Of a stretch of DNA of 64,000 nucleotides, positions 1 through 64,000 are shown piece by piece (position 1 is the stretch's first letter; every line of letters starts with the position of its first letter). This DNA is from Marinitoga sp. 38H-ov. GTDB lineage: Bacteria > Thermotogota > Thermotogae > Petrotogales > Petrotogaceae. The position numbers and the translations under genes are program-made. The notes beneath the pieces were generated by a model, which saw only the letters and a program-made list of their open reading frames with translations, made no database searches and had not been told where the DNA came from. The DNA lies in the NCBI RefSeq assembly GCF_011057715.1, contig NZ_LNGH01000002.1, positions 62,001-126,000 on the forward strand, in the 5' to 3' direction.

Positions 1-67
1 TAGAGTTAGCAACTTCTTCACCTAACGTATATTTTTCATTATTATCAAGATCTCTTATTTTCTTCAC
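1..67 (-). CDS. Partial CDS, N-terminus only, unidentified
   Basis: The first 22 codons of a minus-strand gene lie just downstream of mgsA; the rest is outside the window. The visible peptide begins VKKIRDLDNNEKYTLGEEV. The start is uncertain: GTG at 67 and TTG at 73 both lack a properly spaced Shine-Dalgarno, while AAGGTGA (66-72 region) is well spaced for an in-frame ATA at 58. The K-I-R-D-L opening recalls OB-fold/HD nucleases of the YhaM type, but too little is visible to assign a function. It is probably co-transcribed with mgsA. Confidence 0.45.
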   Translation of the reverse strand, partial: MKKIRDLDNNEKYTLGEEVANS

Positions 68-73
68 CTTCAA

Positions 74-451
74 TCATTTAATTTTTTTTTCAATTTCTAA
101 TACTAATCCTTCAGCTGTTGCTAAATTTGTTGCAAGAGGAATATTATGCACATCACAAACTCTCATTAAAGCTGAAACATCTGGTTCATGTGGTTGAGCC
201 GTAAGTGGATCCCTTAAAAAAATAACAAAATCCATATTTCCAGAAGTAATAAGAGCTCCTATTTGTAAATCTCCACCATATGGGCCTGAAGCAAATTTCG
301 TAACTTTTAGACCTACTTTTTCTTCTATCAAAGCTCCTGTTGAACTTGTAGCGTACAAATTACATTCCATAAAAACATGTTTCCATTCTTTAACAAACAT
401 TACTAAATCTAATTTCTTTTTATCATGCGCAATTAGAGCAACATTAATCAT
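74..451 (-). CDS. mgsA: Methylglyoxal synthase
   Basis: Converts dihydroxyacetone phosphate to methylglyoxal and phosphate, a cytosolic bypass of lower glycolysis. The 125-residue protein matches the compact MgsA family. It has the N-terminal IALIAHD-like strand (VALIAHD), the phosphate loop SSTGALI near 36-42, GPYGGDLQ with the catalytic Asp at 61 (equivalent to E. coli Asp71), and [12 protein letters not shown] holding His88 and Asp91. It starts at ATG 451 with GGAGG seven bases upstream. It is the first visible gene of its transcript. The C-terminus is about 25 residues shorter than the E. coli enzyme, as in other minimal versions. Confidence 0.95.
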
Positions 452-626
452 ATTTTTACCTCCATATTTAAATAATTATTGTTTAAATTATATCATATTT
501 TAGAAAAAAATAGTTTATTTTATGACTAAATATTATGACATAAAATTCCATTAAAATCATAAATATTTTTTATTCAAATCATATTTTAGATTATTAATAA
601 AATAAAATCTTATTTATTGTTTAATT

Positions 627-653
627 TTGTTATTATTTTAATTTTGATATAAT
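627..653 (+). promoter_or_regulatory. Promoter of the ferritin-like/iorAB operon
   Basis: TTGTTA (627-632) and an extended -10, TGA-TATAAT (TATAAT at 648-653), with a short 15-base spacer. It lies about 70 bases before the ferritin-like start. The rest of the 452-723 gap is AT-rich and shows no other feature I can support. Confidence 0.5.
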
Positions 654-723
654 ATAAAAATATGATAAAATTGTTTTGTAGCATTAAAAAAAATTTAAAT
701 AAAAAGTTCAAGGGGGGAATTAT

Positions 724-1224
724 ATGAAAAAAGGAATTATTGGAATTCTTAATTATGCGTTAGCAAAAGAAATTGAAGGTAGAGAATTTTATAAAATGAA
801 AATGGAAAGTTTGTCTAATCAAGAATTAAAACAGATTTTCCACTCTTTAGCAAACATGGAACAAGGTCATGTGGAGTACATTAAAAGATTGATAGAAAGA
901 TATGAAAATGACGAATCTTTAATTGTTGAGTTTGAAGAATCAGAGGAAAATATATTTGAAAAAAGGGAATTAGAAGAAATTACAGGTGGAACTGTAAGTA
1001 ATATGACTTTAGATTTAACAGTTTTGAAAATGGGATATATGATAGAAGATGATTTCATGAAATTCTATTTAAAAGCTGCAGAAAGTGTTGATAATAAAGA
1101 GGCTAAAGAATTATTCTTGAAATTAGCAAAATGGGAAGAACATCATAGAGATACATTGTATGATTATTACAAAATATTATCTGATGAATATTGGACAAAT
1201 ATGAATTTTACACCATTGTATTAA
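724..1224 (+). CDS. Ferritin-like (rubrerythrin-type) diiron protein
   Basis: The 166-residue all-helical protein has the spaced Glu/His pattern of a ferritin-like diiron four-helix bundle: EIEGREFY in helix 1, NMEQGHVEYI in helix 2, MIEDDFMKFY in helix 3 and KWEEHHRDTLY in helix 4. It lacks the Cys4 rubredoxin domain of classical rubrerythrin, so it is the erythrin-only form. Such proteins usually handle peroxide or iron in anaerobes. It starts at ATG 724 behind a GGGGGG ribosome site. iorA follows after 15 bases, so the two are probably one transcript; protecting the oxygen-sensitive Fe-S enzyme next door is an inference. Confidence 0.8.
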   Translation: MKKGIIGILNYALAKEIEGREFYKMKMESLSNQELKQIFHSLANMEQGHVEYIKRLIERYENDESLIVEFEESEENIFEKRELEEITGGTVSNMTLDLTVLKMGYMIEDDFMKFYLKAAESVDNKEAKELFLKLAKWEEHHRDTLYDYYKILSDEYWTNMNFTPLY

Positions 1225-1239
1225 TAAAGGAGTGGTAAA

Positions 1240-3129
1240 GTGAAAACTTTAGGTGAAATTTTAATTTCAAAAGAGCCAATTACTGAAATATTAATGGGCA
1301 ATCATGCGTTAGTTAGAGCAATGTTAGAATCTGGAGTAAAAGTAGTTACTTCTTATCCAGGATCACCAACTCCAGAAATAGCTGAAGGAATTAAAAGTAT
1401 TCCTCAAGATAAAAATCCAATGTATTTTGAATTTTCTGTCAATGAAAAAGTAGCTACAGAAGTAGCTTTTGGTGCAGCGATGAATGGGCATTTATCTACA
1501 GTGTTTTTTAAAAGTGTAGGTATAAATGTGGCTGCAGATTCTTTTGTTCAGTTGGGATTATTTGATTTACAAGGTGGTATGGTTATTGTTTTAGGTGATG
1601 ATCCAGGTGCTAATTCTTCACAAAACGAACAAGATAATAGACATTTTTCAAAGCTTTCATATATTCCTATGTTTGAACCTAATTCACCCAAAGAAGTGTA
1701 TAAAATGTTTAAAGAGGCTGCAAAACTTGCAAAAGACATGCATATGCCTGTTATTTTAAGGCTAACTACCCATGTTTGTCATGCTAAAGAAAAAATAACC
1801 TTTGATAAATTGGAAATAGAGGAATACGATTTTACTCCTAAATTTGATCACATAAATGCACCCCATATTCCAATTGCTGCTAGGGCATTGAATATGAAAA
1901 AGATGGCTTTAGAAAGATTAGAAAGATTTAAAGAAATATCAAATAATTCTAATTTTAATGAATTTATTTGCAATGGTAACAAAAAAAGAGGAATTATAGT
2001 TGCAGGTCTACCTTATCTTTCGTTGTTAGATGTATTAGAATATGCGAATGAAAAAGTAGATATATTAAAGATTGGGATAGTAAATCCATTGCCAGAAGAA
2101 AAAATAATTGAATTTTTGAAAAATCATGATGAAGTAAAAATTATTGAAGAATTAGATGATATTTTGGAAAAAGATATTAAAACAATTGCATATGATAATA
2201 AACTTAATACAAAAATTATAGGTAAAGTAGATATAGATGATTGGATTGGCGAATATAAACCTGATAAAGTATATAAAATATTAAAAAAGACATGGTCTGA
2301 TATTTTGCCAGATTTAGAATTAGAAAAAGCAGAAATAGAATTAAATCCAAGGCCACCACAATTATGTCCTGGTTGTGGTCATCGATCAGCTTTCCATGCA
2401 ATAAAATATGCTTTAAAAGATACAGATATAACTGTTGCTGATATAGGATGCCACACATTAGGATATTTAGAGCCATATAACATGGGACAAGTTTTACTTT
2501 CTATGGGGCATTCTACCTCTACTGCAGCTGGATTATCACTATTTAATAAAACTAGAAATGTAGTAGCCTTCTTAGGAGATTCAACATTATTCCATGCAGG
2601 TATTCCTGGTATTATAAATGCTATTTTTAATAACCATAATTTGACTTTAATTATTATGGAAAATGGAACAACAGCTATGACTGGACATCAAGATTTACCT
2701 TCAATAGGAAAAAATATTAATGGTCCTACCGAAGCAATACCTATAAAGAAGCTATTAGAGGGCTTAGGTGTTAACTTTATTAGGGAGGTAGATACATATC
2801 AACAAGCAAAATTGAGAGAATATGTAATTGAAGCACAGAAAGAAGAAGGTTTGAAAGTTATTATTGCAAAGCATCCATGTATGTTAAAATTAACCAGAGA
2901 ACAAAGAAGGAAAGGAACTTTTAGAAATAATAAAGTAGAAGTTACTGATAAATGTGATCATCAATATGTTTGTATAAGTGATTTTGGATGTCCTGCATAC
3001 CAAATAACTGAAGAAGGAAATGTGTGGGTACAAGAAGATTTGTGTATAGGAGATGGTTCATGTATTCAAACATGCCCTACAAATGCTCTAAGTTTTAAAA
3101 TCGTATCAAAAGGGGATGATAAACAATGA
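1240..3129 (+). CDS. iorA: Indolepyruvate:ferredoxin oxidoreductase, alpha subunit
   Basis: The 629-residue large subunit of IorAB oxidatively decarboxylates aryl pyruvates from aromatic amino acids to aryl-acetyl-CoA and reduces ferredoxin. The order is a pyrimidine-binding TPP region (GNHALVRAMLESGVKVVTSYPGS start), a TPP-pyrophosphate domain beginning at RPPQLCPGCGHRSAF with GDSTLFHAG and NGTTAMTGHQ, and a C-terminal ferredoxin-like part with Cys clusters ending CIGDGSCIQTCPTNAL. It starts at GTG 1240 behind AAGGAG. It overlaps iorB by four bases (ATGA), typical of this coupled pair. Expected in peptide-fermenting Thermotogota. Confidence 0.95.
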   Translation: MKTLGEILISKEPITEILMGNHALVRAMLESGVKVVTSYPGSPTPEIAEGIKSIPQDKNPMYFEFSVNEKVATEVAFGAAMNGHLSTVFFKSVGINVAADSFVQLGLFDLQGGMVIVLGDDPGANSSQNEQDNRHFSKLSYIPMFEPNSPKEVYKMFKEAAKLAKDMHMPVILRLTTHVCHAKEKITFDKLEIEEYDFTPKFDHINAPHIPIAARALNMKKMALERLERFKEISNNSNFNEFICNGNKKRGIIVAGLPYLSLLDVLEYANEKVDILKIGIVNPLPEEKIIEFLKNHDEVKIIEELDDILEKDIKTIAYDNKLNTKIIGKVDIDDWIGEYKPDKVYKILKKTWSDILPDLELEKAEIELNPRPPQLCPGCGHRSAFHAIKYALKDTDITVADIGCHTLGYLEPYNMGQVLLSMGHSTSTAAGLSLFNKTRNVVAFLGDSTLFHAGIPGIINAIFNNHNLTLIIMENGTTAMTGHQDLPSIGKNINGPTEAIPIKKLLEGLGVNFIREVDTYQQAKLREYVIEAQKEEGLKVIIAKHPCMLKLTREQRRKGTFRNNKVEVTDKCDHQYVCISDFGCPAYQITEEGNVWVQEDLCIGDGSCIQTCPTNALSFKIVSKGDDKQ

Positions 3130-3704
3130 AATCATTCAATATATATTTAATAGGAGTTGGTGGTCAAGGAATTGGACTTTTAAGTGAGGTTATTATCAGA
3201 GCTGCTGATAAAGCAGGGGTAAATGTAAGAGGTGTCGATACTCATGGTTTGGCTCAAAGAGGTGGAACTGTATCTTCAAATATTAGAATTGGTGAAAATA
3301 TAAATTCTCCTTTAATAATGAAAGGACAAGCGGATTTAGTTGTAGCCTTAGAAAGACATGAAGCTTTAAGAGGAATGAACGATTATGCTAAAAATGGGGC
3401 TACAGTAATATATTATGATGCTGTATGGCAACCTTTAGATGTGAGACTGAGAAAGTCAAAAGAAATAGAAAATACAACAATAGAAGAAGAGGCTAAAAGA
3501 AGAAATGTTAATTTGATCAGAGTATTTTTGGAAGATTTAACTGATGCTAGAATGCAAAACATGGCAGTATTAGCAACTATGTCAAAAAACAAGTTAATTC
3601 CTAATGTAGAAAAAGAACATTATTTATTAGCAATTAATGACTTATTATCTGGAAAGTTATTAGAAAATAATTTAGAACTATTTGAAAAAGTTTTTTCATT
3701 ATAA
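3126..3704 (+). CDS. iorB: Indolepyruvate:ferredoxin oxidoreductase, beta subunit
   Basis: The 192-residue gamma-domain subunit pairs with IorA. It begins with the family motif IYLIGVGGQGIGLLSEVI, followed by GVDTHGLAQRGGTVSSNIRIG, both diagnostic of the 2-oxoacid:ferredoxin oxidoreductase gamma domain. It is translationally coupled to iorA by a 4-base overlap, with GGGGAT as ribosome site inside iorA. A strong hairpin terminator follows immediately, so ferritin-like-iorA-iorB is a closed operon. Confidence 0.95.
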   Translation: MKSFNIYLIGVGGQGIGLLSEVIIRAADKAGVNVRGVDTHGLAQRGGTVSSNIRIGENINSPLIMKGQADLVVALERHEALRGMNDYAKNGATVIYYDAVWQPLDVRLRKSKEIENTTIEEEAKRRNVNLIRVFLEDLTDARMQNMAVLATMSKNKLIPNVEKEHYLLAINDLLSGKLLENNLELFEKVFSL

Positions 3705-3708
3705 TTTA

Positions 3709-3742
3709 TACAAAAATGGAGCTTTTTAGCTCCATTTTTGTA
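3709..3742. terminator. Bidirectional terminator between iorB and a convergent orphan
   Basis: A perfect 15-bp stem (3709-3723 with 3728-3742) has a TTTT loop, with A-rich left and T-rich right arms, so it can terminate both iorB (+) and the 3745-3984 gene (-). It starts five bases after the iorB stop and ends two bases before the convergent stop. Confidence 0.9.
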
Positions 3743-3744
3743 CA

Positions 3745-3984
3745 TTATGCTGAAAGAGGTTGTTTGTTTTTGAACATTTGTTTTACTTCATTATCAAATA
3801 CGTCTTTAATAAATTTTTCCAACTCTTCAATAGAATTAAATCTAATAATTTCTTTTTCAGTAATTTTATTATCCAAACCAATTAATTCTAAAATGAATTT
3901 ATTATTTTCTGGGTTCATAAAAAATGTTTTAAAATAATGTTTTTTTTCTTCGTACCATTTTACTAACTCATTTGTTTTAATCAT
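3745..3984 (-). CDS. Small conserved-looking orphan protein
   Basis: The 79-residue soluble, charged, mostly helical protein has no motif I recognise. It begins MIKTNELVKWYEEKKHYF and has a central ITEKEIIRFNSIEELEKFI stretch. It is probably real: the ribosome site is strong (GGGGG, seven bases before ATG 3984), codon use resembles the neighbours, and it ends against a dedicated terminator. It is divergent from the S24 repressor gene, and the shared upstream region carries two palindromes, so repression by that regulator is plausible. Function unknown. Confidence 0.6.
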   Translation of the reverse strand: MIKTNELVKWYEEKKHYFKTFFMNPENNKFILELIGLDNKITEKEIIRFNSIEELEKFIKDVFDNEVKQMFKNKQPLSA

Positions 3985-4028
3985 ATTATTACCCCCTTTA
4001 TGTATTTTTATATCATTTTATTTCTACT

Positions 4029-4060
4029 ATTTTGTATGTAATTATAGATTACTACAAAAT
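4029..4060. promoter_or_regulatory. Inverted repeat, possible repressor operator 1
   Basis: ATTTTGTA-T-GTAAT (4029-4042) pairs with ATTAC-TACAAAAT (4048-4060), a 13-bp imperfect palindrome with one bulged base around a 5-base centre. It lies between the divergent orphan (start 3984) and the repressor gene (start 4162). No T-tract follows, so it looks like a protein-binding site rather than a terminator. Confidence 0.45.
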
Positions 4061-4106
4061 CGATATAAAATCAATTAATAAAAGGTAAAATTTAAGTAAC
4101 AAAACT

Positions 4107-4133
4107 ACACTATAGTAGAAAATAGTGTATAAT
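4107..4133 (+). promoter_or_regulatory. Repressor promoter with overlapping palindromic operator
   Basis: ACACTAT (4107-4113) and ATAGTGT (4122-4128) form a perfect 7-bp inverted repeat with an 8-base centre. The right arm touches the -10 box TATAAT (4128-4133). Transcription would begin around 4140, past the first in-frame ATG (4138), which supports the downstream start at 4162. An operator overlapping the -10 fits autorepression. Confidence 0.55.
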
Positions 4134-4161
4134 ATATATGTATAGAAAGAGAGGTGATATT

Positions 4162-4788
4162 ATGGCAAGAGATGAAAATATAATTGGTAAAAGAATTGAA
4201 ATGTTAAGAAAAAGAAAAAATTTATCTAGGGAAAAGTTGGGAGCAATTATTGGGATTGCTGGAAATAGTATATATAGAATTGAAGCTGGATATAATTTAC
4301 CTTCAGCAGATGTAGTAATTGAACTTTCAAAATTTTTCGATGTCCCTGCAGATTACATTTTGGGAATTGATAAAAGTTTTGGAGATCAAACAGGTGTTAA
4401 TATGAAAAAAATTCCAGTATATGAAAAAGTTGCTGCAGGAGTTGCAGGAGTTGCTGAACCTATTGATTATCCAATTGATGAAATATATATTCCATTAGGA
4501 TCAAAAGGGGAATTTGCAGTAGAGGTTGTTGGTGATAGTATGGAACCAGAAATTAAAGAAGGTGACTATGTTATTGTAGATACAAATTCTTTTGTTGAAT
4601 CTGGAGATAGAGTTGTTGCAATTATTAATGATGGTGCAGACGCTTTAGTTAAACTATATAGAAAATTTATGGATGGACCAGCAATGTTATACAGTTTAAA
4701 CCAAAAATATGATCCAATTGTTTTAACTGAAGATTTGAAATGGGAAATAGTTGGTAAAGTAGTAAGTTTATATAGAAGATATAGGTGA
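4162..4788 (+). CDS. XRE-family repressor with S24/LexA-like autoprotease domain
   Basis: A 208-residue CI-like regulator. An N-terminal XRE helix-turn-helix spans about 7-68 (SREKLGAIIGIAGNSIYRIE recognition region), then a linker, then an S24 peptidase domain. The nucleophile is Ser126 in GDSMEP and the partner Lys164 in ALVKLYR; an Ala-Gly bond (92-93) upstream is a candidate self-cleavage site. I place the start at ATG 4162, behind GAGAGGTGAT, rather than the in-frame ATG at 4138, which has no ribosome site. Unlike true LexA the DNA-binding domain is XRE, as in phage repressors, yet no phage genes are nearby. The next gene, an EamA exporter, starts four bases later and is probably co-regulated. 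Confidence 0.85.
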   Translation: MARDENIIGKRIEMLRKRKNLSREKLGAIIGIAGNSIYRIEAGYNLPSADVVIELSKFFDVPADYILGIDKSFGDQTGVNMKKIPVYEKVAAGVAGVAEPIDYPIDEIYIPLGSKGEFAVEVVGDSMEPEIKEGDYVIVDTNSFVESGDRVVAIINDGADALVKLYRKFMDGPAMLYSLNQKYDPIVLTEDLKWEIVGKVVSLYRRYR

Positions 4789-4792
4789 TTTT

Positions 4793-5653
4793 ATGAAAAA
4801 AGTAATATTATCAGGATTATTGATGTCCTTTATTTTTGGGACATCCTTTCTTTTTACAAAAAATGCATTAGACTATGTTTCTCCTTTTGATTTTTTAGCA
4901 TTTAGATTTACTATAGCTTTTTTAATAATGACTTTATTACTTTTTTTTGGAGTGTTTAAATTTCAAAGAAAAAATTATTTAAAACTATGGAAAGTAATTA
5001 TATTTCAACCTATATTATACTTTATTTTTGAAACTACAGGAATCTCTTTAATACCATCTTCTGAAGCTGGAATAATTATAGCTTCTATCCCAATAATGAT
5101 TTCATTAATTGCTCCATATTTTTTAAAAGAAAAACCTTCAAAAAAACATTACTTATATGTTTTTATTAGCTTTTTTGGGGCAATATTAATATTAGGATTT
5201 AATTCTTTTAAAGGAAATATAGTAGGTGATTTATTAGTATTTGGTGCCGTATTATCTGCCACATTTTATAATATAGCCGCTAGATTATTGAAAGAAGAAT
5301 TCACACCATTTGAAATAACATATTCAATGATGTTATGTGGATCTATCTTTTTTAATTTGTTTATTCCAAATTACTCATTATTATTAAATAAAACAGTGCT
5401 AACTTCAGCTATTTACTTAGGAATATTTTCATCAGTAATTACATTCTTTTTATTAAATTATATGATTAGCAAAGCATCTCCTATTCAAACATCTATTTTT
5501 TCTAATTTAACTACTGTTATTTCTGTATTAGCAGGGTCTATATTTAGAAATGAAAGTATATATTTGTATCATATAATAGGTATGATACTAATAATTTTTG
5601 GAGTTTGGAAAGTAAATACAGAAAAATTGAAAGAAATACAGAAATCAAAATAG
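4793..5653 (+). CDS. EamA/DMT-family transporter
   Basis: A 286-residue inner-membrane protein with about ten hydrophobic helices in two EamA repeats (first about 5-135, second about 145-275). The first helix carries MSFIFGTSFLFTKNALDYVSPF, typical of drug/metabolite exporters. Substrate unknown. The ribosome site AGGTGAT lies inside the last codons of the repressor gene, so the two are translationally coupled; a repressor-exporter pair suggests induction by the exported compound or by damage. A hairpin overlapping its stop ends the operon. Confidence 0.8.
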   Translation: MKKVILSGLLMSFIFGTSFLFTKNALDYVSPFDFLAFRFTIAFLIMTLLLFFGVFKFQRKNYLKLWKVIIFQPILYFIFETTGISLIPSSEAGIIIASIPIMISLIAPYFLKEKPSKKHYLYVFISFFGAILILGFNSFKGNIVGDLLVFGAVLSATFYNIAARLLKEEFTPFEITYSMMLCGSIFFNLFIPNYSLLLNKTVLTSAIYLGIFSSVITFFLLNYMISKASPIQTSIFSNLTTVISVLAGSIFRNESIYLYHIIGMILIIFGVWKVNTEKLKEIQKSK

Positions 5654-5676
5654 TCCGCTTAAATGCGGACTATTTT
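5647..5676. terminator. Bidirectional terminator overlapping both stop codons
   Basis: A 12-bp perfect stem (5647-5658 with 5665-5676) with a TTAAAT loop, A-rich then T-rich arms. The stop of the EamA gene (5651-5653) is in the left arm and the stop of uvrB (5670-5672, minus) in the right arm. One element serves both convergent transcripts. Confidence 0.9.
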
Positions 5677-7643
5677 AATCGATATTTTTTCTTCACTTTT
5701 TTTATTTCATCTCTATATTTTGCTGCATCTTCATATCTTAGTTCAGAAGCAGCTTTAAACATTTCCATTTCTAGTAATTGTATATATTCGTCTGGAGAAG
5801 TATTTTCAGCTACTTCAAAAATAAATTCCGGTTTTTCTACTTTTTCCATAAACTGTTCAAAAATATTTTTAGGTAATTCTTTTACGATTGTTTTTGGAGT
5901 TATTCCATGATTTTCATTATAATCCATTTGTATTTTTCTTCTTCTATTAGTTTCAAAAATAGCATTTTGCATAGCATCTGTTATTTTATCTGCATATAAT
6001 ATAACTTTACCATTTACATTCCTAGCAGCACGACCTATTGTTTGTATTAAGGTTGTTTCGGATCTTAAAAAACCTTCTCTATCAGAATCCATTATAACAA
6101 CTAAGGATACCTCAGGTAAGTCAAGACCTTCCCTTAATAAATTAACACCAATAACTACATCTACGTCACCACTTCGCAATTTTCTTACAACTTCGGATCT
6201 TTCCATTGCATCCAACTCAGAGTGTAAATAAGTTGCTTTAATTCCTAATAAGTTTAAATGGTCAGCTAGCATTTCTGCATCTTTTTTTGTTAGTACAACT
6301 GCAATAGCCCTTTCATTTCGTTTTATTACCTTTTGTAGTTCAGAAATAAAATCATCTACTTGTCCTATTGTTGGTCTAACAACAACCTCTGGATCAATTA
6401 ATCCTGTTGGTCTAATAATTTGTTCTACAATTTGTTCTGAATGTTCAAATTCAAATGGCCCAGGAGTTGCAGAAACAAAAATAGTTTGTCTAATTCTTTC
6501 TAAAAATTCTTCAAATTTCAAAGGACGGTTATCAAATGCTGATGGAAGCCTAAAACCGTATTCAATTAGATTTTTCTTTCGTGAATGATCTCCAGCCCAC
6601 ATAGCTCTTAATTGTGGTAAAGCTATATGAGATTCATCAATAAACGTAATAAAATCCTCATCAAAATAATCTAATAATGTCCATGGCGGATCTCCGGGTT
6701 TTCTATTATCAAAATGTCTAGTATAATTTTCTATACCCTTACAATGTCCTAAAGTTTCTAGTAATTCCATATCCATTAAAGTTCTTTGCTTTATTCTTTG
6801 TGCTTCTAATAATTTACCCATTTTTTCAAATTCTTCAACTCTAATTTCTAATTCTTTTCTAATAGATTCAATGGCATTATGAATTTTTTCCTCTGTTGTA
6901 ACAAATTCACTTGCAGGATAAATTGTAATTTTATCAAAAAAATCTATTTTTGTTCTATTTAAAACATCAAACGAATAAATTTTTTCAACTTCATCATCAA
7001 AAAATTCAACTCTAATACCAAAATCTTCATATGGAGGATAAATTTCTAATACATCCCCTTTAAATCTAAAGTTTCCTCCACTAAACTTGTCTTCAGATCG
7101 ATTATATAGCATTTTCGTTAATGATTCTAATATAAAATTTCTATTATATTCATTATCAACTTCAAGTTTTAAATTTATATTAGCAAAATCATCTGGATTA
7201 CCTGAGGCATATATTGTAGAGACACTAGCTACAACAATAACATCTCTTCTTGTTAAAACAGACTTTAATGTAGATAATCTCATTTTTTGTAATACCTCAT
7301 TTATACTTGCATCTTTTTCAATATACATATCTCTACCAGGTAAATAAGCTTCAGGTTGATAATAATCATAATAACTAATAAAAAACTCTACCTTATTTTC
7401 AGGAAAAAACTCTTTAAATTCTCTATACAATTGAACTGCCAATATCTTATTTGGAGATAATATTAAAGTAGGTCTATTCACTTTTTCTATTACATTTGCC
7501 ATAGTAAATGTTTTTCCAGAACCAGTAACCCCTAATAATGTTTGAAATCTATAGTTTTTATTTAATCCTTCAACAAGTTTTTCTATAGCTTCTGGTTGAT
7601 CACCTTGAGGTTTATATTTAGAATTTAATTTAAATCGGTTCAT
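5670..7643 (-). CDS. uvrB: Excinuclease ABC subunit B
   Basis: The DNA-damage-binding helicase of nucleotide excision repair; works with UvrA and UvrC. 657 residues, full length. Visible: Walker [13 protein letters not shown] near 36-47, the damage-probing beta-hairpin region [20 protein letters not shown], Walker B-type IDESH, helicase motif [19 protein letters not shown], the QTIGRAARN motif VI, and a C-terminal UVR motif ([15 protein letters not shown]) that binds UvrC. Starts at ATG 7643 with AGAGGTGATT. Ten bases downstream of the phosphofructokinase gene, so probably one transcript. Confidence 0.97.
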
Positions 7644-7653
7644 TTAATCACCT

Positions 7654-8865
7654 CTACTTCGTTTCTATTTTTAATCTTGCATAAACAGGAATGCCATTCA
7701 AATATGGAGGGTAATATTCTCCTTCAATTAAAGGTAATGCATATTCAATAAACTTATTATTTACGAACATACCGTCGGCTGATATAAATTCGTCAGGAAT
7801 TAATTTCGTTTTATTTGCAACATTTTCAAGTGGTACAAGTTTTGTTGTACTAATATATGGTGAATTATTAATTCTTTCTATAGCTACCATATATCCACTA
7901 TATTCATCTAAAGCATATTTTACAGCCATTGTACCTACTTCTATAGCTTCATTCACATCAACCTGACTAGAGATATGCCTACCACTTCTTTGTAAATAAT
8001 CTGGTACAGCGTAATGTGTTTTTATATTTAATTCTGTTTTAATTAAATTTGCTAATGTAGAACCTATTCCACCTAATTGAACATTTCCAAAATTATCTTG
8101 ATAACCCCTAGCCGAAACAAATGATCCATCTTCATATTTGATTCCTTCAGATGCAGCAATAGAACAATATCCATATTTATCAATTGTTTTAATTATTTTT
8201 TCAAAAAATAATTCTTTTTTAAACGGTCTTTCAGGAATTAAAATTATATGTGGTCCATCGCTTTCATGCCTTTTTGCCAAAGCTGTTGATGCTGCAACCC
8301 AACCAGCATGCCTTCCCATTGTTTCTAATATAAAAACTTTTGTAGAATCAGCCGCCATACTTTTTACATCTAAAGTTCCTTCTAAAATAGAAACAGATAA
8401 ATATTTAGCTATAGAACCAAAACCAGGTGTGTGATCTGTTTCAGGTAAATCATTATCAACGGTTTTTGGAACACCAATTACATTTAAATCATATCCAATT
8501 TTTTTAGCATAATTATGAATTTTATTTGCTGTATCCATTGAGTCATTTCCACCATTATAGAAAAAATAACGAATACTATATTTATCAAATACCTCAAAAA
8601 TTTTCTTAAATTCTTCTTCTGTTTTTATTTTTCTTCTACAAGAGCCAAAAGCGCTTGAAGGAGTGAATTTTAATAATTCAATTTGATTAGGATCTTCATT
8701 TTTCATATTTGCTAATTTTTCATCAAAAATTCCATTAATCCCATTTATTGCAACGTAAATATTATCAATTTCTTTTGAATTTAAAGCTGCTTTAATTACT
8801 CCATACGCTGATGCATTTATAACACTGGTAACTCCTCCAGATTGAGCATAAATAGCATTTTTCAT
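7654..8865 (-). CDS. pfp: 6-phosphofructokinase, pyrophosphate-dependent type
   Basis: A 403-residue PFK-A family enzyme phosphorylating fructose-6-phosphate. The donor-specificity positions point to PPi rather than ATP: GGNDS replaces GGDGS (Asp at the position equal to E. coli Gly104) and PKTVDND replaces PGTIDND (Lys at the Gly124 position). METMGRHAGW and the PERPF motif are also present. PPi-PFK is known in Thermotoga. Starts at ATG 8865 with AAGGAGGTAA. First gene of a pfp-uvrB unit, preceded by the terminator of the phosphate-transport operon. Confidence 0.92.
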   Translation of the reverse strand: MKNAIYAQSGGVTSVINASAYGVIKAALNSKEIDNIYVAINGINGIFDEKLANMKNEDPNQIELLKFTPSSAFGSCRRKIKTEEEFKKIFEVFDKYSIRYFFYNGGNDSMDTANKIHNYAKKIGYDLNVIGVPKTVDNDLPETDHTPGFGSIAKYLSVSILEGTLDVKSMAADSTKVFILETMGRHAGWVAASTALAKRHESDGPHIILIPERPFKKELFFEKIIKTIDKYGYCSIAASEGIKYEDGSFVSARGYQDNFGNVQLGGIGSTLANLIKTELNIKTHYAVPDYLQRSGRHISSQVDVNEAIEVGTMAVKYALDEYSGYMVAIERINNSPYISTTKLVPLENVANKTKLIPDEFISADGMFVNNKFIEYALPLIEGEYYPPYLNGIPVYARLKIETK

Positions 8866-8880
8866 TTTATTACCTCCTTA

Positions 8881-8915
8881 ATAAAATAGTCCTATCGATG
8901 ATAGGACTATTTTAT
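8881..8915. terminator. Terminator after the pit gene
   Basis: A perfect 16-bp inverted repeat (8881-8896 with 8900-8915) with a GAT centre and A/T-tract arms, 30 bases beyond the pit stop on the minus strand and 15 bases before the pfp start. Its outer arms nearly repeat those of the 5647-5676 terminator (AAAATAGTCC). Confidence 0.8.
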
Positions 8916-8944
8916 CATATTTAATTTTAATTAATATTAATTTT

Positions 8945-10159
8945 TTATATAAAAAGCAAAATAAATTTAAATAAAACATATGAAACAATTGCAGCAGCTG
9001 GAACTGTTAAGAACCATGATATGAAAATATCTTTAATAACTCCCAAATTTATAGAACCAGTACCTCTAGCCAAACCATTACCAATAACTGATCCTACTAC
9101 TGTATGAGTTGTTGAAATTGGCATACCTAAATTTGATGCCATTAATACCGTAGTTGCAGTAGAGAAATCAATTGCAAATCCTCTAGAATTATTTAATTCT
9201 GTAATTTCAGTACCAACAGTTTTCATTACTCTGCTACCCCAAACAGCTACACCGATTGCAATACCTAAACCACCTAAAGCTAAAATATATCTAGGAATTT
9301 CAGCCTTCGCTCCAACTGTTCCTGTTACAACAGCTGCATAAACAGCTGCTACTGGCCCAATTGCATTAGCAACGTCATTAGCTCCATGAGCTAATGCAAC
9401 GTAACAAGAAGTTACAACCTGTGATTTTCTAAATATTTCTTCTACATATATATATGGATCATCAGAAACATTTTTAAGTTTTAAAATTATATATATCATA
9501 ATAATTATAGATAGCAATATACCAAATAATACAGCATATATAATAGCTTTAATAGTAATTGGAATATGAAGAGTTTTTGTAATAAATGAAAGCGCAATAA
9601 TAAATGCAGCTAATCCTAAAAAGAATGGAATCCATATTTTGGAATTTCTTTTTATATCTTTACTATGAAGAATGGTAGCAGAAATGGATTTAAACATAAG
9701 ATAAGAAACAACAAGTCCAACAAGAGGAGATATAACCCAGCTTAACGTAATTGTTATTATTTTTGACCAATTTACAACCGCAAAACCTCCAGCAGCAATA
9801 CCATATCCAACCATACCACCAACAATAGAATGTGTTGTAGATACCGGCCAAGATTTATAAGTAGCAATCGCAAGCCATATTGTAGCTCCAATTAAAGCTG
9901 CTAAAGAACCCCAAATAACTATTTTCGGATCGGCTAAAACATCAAGATGTAATATACCTTTTCTAATTGTTTCTGTAACTTGTTTCCCAAAGAAAGTAGC
10001 ACCTACAAACTCTAACACTCCTGCTATAATAACTGCTTGTTTTGGAGTAATAGCTTTTGCTCCCACTGCTGTAGCCATTGAGTTAGCCACATCATTAGCT
10101 CCAATTGCTAATGCCATACTGAATCCTATTAATAATGCAAAAATCAAAATTGCACTCAC
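8945..10159 (-). CDS. pit: PiT-family inorganic phosphate transporter
   Basis: A low-affinity, ion-coupled phosphate permease of the inner membrane, 404 residues with about ten helices. Both PiT signatures are present: GANDVANSMATAVGAKA in the first repeat and AHGANDVANAIGPVAAV in the second, with the paired STTHS/STTHT motifs (PVSTTHSIVGG, PISTTHTVVGS). I take GTG 10159 as start: GGAGG sits six bases upstream. The in-frame GTG at 10174 lies upstream of that ribosome site. Coupled to the DUF47 partner upstream. Confidence 0.92.
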   Translation of the reverse strand: MSAILIFALLIGFSMALAIGANDVANSMATAVGAKAITPKQAVIIAGVLEFVGATFFGKQVTETIRKGILHLDVLADPKIVIWGSLAALIGATIWLAIATYKSWPVSTTHSIVGGMVGYGIAAGGFAVVNWSKIITITLSWVISPLVGLVVSYLMFKSISATILHSKDIKRNSKIWIPFFLGLAAFIIALSFITKTLHIPITIKAIIYAVLFGILLSIIIMIYIILKLKNVSDDPYIYVEEIFRKSQVVTSCYVALAHGANDVANAIGPVAAVYAAVVTGTVGAKAEIPRYILALGGLGIAIGVAVWGSRVMKTVGTEITELNNSRGFAIDFSTATTVLMASNLGMPISTTHTVVGSVIGNGLARGTGSINLGVIKDIFISWFLTVPAAAIVSYVLFKFILLFI

Positions 10160-10170
10160 AATATACCTCC

Positions 10171-10839
10171 TCACTCATTTATAAGAATATGTATTCTATC
10201 GCAAACATTTTGAGTTACATCAGCAATACGTGAAAGCAATAAAACTAATTCTCTAATAAAAATAAAATCTATAGGATGAAGGATATCTTTTTGAGAATAT
10301 AACCACTTACCAAATTCAAATAATTTATTATCAACATCTTTCTCAAACCATTTCATTTCGGCTATGTCATCTTCCTGATTTTTTATAGTATTTTTTGCAA
10401 AATCTGATTCTAAAATTATATTTATGTATTTAACAGTTTTTTTAAAATGATCTAACATATTTTCTATTTCATCAACTACTGAATAAATCATTTTTTTATG
10501 TTCTTCATCAAAATCTATTCTATTAAATGTCATTTTTTTAGCTACATCTTCAATAAGATCGATTATTTTGTCTTGCATATCTATAAAATCCAACAAATCA
10601 GCTCTTTCAAATCTGTACAAGTGACCCTTTTTCAAATACTGTCTGAAATTCCTTTTTATATCATCTGCATCATCTTCGAGTTTATCAACCTTATCAACAA
10701 TATCTTTTATATCTTCGCCATTTAAATATTTTTTAAACAGTTCTGGCAAATAATCTGATGCTTCTTCTACTATAAGTGCATGTTTAACAACTTCTTCTAT
10801 AGGATTAAAAGGTTGAAACATCTTTCCCCAAATACTAAT
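10171..10839 (-). CDS. DUF47/PhoU-like PiT accessory protein, probable ATT start
   Basis: A cytoplasmic helical-bundle protein of the TIGR00153 family, usually encoded beside PiT transporters and thought to regulate them. About 222 residues. The N-terminus ISIWGKMFQPFNPIEEVV lines up with the usual LFGKSPFKPLQ-type opening, so these residues belong to the protein. The only well-spaced codon after the strong GGAGGTGA is ATT at 10839; GTG 10848 overlaps the ribosome site, TTG 10854 precedes it, and ATG 10821 would remove conserved residues. The stop overlaps the pit ribosome region. Confidence 0.8.
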   Translation of the reverse strand: MSIWGKMFQPFNPIEEVVKHALIVEEASDYLPELFKKYLNGEDIKDIVDKVDKLEDDADDIKRNFRQYLKKGHLYRFERADLLDFIDMQDKIIDLIEDVAKKMTFNRIDFDEEHKKMIYSVVDEIENMLDHFKKTVKYINIILESDFAKNTIKNQEDDIAEMKWFEKDVDNKLFEFGKWLYSQKDILHPIDFIFIRELVLLLSRIADVTQNVCDRIHILINE

Positions 10840-10859
10840 GGCAATCACCTCCAAAAATT

Positions 10860-11291
10860 TTATTTAGCATATTTTAAAAGAAATTCATATGCTTCATTAA
10901 TCTTTTTAAACTGTTCTTCACACTTTTCCCTATTGTCGTGACATTTGTCGGGATGATATTTTCTTGTTAATTCTCTAAACTTTTTTTTCAATTCTTCTTT
11001 AGTATAGTTTTCAGGAAGTTCAAATAAATTTCTATAATAATCATATTGTCGCCTTAAATTATTATAATTTTCTTGGTGATTATAATATCTTTTTTCATTA
11101 TATCTATCATTATAGTATTTTCTAGAATTATATGTATAAACCCGAACATTTCTAAATAAAAAATAAATTCCTAATATTGCAAATAATAATAAAATAGGAT
11201 ATCTAAATAATAGTATAAAAATTGCTCCAATAAATCTAAAAACAATAGAAATCACTACTAGTAACCCTATAAACATTAAAAAAATTTCCAT
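10860..11291 (-). CDS. Membrane-anchored J-domain protein
   Basis: 143 residues. Residues about 1-50 are very hydrophobic (one or two membrane helices). A Tyr/Asn-rich linker (about 54-90) follows, then a C-terminal J domain from about 92, with the HPD motif in RKYHPDKCHD. It would recruit a DnaK-type chaperone to the inner membrane. The J domain at the C-terminus resembles DjlA/TerB-type or eukaryotic DNAJC layouts more than DnaJ. The start is ATG 11291 behind AAGGA; the in-frame ATG 36 bases upstream has no ribosome site. Only six bases separate it from the DUF47 gene downstream. Confidence 0.82.
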   Translation of the reverse strand: MEIFLMFIGLLVVISIVFRFIGAIFILLFRYPILLLFAILGIYFLFRNVRVYTYNSRKYYNDRYNEKRYYNHQENYNNLRRQYDYYRNLFELPENYTKEELKKKFRELTRKYHPDKCHDNREKCEEQFKKINEAYEFLLKYAK

Positions 11292-11406
11292 AATATTCCT
11301 TCTTTCAAAAAAATTCAAAGTTTTCATTCAAATATTAAATAAATAATCATTTCAAATATATCATTTTTTCTTTGACTAATTGTTTCTAATATTTTTCAAA
11401 AAAAAA

Positions 11407-11426
11407 ATAGGCTCATAAGAGCCTAT
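11407..11426 (-). terminator. Rho-independent terminator of the thioredoxin-like gene
   Basis: An 8-bp GC-containing stem (ATAGGCTC, 11407-11414, with 11419-11426), 4-base loop, followed on the minus strand by a run of nine T. It overlaps the stop codon at 11423-11425. Confidence 0.92.
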
Positions 11427-11695
11427 GAGTTCATAATTGATATATATCTGTCTATAAATGCTTGTACTTCCATCATTCCAAAATTTCTATAAAATCTTGT
11501 TAATTCCCTATTCTCTCCATCAACGAAAACTAAAGTAGGTACAGAAAAAACAAGCATTTGTCCAGAGATTTCAGGTTTTTCTTCAATATCAATATACTCT
11601 AATTCAACGTTATTTTCTTTCATTAATTTTTCTACTTTTGGCCATAACCCTTTACAAGTTCTACAAGTTTTATTTGCAAAGTAATATGCTTTCAT
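11423..11695 (-). CDS. Thioredoxin-fold protein
   Basis: 90 residues. Redox motif CRTC at 11-14 (FANKTCRTCKGLWPKV) and the cis-proline loop SVPTLVFVDG give the thioredoxin fold; it is shorter than thioredoxin (about 105) and likely a cytosolic thiol-disulfide protein of unknown partner. Starts at ATG 11695 with AGGGGG, which can pair with an upstream CCCCT. Ends in a strong terminator. Confidence 0.85.
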   Translation of the reverse strand: MKAYYFANKTCRTCKGLWPKVEKLMKENNVELEYIDIEEKPEISGQMLVFSVPTLVFVDGENRELTRFYRNFGMMEVQAFIDRYISIMNS

Positions 11696-11702
11696 ATTAT
11701 AC

Positions 11703-11725
11703 CCCCTTCAATTTTTCTTCAGGGG
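11703..11725 (-). promoter_or_regulatory. Possible hairpin masking the thioredoxin-like gene's ribosome site
   Basis: On the minus strand CCCCT (11721-11725) can pair with AGGGG (11703-11707), which is the core of the ribosome site of the 11695 start; the loop is 13 bases. Only 5 bp, so a translational switch is speculative. Confidence 0.25.
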
Positions 11726-11781
11726 ATTTTAACAAATCGACTTTAAATATTAAAGAAAAATAGTTAACAAGAATGATATTT

Positions 11782-12465
11782 TTAAAATTCAATATAATCT
11801 CCAGGATTTAAAATATTGCATTTTATTTTTAAGCTTTCTATTTTTGTTTTAAATGCATATGCATCTGCATTAATAATATCCCAAGTATTATAATGGAAAG
11901 GTACTACAATTTTTGGATTAATCATTTTTGCAGAAATAACAGCATCATATATGTCCATAACAAAATTTCCTCCAATTGGTAAGAAGGCTAAATCAATATT
12001 TTCTAATTGCAGTAATTCCATATCTTTCGTTAATCCCGTATCACCTGAGTGATATATTTTCTTATTATCTATTTCAATGATAAATCCTCCAGGATTGCCC
12101 CCGTATATAATATTATTACCTTCCATAATACCGGAACCATGCAAGGCAGAGGTCATTTTTATTGATCCAAAATCAAATTTTTTTCTACCTCCAATATGCA
12201 TTGGATGTAACTTCTCTAATCCTTTAGAAGCTAAATAATTTATTATTTCAAAATTAGAAATTACTATAGCATTTGTTTTTTTAGCTAATTCTATAGTATC
12301 TCCCAAATGATCATTGTGTCCGTGTGTTACCAATATATAATCTAAATCTTTAAAATCATCAATAGATTTTGTTGATTGTGGATTACCTGATAAAAAAGGA
12401 TCAATAAGTATTTTTTTACTTCCTTCAATATATACTACTGCATGGCCAAGAAAAAATACTTTCAT
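11782..12465 (-). CDS. UPF0173-family metallo-beta-lactamase-fold hydrolase
   Basis: A 227-residue cytosolic hydrolase. [12 protein letters not shown] (about 46-57) is the HxHxDH metal motif, with further ligands in [15 protein letters not shown] and VPFHYNTWD. This is the UPF0173/UlaG-like group; the physiological substrate is unknown. Starts at ATG 12465 with GGAGGG. Ten bases downstream of the exchanger gene, so it ends a four-gene minus-strand cluster. Confidence 0.85.
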
Positions 12466-12475
12466 AAAATCCCTC

Positions 12476-13435
12476 CTAACCTAACCTTATATTAATGATT
12501 ACATATATAACATAAGTTAGGAATAAAATTATCCCTTTCCAGAATCCTGCTTCTCTTTTTCTTATTAAAAATATTTCAGTTAATAATACTACTCCAACCA
12601 TATAAATAGCATCAAAAGTGATGTTTCTATCTGGTACAATCGGATGTATACTTGCAGTAATACCTAAAACAACTAAAATATTAAAAGCATTTGAACCTAT
12701 TAAATTACCAATTAAAATATCATTTGTTCCTTTTTTAGCTGCAATTATACTTGTAACTAATTCAGGTAAAGATGTACCTACTGCTATAATAGTTACTCCT
12801 ATTAATGTTTCAGTTAATCCTAATATTTTGGCAAAATGAGATGCCCCTCTAACAGTTATCTCTCCTCCAATAGCTAACATAACAATTCCCAATAAAACTA
12901 AAAATAATATTTTATTCCAAGACATATCAGAAACTTTAGTTTCGTTTAATTCTTCAAATAACTGTTCTTGTATATGCTTATCATTTTTTGCCATATTATA
13001 CATATATGCTATAAATATTATTAAATAAGTTAATAATATTAACCCATCATATTTGGTTAGAGAATTATTTCCATCTAAAAGCATAAAAAGTAAAGTTGAA
13101 GATATTAATATAACAAAAGGAGTTTCGTATAATAATGTACTTCTTGGTATAGTTGTTTTTTTAACTATTAATGACAAACCTAAAATCAAAGATATATTTG
13201 TAATATTACTTCCAACAACATTTCCTAATGCAATCCCTGAAGAGCCATTTAAAGCTGCGCTAATACTTACAAACAATTCAGGAGCACTTGTTCCAAAAGC
13301 TACTAAAGTTAATCCAGTAAAAAGTTCTGATACCCCTATTTTTCTGGAAAATCCAACAGACCCTTCAATTAAATAATCTGCACCTTTAATTAATAAAAAC
13401 ATACCTGCTGCAATTAATACTAGATCAAGTATCAA
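12476..13435 (-). CDS. CaCA-family sodium/calcium exchanger (YrbG-like)
   Basis: 319 residues, about ten membrane helices in two inverted repeats. The alpha motifs are [20 protein letters not shown] with [15 protein letters not shown] in repeat 1, and [20 protein letters not shown] with [15 protein letters not shown] in repeat 2. These define a K+-independent Na+/Ca2+-type exchanger; the exact cation is not set by sequence alone. Starts at TTG 13435, with AGAGGGG spaced 8-9 bases before it; TTGA overlaps the stop of the gene upstream. Confidence 0.9.
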
Positions 13436-14226
13436 TTATAAGCACCCCTCTCTAAAGAATTATATATTTTGTTAAATTCATGATCAGATAAATTATTGTA
13501 TTCAAATACTTTTCTTAAAAATTCCTCAAAGTTATTTAAAAGTAATGGATAATCTAATATTTTTGAGTAAATATTATTTTCTATTTTTTTTCTTTCAATA
13601 ACTTTATAATATAAGTCTAAATCATACTCAAATAAATACTTTAACCTTAAAGCCTCACATAATATTTCTGGCCATATATCTTTTTCATTTTTTCGTTTAA
13701 TAATATAGCCGAACATGTAATGAGATAATTCATGCACAATTATTCCATTTGCTATATCTTCATTTTTTAGAAAAAAATTATTTGGTAATAAATAAAATGC
13801 CTGAGAATAATTTAAGTTATATATGTAAATATCTTTTGGTAATTTTATATTGTATTTGTTGAAAAAAAATATTATTTTATTTAGATTTTCAATACTTTTA
13901 TGTTGAGAATAAATATTGTGATTATCAAAACTTATTTTTCTAAAATCATCTTTATAAATAATTATCGCATCTGATTTTTTGTATTTTAAATTTGATTTGT
14001 TTAATATAAAAGGTATACCAAAACCTTTAAGCAAAAAACTCTCATTTAAATTATATATCTCAAATATTTTATATCCTTCAAAAAATAAATTATCCGATAG
14101 TACGCTATAAGGATATATAGAAAGATTAATTATAGTCACGCTATTTTCATTTATAATAACAATTTTAAAAAATATAAATATTACCAAGAGAAGAATAAAT
14201 ATCCTTCTGTATTTCCACCTATCCAT
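13432..14226 (-). CDS. Membrane-anchored putative zinc metalloprotease
   Basis: 264 residues of no family I can name. A single N-terminal membrane helix (about 9-25) precedes an extracytoplasmic part. HELSH at 165-169 is a HExxH zinc motif, and Glu191 in CEALRLKYLF, 22 residues after the second His, could be the third ligand of a gluzincin-type site. No other protease landmark is evident. Starts at ATG 14226 with AGGAG seven bases upstream, inside the preceding gene, which it overlaps by 46 bases. Translationally coupled on both sides. Protease activity is inference from the motif. Confidence 0.6.
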   Translation of the reverse strand: MDRWKYRRIFILLLVIFIFFKIVIINENSVTIINLSIYPYSVLSDNLFFEGYKIFEIYNLNESFLLKGFGIPFILNKSNLKYKKSDAIIIYKDDFRKISFDNHNIYSQHKSIENLNKIIFFFNKYNIKLPKDIYIYNLNYSQAFYLLPNNFFLKNEDIANGIIVHELSHYMFGYIIKRKNEKDIWPEILCEALRLKYLFEYDLDLYYKVIERKKIENNIYSKILDYPLLLNNFEEFLRKVFEYNNLSDHEFNKIYNSLERGAYN

Positions 14227-14711
14227 GTATTTTCTCCTATATTAATTTTTGTTTCCCCTAATAATGGTTGAGTTAAATATAAATAATTCCCTTTTAAAGA
14301 AGAACTATCAACAATTTCAAAATTTGGGTTTAAAACAATATTTAAAATATTTTTTTCGTTTTGAATTTCTGAATTGATTAAGACTTTTTTCCCATCATTC
14401 AAATCAAATTCAAATGAATTTGTTATTTCTAAAGCTTCATAAGGTTTTTGAATAAATAATTGATATTTTTTTTGATATGTTTGAGCAGTAACAATTGTAC
14501 AATTGTTGTAGTCTGTTATCGCTGATAAAAAGTCTTCAACTTGTTCTAATTCTTCTTCATTTAAAGAACCATTTTTAAAAGGATTTCCATTAATAAAAAA
14601 GAATGATAATTTTTTGTGATACACAAAATCCATTATACCTTCAATAAATTCCAAATTATCTTCTATTGTGTTTAATGGGTTGAACTGTAATGCTAAAAAA
14701 TTCAATTTCAT
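14181..14711 (-). CDS. Degenerate nitrilase-like protein
   Basis: 176 residues. The opening LNFLALQFNPLNTIEDNLEF looks like the first strand and helix of a carbon-nitrogen hydrolase, and later strands (CTIVTAQTYQKKYQLFIQ, GKKVLINSEIQ, YLYLTQPLLGE) are in plausible order. The Glu-Lys-Cys triad is not intact: the usual PE motif is replaced by INGNPF, and the Cys of the G-x-x-x-C-Y-E/D segment by Asn/Ser. About 90 residues shorter than active nitrilases. If the fold is right it is catalytically dead. Starts at ATG 14711 with AGGAGGG. It is the first gene of the cluster and overlaps the next by 46 bases. Confidence 0.5.
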   Translation of the reverse strand: MKLNFLALQFNPLNTIEDNLEFIEGIMDFVYHKKLSFFFINGNPFKNGSLNEEELEQVEDFLSAITDYNNCTIVTAQTYQKKYQLFIQKPYEALEITNSFEFDLNDGKKVLINSEIQNEKNILNIVLNPNFEIVDSSSLKGNYLYLTQPLLGETKINIGENTWIGGNTEGYLFFSW

Positions 14712-14793
14712 AGAATCCCTCCTGTTAAATAATATGATTATATAAAAAATAGATTATATAAAAATCAATTATAAAATTATTATATCATAACAA

Positions 14794-14864
14794 TGTCATT
14801 TTACTCTTAAAAAATGACAACTTATCTTTAATAAGATATAAAAACAAAGAAAAAATAGTATAAT
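14794..14864 (+). promoter_or_regulatory. Two palindromes and -10 box upstream of the PspC operon
   Basis: TGTCATTTT (14794-14802) and AAAATGACA (14811-14819) form a perfect 9-bp inverted repeat with an 8-base centre. TATCTT (14823-14828) and AAGATA (14833-14838) form a second around TAAT. A -10 TATAAT sits at 14859-14864, placing the palindromes over the -35 and just upstream. This is the arrangement of a regulator site; the regulator is unknown. Confidence 0.5.
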
Positions 14865-14915
14865 ATTAAATAGTATAACATTAAATAGAAGATATAAATA
14901 GCGAGGAGGTATATT

Positions 14916-15287
14916 GTGAGAAAAGAATTATACAGATCTAAAAGTGATAAAATGTTAGGAGGAGTTTGTGGTGGCTTAGCTGAATATTTTGATATTAGTT
15001 CAACTTTAGTTAGATTAATATGCTTGGCTTTGATGCTAATAGATGGAGTTGGTTTAATAATTTACATTATAGCATGGATAATAATTCCAGAAGAACCTGA
15101 AGATTATGCGAAAGATGTTAAAACTGAAGTAAATCATGAAAAAAATTTTTTTGTAGGAATATCTTTTATATTATTTGGAGGTGTTTTGTTATTAAATAAT
15201 TTTTTTCCAAATATATTTTCTTTTAGTATAATTTTTGGTATATTATTTTTAATTCTAGGTATTTATTTAATAATAAAGGGGAGATAA
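14916..15287 (+). CDS. PspC-domain envelope-stress protein
   Basis: 123 residues. The PspC signature is clear: LYRSKSDKMLGGVCGGLAEYFDISSTLVRLI, followed by a membrane helix ending in WIIIPEEPED. Two more hydrophobic segments occur at the C-terminus. PspC proteins sense or stabilise the stressed inner membrane. Starts at GTG 14916 with GAGGAGG. First gene of a six-gene operon with tightly packed LiaF-like proteins and an ABC exporter. Confidence 0.88.
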   Translation: MRKELYRSKSDKMLGGVCGGLAEYFDISSTLVRLICLALMLIDGVGLIIYIIAWIIIPEEPEDYAKDVKTEVNHEKNFFVGISFILFGGVLLLNNFFPNIFSFSIIFGILFLILGIYLIIKGR

Positions 15288-15288
15288 T

Positions 15289-16113
15289 ATGAGGTATATA
15301 ATTGGATTATTTTTCATTATTATTGGAGTTTTATTTGTTTTTCAAGGATTCAATCTAGATTTGATATTAAGAATGGGGATTAATTTTTCAAAATTCTGGC
15401 CTTTTCTTTTAATAATTATAGGAATTTCTATTTTATCCAAGGAGATTAAATGGTTAAAAATTATAAATATATTTCTATTATTTGGTTTCCTTTTATCATT
15501 AATTTTTTGGGATTATAATAATAATGTATTTATCTTTAAAGAGTATAAAGATTATGAAAAAATGGAATTTGAAATTTTACCTGATTCAAATAATTTAGAC
15601 TTATACTTTGATTTATCTACATTAAATATTGAAATATCTACTGATAGCGAGTCTGATAAAATATCAGGATATTATTATGGACCTATGATTTTAAATATTG
15701 ATAAAAAAGGAAATAGTATATTTTTCAAAAATGAAAAAATTTTTGGAACTGATTATAAAATGTTTATAAAAATTCCAGAAAAATATTTATATAACTTTTA
15801 TCTAGAATGTGGTGTGGTAAATATTGAATTAAATAATATTAAAAATGTTATAAAAATATTATCTATTGATTCAGGAGTAATTAACATAAATGGAAAAATA
15901 AAAAGTTTTGATAAAAACATGTATTTAGACATGGATGGAGGAGTTTCAAAAATTAAATTAATTGTACCTAAAAAAACTACATATAGTTTGAATTATGATG
16001 GAGGAATTAAGAGTATAAATATATCAAAAAATTTAATAGAAGATATAGACGGGAATTTAAGAGGGAATATTGAAGCAGGAGTATTGAATATAAAACTTGA
16101 GACTGAGGAGTGA
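15289..16113 (+). CDS. LiaF/DUF4097-like membrane protein
   Basis: 274 residues. Residues 1-75 hold about three membrane helices (GLFFIIIGVLFVFQGF, FWPFLLIIIGISIL); the remainder is a beta-rich, repetitive domain with LDLYFDLSTLNIEIST, VNIELNNI and VLNIKLE segments, as in the adhesin-like DUF4097 part of LiaF. This layout fits the cell-envelope stress protein group. Starts at ATG 15289, one base after the pspC stop, with AAGGGGAG inside pspC. Confidence 0.7.
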   Translation: MRYIIGLFFIIIGVLFVFQGFNLDLILRMGINFSKFWPFLLIIIGISILSKEIKWLKIINIFLLFGFLLSLIFWDYNNNVFIFKEYKDYEKMEFEILPDSNNLDLYFDLSTLNIEISTDSESDKISGYYYGPMILNIDKKGNSIFFKNEKIFGTDYKMFIKIPEKYLYNFYLECGVVNIELNNIKNVIKILSIDSGVININGKIKSFDKNMYLDMDGGVSKIKLIVPKKTTYSLNYDGGIKSINISKNLIEDIDGNLRGNIEAGVLNIKLETEE

Positions 16114-16117
16114 TTAT

Positions 16118-16594
16118 ATGAAAAAGGGGATTATAGGAGGAATAGTTTTAATATTATTGGGAATATATCTGATTTTTTCTAATTTTTTAGAAATTAATTG
16201 GAATTATTTTTGGCCAGTTATATTATTAATTATTGGTTTTAAGTTTGAATATAATTATTTTAAATACAAAAATAATCCTGGCGTATTAGTTCCAGGCGGT
16301 ATATTAATAACTTTAGGTATAATTTTTTATTTATCAGTATTTTTAGGATATGATTCAATGAGATTTTTATGGCCCGGATTTATTTTAGCTCCAGCTATTG
16401 GTATAGCTCAAATGTCTATAGTAACAAAAAGAATAAAAGAAAATATATTTCCAATAGTATTTCTAAGTGGGTTATCTATTATATTTTTTGTAGAAGAAAT
16501 TATAGGAATAAATATTTGGAATTATATTATTGGATTATTATTTATAGCAATTGGTATTAATATATTAATAAAAAGAAGTGAAAATGATGAATAG
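16118..16594 (+). CDS. Four-helix membrane protein, LiaF N-terminal-like
   Basis: 158 residues, nearly all membrane (MKKGIIGGIVLILLGIYLIF start, later WPVILLIIGFKF and GGILITLGIIFYL). The repeated G-x-x-L-I-x-x-G-I pattern followed by FWP is that of the DUF5668/LiaF N-terminal family also found in its neighbour. I use ATG 16118, with GAGGAGTGAT upstream; an in-frame TTG at 16097 has no ribosome site. Role presumed in the same membrane-stress response. Confidence 0.7.
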   Translation: MKKGIIGGIVLILLGIYLIFSNFLEINWNYFWPVILLIIGFKFEYNYFKYKNNPGVLVPGGILITLGIIFYLSVFLGYDSMRFLWPGFILAPAIGIAQMSIVTKRIKENIFPIVFLSGLSIIFFVEEIIGINIWNYIIGLLFIAIGINILIKRSENDE

Positions 16595-17486
16595 TATTAT
16601 TGAAGTCAAAAACTTAAGAAAATACTATGGCAACATTAAAGCAGTTGATGATATAACTTTTTCTGTAAAAAAAGGTGAAATTTTTTCACTTCTTGGACCA
16701 AATGGTGCGGGAAAAACAACAACTTTAGAGATAATAGAAGGTTTAAGAAAAAAAGATGAAGGAGAAATAATATATTTTGGGAAATTTAATTCTCCAGAAG
16801 ATTTCTATATCAAAGAAAGAATAGGTGTTCAATTACAAAATAGTGCTTTTATGGACAATTTAACTGTGTATGAAACATTAAAAATGTTTAGTGGATTATA
16901 TAAAAAATCATATGATGTAGATAAATTAGTATCAAAAATGTCGTTAATTGAAAAAAAGAATTCAAAAGTAAAAGAATTATCTGGCGGTCAAAAACAAAGA
17001 CTTGCAATTGCTGTTGCTTTAGTAAATGACCCGGAAATAGTTTTCTTAGATGAACCAACAACTGGATTAGATCCTCAGGCTAGGCATATCATATGGGATT
17101 TAATAATTGAATTAAAAAAATTAGGTAAAACTATTATTTTAACTACTCATTATATGGAAGAAGCTGAATATTTATCAGATTCCATTCATATAATAGATAG
17201 GGGAAAAATTATAGCAAAAGGAACTGTTGAGGAATTAATAAAATCTTTAAAAAGAAAATCTATAATAATTTTTCAAACCGAAAATCCAGATATTTTCAAA
17301 AAAATTTTTGATGGGATTATTATTGATAATAGAGTTGAGATAAGTTCAGATGATTTAGAAAAAACATTATTTAATATAATTGATTTTTCTAAAAAAAATA
17401 ATATTCCTATTGATAATATAACTATTAGAAAACCTAATTTAGAAGATGTCTTCTTAAGTTTAACTGGACATTCGTTAAGGGAATGA
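16584..17486 (+). CDS. ABC transporter ATP-binding protein (ABC-2 exporter)
   Basis: About 300 residues. Walker A GPNGAGKTTTLE, Q-loop region GVQLQNSAF, signature LSGGQKQR, Walker B IVFLDEPTTGLDPQ and the switch His in ILTTHYMEEAE are all intact, with a DrrA/CcmA-like C-terminal extension (VEELIKSLKRKS). It energises export of a drug or lipid with the two permeases that follow. Start at ATG 16584 (ATG 16587 equally possible), overlapping the previous gene by about ten bases. Confidence 0.92.
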   Translation: MMNSIIEVKNLRKYYGNIKAVDDITFSVKKGEIFSLLGPNGAGKTTTLEIIEGLRKKDEGEIIYFGKFNSPEDFYIKERIGVQLQNSAFMDNLTVYETLKMFSGLYKKSYDVDKLVSKMSLIEKKNSKVKELSGGQKQRLAIAVALVNDPEIVFLDEPTTGLDPQARHIIWDLIIELKKLGKTIILTTHYMEEAEYLSDSIHIIDRGKIIAKGTVEELIKSLKRKSIIIFQTENPDIFKKIFDGIIIDNRVEISSDDLEKTLFNIIDFSKKNNIPIDNITIRKPNLEDVFLSLTGHSLRE

Positions 17487-17490
17487 TGGT

Positions 17491-18606
17491 ATGAAAATAC
17501 TTAAACTTTCATATTATCAGTTTAAAAGTGATATAAGAGAATTTGATACTTTTTTTTGGTCTTTTTTGTTTCCATTAATACTATTTATTATATTAGTGTC
17601 AATTTTTGGAAATCCTAATGAATTAAATATAAAAAAATTTAATGTTGGTATTGTTTATGAAAAAAATATTAATATATTATCAAAGAGTATATTATCTAAG
17701 ACTTTTGATAATATGCCAATGAATAAAATGGAGATAAAAAGCTTAAACGAAGCTATAGAAAAATTGAAATCAAAAAAATTAGATGCAGTATTGTTTATCC
17801 CAAAAACATTAACTTTAATAAAAGATATTAATCCCAGTGTAGATTTGTATTATGTTGAAGGAATAAGTAGTTCAAATATTTCAAAAGATATAATTAAAAT
17901 ATTTATGGATTACGTTAATATTGAAATGATAAAAAGAATAAAAAAAGTTAATGATGATATTAAAATAGAAAAATTATCTGTAACTTCATTAAGAGAAGAA
18001 TTTTCATATAAGGATTACATATTTCCGGGTATTTTGATTTTATCTATAATGTCAGTAGCTTTTTTTAATATTCCTTTTAACATCCTTTTTTCTAGAGAAA
18101 AAGGAATAAATAAAAGATTTTTATTAATTCCAATTAAGGGAACATCATATTTTTTTACAGTAATAATTAGTAGTATATTAATGGTTTTAATTTCTAGTAT
18201 ATTTGTTATTATTGAAGGTATTTTGATGAATATTTCAAATAAATTCCTTACTATGAGTTTTTTTATATATTATATATTTGCATTGCTAGTATTATTTTCT
18301 ATAGGGTTAATTTTTGTTTCAATATCTAAAAAGCTATCTACTTCTATGGTAATAATTAATATTTTATTTCAAATTTCTATGTTTTTAGGTGGTTTATATT
18401 TTCCAATATTTAACTTACCATGGATTATTAAATGGTATGTTTATATAAATCCAGTTACATATCTTGTCGAAGGAATGAGACGTTTAGTTGGTTTTAATAT
18501 CGCTCCATTTAGCAATATATGGATATATTTAGTTCCATTAATTTGGTTAATGTTGTCGGTTTTTCTTTTTTCTTTGAATTATAAGAAGGTGTTAGGATAT
18601 GAATAA
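17491..18606 (+). CDS. ABC-2 type permease
   Basis: 371 residues: one N-terminal helix (FFWSFLFPLILFIILVSIFG), a soluble extracytoplasmic domain (about 45-170) and five C-terminal helices including GGLYFPIFNLPWIIKW and VEGMRRLVGF, the usual ABC-2 permease end. It starts five bases after the ATPase gene and overlaps the next permease by eight bases, so the pair probably forms a heterodimer. Confidence 0.85.
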   Translation: MKILKLSYYQFKSDIREFDTFFWSFLFPLILFIILVSIFGNPNELNIKKFNVGIVYEKNINILSKSILSKTFDNMPMNKMEIKSLNEAIEKLKSKKLDAVLFIPKTLTLIKDINPSVDLYYVEGISSSNISKDIIKIFMDYVNIEMIKRIKKVNDDIKIEKLSVTSLREEFSYKDYIFPGILILSIMSVAFFNIPFNILFSREKGINKRFLLIPIKGTSYFFTVIISSILMVLISSIFVIIEGILMNISNKFLTMSFFIYYIFALLVLFSIGLIFVSISKKLSTSMVIINILFQISMFLGGLYFPIFNLPWIIKWYVYINPVTYLVEGMRRLVGFNIAPFSNIWIYLVPLIWLMLSVFLFSLNYKKVLGYE

Positions 18607-19660
18607 AATAATTTGGTTATCAAAATATATCACAAAAAAAGCTTTGAGGAATAAAGCTGAAATATTTTTTAACTTGTTTTTTCCATTAATTTTTTTAATA
18701 ATTTTTGGTTTTGTATTTAATGATCAATATACAGATGATTTAATGAGAGTAGCTATTTTTTCCGAAGATAAAAGCATTATAGAGGATTTATCTAAAATAT
18801 ATAAAGTTATTGAAATCGATAATATTGAAGATGTATCAAAAGATATTAAAAGTGGAAATAATAATGTTGGAATAATTATTGAAGACAATATAGTTAAAAT
18901 TTTTTTTGATGAATCTAACATGAATATCTCTTCATTATTAAACGGTTTAGAATTAAATATTAGAAAAATACTTTTAAATAAAAAATTAGAAAATAAAGAA
19001 AAATTTAATTATATTAATATAAACGAAAAAAATGTATCGCTTACCAAAGTAAAAACAAGTTATGTTGATTATCTTTTAACTGGTGTAATTGCTATATCTC
19101 TATTATCAAATGGAATGTTTTCTGTTATTACAGTTTTTGGTAGATATAAAAGATTAAATGTTTTAAAAAGGTTTATACTTGTTCCAATTAAAACTTATAC
19201 ATTTGTTATTGGAATAACTTTAACAAGGATTATTATCAGTTTTTTATCATTATTAATTTTGATAATTTCTAGTATAATAATTTTTAAGTTATCAATAGTA
19301 ATTAATTGGCCATTATACCTATTATTATCCTTTACCTCTACAATAGGTATGATGGGTTTCGGATTATTATTTTTGTTTGTTTTTAATAAAAGCGAGACCG
19401 CTCAAAATGCTGCCTCAATATTTTTTTCATTGATGATGTTTTTTTCAGGAATTTATTTTCCTATAGAATTTTTACCTAAAACATTTAAATTAATATCTTA
19501 TATCTTTCCAATAAAATATATTGTTGACTCATTAAGATACGTTTCAGGTATAGAATTGATGAATTTTTATACTTTTTTGTTAATTAATTTTATAATGCTT
19601 TTTGGTGGAATTTTGCTTTTAATATTAGCTTCAAAAAAATTTTTATTACCAGAGAAATAA
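18599..19660 (+). CDS. ABC-2 type permease, second subunit
   Basis: 353 residues with the same plan as the preceding permease: N-terminal helix (FNLFFPLIFLIIFGFVF), extracytoplasmic loop, then five helices including MMFFSGIYFPIEFLPKTFK and IVDSLRYVSG. Start ATG 18599 with AAGGTG inside the upstream gene. Last gene of the PspC/LiaF-ABC operon. The substrate is unknown; an antibiotic or lipid is the usual cargo. Confidence 0.85.
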   Translation: MNKIIWLSKYITKKALRNKAEIFFNLFFPLIFLIIFGFVFNDQYTDDLMRVAIFSEDKSIIEDLSKIYKVIEIDNIEDVSKDIKSGNNNVGIIIEDNIVKIFFDESNMNISSLLNGLELNIRKILLNKKLENKEKFNYININEKNVSLTKVKTSYVDYLLTGVIAISLLSNGMFSVITVFGRYKRLNVLKRFILVPIKTYTFVIGITLTRIIISFLSLLILIISSIIIFKLSIVINWPLYLLLSFTSTIGMMGFGLLFLFVFNKSETAQNAASIFFSLMMFFSGIYFPIEFLPKTFKLISYIFPIKYIVDSLRYVSGIELMNFYTFLLINFIMLFGGILLLILASKKFLLPEK

Positions 19661-19671
19661 ATTGAAATAAA

Positions 19672-19708
19672 ATTAAATATATAAAAATTAAATATATAAA
19701 AATTAAAT
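19672..19708. repeat. Short AT-rich tandem repeat
   Basis: A 15-base unit (ATTAAATATATAAAA) is present twice perfectly (19672-19686, 19687-19701) and once in part. It lies in the gap between the ABC operon and mnmG. Probably slippage-derived. Confidence 0.8.
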
Positions 19709-19712
19709 TAGT

Positions 19713-19748
19713 TTTTGATATTAAAATTCACAAATTTTAATATCAAAA
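19713..19748. terminator. AT-only hairpin between the ABC operon and mnmG
   Basis: A perfect 16-bp stem (19713-19728 with 19733-19748), CACA loop. It may terminate the ABC operon, but no T-tract follows on the plus strand, so an operator or plain palindrome is also possible. Confidence 0.5.
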
Positions 19749-19837
19749 GAAAAATAAAAGTAGTATAATGATATATATAATATTGATAGATTATATTATA
19801 CAAATATATTATACAAAAAACACATGGAGGGAAATTT

Positions 19838-21712
19838 GTGATAAATTTTGAAGATGACTTGAAATATGATGTCATTGTAGTTGGAGCCGGTCATGCCGGA
19901 ATAGAGGCAGCGTATGCATCAGCAAAAATGGGAATGAAAACATTATTGTTGACAATTAATCTAGATAATGTGGGTTGGGCCCCTTGCAATCCAGCTGTAG
20001 GAGGACCAGCTAAAGGTATAGTTACAAGGGAAATAGACGCTTTAGGTGGATTGCAAGCTAAAGTTACAGATAAAAGTATGATTAACATTAGAATGTTAAA
20101 TACTAAAAAAGGTCCAGCAGTTAGAGCTTTGAGAGCTCAAATTGATAAATATGAATATTCTCAAAATATGAAAGAAATTTTACATTCAACCCCAAATTTA
20201 TTATTGAGATATGGTTTAGTTAAAGAATTAATTACAGATAAAGGAAAAATAATGGGTGTTGTTACTGAATTAGGGGTAAAATATGAAGCAAAAGCAGTTG
20301 TTCTAACAACAGGAACTTTTTTACGTGGAAAAATATTTGTAGGTAGAAGTGTTTTTGAATCAGGAAGAATGGGGGATTTCCCTGCTAATGGTTTAAGTAA
20401 ATCATTAATTGAAAATGGGATTAAATTAGGAAGGTTTAAAACCGGGACTCCTGCTAGGATATTGAAAGATAGTATTGATTTTTCTAAAATGGAAAGACAA
20501 GATACAGCTGATGAACCTTTGACATTTTCTTATTTTTCTGAACCTAAAATTTTAGAAAAAGACTATCCATGTTGGTTGACAAGAACAACAGAAGAAACTC
20601 ATAATATAATTAAAAAATATTTAATGTTTTCACCATTATATGGTGATGTGAAATTGATAGAAAGTGTTGGACCAAGATATTGTCCATCAATTGAAGATAA
20701 AGTTGTAAAATTTAATAAAGAATCGCATCAATTATTTGTTGAACCTGAAGGTAGAAAAACAAAAGAATATTATATTAATGGTTTAAGTACAAGCTTGCCA
20801 TACGAAGCTCAAATTCAAATGGTTAGAAGTGTTCCAGGACTTGAAAACGCTATCATAATTAGACCCGCATATGCTGTAGAATATGACTTTGCATATCCAG
20901 ATCAATTACAGCATTCATTAGAATCAAAAATTATTGAAGGATTATTTTTTGCGGGACAAATAAATGGAACTAGCGGATATGAAGAAGCTGCAGGACAAGG
21001 TCTAATTGCAGGAATAAATGCTGCGTTAAAAATTAGAGGCGAAGATCCATTTATTCCTTCAAGATCAGAATCATATATAGGAGTTTTGATAGATGATTTG
21101 ATAATTAAAGGTACAAATGAACCCTATAGATTATTAACTTCAAGAGCAGAGTTTAGATTATTATTAAGACATGATAATGCTCATTTAAGATTAGCAAAAT
21201 ATGGTTATAAGTATGGATTGATTTCTAAAGAATTCTATGAAAAAGTTATTAAGTTAGAAAAAAATATTGACGATCAAATTGAAAGATTAAAAAATATTAA
21301 AGTGAAGCCCAATAATCAAATAAATGATATAATTGTAGAAAAAGGAAGTTCTCCTATAAAAAGCGGGATGAGTTTATATGAAATATTAAAAAGACCACAA
21401 ATTTTATATAGTGATTTAATTGAATTTGACCCTGACCCAATTAAAGATAGCGAATTGTTAGAACAAGTTGAAATAGCAATAAAATATGGTGGATATATAA
21501 AAAGGATGAAAGATGACGTTGAAAGAATGAAAAATCTTGAAAAAGAAAGAATTCCTGAAAATATAGATTATTCTAATATACCTAATTTAGCTTATGAAGC
21601 TGTTGAGAAATTAAGCAAAGTAAAACCAAAATCTGTGGGCCAAGCCATGAGAATTCCAGGTATTACTCCAGCAGATATAATGAATTTAACAATGTATTTA
21701 AAAAGTAAGTAA
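19838..21712 (+). CDS. mnmG: tRNA uridine 5-carboxymethylaminomethyl modification enzyme
   Basis: The FAD-containing partner of MnmE that builds cmnm5 on the wobble uridine of several tRNAs. 624 residues, full length. FAD Rossmann motif VIVVGAGHAGIEAAYASAKMG, then the family blocks NPAVGGPAKGIVTREIDALGG, NTKKGPAVRALRAQ, TGTFLRG and GTSGYEEAAGQGLIAGINAA, ending in the helical GIDA-associated C-terminus (IPGITPADIMNL). Starts at GTG 19838 with GGAGGG. A -10 TATAAT is at 19764-19769. No mnmE in the window. Confidence 0.97.
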   Translation: MINFEDDLKYDVIVVGAGHAGIEAAYASAKMGMKTLLLTINLDNVGWAPCNPAVGGPAKGIVTREIDALGGLQAKVTDKSMINIRMLNTKKGPAVRALRAQIDKYEYSQNMKEILHSTPNLLLRYGLVKELITDKGKIMGVVTELGVKYEAKAVVLTTGTFLRGKIFVGRSVFESGRMGDFPANGLSKSLIENGIKLGRFKTGTPARILKDSIDFSKMERQDTADEPLTFSYFSEPKILEKDYPCWLTRTTEETHNIIKKYLMFSPLYGDVKLIESVGPRYCPSIEDKVVKFNKESHQLFVEPEGRKTKEYYINGLSTSLPYEAQIQMVRSVPGLENAIIIRPAYAVEYDFAYPDQLQHSLESKIIEGLFFAGQINGTSGYEEAAGQGLIAGINAALKIRGEDPFIPSRSESYIGVLIDDLIIKGTNEPYRLLTSRAEFRLLLRHDNAHLRLAKYGYKYGLISKEFYEKVIKLEKNIDDQIERLKNIKVKPNNQINDIIVEKGSSPIKSGMSLYEILKRPQILYSDLIEFDPDPIKDSELLEQVEIAIKYGGYIKRMKDDVERMKNLEKERIPENIDYSNIPNLAYEAVEKLSKVKPKSVGQAMRIPGITPADIMNLTMYLKSK

Positions 21713-21742
21713 ACAGATATGTAGTGGTGTTTATAAAATTAA

Positions 21743-21957
21743 AAGATATTATTAATTAAAAAAACTTTTATATATTATGATGAAACATTTGATGACAATA
21801 GTTTATATATTAAAAATCCAAAATTCATTACTGTTATTAAGTTAGATAATTTATTAATATTAGCCTCTTATATTTATCAACAGAAAATAGTTATAATAAG
21901 ATATCTAATAATGAGAATGCAGATTCAAATATAGAAATATTAATCCTATTGTTTTTA
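21743..21957 (+). pseudogene. Possible coding remnant downstream of mnmG
   Basis: An open stretch without a start codon reads KILLIKKTFIYYDETFDD and on to VIKLDNLLILAS. A one-frame shift near 21870 then continues as YLSTENSYNKISNNENADSN. Both have normal amino-acid composition for this genome, but no family can be named. It is immediately preceded by an in-frame stop and followed by a terminator. Treated as a decayed gene end, low certainty. The rest of the 21713-22114 gap holds only terminators. Confidence 0.35.
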
Positions 21958-21965
21958 GATTTTAT

Positions 21966-22000
21966 TAATATGCATGGGAATTCTCATGCATATTATTTTT
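21966..22000 (+). terminator. Rho-independent terminator after mnmG/remnant
   Basis: TAATATGCATG (21966-21976) pairs with CATGCATATTA (21985-21995), 8-base loop, followed by TTTTT on the plus strand. It probably ends the mnmG transcript. Confidence 0.85.
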
Positions 22001-22094
22001 ATTTATTTTAAAATTTTTTATAAATATATAGGTGAGATATTATTTCTATATAGAGAAAAATATGATTATTATAAAATCTTTAATGATTAAAATA

Positions 22095-22116
22095 AAAAAG
22101 GGCAACCGCCCTTTTT
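22095..22116 (-). terminator. Terminator of the lysine operon
   Basis: AAAAAGGGC (22095-22103) pairs with GCCCTTTTT (22108-22116), AACC loop, with a further T-rich tail on the minus strand. It overlaps the stop of the last lysine-operon gene. Confidence 0.92.
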
Positions 22117-23218
22117 ATAATATTTTACTAAAAATATTTATTCCTATATCAATAACATCATCATCTGGTAAAAAATTTGGAGAATGTAGCCCAACTTTTT
22201 TATCAACTTTTGTACCTAACCAAAACATAACTGATGGATATTTTTCTGCTATAAATCCAAAATCCTCTCCAGTCATTTTATAACCACAATCTATTATAAT
22301 ATAATCGTTTTTTAATTTTTCAATAAAATAATTATATGTTTTTTCATCATTAATTACTTCCTTATACATTGATCCTAAAGTTATTTTGTAATCAACACCT
22401 GTCATTTTCTTAATAGATTCAAGAATATTTTTTAAAATCTCAATATATTCCATAGAATATTCTAAATTTAAAGATCTAATACTGCCTTCTATTTTCGCAT
22501 ATGAAGGTATAACATTTCTTACTTCACCCGAAATTGTTTTTCCTATACCAAATATCAATGGTTTTACTGGATTTTGTGGTATTTTATCTATAGAATCTAA
22601 AAATATTCTCATAGCATTTAATGCATTTTTTCCATCTTGCGGAAATGCTATATGCGCATTTTTTCCAAAAAACTCTATATCTATTTCTATTGCTGATGCA
22701 AATAAAACTCCTTTTGAAGTAGCAATTATACCTTTATCATATTCATCAGTAACATGCAATGCATGTGCTCTTGTAATATTAAACTGTTCAAAAATACCTG
22801 TATCTAATATTTTTTTTGCTCCTCCACCACCTTCTTCAGCTGGTTGAAATAAAAATAATATATTTTTTCGAATTTTATTTTCAAATACGTATTTCATAAA
22901 CCCATATAATATTGACATATGAACATCATGACCACATGCATGCATATTATAATTTTTCGATTTATAATCTATATCATTTTTTTCTTGAATAGGTAATGCA
23001 TCTATATCTGCTCTAAATAATACATACTCTTCTATATTAATAGGATCATATTTTATAGTTAATCCAGTATCTAATGGTTTTAATATTTCTATATTCACAT
23101 TATAATATTTAGATAATTTAATTATTTGTTCTTCTAAAATTTTAGTAGTTTCAAATTCATTAAATCCTATTTCAGGATTTTGATGTAAAATATGTCTTAA
23201 TTCAATTGGTGATTTCAT
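22115..23218 (-). CDS. dapL: N-acetyldiaminopimelate deacetylase
   Basis: 367-residue M20/amidohydrolase-type metallopeptidase that removes acetate from N-acetyl-LL-diaminopimelate. Metal-binding blocks: FRADIDALPIQE, MHACGHDVHM, PAEEGGGGAKKI and TGEDFGF. M20 enzymes of this type also cleave hippurate or other N-acyl amino acids, but position in a lysine operon with dapH makes the DAP role convincing. In other species the symbol dapL also names an LL-DAP aminotransferase. Starts at ATG 23218 with GGAGGAG; its start overlaps the aminotransferase stop by four bases. Confidence 0.88.
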   Translation of the reverse strand: MKSPIELRHILHQNPEIGFNEFETTKILEEQIIKLSKYYNVNIEILKPLDTGLTIKYDPINIEEYVLFRADIDALPIQEKNDIDYKSKNYNMHACGHDVHMSILYGFMKYVFENKIRKNILFLFQPAEEGGGGAKKILDTGIFEQFNITRAHALHVTDEYDKGIIATSKGVLFASAIEIDIEFFGKNAHIAFPQDGKNALNAMRIFLDSIDKIPQNPVKPLIFGIGKTISGEVRNVIPSYAKIEGSIRSLNLEYSMEYIEILKNILESIKKMTGVDYKITLGSMYKEVINDEKTYNYFIEKLKNDYIIIDCGYKMTGEDFGFIAEKYPSVMFWLGTKVDKKVGLHSPNFLPDDDVIDIGINIFSKIL

Positions 23219-24351
23219 AATAACTCCTCCAAGATAGATATTATATCATCTATTTCACTATATTGAATATTCAAAGCTGGTAATAATCTAATAATAGAAT
23301 TGTTGGAAATTACATTTAATAATAATTTTTTTTCAAATGCTTTTTTTCTTAAATCAAAATAAGAATCAGCTAATTCAATCCCAATCATTAATCCAATTCC
23401 TCTTATGTCAGAAATTTTATATGAATTGATATTATTTAATTTGTTGAAAAAATAATTACTTTTTTTTCTAATATTGTCTAACATATGAGGAATTTTTTCT
23501 AATAAAAATCTTGCACCAGATAAAGCAATTGGATTAGGAGCAAATGTAGAACCATGATCACCAGATTTTAAAATATTTGCAGTTTCATTTAAAAATATAG
23601 TCGCACCTAATGGCAGTCCACCACCTATTGCTTTACCTATTGTTATCATATCGGGTTTTAAATTAAAATTTTCATATGAAAAGAATTTTCCCGTTCTACC
23701 TAATCCTGCTTGAATTTCATCACAAACTAATATATATTTTTTTTCTTTTTTATAATAATTTAAAACATCAGCAAATTCCTGAGTTATTGGAATTATTCCA
23801 CCAGAACCTAGAATTGTTTCTAAAAACACTGCTAAAACTTCATCACCGTGAAATTCCATATAATCTTTAAATCCTTTTACATCATTGAAATCAAGCTCAT
23901 TACAATATGGTATTAATGGTCTAAATGGTGCTTTCAATTTTTCAAACCCATTAATAGATAATGCGCCTAATGTTCTTCCGTGAAAACCATTTTTAAAAAA
24001 TATGATTTTATTTTTCTTTTTTGTTGATAACTTTTTTACTGCTTTTAAAGCAGCTTCTGTAGACTCTGTTCCTGAATTAGTAAAAAATACTGTTCCTCTT
24101 TCACCAGTTAATTCAACTAATTTATTCGCTACCCATTGTGCATCTTCATCTAAAAAATAATTAGATAAATGCATATATTTATCTATTTTATTTTTTAAAG
24201 CAAGTATTAATTCTTCATTAGAATGTCCTAACGCTAATACTCCTATACCTGAAAATGTATCAATATATTTTTCACCATTTTTTGAATAAATATAAATTCC
24301 TTTTGCATAATCTATCTTAATATTGTAATAGTCATACATTTTTAAAATCAT
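23215..24351 (-). CDS. PLP aminotransferase, probable N-acetyl-L,L-DAP aminotransferase
   Basis: 378-residue class III aminotransferase resembling ArgD/PatA. Visible: NSGTESTEAALKA, GFHGRTLGALS, LVCDEIQAGLGRTG with the PLP-contacting Asp, and the Schiff-base Lys in MITIGKAIGGGLPLG. By context it transaminates N-acetyl-2-amino-6-oxopimelate with glutamate. It could also serve acetylornithine in arginine synthesis. ATG 24351 with GGAG eight bases upstream; overlaps lysC by four bases. Confidence 0.85.
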   Translation of the reverse strand: MILKMYDYYNIKIDYAKGIYIYSKNGEKYIDTFSGIGVLALGHSNEELILALKNKIDKYMHLSNYFLDEDAQWVANKLVELTGERGTVFFTNSGTESTEAALKAVKKLSTKKKNKIIFFKNGFHGRTLGALSINGFEKLKAPFRPLIPYCNELDFNDVKGFKDYMEFHGDEVLAVFLETILGSGGIIPITQEFADVLNYYKKEKKYILVCDEIQAGLGRTGKFFSYENFNLKPDMITIGKAIGGGLPLGATIFLNETANILKSGDHGSTFAPNPIALSGARFLLEKIPHMLDNIRKKSNYFFNKLNNINSYKISDIRGIGLMIGIELADSYFDLRKKAFEKKLLLNVISNNSIIRLLPALNIQYSEIDDIISILEELL

Positions 24352-25529
24352 AATTCAAACTCCTTTATTATAGCTCTTGTAGCTATATCTAAATATTTCT
24401 TTTCTAATAAACAAGAAATTTTTATTTCTGATGTAGTTACCATTCTAATTGGAATATCTTCTAAAGCCTTAAAAAATCTAGAAGCTACTCCTTTTTCTGT
24501 TCTCATACCAATTCCAACAACAGATATCTTAGCATATCCATGTTCATAAGTTACTTGTAAATCGTTAAGAGCTTCTTTTAAATAATTATCAAAGTTTTCC
24601 ATCTCTTCTTCAATTATAGTAAATGAAACATTCAATTTTTCATTAATATTTATTATAGAGATCATATCTACATTAAAACCTTTTTGAGCTATCTTATCAA
24701 ATATATTATAAATTATATCATGATTAAAAGGAATATTTGTTATTGTTACTTGAGTTTGATTTTCCATAACACTCATTCCTGTTACAACAGGATTTTCAAT
24801 ATTATCTGCGACCACATAAGTTCCCTCCTCTTCAGTAAAAGTAGATGCACAATAAACCTTTAAATTATATTTTTTTGCGACCTCTATTGCTCTACTATGT
24901 AAAACCCTTGCCCCTAAACTTGACATTTCAAGCATTTCATCATATGTGACAAACTTTAATTTTTTAGCATCTGGGTATTTTCTAGGATCAAAAGTATATA
25001 TTCCAGGAAAATCACTATATATTTCACATTCAGAATTCAAAGCAGCTGCTATAGCAACTGCTGAAGTATCTGAGCCACCTCTACCTAAAGTAGTATAATC
25101 TCCCTCTTCCGTTATACCTTGAAATCCTGTTATTACTAAAACATCATTTTCTTTTAATAAATTAATAATTCTAGATACTTTGAATTTTTGTATTCTAGCT
25201 TTTGTAAAATCTGATGTTGTAAAAATACCAGCTTGAAAAGCATTTAAAGATTTAGTTTTTACATTTAAATCTATTAATGCCATTGATAATAATGCCACAG
25301 AAATTTGTTCTCCAGTAGTAAGAAGCATATCTAATTCTCTCGGATGTGGTTTATTAGATATTTCATTAGCTAATTTAATTAAATTATCTGTAGTTTCCCC
25401 CATTGCAGAAACAATTACCACTACCTTATAACCTTCATAAACCTTATTTTTAACCTTGTTCGCAACAAATTTTATTTTATTAGTATCTGATACAGATGAT
25501 CCTCCGTATTTTTGAACAACAATATTCAT
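24348..25529 (-). CDS. lysC: Aspartokinase
   Basis: 393 residues; phosphorylates aspartate, the first step toward lysine, threonine and methionine. N-terminal kinase domain with VQKYGGSSVSD, GRGGSDTSAVAIAAAL and SDFPGIYTFDPRK, then two ACT domains (about 255-393) where lysine or threonine feedback would act (VTGMSVMENQTQVTI, ISVVGIGMRTEKGVASRFF). Starts at ATG 25529 with AGGTGAT. Fifth-to-sixth position in the lysine operon. Confidence 0.95.
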   Translation of the reverse strand: MNIVVQKYGGSSVSDTNKIKFVANKVKNKVYEGYKVVVIVSAMGETTDNLIKLANEISNKPHPRELDMLLTTGEQISVALLSMALIDLNVKTKSLNAFQAGIFTTSDFTKARIQKFKVSRIINLLKENDVLVITGFQGITEEGDYTTLGRGGSDTSAVAIAAALNSECEIYSDFPGIYTFDPRKYPDAKKLKFVTYDEMLEMSSLGARVLHSRAIEVAKKYNLKVYCASTFTEEEGTYVVADNIENPVVTGMSVMENQTQVTITNIPFNHDIIYNIFDKIAQKGFNVDMISIININEKLNVSFTIIEEEMENFDNYLKEALNDLQVTYEHGYAKISVVGIGMRTEKGVASRFFKALEDIPIRMVTTSEIKISCLLEKKYLDIATRAIIKEFEL

Positions 25530-25537
25530 TTTATCAC

Positions 25538-26230
25538 CTACAAATTTCTTAATTCATCTAAAAGTTTTGTTTTATCTTTTGTTTTTTCATCTACTTTTTT
25601 TATAACTTTCGCTGGTATTCCAGCTACTACTGTATTTGGTTCAACATTTTTTGTAACAATAGATCCTGCTGCTACAACAGAATTTCTTCCTATTCTAATT
25701 CCTTCTAAAACCACAGCGTTTGCACCAATTAAAACATTATCTTCAATAATTACCGGATCTGCACTTGGCGGTTCTATAACCCCAGCTATAACAGACCCTG
25801 CTCCAATATGGCAATTGTCGCCTATTTGTGCTCTACCACCAACTACAACATTCATATCTATCATTGTTTTCTTTCCTATTTTTGCTCCAATATTTATTAC
25901 AGCACCCATCATAATAACAGCATTATCCCCAATTTCAACCAAATTTCTAATTATTGCTCCAGGTTCTATTCTTGCATTTATTTTTTTTAAGTCTAATAAA
26001 GGTATTGCTGAATTTTTTCTATCAATTTCTATTCTATATTTATATATTTTTTCTTTGTTTTCATTTAAGTACTTTTCAAATTCTTCTAATTCACAAAATA
26101 TTATTCCTGAAAATTCATCTCCATAATATTCTTCAAAAGGTAAACATTTTAATTCTCCCTTTACATATACCTTTACAGGAGTTGTTTTTTTTGATTTTGC
26201 AATATATTCAATTATTTCATATGAATCCAT
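25538..26230 (-). CDS. dapH: Tetrahydrodipicolinate N-acetyltransferase
   Basis: 230 residues. N-terminal alpha/beta domain followed by a left-handed beta-helix of hexapeptide repeats from about 85 ([40 protein letters not shown]) ending [12 protein letters not shown]. Transfers acetyl from acetyl-CoA to tetrahydrodipicolinate, defining the acetylated DAP route rather than succinyl or direct. Length matches DapH rather than the longer DapD. ATG 26230 with GAGGTGA; one base from dapB. Confidence 0.93.
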
Positions 26231-26231
26231 A

Positions 26232-26894
26232 TTATTTCACCTCATTTATTATTATTTCAAACACATCTTGAAAAGTATAATATCCTGCAACAGCTTTTAA
26301 GGCAAATTTTGCTGATTTTAATACTCCTTCTGCAAATGTTCTTCTTGATAATGCTCTATGAGATATACTTATTATTTCTCCCAAATTACCAAAATAAACA
26401 GTGTGATCTCCTGGAATATTTCCTAATCTCAATGAAGAAATATTTACATCTTTTCCAATTACATCCTTTATCATTTTTGCTGTACCAGATGGTTTATCCA
26501 TTTTAAAACTATGATGAGTTTCAGAAATTTCTATATCAACATCATCTAATAATTCATTTGCAATTTTTACAAGCTTCAAAAGGACTTGAATTCCTATAGA
26601 AAAATTGTAACTTTGTACAATTGGCACATTTTGAGCCAATTCATGTAATTTTTTTATATTTTTTTCACTTAACCCCGTAGTTCCTATTATTAATGGGCAT
26701 TTGAATTTTTCAACATATTCAATTGTCTTATCAAATACTTCTGGTAATGAAAAGTCTACTAATATATCAGGAGTTTCTAATAAATTCTCACCAGTACTGT
26801 CATATGAAAAAACTAATAAATGACCTTTTTCATTAAATAGATTATATATTTCATTTCCCATTTTTCCATTTCGTCCAATAATTCCATATTTCAT
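26232..26894 (-). CDS. dapB: 4-hydroxy-tetrahydrodipicolinate reductase
   Basis: 220 residues, the short Thermotoga-type form. Nucleotide-binding start [14 protein letters not shown] (Rossmann GxxGxxG), LIIGTTG loop, and substrate motif [17 protein letters not shown] with the catalytic His-His and Lys. Reduces the DapA product with NAD(P)H. ATG 26894 with GAGGAG; overlaps the dapA stop by four bases. Confidence 0.94.
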
Positions 26895-27766
26895 ATTATC
26901 ATCAACTCCTCAAATAAATTATCAATAATCTTTTTCCCTAACTCACTTATTGGAACTAAAGGTAATCTTAAAATGTTTTTACAATAACCTAATTTTGATA
27001 CTGCATATTTTATAGGAATAGGATTAACTTCTATAAACAGATTTCTCATTAAAGTATTATATTTATTATTAATTTCTTGAGCTTTTGTATAATCATTATT
27101 TAAAATGGCATGGGTTAAATCTCTCATTTGTTTTGGTAAAACATTTGAAAAAACTGATATAACACCATCACCGCCTAATGCCATTAATGGCAAAGCTTGA
27201 TCATCGTTTCCTGAATAAATTTTCATATTTTTTGGTTTTTTGGCTATTAATTCTGCAATTTGAGAAATGTTTCCACTAGCTTCTTTTATACCAACAACAT
27301 TTTCATTTTTTTCATAAATTTCAATAGATGTATCTGGTAATATATTACCTCCAGTTCTAGAAGGTACATTATATAATATTATAGGAAGATCTGTTCTTTG
27401 AGCTATATATGAAAAATATTCCACTAAACCTTTTTGTGTAGATTTATTATAGTAGGGACTAACTATAAGTAATCCATTTGCACCAGATTTTTCTGCTAAT
27501 TTGTTATTTTGTAAAACATGTTCTGGATTATTAGAACCAGTCCCCACAATTACTGGTACTTTATTATTTGTTATTTCTACAACAGTAGAAACTATTTTTT
27601 CTCTATCTTTTTCATTAATAGTAGGAGCTTCTCCAGTAGTTCCCAATACTATTAACGCATCTACAAATTTTAATTGAAAATCTACAAACTTCTCTAATGC
27701 ATCGTAGTCAACATTATAATCTTCTTTAAATGGAGTAATTATCGCAGTACCAACCCCTTTAAACAT
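26891..27766 (-). CDS. dapA: 4-hydroxy-tetrahydrodipicolinate synthase
   Basis: 291 residues, class I aldolase TIM barrel; condenses pyruvate with aspartate semialdehyde. GTAIITPF start, GTTGEAPT substrate loop, catalytic Tyr in IILYNVPSRTG and Schiff-base Lys in VVGIKEASGN. Start corrected to ATG 27766, behind AGGAGGGG; an in-frame ATG at 27802 lies inside lysA without a ribosome site. Overlaps lysA by eight bases. Confidence 0.95.
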   Translation of the reverse strand: MFKGVGTAIITPFKEDYNVDYDALEKFVDFQLKFVDALIVLGTTGEAPTINEKDREKIVSTVVEITNNKVPVIVGTGSNNPEHVLQNNKLAEKSGANGLLIVSPYYNKSTQKGLVEYFSYIAQRTDLPIILYNVPSRTGGNILPDTSIEIYEKNENVVGIKEASGNISQIAELIAKKPKNMKIYSGNDDQALPLMALGGDGVISVFSNVLPKQMRDLTHAILNNDYTKAQEINNKYNTLMRNLFIEVNPIPIKYAVSKLGYCKNILRLPLVPISELGKKIIDNLFEELMII

Positions 27767-28976
27767 AAATATCCCCTCCTTGTATTGTTGAAAAATAATC
27801 ATCTAATGTTTGTGCTCTTCTTATCATTTTAATATCTTTTCCATCATATATATATTCTGCAGATCTTAATTTACCGTTATAATTAAATCCCATAGAATGT
27901 CCATGTGCCCCAACATCATGAATAATCAATATATCCCCTTCTTCTAATTCAGGCAATTCTCTATCTATTGCAAACTTATCATTATTTTCACATAATGATC
28001 CCACAACATCATATTTTTTATTTTTTCCCTCTTTTCCTAAAACGGTTATATGATGATATGCTTTGTACATTCCTGGTCTCATTAAATTAGCCATACTAGC
28101 ATCTACTCCTACATATGTCTTATAACTTTCTTTAATATGCAAAACTTTAGTAATTAAGTATCCATGTGATCCTGTAATATATCTTCCATTTTCTGTAAAA
28201 ATTTTCGGTTTAAATTCTATAAAATATTTTTCATATAATTCTCTTATTTCATTTCCCAATTTATCTATATCTAATTCTTTATCTTCCGGTTTATATGGAA
28301 TACCAAAACCTCCTCCTATATCAATAAATTCAAATTCTATGTTCAATATATCTGATATTCTTTTTACAGTTCTAAAAATAATTTCTGTATTTTTTTCTAT
28401 CAAATCTTCTTCTAATGTATTCGATACAAGCATTGAATGAAATCCAAACCTTTTTACACCTAACTCTTTCATTTTTTTATAGCCTTCAATTATGTTATCA
28501 AATGGCATTCCAAATTTAGAATTTAATGGATCTCCTATTATATCAGTACCATATGATTCTTTAGGAATATATCTAATAGACGCGATTTTTGGAATACCAA
28601 TTTTTTTGACAAATTTATTTATATGTCCAATATCATCAAAATTTATTATCGCACCTAAATCATATGCTTTTTTATACTCTTTTAAAGGTGTATTATTTGA
28701 AGTAAATAAAATATTTTCTCCAATAATATTTACCATTTCAGATAAATATAATTCAACTAATGAACTACAATCCATTCCACAATTATTTTTTCCTAAAATT
28801 TTTAAAATATATGGAGTAGGCGTTGCTTTCACAGCAAAATACTCTTTAAAATCACACCAAAAAAATGCACTTTGTAATTTTTTTAATGATTTTAATATTC
28901 CTTTTTCATCATATATATAAAATGGTGTATTATCTAATAATCTAATAATCTCTTTTTCAAAAGGAAATTTTTTCAT
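27759..28976 (-). CDS. lysA: Diaminopimelate decarboxylase
   Basis: 405 residues, fold-III PLP enzyme giving L-lysine from meso-DAP. PLP Lys in EYFAVKATPTPYIL, His in FGFHSMLVS, glycine loop FEFIDIGGGFGIPY, and the second-domain GSLCENNDKFA motif (Cys-Glu of the dimer active site). ATG 28976 with AAGGTGAT. Four bases after asd. The epimerase DapF that normally supplies its substrate is not in the operon. Confidence 0.95.
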   Translation of the reverse strand: MKKFPFEKEIIRLLDNTPFYIYDEKGILKSLKKLQSAFFWCDFKEYFAVKATPTPYILKILGKNNCGMDCSSLVELYLSEMVNIIGENILFTSNNTPLKEYKKAYDLGAIINFDDIGHINKFVKKIGIPKIASIRYIPKESYGTDIIGDPLNSKFGMPFDNIIEGYKKMKELGVKRFGFHSMLVSNTLEEDLIEKNTEIIFRTVKRISDILNIEFEFIDIGGGFGIPYKPEDKELDIDKLGNEIRELYEKYFIEFKPKIFTENGRYITGSHGYLITKVLHIKESYKTYVGVDASMANLMRPGMYKAYHHITVLGKEGKNKKYDVVGSLCENNDKFAIDRELPELEEGDILIIHDVGAHGHSMGFNYNGKLRSAEYIYDGKDIKMIRRAQTLDDYFSTIQGGDIYV

Positions 28977-28980
28977 CTTA

Positions 28981-29946
28981 TCACCTTAATTCATAATGTT
29001 TTAGCAATATTCTTACAGCATTAGTTGCAGCTCCTACCCTAACATTATCAGCCACAACCCATATCAAAAAAGTCTTTTCATCCATTTGCCTAAGTCTTGA
29101 AACATATGTTATATCTGTATCAGCAACATTAAGAGGTGTTATCAAATTATCTGTATATACAACATTCTCTACAGATGATAATAATTCTCTTATTTTTTTA
29201 ATATCTGCTTCTTTTTTTGTTCTAAAAATTATACTTTCTGAATGACCATATAACACAGGTACCCTTACAGCTGTTGGATAAACTTTTATTTTATAATCAT
29301 TAAATATCTTCCTAGTTTCATTTACCATTTTCATTTCTTCTTCTGTAAACCCATTTTTTAAAACTTGGCCAATTACAGGTATAACATTATTATTAATTAT
29401 TTCTGGAAAATGATATATATTATTTATTCCATTTTGTTGATCTAATAACTCTTTTATTCCTTTGTTACCAGCTCCAGATACAGCTTGATAAGTACTTACA
29501 AATATTTCTGATATTCCTAATTTTTTTTCAATATCTCTTAAAGCCAATACCATTTGAATGGTTGAACAATTAGGATTAGCAATAATTCCTTTATATCCTT
29601 TTAAAATTTTTCCATTAATTTCTGGAACTACTAAAGGAATATTTTTTTCCATTCTAAATGCCGATGAATTATCAATTACAACATTTCCACTTTCATTTGC
29701 TATTTGAGCATATTTCTTTGATATTTCACTTCCAGCAGAAAACAATATATAATCATATTTTTCTTCCATTTTTTCTTCAGTTAATTCTTCAACAAAATAA
29801 TATTTATCTTTAAATTTCATTTTTTTTCCTTCAGATTTTTTGCTTGCAAAAAGTTTTAATTCATTTATTTCTAGATTTTTTTCTTCTAAAACTCTTATCA
29901 TTGTTCTTCCTACTTCTCCAGTAGCTCCTACAATACCTATTTTCAT
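28981..29946 (-). CDS. asd: Aspartate-semialdehyde dehydrogenase
   Basis: 321 residues. NADP-binding start MKIGIVGATGEVGRTMIRVL, catalytic Cys in GIIANPNCSTIQM, TYQAVSGAGNKG and the His in VLYGHSESI. Produces aspartate semialdehyde from aspartyl phosphate. ATG 29946 with AGGAGGG is the start; the reading frame stays open upstream but only through riboswitch sequence. First gene of the lysine operon. Confidence 0.95.
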   Translation of the reverse strand: MKIGIVGATGEVGRTMIRVLEEKNLEINELKLFASKKSEGKKMKFKDKYYFVEELTEEKMEEKYDYILFSAGSEISKKYAQIANESGNVVIDNSSAFRMEKNIPLVVPEINGKILKGYKGIIANPNCSTIQMVLALRDIEKKLGISEIFVSTYQAVSGAGNKGIKELLDQQNGINNIYHFPEIINNNVIPVIGQVLKNGFTEEEMKMVNETRKIFNDYKIKVYPTAVRVPVLYGHSESIIFRTKKEADIKKIRELLSSVENVVYTDNLITPLNVADTDITYVSRLRQMDEKTFLIWVVADNVRVGAATNAVRILLKHYELR

Positions 29947-29961
29947 TTTATCCCTCCTAAA

Positions 29962-29994
29962 AAAATAAAATTGGCTTTCACTAGAAAGCCAATT
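29962..29994 (-). terminator. Riboswitch-controlled terminator before asd
   Basis: An 11-bp stem (29969-29979 with 29984-29994) and a T-rich tract sit between the lysine aptamer and the asd ribosome site. Its upstream arm (GGCTTTC part) can instead pair with GAGAGCC of the aptamer's 3' strand (30023-30033 region), giving an antiterminator. High lysine would therefore stop transcription. Confidence 0.88.
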
Positions 29995-30020
29995 GAAATA
30001 ATATACATAAGACATTATTC

Positions 30021-30187
30021 CAAACGGCTCTCCGCATGTTTTCATGCGACAGTCGCATAGGTATTCCCTATACAACCAGGTATGTAAGATGGGTAAATCT
30101 TACATCCTTCGGCAACCTCGCCTTTCACCTACCCCAAGCCTACCCTAGCGATAGGTAGATTACTCATCTCGGTTGCGCCTCCGTTTG
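30021..30187 (-). ncRNA. Lysine riboswitch (L box) aptamer
   Basis: On the minus strand the order of conserved blocks is CGGAGGCGC, CGAGATGAGTA, GGTGAAAGGCGAGG, GCCGAAG, GGGAATACC, ACTGTCGC and GCGGAGAGCCG, matching the T. maritima lysine riboswitch I know from its structure. P1 is CAAACGG with CCGTTTG. It controls the whole asd-to-dapL operon by transcription attenuation. Confidence 0.96.
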
Positions 30188-30194
30188 TTCAATA

Positions 30195-30222
30195 ATTATT
30201 AACTTTTGATGTAGTTTATCAA
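30195..30222 (-). promoter_or_regulatory. Promoter of the lysine operon
   Basis: On the minus strand TTGATA (30217-30222), a 16-base spacer and AATAAT (30195-30200), about 8 bases before the aptamer 5' side. The remaining 30223-30311 stretch is AT-rich with no other feature seen. Confidence 0.55.
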
Positions 30223-30311
30223 ACAAATATTAATTAAAATTTACAAATACATTACAAAGTTATTAGTTATATTTTTTAATTTATCACTTTATATTTGTAT
30301 AATAATAAAAA

Positions 30312-30333
30312 AAGAGCAGGATATCCTGCTCTT
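30312..30333 (-). terminator. Terminator after tRNA-Ser
   Basis: AAGAGCAGG (30312-30320) pairs with CCTGCTCTT (30325-30333), ATAT loop, followed by a long T run on the minus strand, two bases past the tRNA 3' end. Confidence 0.93.
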
Positions 30334-30334
30334 A

Positions 30335-30425
30335 TGGCGGAGAGGGTGGGATTTGAACCCACGGACGGGTTTTGCCCGTCACACGCTCTCCAGGCGTGCG
30401 CCTTAGACCGCTCGGCCACCTCTCC
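30335..30425 (-). tRNA. tRNA-Ser (anticodon GGA)
   Basis: A 91-base class II tRNA with encoded CCA. The 7-bp acceptor GGAGAGG/CCTCTCC has discriminator G. The D-arm includes GCCGAGCGGTCTAAGGC, the anticodon loop CTGGAGA is flanked by CACGC/GCGTG, the long variable arm is GACGGGC-AAAA-CCCGTC, and the T-loop is GTTCAAATC. Reads UCC and UCU serine codons. Confidence 0.97.
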
Positions 30426-30438
30426 ATATTTCCAATTT

Positions 30439-30467
30439 ATTTTATCATAACTTTTGTATTTAGTCAA
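30439..30467 (-). promoter_or_regulatory. Promoter of tRNA-Ser
   Basis: On the minus strand TTGACT (30462-30467), 17-base spacer, TGA-TAAAAT (-10 at 30439-30444), ending 14 bases before the mature tRNA 5' end. One of the best -35/-10 pairs in the window. Confidence 0.85.
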
Positions 30468-30524
30468 GTGAAAAATATAAAAATTTTTATATAATATTTT
30501 ATGTATAATATTTTATTATATTTA

Positions 30525-32358
<1,834 letters not shown>

Positions 32359-32359
<1 letters not shown>

Positions 32360-33567
32360 TATGCTCCAAATTTATCTAATTTTTTTGCATTTCCTAATAA
32401 TAACCCCATTAAATCAACAGCGTGAATAGTTCCCATTGAACCTCTTGCAGCTTCAAATTCATCAAATGCTTTTGATAACCCAGCTCTTGTATATGGAGAT
32501 TTAATCATAAATGGAACTGGATGCCAACTATGACCGCTCATGGCAACAGGTGTAGAATGATCTCCTGTAACTACTAATACATCAGGATTTAATTCTAGTA
32601 ATTTAGGTAAAGCTTCATCTACCATTTCAATCACATGAACTTTTGCATCAAAATTCCCATCTTCACCATATGAATCTGTTTTTTTAATATGAACATAGAA
32701 GAAATCATATTCATCCCAATGTTTCTTTAATGTTTCAAATTCATCAGCAGGAGTTTCACCATCAACATCTAAAATATCCATACCAACTAATCTTGCCAAA
32801 CCTTTGTACATAGGATATACTGCTATAGCAGCTGCTCTCATTTTATATACTTCAGGGAATTGAGGAATATTTGGATATTTTGAAAATCCTCTAATTAATG
32901 CGAAGTTTATTTTTGGTTCATCCTTTAAAACCTCTTTAATTTGTTTCATTAATTTTGTGAATATTTCTGCTGTTTTTTCTGCTTCCGGATGTGTAGCATG
33001 TGCCCATTTAATTGGCAATCCTTCTTTTTGTGGATCAGCATCTTCAATTCTATCATCTAAACCTTCACCTGTTAATTTAACAACAAATCTATGTTCTTTT
33101 CCTGCATAAAATTGAACTTTTACACCATCAATTTCTTTAATATTTTCTTTTAATTTATCTACAACTCTTGATGATTCTTCAGTTTTTGGTCTTCCCGCTC
33201 TTCTATCAACAACAATATCGCCATCAATTGTTGCAAAATTTCCTCTCGCTACAACATCTTTTTCTCCTACTTCAACATCTATTCCTAAAGCTTCTAAAAT
33301 CCCTCTTCCGATTTGGTATTTTATTGGATCATATCCAAATATCCCCAAATGTCCTGGCCCAGATCCAGGAGTTATTCCAGGTAATACCGGTATTGTTTGT
33401 CCTAAATCAGATTCAGTTGCTATTTTATCTAAGTTAGGTGTTTTCGCTGCTTGTAATGGTGTTTTCCCATTTACAACTGTATCTCCAATACCATCCATTA
33501 CCAACATAACTATTTTTGAACCGGTCTTTGTTATTAAATTACTTAAAAACTCTTGTCTATCTACCAT
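32359..33567 (-). CDS. apgM: 2,3-bisphosphoglycerate-independent phosphoglycerate mutase, archaeal type
   Basis: 402 residues, alkaline-phosphatase-fold mutase interconverting 3- and 2-phosphoglycerate. KIVMLVMDGIGDTVVNGKTPL gives the first metal Asp; GITPGSGPGHLGIFGYDP carries the phospho-Ser region; later metal ligands are in VHIKKTDSYGEDG, VVTGDHSTPVAMSGHSWHPVP. The length and motifs are those of ApgM rather than GpmI (about 510). ATG 33567 with GGGGAGGGAG. Heads the apgM-comEC-tdk unit. Confidence 0.95.
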
Positions 33568-33600
33568 TGTTACTCCCTCCCCAAGTAAAATTTCTTTTTT

Positions 33601-33609
33601 ATTATAGCA
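33601..33609 (-). promoter_or_regulatory. Extended -10 promoter of apgM
   Basis: TGC-TATAAT on the minus strand, about 34 bases before the apgM start; no clear -35. Confidence 0.55.
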
Positions 33610-33662
33610 TACTTTTAATTCTATTAATATAATAATTTAGTAAAATTTTAGATAATTGATTA

Positions 33663-33671
33663 TGGTATAAT
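33663..33671 (+). promoter_or_regulatory. Extended -10 promoter of the HAD gene
   Basis: TGG-TATAAT, 29 bases before ATG 33701, divergent from the apgM promoter; no clear -35. Confidence 0.55.
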
Positions 33672-33700
33672 AGATACTAAAATGTAAAAGGAGTGAGAGA

Positions 33701-34357
33701 ATGATAAAAGGTGTAATATTTGATCTATATGGCACTTTAATTAATGCAAACCATTTATTTTTACCTATAGCAAAACTTATTTCAAAAGAAACTAAATATC
33801 CTGCAAAATTATTGGAATTAAAAATAAGAAATACGTATAATAAATATTTTAAGGATTACCATTTAAAACCATTTAAACCAGAAAGAGAATATTATAATTT
33901 AATGTTTAATGAGTTAAAAGAGTTTTTAGGATTAGAACATTCAACAAATTGGTATATTGATGAAATGTATAAAACGTTTATAGAATTAAACCCATATGAT
34001 GATGTTAATTATTTAAATATTTTAAAAGAAAAAGGACTAAAAATAGCCATTTTATCAAATGCTGATGACGATTTTGTAATACCTTCTTTAGAAAAAAAAC
34101 CATTTCCATATGATATATTAATTACCTCATTCTCTACTAAATTATATAAACCAGATCCAAAAATATTTGAATATACTTTAAATAAAATGCGCCTAAAAAA
34201 AGAAGAAGTTATTTTTGTAGGCGATAATTATTTTGTTGATGTTATAGGTGGAAATAGTTTTGGAATTAAATCAATATTAATTAAAAGAACATTCAATAAA
34301 TTTGAACATATCGACACTATTTATAAATTATATGAATTAGAAAAATATGTTAATTAA
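33701..34357 (+). CDS. HAD-superfamily hydrolase
   Basis: 218 residues. Motif I FDLYGTL (the usual second Asp is Tyr, so DLY rather than DxD), motif II ILSNADDDF, Lys of motif III in TKLYKPDPKIFEY, motif IV VGDNYFVDVIGG. A four-helix cap lies between motifs I and II. Probable small-molecule phosphatase or dehalogenase-like enzyme. The altered first motif leaves activity uncertain. ATG 33701 with AAAGGAGTGAG. Its stop overlaps the convergent DUF364 gene by four bases. Confidence 0.85.
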   Translation: MIKGVIFDLYGTLINANHLFLPIAKLISKETKYPAKLLELKIRNTYNKYFKDYHLKPFKPEREYYNLMFNELKEFLGLEHSTNWYIDEMYKTFIELNPYDDVNYLNILKEKGLKIAILSNADDDFVIPSLEKKPFPYDILITSFSTKLYKPDPKIFEYTLNKMRLKKEEVIFVGDNYFVDVIGGNSFGIKSILIKRTFNKFEHIDTIYKLYELEKYVN

Positions 34358-35124
34358 AATACTAAATTAACCTTGCGTGCAGCGCCAGATTTAAATAATG
34401 TTCTGGTTCCTGCACCTTTTTTTATTAAATCAAAAAGTTTTTCAGAATCTTCAATATATGAACCGGATAATATTTTTACAGGATATACATCTTCAACCAT
34501 TATTGTAGATGGACCTGAAATAGCTACTCTATCAGTATTTACATAATTTAAAATGTAGTCAATTGTTCCATTTACCAATGATGTACCAGTAATTATCACT
34601 GCTGTACATTTTGGTAACATTTCTATAATTGCCCAATCTGGTAATATTTGATCGTGTCTCCTTTGTCTGTCAAAAATCAATACATCCCACACTTTATGTC
34701 TTAACTTTTCTACAAAAGGAGTAATTTCTCCAACAATACCTACTATATCCTTTTTATTAAAATCCATTAATTCTAAAGTATCACCATCTATAAATCTTTC
34801 TGGATTTTTGTTAAATATTGCATTCACTGCTGCATAAGTTACTGATCTTAATAATGGATCACCAGAATATAATCCAACTTCTAATAAATCTTTTACTTTC
34901 ATTCCTACTTCCGCTTTACTTTCCGGTTTCCCATCTAACCCCATACATTTATAGAATTCTTCGCATTTACCTAAAGTATCTTCTTTATTAGTAGCTACAA
35001 ATCCTGTTCTTCCATCACTTAGTTTAACAGCAGTTTCTCCAATACCTATAACAAAATCCTCAATAAATATATCATCTGTAATGTTTTCTAATGCTTTGTC
35101 ATGTATTTTTTTTGCTAAAGACAT
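34354..35124 (-). CDS. DUF364/DUF4213 Rossmann-like protein
   Basis: 256 residues. An N-terminal enolase-N-like part (DFVIGIGETAVKLSDGRTG) precedes a DUF364 domain with KKDIVGIVGEITPFVEKLR, AIIEMLPKCTAVIITGTSLVNGT and VAISGPSTIMVEDVYP. The family is thought to bind or chelate metal, often near metal-cofactor genes; role not established. ATG 35124 directly follows a GGGGGGG ribosome site; a TTG 15 bases earlier overlaps that site. A -10 TATAAT lies at 35163-35168. Confidence 0.8.
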   Translation of the reverse strand: MSLAKKIHDKALENITDDIFIEDFVIGIGETAVKLSDGRTGFVATNKEDTLGKCEEFYKCMGLDGKPESKAEVGMKVKDLLEVGLYSGDPLLRSVTYAAVNAIFNKNPERFIDGDTLELMDFNKKDIVGIVGEITPFVEKLRHKVWDVLIFDRQRRHDQILPDWAIIEMLPKCTAVIITGTSLVNGTIDYILNYVNTDRVAISGPSTIMVEDVYPVKILSGSYIEDSEKLFDLIKKGAGTRTLFKSGAARKVNLVF

Positions 35125-35261
35125 TTTACCCCCCCACAATTTGTTATTTTTTAAACAATTCTATTATACTATTTTTAACATTATTTATCAAATCAATTTA
35201 AAAAAAATTGTAAGATATAAATGGTAAAATAGATTATAAATTATTTTAGAGGAGGGATATT

Positions 35262-36200
35262 ATGAGAAGCATTTTACAAGATTTAACTCCAGAATTTTTA
35301 AAAATTTTAAATAAAGATAAAATTTTTTGGTTTGAAGGTTGGCAAGAGTATAAACAAAACAGGCCAAAAATATTAAGTGAATATGAAAAGAAAGAAAATT
35401 TAAATGAGGAAAAAATTAAAAATAGATTAAATGAAATTTCAAGAAAAGATTTTGATATGTTTAAACAAGATTGGGAAAATAACTTTTTAGAAATTAAAAA
35501 AGAAATTGTTATGAATTTATCTCGTAACGCACAAACATACAAATTAGAAAGAGGAGATTATGTAGTGTATATAATGGGATTACTTGGGTTAAATTCACAT
35601 TATTATATAGAAACATATTATGGAACAGTTATACTAGTGGACTCTTTTTACCACTTTTTAACAAAAAAAGATATTAAAGAAACTGTAGATAATGCTATAT
35701 TAGATTTTATTAATAATAATCCTGTAAATGAGAAGAAAGCTTTATTCGCCAAATTATTATCACAAATAGAAAAATATATATATGATAATAATGATATTAA
35801 TAAAGTTATGAAAAAAATTGTAGAAATATTGTATAACAATGTAGATTATTACAATTGGGTAGGTTTTTATTTAACCGATGAAAATGATAAAAATATGTTA
35901 AATCTAGGACCATATTTAGGAGAACCTACTGAACATGTAAAAATTCCTTTTGGTAGTGGTATTTGTGGACAAGCTGCAGCAACTAAAAATACTTTTGTTG
36001 TTCAGGATGTAAGTAAAGCATCAAACTATCTCTCATGTAGTGATAAAACTAAATCAGAAATTGTTGTCCCGATTATAGATAATAACGGAAATGTCTTCGG
36101 AGAGCTAGATATAGACAGTCATAAATTAGAGCCATTTACAGTAGAAGATTCTCAATTTTTAGAAGAAATTATTAATTTATTTGTTAAAAATTTTCTTTAA
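35262..36200 (+). CDS. GAF-domain protein, free methionine-(R)-sulfoxide reductase-like with extra N-terminal domain
   Basis: 312 residues. The C-terminal half (about 165-312) is an fRMsr-type GAF domain: NWVGFYL, LGPYLGEPTEHVKIPFGSG, Cys235 in GICGQAAATKNT, Cys259 in NYLSCSDKTKSEIVVPI and ELDIDS. Two of the usual three redox Cys are present; reduction of free Met-R-sulfoxide is therefore likely but not certain. Residues 1-160 are a helical charged domain I cannot place; normal fRMsr is only about 160 residues. ATG 35262 with GAGGAGGG, and extended -10 TGG-TAAAAT at 35223-35230. Confidence 0.75.
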   Translation: MRSILQDLTPEFLKILNKDKIFWFEGWQEYKQNRPKILSEYEKKENLNEEKIKNRLNEISRKDFDMFKQDWENNFLEIKKEIVMNLSRNAQTYKLERGDYVVYIMGLLGLNSHYYIETYYGTVILVDSFYHFLTKKDIKETVDNAILDFINNNPVNEKKALFAKLLSQIEKYIYDNNDINKVMKKIVEILYNNVDYYNWVGFYLTDENDKNMLNLGPYLGEPTEHVKIPFGSGICGQAAATKNTFVVQDVSKASNYLSCSDKTKSEIVVPIIDNNGNVFGELDIDSHKLEPFTVEDSQFLEEIINLFVKNFL

Positions 36201-36482
36201 TTTTGTTAATTTTTATTTTTTTAATATATTTACACAAATGAGAAATAATGCTTATTCAATAGACATCTTTCTTAATGAAAGTAAAATAATATTAAAATTG
36301 TTAAAAATAGGATTATGCTAAAAACTTTTATTTAACTGCATTCAAATTAGATAATTACTATTTTCACTAAGTTTTAAATCTCAACAAAGTTCATAAAATT
36401 TTTTCTTGATTAAAAATGTTAAATCTGATATTCTATATAATGCTAAACATTCTTTTTATTTTTTGGTCAGGGGGTAATTGGT
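36201..36482. other. dnaA upstream gap, no recognisable origin
   Basis: 282 AT-rich bases. A possible dnaA -10 (TATAAT, 36436-36441) and a weak CTTTC/GAAAG hairpin (36267-36281) are visible. I searched by eye for TTATCCACA-like and Thermotoga AAACCTACCACC-like boxes on both strands and saw none. Confidence 0.5.
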
Positions 36483-37847
36483 GTGACAAACGAAGAATTA
36501 TTAGAACAACTGAAGTCAAAAATAAATCATAACACCTGGGAACAATGGTTTACCTCTGCCCAAGTTTTAGATATTCAGGAAAAAACTGTAGTTATAGGAA
36601 TTGGAAATCTCTTTGTAAAAGATTTTATTGCTAGAAAATACGGCTCATTGGTTTCTAATACTTTATCAGATATTCTTTCAAGGAAAGTTACTGCAGAATT
36701 TACTTTTATACCCGCTGATCAATCTACAAAGAAAAAAGCGGGACCATTGATTAAGGAAAGACCTCTTAAGTTATCGGATTTTAATCCTGAATATACGTTT
36801 AATAGTTTTGTTATTGGAGAGGCGAATAGAGTCGCATATTATTCTGCTTTAGAGGTGGCAAATAACCCAGGAAAATACAATCCTTTATTCATATATGGAG
36901 ATGTTGCTTTAGGAAAAACACATTTACTTCATGCAATTGGAAATCATTTAATGGAGTCTTCGCCAGATTTAAAGGTTATGTATGTAACAGCTGAAGAATT
37001 TATGAATGACCTTATGAAATCATTGCGTGAAGAAAAAATGGATGATTTTAGAGAGCGATATAGAAAAAAGATAGATATATTATTAATTGATGATGTTCAA
37101 TTTTTGATTGGAAAAGATATGGCTCAAGGAGAATTATTCCATACATTTAATACTTTATTTAATCTTGGAAAACAAATTATTATATGTTCTGATAGAACTC
37201 CTGAAGAATTAGCTACTTTTCATCCAAGATTAATTAGTAGATTTGAAATGGGATTAGTTGTTAATGTTGATGAACCTGATAAACAAACCAAATTAAAAAT
37301 TGCTAAAAAAATGGCTGAAATGAGTTCATTATACTTATCAGATGATGTGGTGAGTTATTTAGTTGAAAATATTGACAACAATCTTAGAAGACTTAGAGGA
37401 TTAATATTAAATCTTTTTTTCCATAGTAAGGTTACAGGAGAAAAAGTTAATATTGATACCGTCAAAAAATTATATAGTTCTTTAAAATCTCATAAGAAAA
37501 ATATTCCTCAAACCAAAGAAACCTTAAGAGTTTTAAAGAAAAACTTGATTTTAGAAGCAGTTATTAAAGAATATAATTTAACAAGAGAACAATTATTTAG
37601 CCCTACTAGAAAAAAGGAAATATCAGAAGCTCGACAGATATTATCTTTTATGCTTAAAAATTATGGTAAAATGAAAGTAAAAGATATTTCTGAATTTGTA
37701 GGGAAAAATCATTCAACAATTAGCCAATCTATTAAAAAAGTTGAAAAAGAATTGACAAGCGGAAATTTACTTTTAAAGAGAAGAATAGATGAAATAAGAA
37801 AGATTTTTGAAGAATCAGAAAAAATTCAAAGTAAAACTGCAAGTTAA
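36483..37847 (+). CDS. dnaA: Chromosomal replication initiator protein DnaA
   Basis: 454 residues. Domain I (1-75) NTWEQWFTSAQVLDI; AAA+ domain with FVIGEANRVAYYSALEVANNPG, Walker A YGDVALGKTHLLHAIGNH, Walker B ILLIDDVQFL, sensor II region LRRLRGLI; domain IV ends in VKDISEFVGKNHSTISQSIKKVE. The P-loop reads GDVALGKT instead of the common GGVGLGKT, and the DNA-binding signature is GKNHSTISQS instead of GRDHTTV. Starts at GTG 36483 with GGGGGT. No dnaN beside it. Confidence 0.95.
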   Translation: MTNEELLEQLKSKINHNTWEQWFTSAQVLDIQEKTVVIGIGNLFVKDFIARKYGSLVSNTLSDILSRKVTAEFTFIPADQSTKKKAGPLIKERPLKLSDFNPEYTFNSFVIGEANRVAYYSALEVANNPGKYNPLFIYGDVALGKTHLLHAIGNHLMESSPDLKVMYVTAEEFMNDLMKSLREEKMDDFRERYRKKIDILLIDDVQFLIGKDMAQGELFHTFNTLFNLGKQIIICSDRTPEELATFHPRLISRFEMGLVVNVDEPDKQTKLKIAKKMAEMSSLYLSDDVVSYLVENIDNNLRRLRGLILNLFFHSKVTGEKVNIDTVKKLYSSLKSHKKNIPQTKETLRVLKKNLILEAVIKEYNLTREQLFSPTRKKEISEARQILSFMLKNYGKMKVKDISEFVGKNHSTISQSIKKVEKELTSGNLLLKRRIDEIRKIFEESEKIQSKTAS

Positions 37848-37868
37848 TAATATCAACTGATATTAATT

Positions 37869-37900
37869 AAAACTAGCGATTGAATTCAATCGCTAGTTTT
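37869..37900. terminator. Bidirectional terminator between dnaA and cobO
   Basis: A perfect 32-base palindrome, AAAACTAGCGATTGAA and its complement, with A- and T-tracts on the outside. It ends exactly before the convergent cobO stop (37901). Confidence 0.92.
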
Positions 37901-38416
37901 TTAATATTCTATCCCTTCCTGTGCTATTATTCCTTTTTGAAAATGATGTTTTATCTCTTTAACTTCACTTACCATATCAGCAATTTCATAAAACTCTTTT
38001 GGGGCATATCTACCTGTTAATATTATCGTTGTTTTTTCATGCTTTTTTTCTAATATATTTAATACATCTTGTAACTTTAATACATCATAGTAAATTGCTA
38101 CATTTATTTCATCTAAAATTACTAAATCATATTTACCGCTACTTATTTTTTCTAAAGCTAATTCTAGACCTTTTTTAGCTAATTTAATATCATCATTAGT
38201 AATTTTATTTTTCTTTACATGATTAGGACTACCAGATTGAATAATTTCAACTCCTGGTAAATAAGATAAACCCTTTATTTCCCCATATTTCGGATTTCCC
38301 TTTAAAAACTGAATAATTGATACACTTTTTCCATGACCAACAGCTCTAACAACTAATCCTAATGATGCAGTGGTTTTACCCTTTCCATTTCCAGTATATA
38401 ATAATATCAAACTCAT
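37901..38416 (-). CDS. cobO: Cob(I)alamin adenosyltransferase, CobO/BtuR type
   Basis: 171 residues. P-loop GNGKGKTTASLGLVVRAVGHGK at 8-29, SIIQFLKGNPKYGE, Walker B LVILDEINVAIYYD and TGRYAPKEFYEIAD define the CobA/CobO/BtuR family that adenosylates corrinoid. ATG 38416 with AAAGGAG; overlaps the upstream gene by four bases. Last gene of the B12 operon. Confidence 0.95.
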   Translation of the reverse strand: MSLILLYTGNGKGKTTASLGLVVRAVGHGKSVSIIQFLKGNPKYGEIKGLSYLPGVEIIQSGSPNHVKKNKITNDDIKLAKKGLELALEKISSGKYDLVILDEINVAIYYDVLKLQDVLNILEKKHEKTTIILTGRYAPKEFYEIADMVSEVKEIKHHFQKGIIAQEGIEY

Positions 38417-39396
38417 TTTTTTAACTCCTTTCTTAAAAAATTTAATAAAAATTCATTATCTTTATTGTTTTTTATTCCAATTCTCACGTGATTATTTAAT
38501 CCCATATCCGAAGTATCTCTAACATATATTCCATATTTTTTGCTTTTTTCTAAAAATTTTTTTGGATCTGTTTTTATAGTAAAATAATTAGTTTGTGTAC
38601 AATAACTCATATATTCTTTAAACTTATTTATTTCTTTTTTTATATAAATCCTCATTTTTTTTAAATCATTTAAAAAATCATTTTTTAAAAGGTTTTCTAA
38701 AAAGGAATATCCCAATACCCCTATATTCCAAGGTTGTCTATATTTTAAAAATTCTTCTGTATATTTACTCGAAATTACATATCCAACTCTAATACCGGGA
38801 ATTCCGAAGGATTTTGTAAATGTTCTTATTTGTATTGTCTCATCTATTATTTCTGGATTATCTTCAGAAAAATCTATAAATGCTTCATCATATATTATTA
38901 AAATATCATACTCTAATAATTTTTTAGTAAATTCAGCTAACCTGACAAATTGACCTGTTGGATTATTAGGATTACCTGTAATAAAAATTATTTTTTTATT
39001 AGTTTTTTCCCTAATTTTTATAATATATTTTAATAAATAGTCATAAAATTCTTCTGTATATCCACCAAATTTTAGCGAATCTACTTTGACAATTTCATTA
39101 TTATTAAATTTAGCTATCCTTTCATATTCTGTATAATTTGGTGTAGGTATTATAACAATTGAATCTTTCATTATTACATGACCTATTATATGAAAAGATT
39201 CTGTTGCTCCAGATAATATTACAGAATTTTTTCCAAAAATTTTTTTAAAATCTTCTTCTATCCATTCTACATATGTATATTTATTTAAATTATCTTTACT
39301 ATCCTCAAAAACTTTATCTATCCAATTTGGAATTAGGGGCGATACAGATATTGAAAAGTCAATAATATTTTTATCTTTTATCCCTCCATGATTCAT
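38413..39396 (-). CDS. cobD: L-threonine-O-3-phosphate decarboxylase-like PLP enzyme
   Basis: 327-residue fold-I PLP enzyme of the HisC/CobD group. Landmarks: ILSGATESFHIIGHV, PTPNYTEYERIA, ITGNPNNPTGQF, the LIIYDEAFIDFS Asp, and the PLP Lys in RTFTKSFGIPGIRVGYV. Position between cbiB and cobO supports the CobD role, making (R)-1-amino-2-propanol phosphate for the nucleotide arm; a histidinol-phosphate aminotransferase is the alternative. ATG 39396 with AGGAGAG; overlaps cbiB by four bases. Confidence 0.85.
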   Translation of the reverse strand: MNHGGIKDKNIIDFSISVSPLIPNWIDKVFEDSKDNLNKYTYVEWIEEDFKKIFGKNSVILSGATESFHIIGHVIMKDSIVIIPTPNYTEYERIAKFNNNEIVKVDSLKFGGYTEEFYDYLLKYIIKIREKTNKKIIFITGNPNNPTGQFVRLAEFTKKLLEYDILIIYDEAFIDFSEDNPEIIDETIQIRTFTKSFGIPGIRVGYVISSKYTEEFLKYRQPWNIGVLGYSFLENLLKNDFLNDLKKMRIYIKKEINKFKEYMSYCTQTNYFTIKTDPKKFLEKSKKYGIYVRDTSDMGLNNHVRIGIKNNKDNEFLLNFLRKELKK

Positions 39397-40238
39397 ATTA
39401 TCTCTCCTAAAATTACAAACGTTAATATTAAAAAGACTACTTTTTTATATAATTTTAATGCTCTATTCAAATCTTCTATTTCTGGAAGCTTTCCTGAAAA
39501 TTTATATACACCTTCTTTTTCAAATCCTAACCCCAATACACCAGCAAAAGCACTCATTGGATATGTTGAATTAACTTTTATCCTACCATACTTTTTTATA
39601 TAATTAAATGCACCTTTCAAATTAAAAAAAGATATTATTAATGCAGTTATTCTAGCTGGTATATAATTTAAAACATCATCTAATCTCGCACAAAATTTTC
39701 CATACCATTCATATTTTGCATTTCTATACCCAAATAACGCATCATAAGTATTTACTACTCTATATATAATTGAACCGTATATACCAAATAGCAAATAATA
39801 AAAAAGAGGTGCTGTTATACTATCATTTATATTTTCTGATAAACTTTCAATAGCTGCTGAATACAAATGATTTTTATCTAAATCATTTGTATTTCTACTC
39901 ACTATATATGAAACATTTCTTTTTAGTTCATTCAAGTCATTAGTTTTACATCTTTCAACATGTCTATATAAACTTTTTATAGAAAAAGTAGTTTTCAAAA
40001 TATAAATTAAAATTATATTTTTTATAATTATTATATTTACCTTTTGAATAAAGTATATTAATATGCCCCAAAAGGCAATTTCTAATATTAACGACATCAT
40101 ACCAACAATAAAATACTTTAGATTATTGCTATATTTTTTATATAATCTCTTTCCTATAATCCCCATAAATGCAACAGGATGTATTTTCTCTGGCGGTTCT
40201 TCAAATATTAAATCTAACAATATAGAAAAAATTATTAT
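39393..40238 (-). CDS. cbiB: Adenosylcobinamide-phosphate synthase CbiB, probable ATA start
   Basis: About 281 residues, integral membrane. The N-terminal helix IIIFSILLDLIFEEPPEKIHPVAFMG matches the family's LLLDLLLGDPP-HPV-G opening; later ESLSENINDSITAPLFYYLLFG and YRVVNTYDALFGYRN are CbiB hallmarks. It attaches aminopropanol to cobyric acid. A TTG at 40220 would cut the first helix and is 30 bases from any ribosome site. GGAGGG at the end of cbiP instead sits eight bases before ATA 40238 (second ATA 40235, ATT 40232). Confidence 0.85.
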   Translation of the reverse strand: MIIFSILLDLIFEEPPEKIHPVAFMGIIGKRLYKKYSNNLKYFIVGMMSLILEIAFWGILIYFIQKVNIIIIKNIILIYILKTTFSIKSLYRHVERCKTNDLNELKRNVSYIVSRNTNDLDKNHLYSAAIESLSENINDSITAPLFYYLLFGIYGSIIYRVVNTYDALFGYRNAKYEWYGKFCARLDDVLNYIPARITALIISFFNLKGAFNYIKKYGRIKVNSTYPMSAFAGVLGLGFEKEGVYKFSGKLPEIEDLNRALKLYKKVVFLILTFVILGEII

Positions 40239-40240
40239 TT

Positions 40241-41647
40241 TTAATTCCCTCCTGCTATTTTATATATTTTTTTTAATTCAATATTCTCCCTTACTATATT
40301 TGATAATTTGATAATTTCTTTTTCTTGAAATTCTTCATAGTCTTTAATATCATTTATTATATTCATATTTTTATTTTTTAATATTAAATTTAATATATAT
40401 TTTCTAAATTCACCTGAATTAAAAATTCCATGTATATATGTTCCTATATATTTATTATCAATATTTAAAACGGGAGTATTTATATTACTTTCGCCAATAT
40501 GAATTTCGTAACCATATATTTCAATTCCTTTATATTTACCTCTAAATTGTTTTGTTATTTTTTTATCTAACATTCTAGTTGTAAAATTAAAAAATCCAAA
40601 ACCTTTTTCCTTTTGATATTCACCAATCTCTAAGCCATATACATCAATTATCTCCTTTCCCATAATTTGAAATCCTCCACATATTCCAAAAACTATACCT
40701 TTAAAACATTTTATTCTTTCAAAGAAACCTTTTTCTTTCATCCATCTTAAATCTCTTATAGTATTTTTACTACCAGGAATTATTATCATATCTGCTTCAT
40801 CAATTTTATTAATATCCTCAATATACTCTAAATTCACATTTTCATCATAATTAAAAGGTGCAAAATCCGTAAAATTAGAAATGCTGGGAATTTTTATTAC
40901 GTAAATATTTATTTTTGATTTCTTTATTTTTTTATTTTTCAACGAAGCTCCATCTTCGTCTCCATATTTTATATCTATCCAAGGTATAACTCCTAAAGTT
41001 GGAATACCTGTTAATTTTTCTAATTTTAATAAACCAGAATTTAAAAGCTTCTTTTCACCCCTAAATTTATTTATAATAAACCCTTTGATGTAATCCTTTT
41101 CATCTTCCATTAAATAATATGTTCCATACAATGAAGCAAAAGCTCCTCCTCTATCTATATCACTAACCAATAAAACATTTGAATTAACATTTTTTGCTAC
41201 CCACATATTGGAGATATCTTTATCTTTTATATTTATTTCAGCCGGACTTCCAGCTCCTTCTATAATAATCGCATCAAATTTATTACTTAAATAATTAAAT
41301 GAATCTATTATCACCTTTTTCATTTCTTTTTTATAATTTTCATATTCGCTAAAATGTATTGTCTTATATATTTTCCCCAAAACTATTAATTGAACCATAC
41401 CATTACCTTGCGGCTTCAAAAGAATAGGATTCATATATACATTAGGTTCTGTTTTTGAAGCTATAGCTTGAATATATTGAGACCACGCAAATTCATTTCC
41501 ATTAATATCAACATATGAATTTAAAGAAATATTTTGAGCTTTAAATGGAGATACATTTATTCCATCTTCTTTAAATATTCTACATAATGCAGTAACAAAA
41601 GTAGTTTTTCCACAATCCGATGAAGTACCTTGAATCATTATTTTCAA
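40241..41647 (-). CDS. cbiP: Cobyric acid synthase
   Basis: 468 residues (CobQ/CbiP); amidates adenosylcobyrinic a,c-diamide side chains with glutamine and ATP. N-terminal dethiobiotin-synthetase-like ATPase domain IMIQGTSSDCGKTTFVTALCR, PFKAQNISLNSYV, then a glutamine amidotransferase domain with Cys in GIVFGICGGFQIMGKEI and His in GTYIHGIF. Starts at TTG 41647 with GAGGAG seven bases upstream; ATG 41638 is in frame but badly spaced. Confidence 0.95.
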   Translation of the reverse strand: MKIMIQGTSSDCGKTTFVTALCRIFKEDGINVSPFKAQNISLNSYVDINGNEFAWSQYIQAIASKTEPNVYMNPILLKPQGNGMVQLIVLGKIYKTIHFSEYENYKKEMKKVIIDSFNYLSNKFDAIIIEGAGSPAEINIKDKDISNMWVAKNVNSNVLLVSDIDRGGAFASLYGTYYLMEDEKDYIKGFIINKFRGEKKLLNSGLLKLEKLTGIPTLGVIPWIDIKYGDEDGASLKNKKIKKSKINIYVIKIPSISNFTDFAPFNYDENVNLEYIEDINKIDEADMIIIPGSKNTIRDLRWMKEKGFFERIKCFKGIVFGICGGFQIMGKEIIDVYGLEIGEYQKEKGFGFFNFTTRMLDKKITKQFRGKYKGIEIYGYEIHIGESNINTPVLNIDNKYIGTYIHGIFNSGEFRKYILNLILKNKNMNIINDIKDYEEFQEKEIIKLSNIVRENIELKKIYKIAGGN

Positions 41648-41680
41648 AATACCACTCCTCAGTATCTTCCGTTATAATTT

Positions 41681-42316
41681 TTATATTAATTCTAAAACTA
41701 GTGTATTATTTTTTTCTACAGTAGATTTAATACTAAATTTTATTTCTTCATTAAATATAGGTCCATCATATACAAATGTATGAAATTCACCATTTTCACC
41801 ACAAGCATCTATTCCTATTTTTTTAAATTCTTCAACAAGATCAAAAGATAAATCTTTACCTAAATAATTTTCTATACCTATACCTTTTTTTATAGCAATA
41901 ATTTTTGCTTTAAATCCTAAATTTAAAAATTCCAAAACTATATCTTCTCTCTCTCTTTGCCATAATGGTTCATATGCAACAACATTTTTTTTACTACATA
42001 CATTATTCACCCAATCTAAATGCTCCTGAAGATCTATATCTCCAAAAATCCCTATACCCTCTCTCACATATTCTTCTAAAAAATCTAAAAAATTTTTTTC
42101 ATAATCACCCCATGTACTACATTTAGTTATTAATTTTATATTTAAACTCTTAGATTGTCTTTTCAAAATATTTATATTTAACCCATGTGCTCTAGAATGA
42201 ATACAATCTTCTGATAACATTGTAAAAATATAATCAATTTTCTTATATTTTTTTATCCCATAATATAATGCTAAAGTAGAATCCTTACCTCCACTCCATG
42301 AACTAAAAATTTTCAT
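41681..42316 (-). CDS. DUF71/COG2102 PP-loop amidoligase, B12-associated subfamily
   Basis: 211 residues. PP-loop SWSGGKDSTLALYYG at 5-19, then CIHSRAHGLNI, GIGIFGDIDLQEHLDWV, AYEPLWQRER and the substrate motif GENGEFHTFVYDGPIF. This is the Dph6 (diphthine-ammonia ligase) fold. Bacteria lack diphthamide; comparative work on DUF71 proposed a B12-salvage subgroup, and this gene is first behind a cobalamin riboswitch with cbiP, cbiB, cobD and cobO. An amidation in corrinoid salvage is the likely role; not proven. ATG 42316 with AAGGAGG. Confidence 0.88.
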   Translation of the reverse strand: MKIFSSWSGGKDSTLALYYGIKKYKKIDYIFTMLSEDCIHSRAHGLNINILKRQSKSLNIKLITKCSTWGDYEKNFLDFLEEYVREGIGIFGDIDLQEHLDWVNNVCSKKNVVAYEPLWQREREDIVLEFLNLGFKAKIIAIKKGIGIENYLGKDLSFDLVEEFKKIGIDACGENGEFHTFVYDGPIFNEEIKFSIKSTVEKNNTLVLELI

Positions 42317-42345
42317 ATTTTACCTCCTTAAATCTAAAACAAATT

Positions 42346-42375
42346 TTCCACAAAAAGCCCTTAGCTTTCGTGGAA
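42346..42375 (-). terminator. Expression-platform hairpin of the cobalamin riboswitch
   Basis: TTCCACGAAAGC (minus strand from 42375) pairs with the GCTTTTTGTGGAA arm ending at 42346, with a short loop and a moderately T-rich tail, seven bases past the aptamer. Probable attenuator. Confidence 0.65.
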
Positions 42376-42382
42376 TAAATAT

Positions 42383-42522
42383 ATCTTATATAGGTATCCC
42401 GGCTTCCAGATCACCCTACTTTTCACGCCTTCCCAGTTTCCCAGTGGCATTAAGTGAATTTCGTCCCTGGTTACGGTTGCTGGGCAGCCTTGGACTTTCA
42501 CCAATGTTCCCTATAATAAGAT
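42383..42522 (-). ncRNA. Cobalamin (AdoCbl) riboswitch
   Basis: Minus-strand blocks in order: GGGAACATTGGTGAAAGTCC, GGCTGCCCAGCAACCGTAA, TGCCACTGGG, AAGGCG and the B12 box AAGCCGGGATACCT. P1 forms between ATCTTAT-ATAGG and CCTATATAAGAT. It controls the DUF71-cbiP-cbiB-cobD-cobO operon. Confidence 0.95.
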
Positions 42523-42553
42523 AATATTTTATTTACTTTTTATTAGATACTAT

Positions 42554-42562
42554 ATTATATCA
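42554..42562 (-). promoter_or_regulatory. Extended -10 promoter of the B12 operon
   Basis: TGA-TATAAT on the minus strand, 32 bases before the riboswitch 5' side. No clear -35. Sequence from here to about 42700 is AT-rich without other features. Confidence 0.6.
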
Positions 42563-42705
42563 AAAATAATATAAAAAATAAAATTACTCTTTATATATTA
42601 ACAAATTTTAATTAAAGACAAATATAAATATATAAAAATATGTTTTTAAGGTGATATAATTATATAAGGTTAACTTTTTTATATATACATTAAATTTAGA
42701 GGTTG

Positions 42706-43354
42706 CAATTTAATAATTTTTCTTATGATTTTTTATCTTCTATTTCATTTCCAAATACTGTGAAAATAGGAATATATAGTTTTGAAAACAATCCTGCATA
42801 TAACAAAATAGCGTAATCTTACCTTTCCGGAAAGAAAACATTATTGTAGTTGATAAACTAATATAGAATTAATAATCAAAGAGAAGACATTAAAACTATT
42901 GAGAATCGTAGAAAATGATAAGAAAACTGGAGAATATAGCGAATTAGCTAATTTAGACTATATTTTTATCGGAAAATTATTAAATTTAAGGGCATATTAT
43001 AAAATTATTGTTAGGCAAAGAAAGTATATTCGTAAGAGATTTAGGATATTTGTATTCTATAAAAAATGGAGAAAATATTTGGATTTTTTCTACACATGTT
43101 ATTAGAAATGATGAAGTTATATACTTTAGTAGTATTGATAATTATATTTATGCCATTAACGAAAACGGATAAAAACTATGAGATTACTATGCAGGAGATA
43201 AATTATTTTATTCAAGTGGAGCTATAAAAAATGGGGTTTTGTATATAGGCGGTGGTTTTACTAATAAATTATATGCAATAAGTATTATATTAGCAGATAC
43301 TTCATGGCCAAAGTATATGCACGATAATAAAAATAATACGAATTTAAACTATTG
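42706..43354 (+). pseudogene. Decayed PQQ-like beta-propeller gene
   Basis: Broken reading frames read as one protein. Part 1 (from about 42709): FNNFSYDFLSSISFPNTVKI, stopped at 42813. Part 2 (from 42899): RIVENDKKTGEYSELANLDY. Part 3, in another frame (about 43000-43354): LGKESIFVRDLGYLYSIKNG, then IYFSSIDNYIYAINENG, two in-frame stops, then KNGVLYIGGGFTNKLYAISI and TSWPKYMHDNKNNTN. The Y-S-I-K-N-G / Y-A-I-N blade repeats and the WPKYMHDN ending are typical of PQQ-like propeller proteins, usually exported. At least one frameshift and three stops make it non-functional. Confidence 0.75.
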
Positions 43355-43372
43355 AAATAAAATTAATAAAAA

Positions 43373-44320
43373 TTATAAATAAGAATTTTTATCCCTTATA
43401 AACTCAACTACTTCATCATAATAAGGAATAGAATCAACACCACCTAATTTTGTTATTACCTTTGCTGCAACAGCATTAGCAAATTTTCCTAATTTAAATA
43501 TATCTCTTTCACCTTTTATATAATTATAAATAATTGCTCCTGTAAATGCATCTCCACAACCTGTTGCATCTACAGGCGAAACATTATATCCAGGAATAAT
43601 CATTTCTATATCATTATATTTTGCAATACAACCCTTTTCTCCTAATGTTATAAGTAACATAGCACCTTTTTTTAATGGTATTTTTTCTATTATTTTTTCT
43701 ATGTTAGTATTTGAAAAAATATATTCCAAATCCTTATCACTCATTTTTACAATATCAACTTTTGATGAAATATATAAAAAATCTTGTATAAATTTTTCCT
43801 TATTATGTATTATAGATGGTCTTACATTCGGGTCATAAGATACAGGAATATTTTTTTCTAAAAAATATTCCATAAATTTCATATATGAACTTCTTGCTGG
43901 TTCATATATTAGAGATATAGAACCTATATGTAATAGTGAATAATCTTCTGGATTTATATTATATTCTTCATATTTCACATTAACATCAGCTGGATTATCC
44001 CTAAAAAATAAAAAATCTGGATTACCAAATTTATCTCTTGCAACATATGCTATTGAAGTTTTACAATTTTGTTGTATAATTATATTATCAGTGTTAATAT
44101 TTTCTTTTTTTAATATTTCATATAAATAGTCAGAAAATTGATCCTTACCCAAACTCCCCAAAAATGAAACATTTAATCCCAATCTACTAATTGTGACTGC
44201 TACATTTAATGGCGATCCTCCAGCTTTTTTACTAAAAAGCTCTGTATTCTTTAAATTTTTCCCTTTTTCATTAGATATAAAATCTATTAGTATTTCACCT
44301 GAACATAATATTGGTTTCAT
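43373..44320 (-). CDS. PfkB-family sugar kinase (fructokinase-like)
   Basis: 315 residues, ribokinase fold. N-terminal KKAGGSPLNVAVTISRLGL, substrate/anion region SYDPNVRPS, and the C-terminal signature VDATGCGDAFTGAIIYNY with the catalytic Asp. Fructokinase is the closest guess; ribokinase or 2-keto-3-deoxygluconate kinase cannot be excluded. ATG 44320 with GGAGGAAT. A weak AT-only hairpin (43366-43392) overlaps its stop and may terminate it. Stands alone. Confidence 0.85.
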   Translation of the reverse strand: MKPILCSGEILIDFISNEKGKNLKNTELFSKKAGGSPLNVAVTISRLGLNVSFLGSLGKDQFSDYLYEILKKENINTDNIIIQQNCKTSIAYVARDKFGNPDFLFFRDNPADVNVKYEEYNINPEDYSLLHIGSISLIYEPARSSYMKFMEYFLEKNIPVSYDPNVRPSIIHNKEKFIQDFLYISSKVDIVKMSDKDLEYIFSNTNIEKIIEKIPLKKGAMLLITLGEKGCIAKYNDIEMIIPGYNVSPVDATGCGDAFTGAIIYNYIKGERDIFKLGKFANAVAAKVITKLGGVDSIPYYDEVVEFIRDKNSYL

Positions 44321-44356
44321 AATATTCCTCCAATATATTTTCCATAATTCTTATGT

Positions 44357-44365
44357 AATTATATC
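44357..44365 (-). promoter_or_regulatory. Extended -10 promoter of the sugar kinase
   Basis: TGA-TATAAT on the minus strand, 37 bases before ATG 44320; TTGATA lies upstream but 21 bases away, too far for a standard -35. Confidence 0.55.
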
Positions 44366-44477
44366 ATATGTTTATTTTTTTTAATATCAAGATAAATAAT
44401 AGTTATATTTAGATTATTTAATTAACAATATTATTTTTAATATGTAACAAATAAGCAATCTTTAATTCCGATAAAAA

Positions 44478-44486
44478 TGGTAGAAT
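44478..44486 (+). promoter_or_regulatory. Extended -10 promoter of the lplA-pdh operon
   Basis: TGG-TAGAAT, 42 bases before ATG 44529. No convincing -35. Confidence 0.45.
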
Positions 44487-44528
44487 TTAAATGAATAGAA
44501 TTAAAACAATTACAAAGAAGGAATAATT

Positions 44529-45359
44529 ATGAAATTAAACTTAATTATAAGCAAAAACACAAATATATATATAAATCTAGCAATAGAAGAATATCTTTTA
44601 AATAAAGATATAAGGGATATATATTTATTTTTTTGGAAAGCTAAAGATGCTGTAGTTATTGGAAAACATCAGAATCCTTGGAGAGAAATTAATTTCGATT
44701 CTGAATATATTTTTAATGTAGCAAGAAGAATTTCTGGAGGTGGTGCAGTATACCATGATTTGGGTAATTTAAACTATTCTGTTATTGCTCCAAAAAATTA
44801 TTTAAATAGCGATGATATTTTTGATATTGTATTAAAAGCCTTAAATAATTTAGGAATAGAAAGCTATAGAAATTATAAAAACGATTTAATGCATAAGGAT
44901 TATAAATTTTCCGGAAGTGCATTTTGCATTAAAAAAAATAACTTTTTACATCACGGAACATTGCTAATTGATTCTAATATTAATAAAATAAAAGAAATAT
45001 TAAAAATAAATCCTGCATTCAATACTCATGCAACTATTTCAAAACCATCAGAAATTATTAATATAAAAGAAATTAATAATTTCATTAATGAAGAAATTAT
45101 TATTAATTATATATTTAATATCTTTTCTAAAAGACTAAAATTAAAAACTCAAAAATTAAACACTTGCTATTTTAAAGATAATGATTTAATTGAAAAACAT
45201 AAATCTTGGGAATGGATATATGGTAGGACACCAAAATTTTCCATTCAAATTGGTGATAATAATTATCAAATAGAAAATGGTTATATTGTTTCAATTGATG
45301 AGAAAAAACTTGAAAATAAAATAAAATTTGATTTTAATAAATTAACTTTAAACGTTTAG
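44529..45359 (+). CDS. lplA: Lipoate-protein ligase A
   Basis: 276 residues. The lipoyl-adenylate motifs are VARRISGGGAVYHDLGNLNYSVI near 64-86 and KNDLMHKDYKFSGSAFC with the catalytic Lys. Attaches lipoate (scavenged) to the E2 lipoyl Lys of the dehydrogenase encoded just downstream. Somewhat shorter than E. coli LplA (about 337), lacking most of the accessory C-terminal domain. ATG 44529 with AGAAGGAAT. Twelve bases from the next gene. Confidence 0.92.
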   Translation: MKLNLIISKNTNIYINLAIEEYLLNKDIRDIYLFFWKAKDAVVIGKHQNPWREINFDSEYIFNVARRISGGGAVYHDLGNLNYSVIAPKNYLNSDDIFDIVLKALNNLGIESYRNYKNDLMHKDYKFSGSAFCIKKNNFLHHGTLLIDSNINKIKEILKINPAFNTHATISKPSEIINIKEINNFINEEIIINYIFNIFSKRLKLKTQKLNTCYFKDNDLIEKHKSWEWIYGRTPKFSIQIGDNNYQIENGYIVSIDEKKLENKIKFDFNKLTLNV

Positions 45360-45371
45360 GAGGCGCTTAGT

Positions 45372-45815
45372 ATGAATAAAAATGATATTATGAAAAAACT
45401 AGGGGATCTTTTATCTGAAACTAAAACAGGTGTTTTGGCTTGGATTAACAAGGAAGGATATCCAGAAATGAGATGGATGTCACCATGCTTAATGCCATAT
45501 AACAAAGAATGCACTTATGCTGTAACATTAGAAGATTTTCCTAAGGTTAATGATTTAAAAACTAATGACAAAATTCAATGGTTAATTCAAAACAAAGCTC
45601 TTACAGAAGTAATAAATATATATGGAAAAGTGAATATTATTGATGACGCATTATTTAAATCAGAAGTGTTAGAAAATTTATCTTCTAACTTAGTCGCGAT
45701 ATGGAAACTTGAAGATGATTCTGAATTTGTTGTATTAGAAACAATTATAGAAGAAGTAGTATATTACGATACCATGAAAGGTATTAAAGAAAGAATAAAT
45801 TTTAGGGAGGAATAA
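45372..45815 (+). CDS. Pyridoxamine-5'-phosphate oxidase-like flavin split-barrel protein
   Basis: 147 residues with a PNPOx/general-stress-protein-26-like fold: TGVLAWINKEGYPEMRWMSP (first strands), TEVINIYGKVNIIDD, and the WKLEDDSEFVVLE end. May bind FMN, F420 or haem; substrate unknown. ATG 45372 with AGGAGGCGC. It sits inside the lplA-pdh operon (2 bases before pdhA), so a redox or cofactor-handling link to the dehydrogenase complex is possible. Confidence 0.7.
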   Translation: MNKNDIMKKLGDLLSETKTGVLAWINKEGYPEMRWMSPCLMPYNKECTYAVTLEDFPKVNDLKTNDKIQWLIQNKALTEVINIYGKVNIIDDALFKSEVLENLSSNLVAIWKLEDDSEFVVLETIIEEVVYYDTMKGIKERINFREE

Positions 45816-45817
45816 GT

Positions 45818-46789
45818 ATGATAAATATTAAAAATTATGATTCTAATCTACTTAAAGAATTATTATATAAAATGATATTAATAAGAAGATTTGAAGAAAA
45901 GGCTGCACAAGCATATGGATTGAAAAAAATAGGTGGTTTTTTACACTTATATATTGGTGAAGAAGCGGTTGCAGTAGGCTCTATTTCTAATTTAGATATG
46001 ACAAAAGATTATGTTGCTGCAGCATATAGAGATCACGGACATGCTTTAGCCGCTGGATTAGATCCTAATTCATTAATGGCCGAACTATATGGAAAAATAA
46101 CTGGATGTTCAAAAGGAAAAGGAGGATCTATGCACTTTTTTGATTATGAAAAACATTTCTTTGGTGGAAATGGTATAGTTGGAGCTCAAATACCTGTAGC
46201 AACAGGAATAGGTTTAAAAATAAAATATAATGAAGAAGATGGTGTTGTATTATGTTATTTTGGTGATGGAGCAATTCACCAAGGTTCATTTCACGAAAGT
46301 TTAAATTTAGCAAAAATATGGAATTTACCTGTTGTATATATATGTGAGAATAATCATTATGGTATGGGTACTGATTTTAGAAGAGTATCTGCAATTGATG
46401 ATTTTTCTATTATGGCTGAATCATATGCAATGAAAGGCAAACAAGTAAATGGTATGGATGTTTTAGAAGTGTATGATGCTACAAAAGAAGCCATTGAAGT
46501 GGCAAAGAGTGGAACTCCATATTTGCTTGAAGCAAAAACATATAGATTTAAAGGGCATTCAATGAGTGATCCCGGAAAATATAGAACAAAAGAAGAATTA
46601 GAATTATACAAACAAAAAGATCCTATTGTAAGCTTTAAAGAATTACTAATAGAGCATAACGTTATTACAGAAGATGATTATATAGAAATGGATAAACGAT
46701 GTAAGAAAATCGCTAAGGATGCTGCTAAATTTGCAGAAGAAAGTCCAGAACCAGATCTTAATGAATTATATACAGATCTTTACGTTTAA
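45818..46789 (+). CDS. pdhA: 2-oxoacid (pyruvate-type) dehydrogenase E1 alpha
   Basis: 323 residues, TPP-binding half of heterotetrameric E1. MILIRRFEEKAAQAYG, GGFLHLYIGEEAVAVG, GCSKGKGGSMHFFDYEKHFF, GGNGIVGAQIPVATG and the TPP motif GDGAIHQGSFHESLNLAKIW, plus the phosphorylation-loop-like YRFKGHSMSDPGKYR. The GNGIVGAQ and HSMSDPG blocks are those of mitochondrial/alphaproteobacterial-type pyruvate dehydrogenase; acetoin dehydrogenase is the alternative. ATG 45818 with AGGGAGGAA. Confidence 0.9.
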   Translation: MINIKNYDSNLLKELLYKMILIRRFEEKAAQAYGLKKIGGFLHLYIGEEAVAVGSISNLDMTKDYVAAAYRDHGHALAAGLDPNSLMAELYGKITGCSKGKGGSMHFFDYEKHFFGGNGIVGAQIPVATGIGLKIKYNEEDGVVLCYFGDGAIHQGSFHESLNLAKIWNLPVVYICENNHYGMGTDFRRVSAIDDFSIMAESYAMKGKQVNGMDVLEVYDATKEAIEVAKSGTPYLLEAKTYRFKGHSMSDPGKYRTKEELELYKQKDPIVSFKELLIEHNVITEDDYIEMDKRCKKIAKDAAKFAEESPEPDLNELYTDLYV

Positions 46790-46803
46790 GAGGGAGTGAG
46801 AAT

Positions 46804-47781
46804 ATGTCAATTATAACTATGAGAGAAGCTTTAAGACAAGCTATGGATGAAGAGATGGCTAGAGATAAAAATGTAATATTAATGGGTGAAGAAGTAGCAC
46901 AATATAATGGTGCATATAAGGTTAGTCAAGGGCTATACGATAAATATGGCGAAAAAAGAGTTATTGATACGCCTATTACAGAAAATGGTTTTGCAGGTGT
47001 TGGTATTGGTGCAGCTATGGCAGGATTGAGGCCAATAGTTGAGTTTATGACTTTTAATTTTGCTCTACAAGCATTTGACCAAATTGTAAATAACGCTGCA
47101 AAAATGAGATATATGTCTGGAGGGCAATTTAAGGTTCCTATAGTATTTAGAGGACCTAATGGGCCTGCTGAATTTTTAAGTTCTCAACACTCTCAAGCAA
47201 CACAAACATTTTTTGCACATGTACCTGGATTAAAAGTTGTTGCCCCAGGAACACCATATGATGCAAAAGGTTTATTAAAGGCTGCTATTAGAGATGATAA
47301 TCCTGTTATATTTTTAGAAAGTGAATTAATGTATTCTTGGGAAGGAGAAGTCCCTGAAGAAGAATATATTATTGACATAGGAAAAGCAGATGTAAAAAAA
47401 GAAGGTTCTGATATTACTATTATTAGTTATTCAAAACCATTAAGATATGTAATGGAAAGTGCTGAAATTCTAGAAAAAGAAGGTATTAATGTAGAAGTGG
47501 TCGATTTAAGAAGTATTAGACCTTTAGACGAAGAAACAATACTTAATTCTGTAAAGAAAACAAATAGATGTGTAATTGTAGATGAATCATGGCCATTTGT
47601 TAGTGTTGCATCACATGTGGGATGGTTAATTTCATACAAAGCATTTGATTATTTAGATGCACCTGTTGAATTAGTTACTTCAGAGGATGTACCTATGCCT
47701 TATAATCATAAGTTAGAATTAGCTGCACAACCATCTGTTGACAAGATTATAAAAGCTGTTAAAAAAGTTATGTATATTTAG
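46804..47781 (+). CDS. pdhB: 2-oxoacid (pyruvate-type) dehydrogenase E1 beta
   Basis: 325 residues. MREALRQAMDEEMARDKNVI, GEEVAQYNGAYKVSQGLYDK, VIDTPITENGFAGVGIGAAM, RPIVEFMTFNFALQAFDQIV and QHSQATQTFFAHVPGLKVV are classic PdhB blocks; PYDAKGLLKAAIRDDNPVIF resembles Bacteroidota enzymes as I remember them. Forms the alpha2beta2 E1 with PdhA. ATG 46804 with AGAGGGAG, 14 bases after pdhA. Confidence 0.92.
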   Translation: MSIITMREALRQAMDEEMARDKNVILMGEEVAQYNGAYKVSQGLYDKYGEKRVIDTPITENGFAGVGIGAAMAGLRPIVEFMTFNFALQAFDQIVNNAAKMRYMSGGQFKVPIVFRGPNGPAEFLSSQHSQATQTFFAHVPGLKVVAPGTPYDAKGLLKAAIRDDNPVIFLESELMYSWEGEVPEEEYIIDIGKADVKKEGSDITIISYSKPLRYVMESAEILEKEGINVEVVDLRSIRPLDEETILNSVKKTNRCVIVDESWPFVSVASHVGWLISYKAFDYLDAPVELVTSEDVPMPYNHKLELAAQPSVDKIIKAVKKVMYI

Positions 47782-47793
47782 GAGGACGATAAT

Positions 47794-49026
47794 ATGGCTG
47801 AAAAATTATATATGATAGCATTATCTCCTACAATGGAGAAAGGTACTATCATTAAATGGAATAAAAAGGAAAATGATTCTTTCACGGAAGGAGACGTTCT
47901 TTGTGAAGTAGAAACTGATAAAACTACAATGGATTATGAAGCTACAGATGAAGGAACAATTTTAAAAATATTAGTTCCTGAAGGCGGAAAAGCTGCTGTT
48001 GGAGAACCAATTGCTATCTTCGGAGAACCTGGCGAAGATATTTCCGATTTATTAGAAGATACTATTAAAGAAGAACCCACTAATGAAAGCGTTGTTGTAA
48101 AAGAAGAAATTAATGATAATTCTTTAAAAGATGCTACTGCCTCTAAAACATTAGAAAATGGAAATTTAGATAGAATAAAAATTTCACCATTAGCTAGAAA
48201 AATTGCATTAATGAAAAATATAGATATTTCTAAAATAAAAGGTACAGGACCTGGTGGCAGAATAATAAAAAGAGATGTAGAAAATTACGAACCTGTACAA
48301 TCTGTGAAAGATATTAAAAAAGATTATACCCCTATACAAGTTGAAACAAGTGATGAAGATGTTGTTATTCCATTATCTGATAAGAGAAGAATTATTGGTG
48401 AAAGATTATCTCAATCAAAATATACAGCACCTCATTTCTATTTAACTGTCAGTGTTGATATGAGTAATTTATTAGAAAACAGAAAAATGTTAAAAAAGAA
48501 ATACAACCTATCATTAAATGCGTTTATTATAAAAATTGTTGCTAATACCTTGAAAAAGCATAGAAGAATTAACGCTACATTAAACAATGATTCTATAATT
48601 GAATTTGGTAGAGTAGATATTGCATTAGCAGTTGCACAAGAAGATGGTTTGATAACACCTATTGTAAGAAATGCAGATAAAAAAGGTATTTTACAAATAG
48701 ATGATGAATTAAAAATATTAATTGACAAAGCAAAAAATAATAAACTAGATCCTGAAGAATACACCAATGCTACATTTACTATAAGCAATTTAGGATCATT
48801 TGGAATAGATGAATTCACCGCTATCATTAATCCTCCAGGATCAGCTATCTTAGCTGTAGGTATGATAAAAGAAACTCCTGTTGTAGAAAATGGGGAAATA
48901 GTAATTAAACCTATAATAAAAATGACATTATCCTCTGATCATAGGGTTATTGATGGTGCATTAGCTGCCGCATTTATGAAAGACTTAAAAGATACATTTG
49001 AAAATCCTATCTTAGCAATACTTTGA
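47794..49026 (+). CDS. pdhC: Dihydrolipoamide acyltransferase E2
   Basis: 410 residues. One lipoyl domain (1-80) with the acceptor Lys43 in VETDKTTMDYEA; a linker rich in Glu; an E3/E1-binding domain (about 130-165: ISPLARKIALMKNIDISKIK, GPGGRIIKRDV); and a catalytic domain (about 185-410) ending SSDHRVIDGALAAAFMKDL with the active-site His. It forms the core of the complex and is the LplA substrate. ATG 47794 with TAGGAGGA. Confidence 0.95.
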   Translation: MAEKLYMIALSPTMEKGTIIKWNKKENDSFTEGDVLCEVETDKTTMDYEATDEGTILKILVPEGGKAAVGEPIAIFGEPGEDISDLLEDTIKEEPTNESVVVKEEINDNSLKDATASKTLENGNLDRIKISPLARKIALMKNIDISKIKGTGPGGRIIKRDVENYEPVQSVKDIKKDYTPIQVETSDEDVVIPLSDKRRIIGERLSQSKYTAPHFYLTVSVDMSNLLENRKMLKKKYNLSLNAFIIKIVANTLKKHRRINATLNNDSIIEFGRVDIALAVAQEDGLITPIVRNADKKGILQIDDELKILIDKAKNNKLDPEEYTNATFTISNLGSFGIDEFTAIINPPGSAILAVGMIKETPVVENGEIVIKPIIKMTLSSDHRVIDGALAAAFMKDLKDTFENPILAIL

Positions 49027-49036
49027 GGTGATATAT

Positions 49037-50404
49037 ATGAATTATGATTTAATTGTTTTAGGTTCAGGTCCAGGCGGTTATGTTGCTGCAATTAGAGCAT
49101 CTCAACTTGGTTTAAAAACAGCTATTATCGAAAAAGAAAAAGTAGGTGGAGTTTGTTTGAATATAGGCTGTATTCCTTCAAAAGCATTAATTCATCAGGC
49201 AGAAATTTTCTCTAGTATAAAAGAATTAGAAAATATGGGCATAAAAGTTGATAAAAGTGAATTTGATTACAAAAAAGTATTTGAAAAATCTAGAAAAGCA
49301 GCTGATAAATTATCTAAAGGAGTTCAATTCTTATTAAAGAAAAATAAAATTGATTTAATTGAAGGTTTTGGTGAATTGGTAAGTAAAAATGAAATTAAAG
49401 TTAATGATAAGATATATACTGCAAAAAATATAATTTTAGCAACGGGTTCTAAACCAAAATCTATACCTGGATTTGACATTGATGAGAATCAAATATTAAG
49501 TTCTAATGGTGCATTAATGATGGAAAAGTTACCCAAGTCAATAGCTATTATTGGTAGTGGAGTTATAGGCATAGAATTCGGTTATATTATGAATACTTTT
49601 GGTGTAGAAGTTCATATTATAGAAATTATGGATAGAATATTACCAACAGAAGATTTGGAAATTACAGAATTTCTTGAAAAAGTATATAAAAAGAGAAATA
49701 TAAAAATTTATAAATCTACTAAATCAAAAATACTTGAAAAAACAGAAAATTCAATTAAATTAGAATTAAACGAAAAAGATATTATTAAAGTAGAAAAAGT
49801 ATTAGTAGCTGTAGGAAGAAGTCCAAATACTGAAAATATTGGATTAGATAAGATTGGAATAGAATTAGAAAATGGATTTGTAAAAGTTGGAGATTATTAT
49901 GCAACAAATATTGACAATATATATGCTATAGGAGATATTGTTAAAACTCCTCAATTAGCCCATGTAGCTTCTAAAGAAGGAGAAATTGTTGTTGAACACA
50001 TCGCAGGATTAGAAACAGAAAAATTTATAGATTTAAATAAAATTCCTTCTGCTATTTATTCCGAACCACAAATTGCTAGTTTCGGTTTAACAGAAGAGAA
50101 ATTAAAAGAATTAAAAATAGAATATAATAAATTCTCTTTCCCATATAGGGGAGTTGGAAAATCAGTTGCAATAGAAAAATCTGACGGCTTTGTAAAAATA
50201 TTAACCGATAAACTTACAAATGAAATTCTTGGAGCACATATTATAGGTGCTGAAGCAACTGAATTAATTCATGAAGTATTACTTGCAAAAAATACTGAAT
50301 TATTACCAGAAGATATTGCAAAAATGATACATGCACACCCCACATTGTCTGAAGGTATTATGGAAGCCTTTAGAGGTATTGAAGGTTGGGCAATACATAT
50401 TTAA
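49037..50404 (+). CDS. lpdA: Dihydrolipoamide dehydrogenase E3
   Basis: 455 residues. FAD motif YDLIVLGSGPGGYVAAIRASQ, redox disulfide GGVCLNIGCIPSKALIH, NAD-binding IAIIGSGVIGIEFGYIMNTF, second FAD motif NIYAIGDIVKTPQLAHVAS, and catalytic His in AHPTLSEGIMEAF. Reoxidises the E2 lipoyl group, making NADH. Start corrected to ATG 49037, with GAGGTGAT; GTG 49028 lies within the ribosome site. Last gene before a strong terminator. Confidence 0.96.
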   Translation: MNYDLIVLGSGPGGYVAAIRASQLGLKTAIIEKEKVGGVCLNIGCIPSKALIHQAEIFSSIKELENMGIKVDKSEFDYKKVFEKSRKAADKLSKGVQFLLKKNKIDLIEGFGELVSKNEIKVNDKIYTAKNIILATGSKPKSIPGFDIDENQILSSNGALMMEKLPKSIAIIGSGVIGIEFGYIMNTFGVEVHIIEIMDRILPTEDLEITEFLEKVYKKRNIKIYKSTKSKILEKTENSIKLELNEKDIIKVEKVLVAVGRSPNTENIGLDKIGIELENGFVKVGDYYATNIDNIYAIGDIVKTPQLAHVASKEGEIVVEHIAGLETEKFIDLNKIPSAIYSEPQIASFGLTEEKLKELKIEYNKFSFPYRGVGKSVAIEKSDGFVKILTDKLTNEILGAHIIGAEATELIHEVLLAKNTELLPEDIAKMIHAHPTLSEGIMEAFRGIEGWAIHI

Positions 50405-50413
50405 TTTTAAATT

Positions 50414-50438
50414 GCAGCTACAATTTGTAGCTGCTTTT
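50414..50438 (+). terminator. Terminator of the lplA-pdh-lpd operon
   Basis: GCAGCTACA (50414-50422) pairs with TGTAGCTGC (50426-50434), then TTTT, ten bases after the lpdA stop. Confidence 0.93.
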
Positions 50439-50524
50439 ATATTATTTAGACATATTTAATTAATATATTTTTTTCATTTACTATATAAAATACTGAATAT
50501 AATATTAATACAGGAGGTTTTATT

Positions 50525-51613
50525 ATAAAAGAATTTATAAAAAATGAAAAAATATTATTCTTTTTAATTTTGTTATTTATTGGTTTATATATATTCATAA
50601 AACCTCAAAATATTATTTCACATATTGAATGGAATACTATTATTTTTTTAAGTGGTCTTATTATGATTACAAAAGCTATGGAAGAAAGCAATTATTTTTT
50701 TGTCCTATCTGAAATATTAGTAAATAAATTAAATTACAAAAGAAATTTAGTAATGTTTTTAATATTTATTTCGATATTTTTTTCGATGTTTTTAACAAAT
50801 GATATAACTCTGTTTATTATAATACCTTTCACCACAAAATTAAAAAAAGTTTTAAAAGGTGATTATTTAAAAACTATTTTTTTAGAAATTATATCAGTTA
50901 ATGTAGGATCTGAGTTAACACCAATAGGAAATCCTCAAAATGTTTTTATTTGGCAAAAATATAATATTACATTTAGTTCATTTATTTTAAATTTATTACC
51001 ATTATTTATTTTTCAATTTATATTAATATATGTTTTTATAGTTATTTTAATTAAAAACGAAAAGATAGATATATATTTTGAAAAAGAAAACTATGAACAT
51101 AGAAATTTTTATATATCTCTTTTATTCTTAATTTTATTTATATTTGCAACTAAAAATAATTTTTCTTTATATGCTTTAATATTATTTTCCTTATACTATA
51201 TATTTTTTGATTATAAGGTTATTAGAAAAGCTGACTGGAATTTAATTTTTACTTTTATTCTATTTTTTATTAACTTTGGAATGATTTCTGAAATTAATAT
51301 TGTAAAAGATATAATTTCTCATATTAATCTAGAAAATGATTTTTCACTACTCTCTACCAGCGTTATTTTATCTCAATTAATAAGTAATGTACCTGCGACA
51401 ATATTTATTTCAAGCTTTTCAGATAATTGGAATATTATCAGTATAGGAGTAAATTTAGGAGGCACAGGTTTTGTTTTAGGATCTTTAGCCAACATTATTG
51501 GGCTTAGGCTATCAGGAAACATTTCAAAAATTAATTTATTTCATATATATTCTTTTTCATTTTTTATCATATCATACATATTTACAGTTATATATTATAA
51601 TCCCCATCTCTAA
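50525..51613 (+). CDS. SLC13/ArsB-superfamily anion transporter (YbiR-like), probable ATA/ATT start
   Basis: About 362 residues, ten or so membrane helices. IT-superfamily motifs: WNTIIFLSGLIMITKAMEES, TNDITLFIIIPF, GSELTPIGNPQNVFIW, and LISNVPATIFISSF in the second half. Substrate (dicarboxylate, arsenite or other anion) is not evident. The strong AGGAGG (50512-50517) is followed by ATT at 50522 (4-base spacing) and ATA at 50525 (7-base), then KEFIKNEKILFFLILLFIGL; the first conventional codon, TTG 50570, would remove 15 residues and break helix 1. Confidence 0.8.
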   Translation: MKEFIKNEKILFFLILLFIGLYIFIKPQNIISHIEWNTIIFLSGLIMITKAMEESNYFFVLSEILVNKLNYKRNLVMFLIFISIFFSMFLTNDITLFIIIPFTTKLKKVLKGDYLKTIFLEIISVNVGSELTPIGNPQNVFIWQKYNITFSSFILNLLPLFIFQFILIYVFIVILIKNEKIDIYFEKENYEHRNFYISLLFLILFIFATKNNFSLYALILFSLYYIFFDYKVIRKADWNLIFTFILFFINFGMISEINIVKDIISHINLENDFSLLSTSVILSQLISNVPATIFISSFSDNWNIISIGVNLGGTGFVLGSLANIIGLRLSGNISKINLFHIYSFSFFIISYIFTVIYYNPHL

Positions 51614-51630
51614 GATGGGGATTATAATAT
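51592..51630. terminator. Bidirectional terminator overlapping both stop codons
   Basis: An 18-bp perfect stem (51592-51609 with 51613-51630), CTA loop, GC core with A/T flanks. The transporter stop (51611-51613) spans the loop and the cysK stop (51622-51624, minus) lies in the right arm. Confidence 0.93.
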
Positions 51631-52506
51631 ACTCAAATATTTATCTCCAAAATCAGGAGCTACTGTAACTATTTTCTTATCTGGATATTTTTCTGCTAGT
51701 TTCTTTGCTGCAACAACATTAGCTGCTGAAGATATTCCTACAAATAAGCCTTCTTTTTGTGCTAATATATTAACCATTTCTAATGCTTCTTCATCTTTTA
51801 CTGTTACTACTTCATCTAAAATAGAAACATCTAAATTTTTAGGTATAAACCCTGCTCCTATACCTTGTATTCTATGTTTTCCTGGAGCATTTCCCGAAAT
51901 AACTGCAGAATTTTCTGGTTCAACTGCAATAATTCTTACATTTTTATTGAAAAACCTTTTTAGAACTTTACCTACACCAGTAATTGTTCCACCTGTTCCA
52001 ACGCCAGCCACAAATATATCTAAATTATAATCCATTTGTTTTAATATTTCTGGCCCTGTTGTTAATTCATGAGCTAATACATTAGCTGGGTTTTCGAATT
52101 GATTTGGCATATATGCATTTTTTTCATTTAATATTTCTAATGCTTTTTCAATGGAGCCTTTCATCCCTTTATCTGCTGGAGTTAATATTAATTCAGCACC
52201 ATATTTTTCTAATATTTTTCTTCTCTCAACACTCATACTTTCTGGCATTGTTAATATAACCCTATAACCCTTATACTTTCCTATAGCAGCTAATGCTATA
52301 CCCGTATTTCCACTTGTAGGTTCTACAATAATATTGTTTTCTCCTAATTTACCTTCTATTTCTGCTTTTCTAATCATAAAATATGCTGCCCTATCTTTTA
52401 CACTTCCAGTTATATTATTTTTCTCTAACTTTAAAAATATTCTTCCAGGTTCTATTATTTTTGATAATGTAATAATTGGAGTTCCTCCAATTCCTCTATC
52501 AAACAT
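51622..52506 (-). CDS. cysK: Cysteine synthase
   Basis: 294 residues, fold-II PLP enzyme making cysteine from O-acetylserine and sulfide. PLP Lys37 in KNNITGSVKDRAAYF, EPTSGNTGIALAAIG, phosphate-binding GVGTGGTITGVGK and PGKHRIQGIGAGFIP. ATG 52506 with AGGAGGGAG. Single-gene unit with its own promoter and a palindrome at the start site; no cysE beside it, so the serine acetyltransferase must be elsewhere. Confidence 0.95.
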   Translation of the reverse strand: MFDRGIGGTPIITLSKIIEPGRIFLKLEKNNITGSVKDRAAYFMIRKAEIEGKLGENNIIVEPTSGNTGIALAAIGKYKGYRVILTMPESMSVERRKILEKYGAELILTPADKGMKGSIEKALEILNEKNAYMPNQFENPANVLAHELTTGPEILKQMDYNLDIFVAGVGTGGTITGVGKVLKRFFNKNVRIIAVEPENSAVISGNAPGKHRIQGIGAGFIPKNLDVSILDEVVTVKDEEALEMVNILAQKEGLFVGISSAANVVAAKKLAEKYPDKKIVTVAPDFGDKYLSIL

Positions 52507-52553
52507 ATTCTCTCCCTCCTAATGAAATATATCACAATATTAATTATTAATTC

Positions 52554-52598
52554 CTACTAAATTAGTAGTATTATATCAAATACGATAAAAAAAGTCAA
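52554..52598 (-). promoter_or_regulatory. cysK promoter with downstream palindromic operator
   Basis: On the minus strand TTGACT (52593-52598), 17-base spacer, TGA-TATAAT (-10 at 52570-52575), then directly the 15-base palindrome CTACTAA-A-TTAGTAG (52554-52568) over the expected start point. A site there would block initiation; the repressor is unknown. Confidence 0.75.
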
Positions 52599-52627
52599 AT
52601 ATAAATATATTAATTGTTTTTCTTTTA

Positions 52628-52636
52628 TGTTATAAT
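52628..52636 (+). promoter_or_regulatory. Extended -10 promoter of the glpK operon
   Basis: TGT-TATAAT, 45 bases before ATG 52682; no strong -35. Confidence 0.6.
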
Positions 52637-52681
52637 ATATTTAATCACTTTTACATATATAAAGACTCAGGGGGGATTAAA

Positions 52682-54154
52682 ATGAAATATTATTTAGCAA
52701 TTGATGAAGGGACAAGTAGTACTAGAACATTATTATTTGATGAAAGTTTTAAGTTAATTGATTTTGTACAAAAAGAAATTAATATGTATTATCCTCAGCC
52801 AGGTTGGGTTGAACAAGACGCTGAAGAGTTGTATAAAAAAACTGAAGAAACAATGATAGAGGTTGTAGAAAAAAATAATGTTTCATGGACTGATATTATA
52901 GGCATAGGTATTACCAATCAAAGAGAAACTATTGTTGCTTGGGATAAAAATACGGGGAAACCTTTATATAATGCTATTGTTTGGCAATGTAGAAGAACGG
53001 CAAACATTTTAAATAGATTTCCTGTTAGTTTTTGGACAGATGTTAGAAGAAAAACAGGTCTTGTCAAAGATCCCTATTTTTCAGGTTCCAAAATTTTATG
53101 GCTTATTGAAAATGTTGATGAAGTAAAAGAAGCATATGATAATGGAAATTTAAAAGTTGGGACAATTGAATCGTGGTTAGCTTTTAAATTATCAGGCAAA
53201 CATGTTTCTGATGTTTCTAATGCTTCAAGAACCCAACTAATGAATATTCACACTTTAGATTGGGATGATGATATATTAAAAACATTTGGAATAAAAAAGG
53301 AAATCTTACCAGAAATTGTTAATACTGCTATTGAAAATGGAATAGAAACAAAATTTGGCCCTAAAATATACGGCATGATAGGAGATCAACAATCTGCACT
53401 TTTTGGACAAAGAGCTTTTGAAGTAGGAGATGCAAAATGTACATACGGAACTGGTGCATTTGTTTTAATGAATTCTGGATCAACACCACCTAGACCTCAT
53501 CCTGGATTATTAACTTCCGTTGGTTGGAAAATAAATAATGATGCAATATACTCATTAGAAGGAAGTATTTTTACTGTAGGAGCATTCTTTAAATGGTTAA
53601 AAGATATTAAAATGATAGACGAATATGAAGATTTAGAAAAACATTCAAAGGATATTGATAATGGTGGAGTATATATTGTTCCTGCGTTAAGCGGTTTAGG
53701 TTCTCCATATTGGGATTCAGATGCTAGAGGGTTAATTATTGGATTAACTAGAGCTACTAAAAAAGAAAACATAATTAGAGCTGCTTTAGAATCTGTAGCT
53801 TTTAGTGTTAGAGAAGTTATAGATTCTATGCAAGAAGCTGTTTGGACAAAAATAAAGAAAATGAATGTTGATGGAGGCGCTACAAAAAATAGATTATTAA
53901 TGGAAATACAAAGTGATTTAATAAATGCAGAAATTTTTGTTCCTGAATTCCAAGAAATCACTGCTTTAGGTGCTGCATTTATGGCCGCAATTGGTTCAAA
54001 AAATATTTCTATTAATGACATAAAAAATTTGCATTTTTCAGGTATAAACATATTGCCAAAAAATTCAGATAAGATAGAAAAAGAATATTATATTTGGAAG
54101 GAGGCCGTTCTAAGATCAAAAGGCTGGATAAAATCAACGAACATAAGCTATTAG
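52682..54154 (+). CDS. glpK: Glycerol kinase
   Basis: 490 residues, full-length FGGY kinase: glycerol + ATP to glycerol-3-phosphate. YLAIDEGTSSTRTLLFD, GITNQRETIVAWDKNTGKPL, WQCRRTANI, GDQQSALFGQRAF, GTGAFVLMNSG and DGGATKNRLLMEIQSDL. The DEGTS opening differs by one residue from the common DQGTT. ATG 52682 with GGGGGG. No glpF or glpD in the window. Its last 40 bases overlap tsaE. Confidence 0.96.
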   Translation: MKYYLAIDEGTSSTRTLLFDESFKLIDFVQKEINMYYPQPGWVEQDAEELYKKTEETMIEVVEKNNVSWTDIIGIGITNQRETIVAWDKNTGKPLYNAIVWQCRRTANILNRFPVSFWTDVRRKTGLVKDPYFSGSKILWLIENVDEVKEAYDNGNLKVGTIESWLAFKLSGKHVSDVSNASRTQLMNIHTLDWDDDILKTFGIKKEILPEIVNTAIENGIETKFGPKIYGMIGDQQSALFGQRAFEVGDAKCTYGTGAFVLMNSGSTPPRPHPGLLTSVGWKINNDAIYSLEGSIFTVGAFFKWLKDIKMIDEYEDLEKHSKDIDNGGVYIVPALSGLGSPYWDSDARGLIIGLTRATKKENIIRAALESVAFSVREVIDSMQEAVWTKIKKMNVDGGATKNRLLMEIQSDLINAEIFVPEFQEITALGAAFMAAIGSKNISINDIKNLHFSGINILPKNSDKIEKEYYIWKEAVLRSKGWIKSTNISY

Positions 54155-54564
54155 AAATAGCAAAAAATATATCAAAATGTGCATTCCCTGGAATGAATAT
54201 ATTATTATATGGTGATTTAGGTACTGGGAAAACCACCTTTACTAAAGGGTTTATTAGAAGTCTTTTAAATGATAATTCATTATCAGTAACCTCACCAACA
54301 TTTGCATTAGTTAAAGTATATGATAATCATATATATCATGCAGATTTATACAGATTAACAGATCCAGAAGAAATTCCATATGTAGGATTATTTGAAGATC
54401 CAAATGGAATTTATTTAATTGAATGGCCAGAAAGGTTAGAATATTATATTCCTGATGAATATTTAGAAATTACATTATATTACAATAATGAAGACATGAC
54501 AAAAAGAGATATAAAGATTAAGGCTATTGGTGAAAAATATAAACATATAGAGGAGGCAATATAA
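54115..54564 (+). CDS. tsaE: tRNA threonylcarbamoyladenosine biosynthesis ATPase, probable ATC start
   Basis: About 149 residues. P-loop ILLYGDLGTGKTTFTKGF, switch-like VTSPTFALVKVYDNHIYHAD, LYRLTDPEEIPYVGL, and IYLIEWPERLEYYIP are TsaE hallmarks. It energises the TsaBD complex making t6A37. AAGGAGG (54098-54104), inside glpK, is ten bases before ATC 54115, giving IKRLDKINEHKLLEIAKN; the in-frame TTG at 54094 has no ribosome site and no ATG is available before the conserved region. Confidence 0.88.
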   Translation: MKRLDKINEHKLLEIAKNISKCAFPGMNILLYGDLGTGKTTFTKGFIRSLLNDNSLSVTSPTFALVKVYDNHIYHADLYRLTDPEEIPYVGLFEDPNGIYLIEWPERLEYYIPDEYLEITLYYNNEDMTKRDIKIKAIGEKYKHIEEAI

Positions 54565-55643
54565 TGAAAATAGGTATTTTAGGATTACCTTTAACTGGAA
54601 AAACAACAATTTTTTCTCTTTTAACAAATAAACCATATGATGGTAGTTATAAGCAAGATGCTGAAGAAAGAGTAGCAAATGTTATGGATGAAAGACTTGA
54701 AAAGTTAACAGCCATGTATAATCCAAAAAAGACTGTACACGCTACATTGAATTTTATTGATATTCCTAGTTATAATACTTCAGCTGATAGAAAAGAAAAA
54801 AATAGAATATTACAAATGATACAAACAGTAGATGCAATAATATTAGTAATAAGAGCATTCAAAAATGATTCTGTACCTCTTCCAGAAGGAAATGAATTAC
54901 CTGTTGATCAATTAGATACTTTAAAAACTGAAATGATTATAAGAGATTTAGAAGTTGTTGAAAATAGATTAGCTAGATTAATTGAACAAAACAAAAAGAA
55001 AAAACCAACAAAAGAAGATGAAAGGCAAGTAAAAATACTTGAAGAAATTAAACCTATATTAGAAGATGGAAAATTCGCATCAAAAATTGAATTAAATGAA
55101 GAAGATAAAAAATTAATTAGTTCTTTAGCTTTATTTACTTTAAAACCAATCATAACTGTGGTTAATATTGATGATGAACAATTATTAAATAGTGAGTACC
55201 CAGGAAAAGATGAATTGATTAATACTTGTAAAGAAGAAAATTTTGCATATATAGAAATATGTGGAAAAACAGAAGCTGATTTAATTGAACTTGAAGATGA
55301 TGAAAAAGAAGAGTTTATGAAAGAATTAGGTATTGAAAGATCAGGTATTGAAAGGCTATCTAAAGTTGTATATGATCACTTAGGTTTAATAACATTCTTT
55401 ACTGTTGGAGAAGATGAAGTTAGAGCATGGACAATTAACAAAGGTATAACTATGAAAAAAGCTGCAGGAAAAATTCATTCAGATTTAGAAAAAGGTTTTG
55501 TAAAAGCTGAAGTTATGCATTATGATGATTTAATTAGACTAGGTAGTGAAGAAGAAGTTAAAAAAGCAGGATTATGGAGATTAGCTGGAAAAGAAGAAAT
55601 TGTAAAAGATGGTGATATATTAACCATTAGAGCAAATGCATAG
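54564..55643 (+). CDS. ychF: YchF-like TGS-domain P-loop NTPase
   Basis: 359 residues. P-loop GLPLTGKTTIFSLLTN at 6-21 (most YchF have GLPNVGKSTLFNALT), a coiled-coil insertion near 130-170, ITVVNIDDEQLL as G4-like region, and a C-terminal TGS domain with FFTVGEDEVRAWTINKG, AAGKIHSDLEKGFVKAEV and KEEIVKDGDIL. Ribosome-associated Obg-related protein, often ATP-preferring. ATG 54564 with GAGGAGG, sharing a base with the tsaE stop. Confidence 0.88.
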   Translation: MKIGILGLPLTGKTTIFSLLTNKPYDGSYKQDAEERVANVMDERLEKLTAMYNPKKTVHATLNFIDIPSYNTSADRKEKNRILQMIQTVDAIILVIRAFKNDSVPLPEGNELPVDQLDTLKTEMIIRDLEVVENRLARLIEQNKKKKPTKEDERQVKILEEIKPILEDGKFASKIELNEEDKKLISSLALFTLKPIITVVNIDDEQLLNSEYPGKDELINTCKEENFAYIEICGKTEADLIELEDDEKEEFMKELGIERSGIERLSKVVYDHLGLITFFTVGEDEVRAWTINKGITMKKAAGKIHSDLEKGFVKAEVMHYDDLIRLGSEEEVKKAGLWRLAGKEEIVKDGDILTIRANA

Positions 55644-55652
55644 GAGGAAAAA

Positions 55653-56687
55653 ATGAGAAAACCATTATATGAAGTAGATGATTTTGATTATAATTTACCT
55701 GAAGAATATATTGCTCAAAAACCTGTTGAACCAAGAGACTCATCAAAACTAATGGTATTAAATAGAAAAGAAAAAAGTATAGAACACAAGATTTTTAGAG
55801 ATATTATAGATTATTTATATCCTGGAGATTTATTAGTTGTTAATAATACAAAAGTAATACCTGCAAGATTATACGGACAAAAAATTACAGGTGCAAATGT
55901 TGAAGTATTACTTTTGGAAAAAACTCATGAAGAAAATACCTGGAAAGCACTTGTAAAACCCGGATCAAAGCTCAAAACAGGTGCTGAAATAAAGTTTTCA
56001 GAAAATTTATTTGCAAAAATAATACAACATAATGATGATGGCTCTAGAATTATAAAATTCTTTTCTAAAAATGACGTCTGGGAAGAAATTGAAAGAATTG
56101 GTAATATGCCGCTACCTCCATATATAAAAAATTATAATGGACCTAAAGATAGATATCAAACTACTTATGCAAAAGTTCACGGTGCTGTAGCAGCTCCTAC
56201 AGCTGGACTTCATTTTACTAAAGAATTATTAGATAAAATAAAAAACAAGGGTATAGAATTTGCAGAAGTTACACTTCATGTTGGTTTAGGTACTTTTAGA
56301 CCGGTGAAAGTTGACAATATTGAAGATCATGAAATGCATGAAGAATATTATGAAGTACCTGAGGAAACAGTTAAAAAAATAAGAGAATATAAAAATAATA
56401 AGGGCAGAATAATTAGTGTAGGAACAACTGTAGTAAGAACTTTAGAAACAATAGCTAATTTACCTGAAGAAAATTCATATATTGGAACTACTAATATATT
56501 TATATATCCCCCATATGAATTTAAATTAATAGACGCTCTTATTACTAATTTTCATTTACCTAAATCAACATTATTAATGTTAGTATCAGCATTTGGAGGT
56601 TATGATTATATAATGCATGCATATAATACTGCTGTAAAAGAAAAATATAGATTCTTTTCATTTGGGGATTCTATGTTTATATATTAG
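55653..56687 (+). CDS. queA: S-adenosylmethionine:tRNA ribosyltransferase-isomerase
   Basis: 344 residues; makes epoxyqueuosine on tRNA from preQ1 and SAM. DFDYNLPEEYIAQKPVEPRD start, LLVVNNTKVIPARLYGQK, VHGAVAAPTAGLHFT, VTLHVGLGTFRPVKVDNIED, HEEYYEVPEET and NFHLPKSTLLMLVSAFGG. ATG 55653 with TAGGAGGA. It is nine bases after ychF in a glpK-to-exporter operon; other queuosine genes are not in view. Confidence 0.96.
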   Translation: MRKPLYEVDDFDYNLPEEYIAQKPVEPRDSSKLMVLNRKEKSIEHKIFRDIIDYLYPGDLLVVNNTKVIPARLYGQKITGANVEVLLLEKTHEENTWKALVKPGSKLKTGAEIKFSENLFAKIIQHNDDGSRIIKFFSKNDVWEEIERIGNMPLPPYIKNYNGPKDRYQTTYAKVHGAVAAPTAGLHFTKELLDKIKNKGIEFAEVTLHVGLGTFRPVKVDNIEDHEMHEEYYEVPEETVKKIREYKNNKGRIISVGTTVVRTLETIANLPEENSYIGTTNIFIYPPYEFKLIDALITNFHLPKSTLLMLVSAFGGYDYIMHAYNTAVKEKYRFFSFGDSMFIY

Positions 56688-56697
56688 AGGTGGTATT

Positions 56698-57573
56698 TTG
56701 ACAAAAAAAACTTTAGGAATATTTTATATGGTTATTACAGTAATTTTTTGGGGAATTTCTTTTGTTGCTACCAAAATAATTGTACAAAATGTTCCACCTA
56801 TGACAGCTGCATTTTTGAGATTTTTTTTAGCTACTGCAGTATTATTGATTTTTGTTAGAAAAGAAATAAAATATACTAAAAAAGAATTATTGTATGTTAT
56901 GTTATCTGGTTTTTTTGGAGTTACTGCATATTTTTTATTTGAAAATACCGCTTTACAATTTACAACACCATCAAATGGTTCCTTAATAATTTCAGCAACT
57001 CCTATAATGTATTTATTTTTTTCTGACCTGTTAAACAAATCATTTTCACATAAAATTAGATACTTAGGTACATTATTAGCTTTTGTAGGAGTATCAATAA
57101 TTGTATTAAATGGGAAGTTTGTTTTAAAATTAAATCCATTAGGTGATTTATTAATGTTCGGTGCTGCTTTTTCATGGATTTTTTACACTGTTTTTATTGA
57201 AAAACTTGAACTACATGACAATCTTATAATTACTAAAGATTTAAATTTCTATGGAATGTTATTCTTTTTACCTTTTGTTTATTTTGAATTAAAAGGTAAT
57301 GGCACATGTCCTTTTTACCAATTATGGTTACAACCTAAAGTTATTATTGCTTTTATTTTCCTAAGCGTTTTTTGTACAGCATTAGGATATATTTGGTGGA
57401 ATAAAGCTATTAGATTGGCAGGAGCAAAAACTACAACAAATGGAATTTTTTTCATTCCAATTGTAACTGTTATAGCAGATGCGATAATATTGAAAAATTA
57501 TCCTAATTATTTAACAATTTTAGGTATTATATTAGTTTTATTAGGTAATTATATAGCAGAAATAAGAGATTGA
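56698..57573 (+). CDS. EamA/DMT-family transporter
   Basis: 291 residues, ten helices in two EamA repeats. TVIFWGISFVATKIIVQNVPPMTAAFLRFF in repeat 1 and GDLLMFGAAFSWIFYTVFIEKL in repeat 2 are typical of metabolite exporters. Substrate unknown. I take TTG 56698 as start, four bases after GAGGTGG; ATG 56662 is inside queA without a ribosome site. Ends the glpK-tsaE-ychF-queA operon. Confidence 0.85.
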   Translation: MTKKTLGIFYMVITVIFWGISFVATKIIVQNVPPMTAAFLRFFLATAVLLIFVRKEIKYTKKELLYVMLSGFFGVTAYFLFENTALQFTTPSNGSLIISATPIMYLFFSDLLNKSFSHKIRYLGTLLAFVGVSIIVLNGKFVLKLNPLGDLLMFGAAFSWIFYTVFIEKLELHDNLIITKDLNFYGMLFFLPFVYFELKGNGTCPFYQLWLQPKVIIAFIFLSVFCTALGYIWWNKAIRLAGAKTTTNGIFFIPIVTVIADAIILKNYPNYLTILGIILVLLGNYIAEIRD

Positions 57574-57595
57574 GGCAATGCCTCAATCTCTTATT
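57561..57595. terminator. Bidirectional terminator overlapping both stop codons
   Basis: A 15-bp stem (57561-57575 with 57581-57595), CAATG loop. The exporter stop (57571-57573) is in the left arm, the alcohol dehydrogenase stop (57591-57593, minus) in the right arm. Confidence 0.92.
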
Positions 57596-58763
57596 TATTA
57601 TCAAAAGCTATTTTATATATCTCTCTTATATCTTTTTCTTCTAATTTCTTTAATTTCCCTATAGGTGCTCGTTGAGCTGCATTTTCAACAAGTTTTTCAA
57701 TATCTTCCTCTTTTGCCCCAATTTCTTTTAAAGAGATTGGTTGTCCGATTTTCTTATACCATTGTTTTAATGCTTGAATACCCAAATTTGCATCTATACC
57801 AGAATTACCTGTATCAATATTAAATATCTCTTTAGCAAATCTATCAAATCTATCAATATCTTCATTTTTTACATATTCCAACCATGCAGGAAAAATTATT
57901 GCTAATCCTGCTCCATGCGCAACGTCAAATAATGCTGAAACAGAATGTTCTAATGCATGACTTGCCCAATCTCCTCCTGAAGAACCTGCTCCTAATAATC
58001 CATTTAAAGCTAATGTAGCACTCCATGCAAGATTAGATCTTGCATCATAATCTTTAGGATTTTCTAACAATATTTCCGTACTGTTTATAACTGCTCTTAT
58101 TATACCTTCAGCTAATTGAGATTGAATTTCAGTTCCCTTAGTACCATCAAAATAAAATTCCATAACATGACTTATTGCATCTACAGCACCATTAACAGTT
58201 TGACTTTCTGGTAATGTGTATTGTGCAGTTGGATCTATTATTGAAACTTTTGGGTATAATGCTTTTGAACTTGTTGACCATTTTTGCTTAGTGTCTTCAT
58301 TTGTAATAACAGAATTTCCATTCATTTCAGATCCAGTTGCCGATAAAGTTAAAACAGTAAATAAAGGAAGAGCTTTTGAAACATAATATTTCCCTGAGTA
58401 AGCATCCCATATATCCCCATCATAATAAAAACCTCCAGCAATAGCTTTTGCTGAATCTATAACACTTCCACCACCAACAGCTAAAATACCTTCTACATTA
58501 TTCTCTTTGGCAACATCTATTCCTTCATATACCTTAGATAATCTAGGATTTGGTTTTACGCCAGAAACTTCAACCCATTCAATATTATTTTCTTTTAAAG
58601 AATTGACAACTTGATCATATACTCCATTTTTTTTAATAGATCCTCCACCATAATGTAAAAGTATTTTCTTTACTCCTTCTTTTTTTATTTCCTCACCAAT
58701 TTTAGCTATTGTGCCTTCTCCAAAAATTAATTTTGTTGTATTATGAAAAACAAAGTTTTTCAT
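57591..58763 (-). CDS. Iron-containing alcohol dehydrogenase (YqhD/butanol dehydrogenase-like)
   Basis: 390 residues, group III Fe-ADH. Dinucleotide-binding ILLHYGGGSIKKNGVYDQVV and AVGGGSVIDSAKAIAGG, substrate region LPLFTVLTLSATGSEMNG, and metal ligands Asp in VDAISHVMEFYFDG and His residues in HALEHSVSALFDVAHGAGLA. Reduces aldehydes to alcohols with NAD(P)H; the natural substrate is unknown. ATG 58763 with GGGGGTGAT. Monocistronic, divergent from pst. Confidence 0.93.
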   Translation of the reverse strand: MKNFVFHNTTKLIFGEGTIAKIGEEIKKEGVKKILLHYGGGSIKKNGVYDQVVNSLKENNIEWVEVSGVKPNPRLSKVYEGIDVAKENNVEGILAVGGGSVIDSAKAIAGGFYYDGDIWDAYSGKYYVSKALPLFTVLTLSATGSEMNGNSVITNEDTKQKWSTSSKALYPKVSIIDPTAQYTLPESQTVNGAVDAISHVMEFYFDGTKGTEIQSQLAEGIIRAVINSTEILLENPKDYDARSNLAWSATLALNGLLGAGSSGGDWASHALEHSVSALFDVAHGAGLAIIFPAWLEYVKNEDIDRFDRFAKEIFNIDTGNSGIDANLGIQALKQWYKKIGQPISLKEIGAKEEDIEKLVENAAQRAPIGKLKKLEEKDIREIYKIAFDNK

Positions 58764-58775
58764 ACAATCACCCCC

Positions 58776-58810
58776 ATAATATAATTAGTCTTACTAATTA
58801 TATTATACCA
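58776..58810 (-). promoter_or_regulatory. Alcohol dehydrogenase promoter with 31-base palindrome
   Basis: TGG-TATAAT on the minus strand (-10 at 58802-58807) overlaps a perfect 14-bp inverted repeat, ATAATATAATTAGT (58776-58789) and its complement (58793-58806), 3-base centre. It covers the -10 and start region: an operator, or a 5' leader hairpin. Confidence 0.65.
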
Positions 58811-58825
58811 CAAAAAATATCGGAA

Positions 58826-58858
58826 TTAACTTAATATTTCTTAATATTTTTATATAAT
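58826..58858 (+). promoter_or_regulatory. pst promoter with Pho-box-like direct repeats
   Basis: TTAATATTTC (58831-58840) and TTAATATTTT (58841-58850) are tandem 10-base repeats, preceded by a partial TTAAC (58826-58830), just before a -10 TATAAT (58853-58858). There is no -35. Helically phased TTAA repeats replacing the -35 suggest activation by the PhoB encoded in the same operon. Confidence 0.5.
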
Positions 58859-58914
58859 AAAAAAAAGAAATATTTATAAAATTAATGTGCAAAAATATTT
58901 AAGGAGGGATATGT

Positions 58915-59727
58915 ATGAAAAAATGGATATCTTTAGTATTTATTATAAGTATTATAATTATTTCGTTCTCAGAAAAATTGATTATTAAAGGTTCAAACAC
59001 AATTTTCCCAATTGCTCAATTATGGATAGAAGAACTAAAAAATTTAGAAATAACTTTAGAAGGCGCAGGGTCTTCGACAGGTATAGCTGCATTGTTTAGT
59101 GGAACAACAGATATTGCAAACTCTAGTAGATTCCTTAAAAATAAAGAAATAAAAAAAATGAACGAAGAAGGCAAATATTTTGCTCCAATTATTATTGCAT
59201 ATGATGGTATAGCAATAATTGTTAATCCAAAACTTCATATAGATAATATCTCATTAGAAATTTTAAAAAGTATATACACTGGTAAATTTAAAACTTGGAA
59301 CCAAATCAATACATCGCTACCCAAAAAAAGAATAGTTGCCTATTCAAGAAATACTGCTTCAGGAACATTTGAAACATTTGAAAATATAGTTTTAAATGGG
59401 GAAAGAATGGATCCAAGTGTCAAAATGGTTGAATCAACACAATTCGAAATTGAGCAAGTCGCTAAAAATCCTTATGCTATTGCTTATGTAGGAGTAGGAT
59501 ACGTAAATGATTCTGTTAAAGTTTTAAAAGTAGAAAATACAGAACCGACAAAATTAAATATTTTAAAATCAATTTATCCTATTTCCAGACCTTTATATAT
59601 GTTTATTGATGTAACTAACGGATGGCCAGAATCCGGAATTCTAAAAGAGTATATAACTTTTGGATTATCAAAAAAGGGACAAGAATTAGTGGAAAAAGCT
59701 GGATATATTGCTGCATACGGATTTTAA
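58915..59727 (+). CDS. pstS: Phosphate ABC transporter, substrate-binding protein
   Basis: 270 residues. Signal peptide (MKKWISLVFIISIIIISFS), then KLIIKGSNTIFPIAQLW, GAGSSTGIAALFSGTTDIANSSR and SRNTASGTFETF, the phosphate-contacting segments of PstS. Captures phosphate outside the inner membrane. No lipobox Cys, so it is probably a soluble periplasmic form. ATG 58915 with AAGGAGGG. Confidence 0.95.
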   Translation: MKKWISLVFIISIIIISFSEKLIIKGSNTIFPIAQLWIEELKNLEITLEGAGSSTGIAALFSGTTDIANSSRFLKNKEIKKMNEEGKYFAPIIIAYDGIAIIVNPKLHIDNISLEILKSIYTGKFKTWNQINTSLPKKRIVAYSRNTASGTFETFENIVLNGERMDPSVKMVESTQFEIEQVAKNPYAIAYVGVGYVNDSVKVLKVENTEPTKLNILKSIYPISRPLYMFIDVTNGWPESGILKEYITFGLSKKGQELVEKAGYIAAYGF

Positions 59728-59742
59728 AAAGGAGTGTTTTAT

Positions 59743-60603
59743 TTGAGAGAATTTAAAAACAAAATAAATTCTTTAATAATAAGGCTAGTGTCATTAATTG
59801 GAATAATAATACTAATATTAATTTTTGAATTTATTATAATGGAATCCATACCAGCTTTGAAAAAAGTTGGTATGGAAATGCTTACATCATTTGATTGGTA
59901 TCCAACATATGATATACCAACTTTTGGTATATTAAATATGTTAATAAATTCAATACTTTTAACTATATTATCTTCCTTAATAGTCTTACCTTTAGGATAT
60001 ATAATAGCATTTTTTTTATATGATTATGCAAAAGAATTTGAAAAAAAATATATTAAAGGCACTATAGAATTATTATCAGGTATTCCATCTGTTATTATAG
60101 GTATGTTTTTGATAATACATATTTCACCTTGGATGCTTAAAATAGGGGCATGGTCCCCAGAAAATATATTGTTAGCGTCAATTGGATTAACCGTTCTTTC
60201 ACTTCCATATACATCTTCGTTGATTGAAGAAGCTATGAGTTCTGTTGATAAAAATATTAAAGAAGGAGCGTTGTCTCTAGGAGCGACAAGATTTACCACA
60301 GGTTTTAAAATAGTTTCCAAAGCCGCTTACCCAGGAATTATTAATGCATTTATATTAACAATTAACCGTATTATTGGCGAAACAATGGTTGTATTAATGG
60401 CGGCTGGAGGTGCTAATATTATCCCAACATCCATATTTGATCCTGTCAGACCATTAACTGCAGTTATAGCAAGTGAAATTGGAGAGGTGGAAATTGGAAG
60501 TATTCATTATTCAGCATTGTTTTTTTCAGGATTGATTTTATTATTAATATCTTTTTTTCTTACTTTAATTTCCAAACAAATATCTAGGAGATGGGATAAA
60601 TGA
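59743..60603 (+). CDS. pstC: Phosphate ABC transporter permease PstC
   Basis: 286 residues, six helices. The EAA-type loop DKNIKEGALSLGATRFTTGF contacts the ATPase; IPSVIIGMFLIIHISPW and GETMVVLMAAGGANIIPTSI are PstC/PstA landmarks. Start at TTG 59743, eight bases after GGAG; the GTG at 59734 overlaps that ribosome site. The stop overlaps pstA by four bases. Confidence 0.92.
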   Translation: MREFKNKINSLIIRLVSLIGIIILILIFEFIIMESIPALKKVGMEMLTSFDWYPTYDIPTFGILNMLINSILLTILSSLIVLPLGYIIAFFLYDYAKEFEKKYIKGTIELLSGIPSVIIGMFLIIHISPWMLKIGAWSPENILLASIGLTVLSLPYTSSLIEEAMSSVDKNIKEGALSLGATRFTTGFKIVSKAAYPGIINAFILTINRIIGETMVVLMAAGGANIIPTSIFDPVRPLTAVIASEIGEVEIGSIHYSALFFSGLILLLISFFLTLISKQISRRWDK

Positions 60604-61442
60604 ATACAGATAAAATAATATCTTTTATATTTAGAATAATAAGTTATTTAATATTTTTTAGTATAGTATTAATTATTTTTTTTATAATATTTGATGGAAT
60701 AAAATATTTTTCAATAAATTTTTTCACTGAATTTCCCAAAAATATGATGACAAGTGGTGGAATTTTTCCTGCAATTATTGGAACCATATATTTATTATTT
60801 GTGACATTAATTATTTCTATTCCACTTGGGATTTTAACTGGAATTTTTTTATCAGAATATAGTAATAACAATATTGGAATATTTTTAGATACTGCTATTA
60901 CTTCATTATCCGGTGTTCCTTCTATTGTATTTGGATTATTTGGGTTATCTTTATTTTCAATAAAACTTGGATTAAAAACTTCTTTAATATCAGGATCTCT
61001 AACTTTATCTATAATGGCTTTACCAATTATTTCTTCTTCCACAAAAGAAGTTTTTAATTCAATACCAAATACATTAAGAGAATCTGCTTATGCATTAGGA
61101 GCAAAAAAAACTGAAGTTATATATAAAATATTATTACCTTCAGCAAAATCAAGATTAATTACTATTATTTTAATTTCTATTGGTAGAGTTATGGGAGAAA
61201 CTGCTCCTGTATTATTAACAGCAGCTGTATTTTATTCAACACATATGCCTAAATCTATTAAAGATCCTATTATGACATTGCCTACACATATATATAATAT
61301 TGCTATGGCTTATGGAGAAGATGCGCAATGGATGGCAAAAGGTTCAGCATCGTTTTTAATGTTATTAATATTGTTCATTTATTTACTGGCATTTAAAATA
61401 AGGAGGAATTATAATGATAATGGATATAATGACAAAAAATGA
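60600..61442 (+). CDS. pstA: Phosphate ABC transporter permease PstA
   Basis: 280 residues, six helices. [51 protein letters not shown], the EAA loop [20 protein letters not shown] and [17 protein letters not shown]. Partner of PstC. ATG 60600, coupled to pstC. Its last 29 bases overlap pstB. Confidence 0.94.
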
Positions 61443-62187
61443 TGATATAATCAAAATAAGAAACTTTAATGCATGGTATTCAAATAAACAAGCATTAAAA
61501 AATATAAATATAGATTTTAAAAGAAATAAAATTTCAGCTATAATTGGTCCATCTGGATGTGGAAAATCCACATTGTTAAGAAGTATTAATAGGATAAATG
61601 ATGAAATAGAAAATTATAAAACCTCTGGAGAAATTATCTTCGAGAACAATAACATCAAAAATCTAAATATAACATTATATAGAAAAAAAGTTGGAATGGT
61701 TTTTCAAAAACCAGTACCATTTCCAATGTCAATATATGAAAATGTAGCATTTGGTTTGAGAATTCATGGTATGAGAAATAAAAATAAAATTGATAAGATA
61801 GTTGAAAAATCGCTTATACAAGCCGCATTATGGGATGAAGTTAAAGATGAATTGCATAAATCAGCATATGAATTGTCTGGCGGTCAACAACAAAGACTAG
61901 TTATTGCAAGAGCTCTTGCAGTATCTCCAGAAGTTATACTTCTAGATGAGCCAACATCTGCTTTAGATCCAATATCCACGCAAAAAATAGAAAGATTACT
62001 TGAAGAATTAGTAGAAAATTATACAATAATAATTGTAACTCATAATTTATCTCAAGCTATTAGAATTTCAGATTATTTATACTTTATGTATCAAGGGGAA
62101 TTAATAGAACATGGTTTAACTTCTAATATAATAAAGTCACCTAAAAATCAATTAACAGAAGATTATTTAAATGGAAGAATAGGATAA
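61414..62187 (+). CDS. pstB: Phosphate ABC transporter ATPase
   Basis: 257 residues. Walker [21 protein letters not shown]-loop [20 protein letters not shown], signature [15 protein letters not shown], Walker [16 protein letters not shown], His-switch [18 protein letters not shown] 61414 is preceded by AGGAGG at seven bases, inside pstA, so the 29-base overlap is real. Confidence 0.97.
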
Positions 62188-62199
62188 TGGGGGGATAAA

Positions 62200-62862
62200 A
62201 TGCAAAATTTACATCATTTTGAAAACGAATTATTAATATTAAAAGCCGATATATCAAAAATGTTATCTCTTGTTTTAAATTCATTTAATCTAGCCATATT
62301 ATCTCTTGAAAAAAACGATGAAATATTAGCAAAAAATGTTTTTGAATTAGATGATAAAATAGATGACATTAATAGAAAAATAGAAGATGAAGTTTATCAA
62401 ATTATTGCTAGATATAATCCGTTGGCAAAAGAATTACGATATATTATAACAATGATAAAATTTTCAAATAATTTAGAAAGAATAGGGGATTTATCTTGTA
62501 ATATTTCGCAAAAGGTTTTTGAATTTAACAAAATAAATTTTAATCCCTCGTTAAATGAAAAAATACTAAAAATGATTGGTATGTCTTTAGAAATGTTAAA
62601 AGAAGTTTTTAAAGCTTTTAATGAAAGAAATACTAATTCAGCAATTGAAATATGGAAAAAAGATAGCATTATAGACAATTTAGAAATTGAAATAAGAAAA
62701 GATATATTAAAAAATTTTAAAGATGGAATATATGATGAAAATGTTATTATACCTTTTGTATTAATTGCACGAGACATTGAAAGAATTTCAGATCATATTA
62801 CAAATTTATGCGAGGAAATTGTATATATAGAAAAAGGTGAAAAAATCACAAATCTATTATAA
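62200..62862 (+). CDS. phoU: Phosphate-signalling regulator PhoU
   Basis: 220 residues; two three-helix bundles with the metal-binding repeats DKIDDINRKIEDEVYQIIAR (first) and NLEIEIRKDILKNF (second), plus ARDIERISDHITNLCEEIVY at the end. Links Pst activity to the PhoR-PhoB pair. ATG 62200 with GGGGGG, 12 bases after pstB. Confidence 0.95.
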   Translation: MQNLHHFENELLILKADISKMLSLVLNSFNLAILSLEKNDEILAKNVFELDDKIDDINRKIEDEVYQIIARYNPLAKELRYIITMIKFSNNLERIGDLSCNISQKVFEFNKINFNPSLNEKILKMIGMSLEMLKEVFKAFNERNTNSAIEIWKKDSIIDNLEIEIRKDILKNFKDGIYDENVIIPFVLIARDIERISDHITNLCEEIVYIEKGEKITNLL

Positions 62863-62873
62863 GGAGGAAAAAT

Positions 62874-63548
62874 ATGCCTTCAATCTTAATAGTTGAAGAT
62901 GATAAGGATATTAGAGATATTTTAAAAGCTTATTTAGAAATTGAGAAATTTGATATATTTGAATGTGAAAATATAAATTGTATGAAAAATTTAATGAATA
63001 ATAATAAATTTGATATATTATTATTAGATATTATGTTACCTGATGGTGATTCTATTGATATATTACCTTTAATAAGAGCTAAAAATAAAAACACTGGAAT
63101 AATAATTATTTCTGCTAAAAATACTGATAGAGATAAAATATATGGTATAGAAATTGGCGCTGATGATTATATTACTAAACCCTTTAATCCCCGTGAAGTA
63201 ATAGCTAGAATCAGAGCATTATTAAAAAGAATTAAAAATGAAGATGATAAATTGAAATTTGGAAATTTAGAGATTTTTTCAAATAATTATACTGTAAAAT
63301 ATAATGGTAAATTTGTTGATTTAACCGCAAAAGAATTTGAAATTTTATACCTTTTAGCAAAAAATGATGATAAAATTTATACTAGAAATGAAATAATAGA
63401 AAAAATATGGTTTGATGATGAATTTATTACTGATAGAGTAATAGATGTTCATATTAGTATGATAAGATCTAAAATTGGGAAAAATTGGATAAAAACAATT
63501 AGGAATCTCGGATACAAATTTAACAAAAATTCTGAAGTTGGTGAATAA
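62874..63548 (+). CDS. phoB: Phosphate response regulator (OmpR/PhoB family)
   Basis: 224 residues. Receiver domain with VEDD, phospho-acceptor Asp52 in LLLDIMLPDG and Lys102 in YITKPFNP; winged-helix output domain (about 125-220) with VDLTAKEFEILYLLAKNDDK and RVIDVHISMIRSKIG. Context with pst, phoU and the kinase supports PhoB/PhoP. ATG 62874 with AAGGAGG. Confidence 0.93.
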   Translation: MPSILIVEDDKDIRDILKAYLEIEKFDIFECENINCMKNLMNNNKFDILLLDIMLPDGDSIDILPLIRAKNKNTGIIIISAKNTDRDKIYGIEIGADDYITKPFNPREVIARIRALLKRIKNEDDKLKFGNLEIFSNNYTVKYNGKFVDLTAKEFEILYLLAKNDDKIYTRNEIIEKIWFDDEFITDRVIDVHISMIRSKIGKNWIKTIRNLGYKFNKNSEVGE

Positions 63549-63549
63549 A

Positions 63550-64000
63550 ATGAATTTTTTAGATTATTTAAATGAAATAATTATTGAATTAGATGGATAT
63601 AAAATAAAATATTCAAATAAAACCGCAAAAGAATACGGCTTTAAAGAAAATATTGAAATAATAAACGTTTTTACATTTAATGAAATTGATAAATTAATAT
63701 ATCATATTATAAATAAAAAAGATTATTTTATAGAAACAACAATTTATTTTTTTCAAGGTTCTAGCAAATTTTGTAAAATTATTTATTTAAGTAATGAAAA
63801 CAAAATCATCATCGAGGATAAAACTGAAAAAGAATTAATTAAAAAAGTTAAATCTGATTTTATAACATCTTTATCTCATGAATTAAGAACTCCATTGTCT
63901 ATTTTAAAGGGGAATATATATTTAATTGAAGATTTAAATAAAAATAATTTATTAATTAAGCCCATTAATAATTCTAAAAAATCATTAAATAGAATCGAAA
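63550..64000 (+). CDS. phoR: Phosphate sensor histidine kinase, 5' part only
   Basis: The first 150 codons of a kinase cut by the window end. A PAS-like region (about 10-95; KIKYSNKTAKEYGFKENIEI) is followed by the dimerisation/phospho-acceptor domain SDFITSLSHELRTPLSILKG, His in the H-box. No membrane helix is seen before the kinase, unlike most PhoR, so this part looks cytosolic. ATG 63550 lies one base after the phoB stop. Confidence 0.9.
   Translation, partial: MNFLDYLNEIIIELDGYKIKYSNKTAKEYGFKENIEIINVFTFNEIDKLIYHIINKKDYFIETTIYFFQGSSKFCKIIYLSNENKIIIEDKTEKELIKKVKSDFITSLSHELRTPLSILKGNIYLIEDLNKNNLLIKPINNSKKSLNRIE

Follow-up and report, generated by a model that had tools for sequence, protein, structure and literature searches.

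What does a protein of the diphthamide (Dph6) family do at the head of a vitamin B12 operon in a bacterium, when diphthamide is said in the available text of PMC3541065 to be absent from bacteria? The role of bacterial DUF71 proteins has rested on prediction since 2012, and the amidation put forward below is a specific prediction. The case considered here lies in a stretch of 64,000 nucleotides from Marinitoga sp. 38H-ov (the window), in which a first-pass annotation had noted a B12 riboswitch before a Dph6-like PP-loop gene and had read the product as an amidoligase serving B12 salvage. This interpretation is partly supported by our analysis.

A riboswitch-led DUF71 operon

A riboswitch-led B12 operon with DUF71 is confirmed in the window, far above chance, and the whole unit spans 42577-37869 on the minus strand. 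It starts with a cobalamin riboswitch aptamer (RF00174, 42372-42577, minus strand), which matches model positions 1-189 of 189 with 83.3 bits (E 5e-19, gathering score 31.5) and within which the feature end given by the annotation (42522) falls. Directly after it comes, as had been claimed, the gene of a PP-loop ATPase of the Dph6 family (41681-42316, minus strand, 211 aa), whose sole matched domain is PF01902 (142.7 bits, cut-off 23.2). The four genes named by the annotation as its operon partners are all found downstream on the same strand, with profile matches: cbiP/cobQ, a cobyric acid synthase with its glutaminase domain (40241-41647; TIGR00313 484.5 bits, cut-off 309.9; PF07685 134.7 bits); cbiB, the cobD of P. 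denitrificans, for adenosylcobinamide-phosphate synthase (39393-40220; TIGR00380 239.1 bits, cut-off 165.9); cobD, an aminotransferase of the L-threonine-phosphate decarboxylase type (38413-39396) that is named by context, with PRK08354 at 333.3 bits (cut-off 288) and the CobD profile TIGR01140 at 138.3 bits, below its cut-off of 290.55; and cobO/btuR, a corrinoid adenosyltransferase (37901-38416; TIGR00708 181.3 bits, cut-off 167.75). The successive intergenic gaps are 33, 20, -4 and -4 nt, and a terminator-like hairpin with a 14-pair stem (37869-37900, no strand assigned) closes the operon after cobO. The upstream gene, a pfkB sugar kinase (43373-44320), lies more than 790 nt past the aptamer. 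Elsewhere in the window there is a lysine riboswitch (30017-30191, 114 bits) with a tRNA gene just upstream.

The 55 nt between the aptamer and the DUF71 start codon contain AAGGAGGT and a terminator-like hairpin (42346-42375, minus strand) formed by an 11-pair stem followed by a T-rich tail; the surrounding 91 nt fold with a z score of -3.06. This hairpin is a probable transcription attenuator, that is, the expression platform of the riboswitch. Since the terminator scan yielded 2 sites in 5.9 kb against 1.4 expected, the hairpin alone would be weak evidence, and its weight comes from its location between the aptamer and the gene. Judging from this anatomy, scarcity of adenosylcobamide would make the riboswitch let transcription enter the five-gene operon.

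By its sequence, the protein is an ordinary new member of the DUF71-B12 group. This group was defined by de Crecy-Lagard in 2012 through the motif ENGEF/YH as against EGGE/D-x-E, and its genes cluster with BtuCDF in 75 of 102 cases and with cbiB in 18 of 102 (PMC3541065). The window protein shares with it PF01902, ENGEFH where Dph6 has EGGE-x-E, a B12 context and, as regards the link to B12 transport genes or cbiB, a cbiB two genes downstream; it differs in standing first after an aptamer, together with cbiP, in a genome without CbiA. The available text of PMC3541065 takes CbiZ as its model, and CbiA, Thermosipho and riboswitches have no occurrence in it. GENGEFHTF, in which the annotation had seen a conserved substrate pocket, occupies residues 173-181, and G173, E174, G176, E177, H179 and T180 are invariant across 12 aligned sequences of the class. 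The motif is not a new clue, having defined the group since PMC3541065.

The predicted model of the protein (pLDDT 95.8) has PH1257 and PF0828 as its nearest solved folds (Z 25-26), followed at Z ~11 by argininosuccinate synthase, QueC and the nitrile synthetase ArtA, all of them ATP-splitting PP-loop enzymes; the Foldseek matches past the Dph6-type chains are general PP-loop folds. QueC and ArtA activate carboxylates, and we count their rank, directly after the Dph6 type, for the amidoligase reading. The diphthine-ammonia ligase Dph6 itself (PF0828, PDB 3RK1) is matched with Z 25.3 and an rmsd of 2.3 Å over 202 residues at 25% identity. A Dph6 function was nevertheless rejected, because His179 replaces the catalytic-site Glu188 and TIGR03679 gives 92.2 bits, far under its cut-off of 197.3; NCBI records found as plasmid matches label such DUF71 genes diphthine--ammonia ligase. 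The annotation was right in calling the B12 role predicted and unproven: the prediction stands in PMC3541065, and among later papers naming DUF71 with B12 or cobalamin no functional test is announced in titles or abstracts, and two of these papers mention it solely through a citation.

B12 genes in the genome and its class

The genome of the window (G000; 2.26 Mb, 99.96% complete) has a single DUF71 gene and four cobalamin riboswitches. Besides the one leading the DUF71 operon, a second leads btuF-btuC-btuD and a third cobU-cobS-cobC with an AIRS-domain gene, whose product may be a CblS-type alpha-ribazole kinase. The fourth (L011:3261-6459, C15) precedes a sucC/sucD-like pair together with a gene for a membrane protein; in four relatives (L040, L043, L046, L047) homologous pairs, likewise preceded by an aptamer, are found close to the B12 clusters.

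There is just one PF00590 gene in the genome, and one full GATase_3 gene, which is CbiP; three weaker GATase_3 matches fall in ORFs of 203-507 aa. The corrin-ring marker CbiC, CbiA and CbiZ (PF01955) were not found in the genome search. The cbiA/cbiP amidation set, whose completeness the annotation had marked for checking, is thus present as regards CbiP and not found as regards CbiA. Taken together, these results make the organism a salvager with CbiP and without CbiA. To speak of salvage is fair for this genome, but the word does not cover ring-making relatives that carry DUF71 without CbiA. The available text of PMC8123684 lists cobyrinate salvagers (CbiA and CbiP) and cobyrinate-diamide salvagers (CbiP), and its variants 'Aca&S' and 'Acbr&S', after Rodionov, resemble the window set in having CbiP and CbiB without ring genes; unlike our description, these lists count CbiA and leave DUF71 uncounted.

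Among 84 genomes of the class, Thermotogae, PF01902 occurs in 17, of which 15 form one clade with the window protein (support 100/99; tree of 96 rows, L122 and L126 dropped); the copies of G040 and G005 stand outside it. CbiB is present in 22 genomes, namely in 15/15 with the clade versus 7/69 without it, and CbiP in 14/15 versus 7/69, counting either the full form (15/84 over the cut-off) or the synthetase part only (7/84; both forms in G059). CbiA is found in three genomes, none of the 15 with the clade and 3 of the 69 without. The Fisher p values of 1.2e-11 (clade and CbiB) and 5.0e-10 (clade and CbiP) ignore descent and linkage, and the co-occurrence partly reflects operon linkage. DUF71 and CbiB are also found together where they are unlinked (G052, G053, G055, G060-G063), and within genera they occur jointly in G000 only (g1), in G047 only (g22) and in all except G056 (g23). 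CbiP was not found in G047, which has DUF71 and CbiB. At three loci of relatives (L034, L037, L039) DUF71 comes after nadX-nadA-nadC-like genes, named by eye.

Riboswitch control of the clade is common and seldom so direct. Thirteen clade genomes were scanned (the window and 12 others, G062 at L038 and G061 at L045 being left out), and in six of them (G000, G042, G047, G054, G060, G063) DUF71 lies in a same-strand run behind RF00174; in G057 a 586-aa gene separates the aptamer from cbiX, and in G051, G052, G053, G055, G058 and G059 DUF71 was not found in such a run within the DNA scanned. It is the first gene after the aptamer in the window alone. In G047 the cobalamin riboswitch and cobT are separated by a HEARO RNA (L044:2377-2813, 154.6 bits).

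These data make it very improbable that DUF71 is a passenger of the operon with no B12 role. Such a reading can draw on the 63 of 96 tree rows whose fetched DNA holds no B12 gene of nine families, which implies that the wider family does other things; it is opposed by the riboswitch directly in front of the gene, by gain and loss together with CbiB in the three genera that offer contrasts, and by the co-occurrence of the unlinked copies. A different B12-linked acid, such as one on the nicotinate or lower-ligand side, seems to us a quite unlikely substrate. In 9 of 97 loci CobT does lie no more than four genes from DUF71, and DUF71 follows nadC-, nadA- and nadX-like genes, recognized by eye, in G052, G053 and G055; at the two G000 loci where it was looked for, however, the window operon and the cobU/cobS/cobC operon, cobT was not seen, and the links to CbiB and CbiP are stronger.

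Ring makers without CbiA

CbiC occurs in 7 of the 84 class genomes. Three of these (G033, G040, G041) have CbiA and lack the DUF71 clade, and four (G057, G061, G062, G063) have the clade and lack CbiA, the CbiA search having matched there just CbiP or short generic glutaminase ORFs. In G063, a single contig, cobT is followed by 20 cbi/hem genes, among which CbiA was not found, and then by DUF71, which overlaps cbiO by 4 nt. The order in G057 is cbiX-C-D-E-T-L-F-G-H-J-M-N-Q-O, a GATase-like gene, DUF71, cbiP, cbiB, cobD and cobO; in G033 it is CbiA-cbiP-cbiB-cobD, CbiA holding the place that DUF71 has in the window and in G057. The GATase-like/BPL_N gene of G057 (L202:5045-6253, 402 aa) overlaps the DUF71 start by 4 nt and is a possible glutaminase partner of it; its presence next to DUF71 is not recurrent among the loci listed.

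The operon slot is weakened as proof by G060, a sister of G061-G063 that has no CbiC. There cobT and DUF71 are adjacent with a riboswitch in front, the flanks (nagA-like, guaA) are the same as in the sisters, and full CbiP and CbiB are found elsewhere in the genome. Because this nagA-cobT-DUF71-guaA arrangement has no ring block, the pairing of DUF71 with cobT probably predates or postdates the block, and DUF71 and cobT or cbiP may be neighbours by ancestry, which would make the 'CbiA slot' weak by itself. G060 keeps both DUF71 and CbiP after loss of the ring block; the two thus retain a use where no ring pathway exists, as they do in the window.

According to the available text of PMC6461909, cbiA/cobB is present in 99% of predicted producers, and the absence of CbiA from ring makers therefore needs a substitute. 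Two candidates for the missing step come into view, DUF71 and CbiP; the case for DUF71 is suggestive, the CbiA-free ring makers spanning two lineages only. One of these lineages, G061-G063, we infer to be Thermosipho. Thermosipho melanesiensis and T. africanus are listed as de novo producers in the available text of PMC5282855, and T. africanus also among active producers in Table A2 of PMC8123684. Acquisition of 21 genes from Firmicutes is reported in the available text of PMC3403396, and cobT to cbiO in G063 comprises 21 genes.

Our favoured reading, plausible if still short of probable, is that the DUF71 of the clade is an ammonia-dependent corrin side-chain amidoligase able to stand in for CbiA, rather than an amidohydrolase of the CbiZ type. 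It is supported because close relatives that make the ring carry DUF71 and lack CbiA. As an ATP- and ammonia-dependent PP-loop ligase, DUF71 would adenylate side-chain carboxylates of a corrinoid acid and convert them to amides; CbiP would amidate the propionates that are left, yielding adenosylcobyric acid; CobO would adenosylate the corrinoid, and CobD and CbiB would attach the aminopropanol arm. In the window genome, where ring synthesis is lacking, the substrate would be scavenged corrinoid acids, of the cobyrinate type or partly de-amidated, and in the CbiA-free ring makers the same protein would perform the a,c-amidation. The likeness to CbiA/CobB, the cobyrinic acid a,c-diamide synthase, lies in the proposed function and in the place before cbiP-cbiB-cobD seen in G033. 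The proteins differ in fold and ATP chemistry, which are unrelated, and DUF71 has neither the AAA/CbiA domain nor GATase_3, hence no glutaminase domain.

The published alternative (PMC3541065, available text) builds on an anticorrelation of DUF71-B12 with CbiZ in bacteria and makes DUF71 a CbiZ substitute, which would cleave pseudo-B12 or cobinamide to cobyric acid, CbiB rebuilding the arm, or would serve some other pseudo-B12 route. The presence of CbiB in every clade member, the B12-importer genes that adjoin DUF71 in many loci outside the class and G047, which lacks CbiP, agree with it. CbiZ is likewise absent from the class (PF01955 in 0/84 genomes), although this is uninformative when the whole sample is without it. 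However, PP-loop enzymes make amides rather than hydrolyse them, and the window protein matches PF01902 only, with no homology to CbiZ. Such a substitute would also leave unexplained the missing CbiA of the ring makers and the CbiP of 14 of the 15 clade genomes, and CbiR (NF041277, 147.8 bits), which already opens cobamides (PMC7733943), is found in the fetched clusters of 8 of these 15. We think the substitute unlikely; the evidence favours corrin amidation over CbiZ-like cleavage as the likely reaction, and the annotation's term, amidoligase, agrees with the data more closely than the amidohydrolase of the published proposal.

The other candidate is CbiP. It could perform all six amidations, DUF71 merely repairing single de-amidated side chains of scavenged corrinoids, and two sets of counts point this way: CbiP and CbiB occur in four class genomes (G005, G006, G007, G009) that lack both CbiA and this DUF71 clade, and 13 of 15 DUF71-bearing ring makers outside the class also have CbiA. 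Salmonella CbiP, in contrast, is known to act only after CbiA, and in several of the lineages concerned CbiP no longer has its glutaminase. We consider this division of labour unlikely.

Glutaminase-less partners and DUF71 outside the class

Outside the class, 80 loci were fetched and 50 genomes were searched for CbiA and CbiC, 30 loci being left out of that search (23 of Bacilli type and L064, L076, L108, L114, L122, L126, L128). CbiA is present in 18 of the 50 DUF71 genomes and in 13 of the 15 that bear CbiC, none of the 13 falling in the class clade; a general replacement of CbiA across all DUF71 proteins was rejected on these counts. Either the clade differs, or the common job is amidation of salvaged corrinoid side chains and its use in synthesis is confined to these lineages. 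Both genes also occur together in G040, which has CbiA and a DUF71 (46.5% identical to that of the window) that falls outside the clade and has no B12 genes around it; on a Cetobacterium plasmid, far apart; and in the archaeal G133 (L125), where DUF71 adjoins a CbiA-like protein whose two domains stand in reversed order.

A short CbiP, made up of the synthetase part and the last helix (266-316 aa), occurs in 7 genomes of the class and in 5 outside it (L089, G092, G103, G107, G111), and several of these proteins are still scored as cobyric acid synthase by NCBIfam. The CbiP tree has 42 rows (duplicate loci L202, L214, L250 and L160 dropped), of which 13 are glutaminase-less; 7 changes are needed, 7 are forced by starred branches, and a single clade was rejected (p-AU 1.9e-7). 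Among genomes that bear DUF71, the glutaminase domain of CbiP has thus been lost several times over. Within the class, the short form occurs in 7 of 14 CbiP genomes with the DUF71 clade versus 0 of 7 without (p 0.047), and all five tree rows from class genomes without the clade are full length. The other 37 rows come from DUF71 genomes, most by sampling, so that the association can be read within the class only. As a rough control, 60 of 183 plasmid CbiP records were taken in even steps: 59 extend at least to query position 336, within the glutaminase domain, whereas the match of the remaining one (H60) is confined to 3-180, lacks an annotated CDS and was read as a broken gene; no clean glutaminase-less CbiP is among the 60 listed. 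A literature search on such CbiP found no paper.

In 8 of 97 loci (L056, L059, L061, L062, L068, L080, L096, L113), all B12 clusters, DUF71 is preceded at a distance of one or two genes by the gene of an AsnB-like protein (PF00733 without a glutaminase domain), and in some of them one or two radical SAM proteins are encoded around DUF71. An AsnB-DUF71 fusion had already been used in 2012 to tie the family to ammonia transfer (PMC3541065). DUF71, CbiP without GATase and the AsnB-like protein would add up to a set of amidoligases lacking glutaminase. A bolder version of the favoured reading, which we regard as possible and doubtful, is that the clade DUF71 acts as a cobyrinic acid a,c-diamide synthase of the PP-loop kind, independent of glutamine and with no relation to CbiA. 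It would complete the making of B12 de novo in bacteria like Thermosipho and the salvage of corrinoid acids in the window genome, as part of a repeatedly assembled, ammonia-fed corrin amidation kit with glutaminase-less CbiP and the AsnB-like protein. If DUF71 does amidate corrinoid acids, it fills a step in producers without CbiA, corrin amidation would be powered by free ammonia, and the count of B12 makers versus auxotrophs changes; CbiA has been used as a marker in environmental work (PMC6461909, available text).

Some further arrangements were observed. G107 has two glutaminase-less CbiP genes in tandem (L235:4719-6421), between BtuFCD and cobU-cobS-cobC. In G111 such a gene (L232:7429-8274) adjoins cbiC in a ring cluster without CbiA, and a full CbiP lies on another contig (L233). 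In G059 a broken DUF71 copy (L207:9327-9509) stands directly before a full-length cbiP, and the intact DUF71 is found on another contig, beside a glutaminase-less cbiP.
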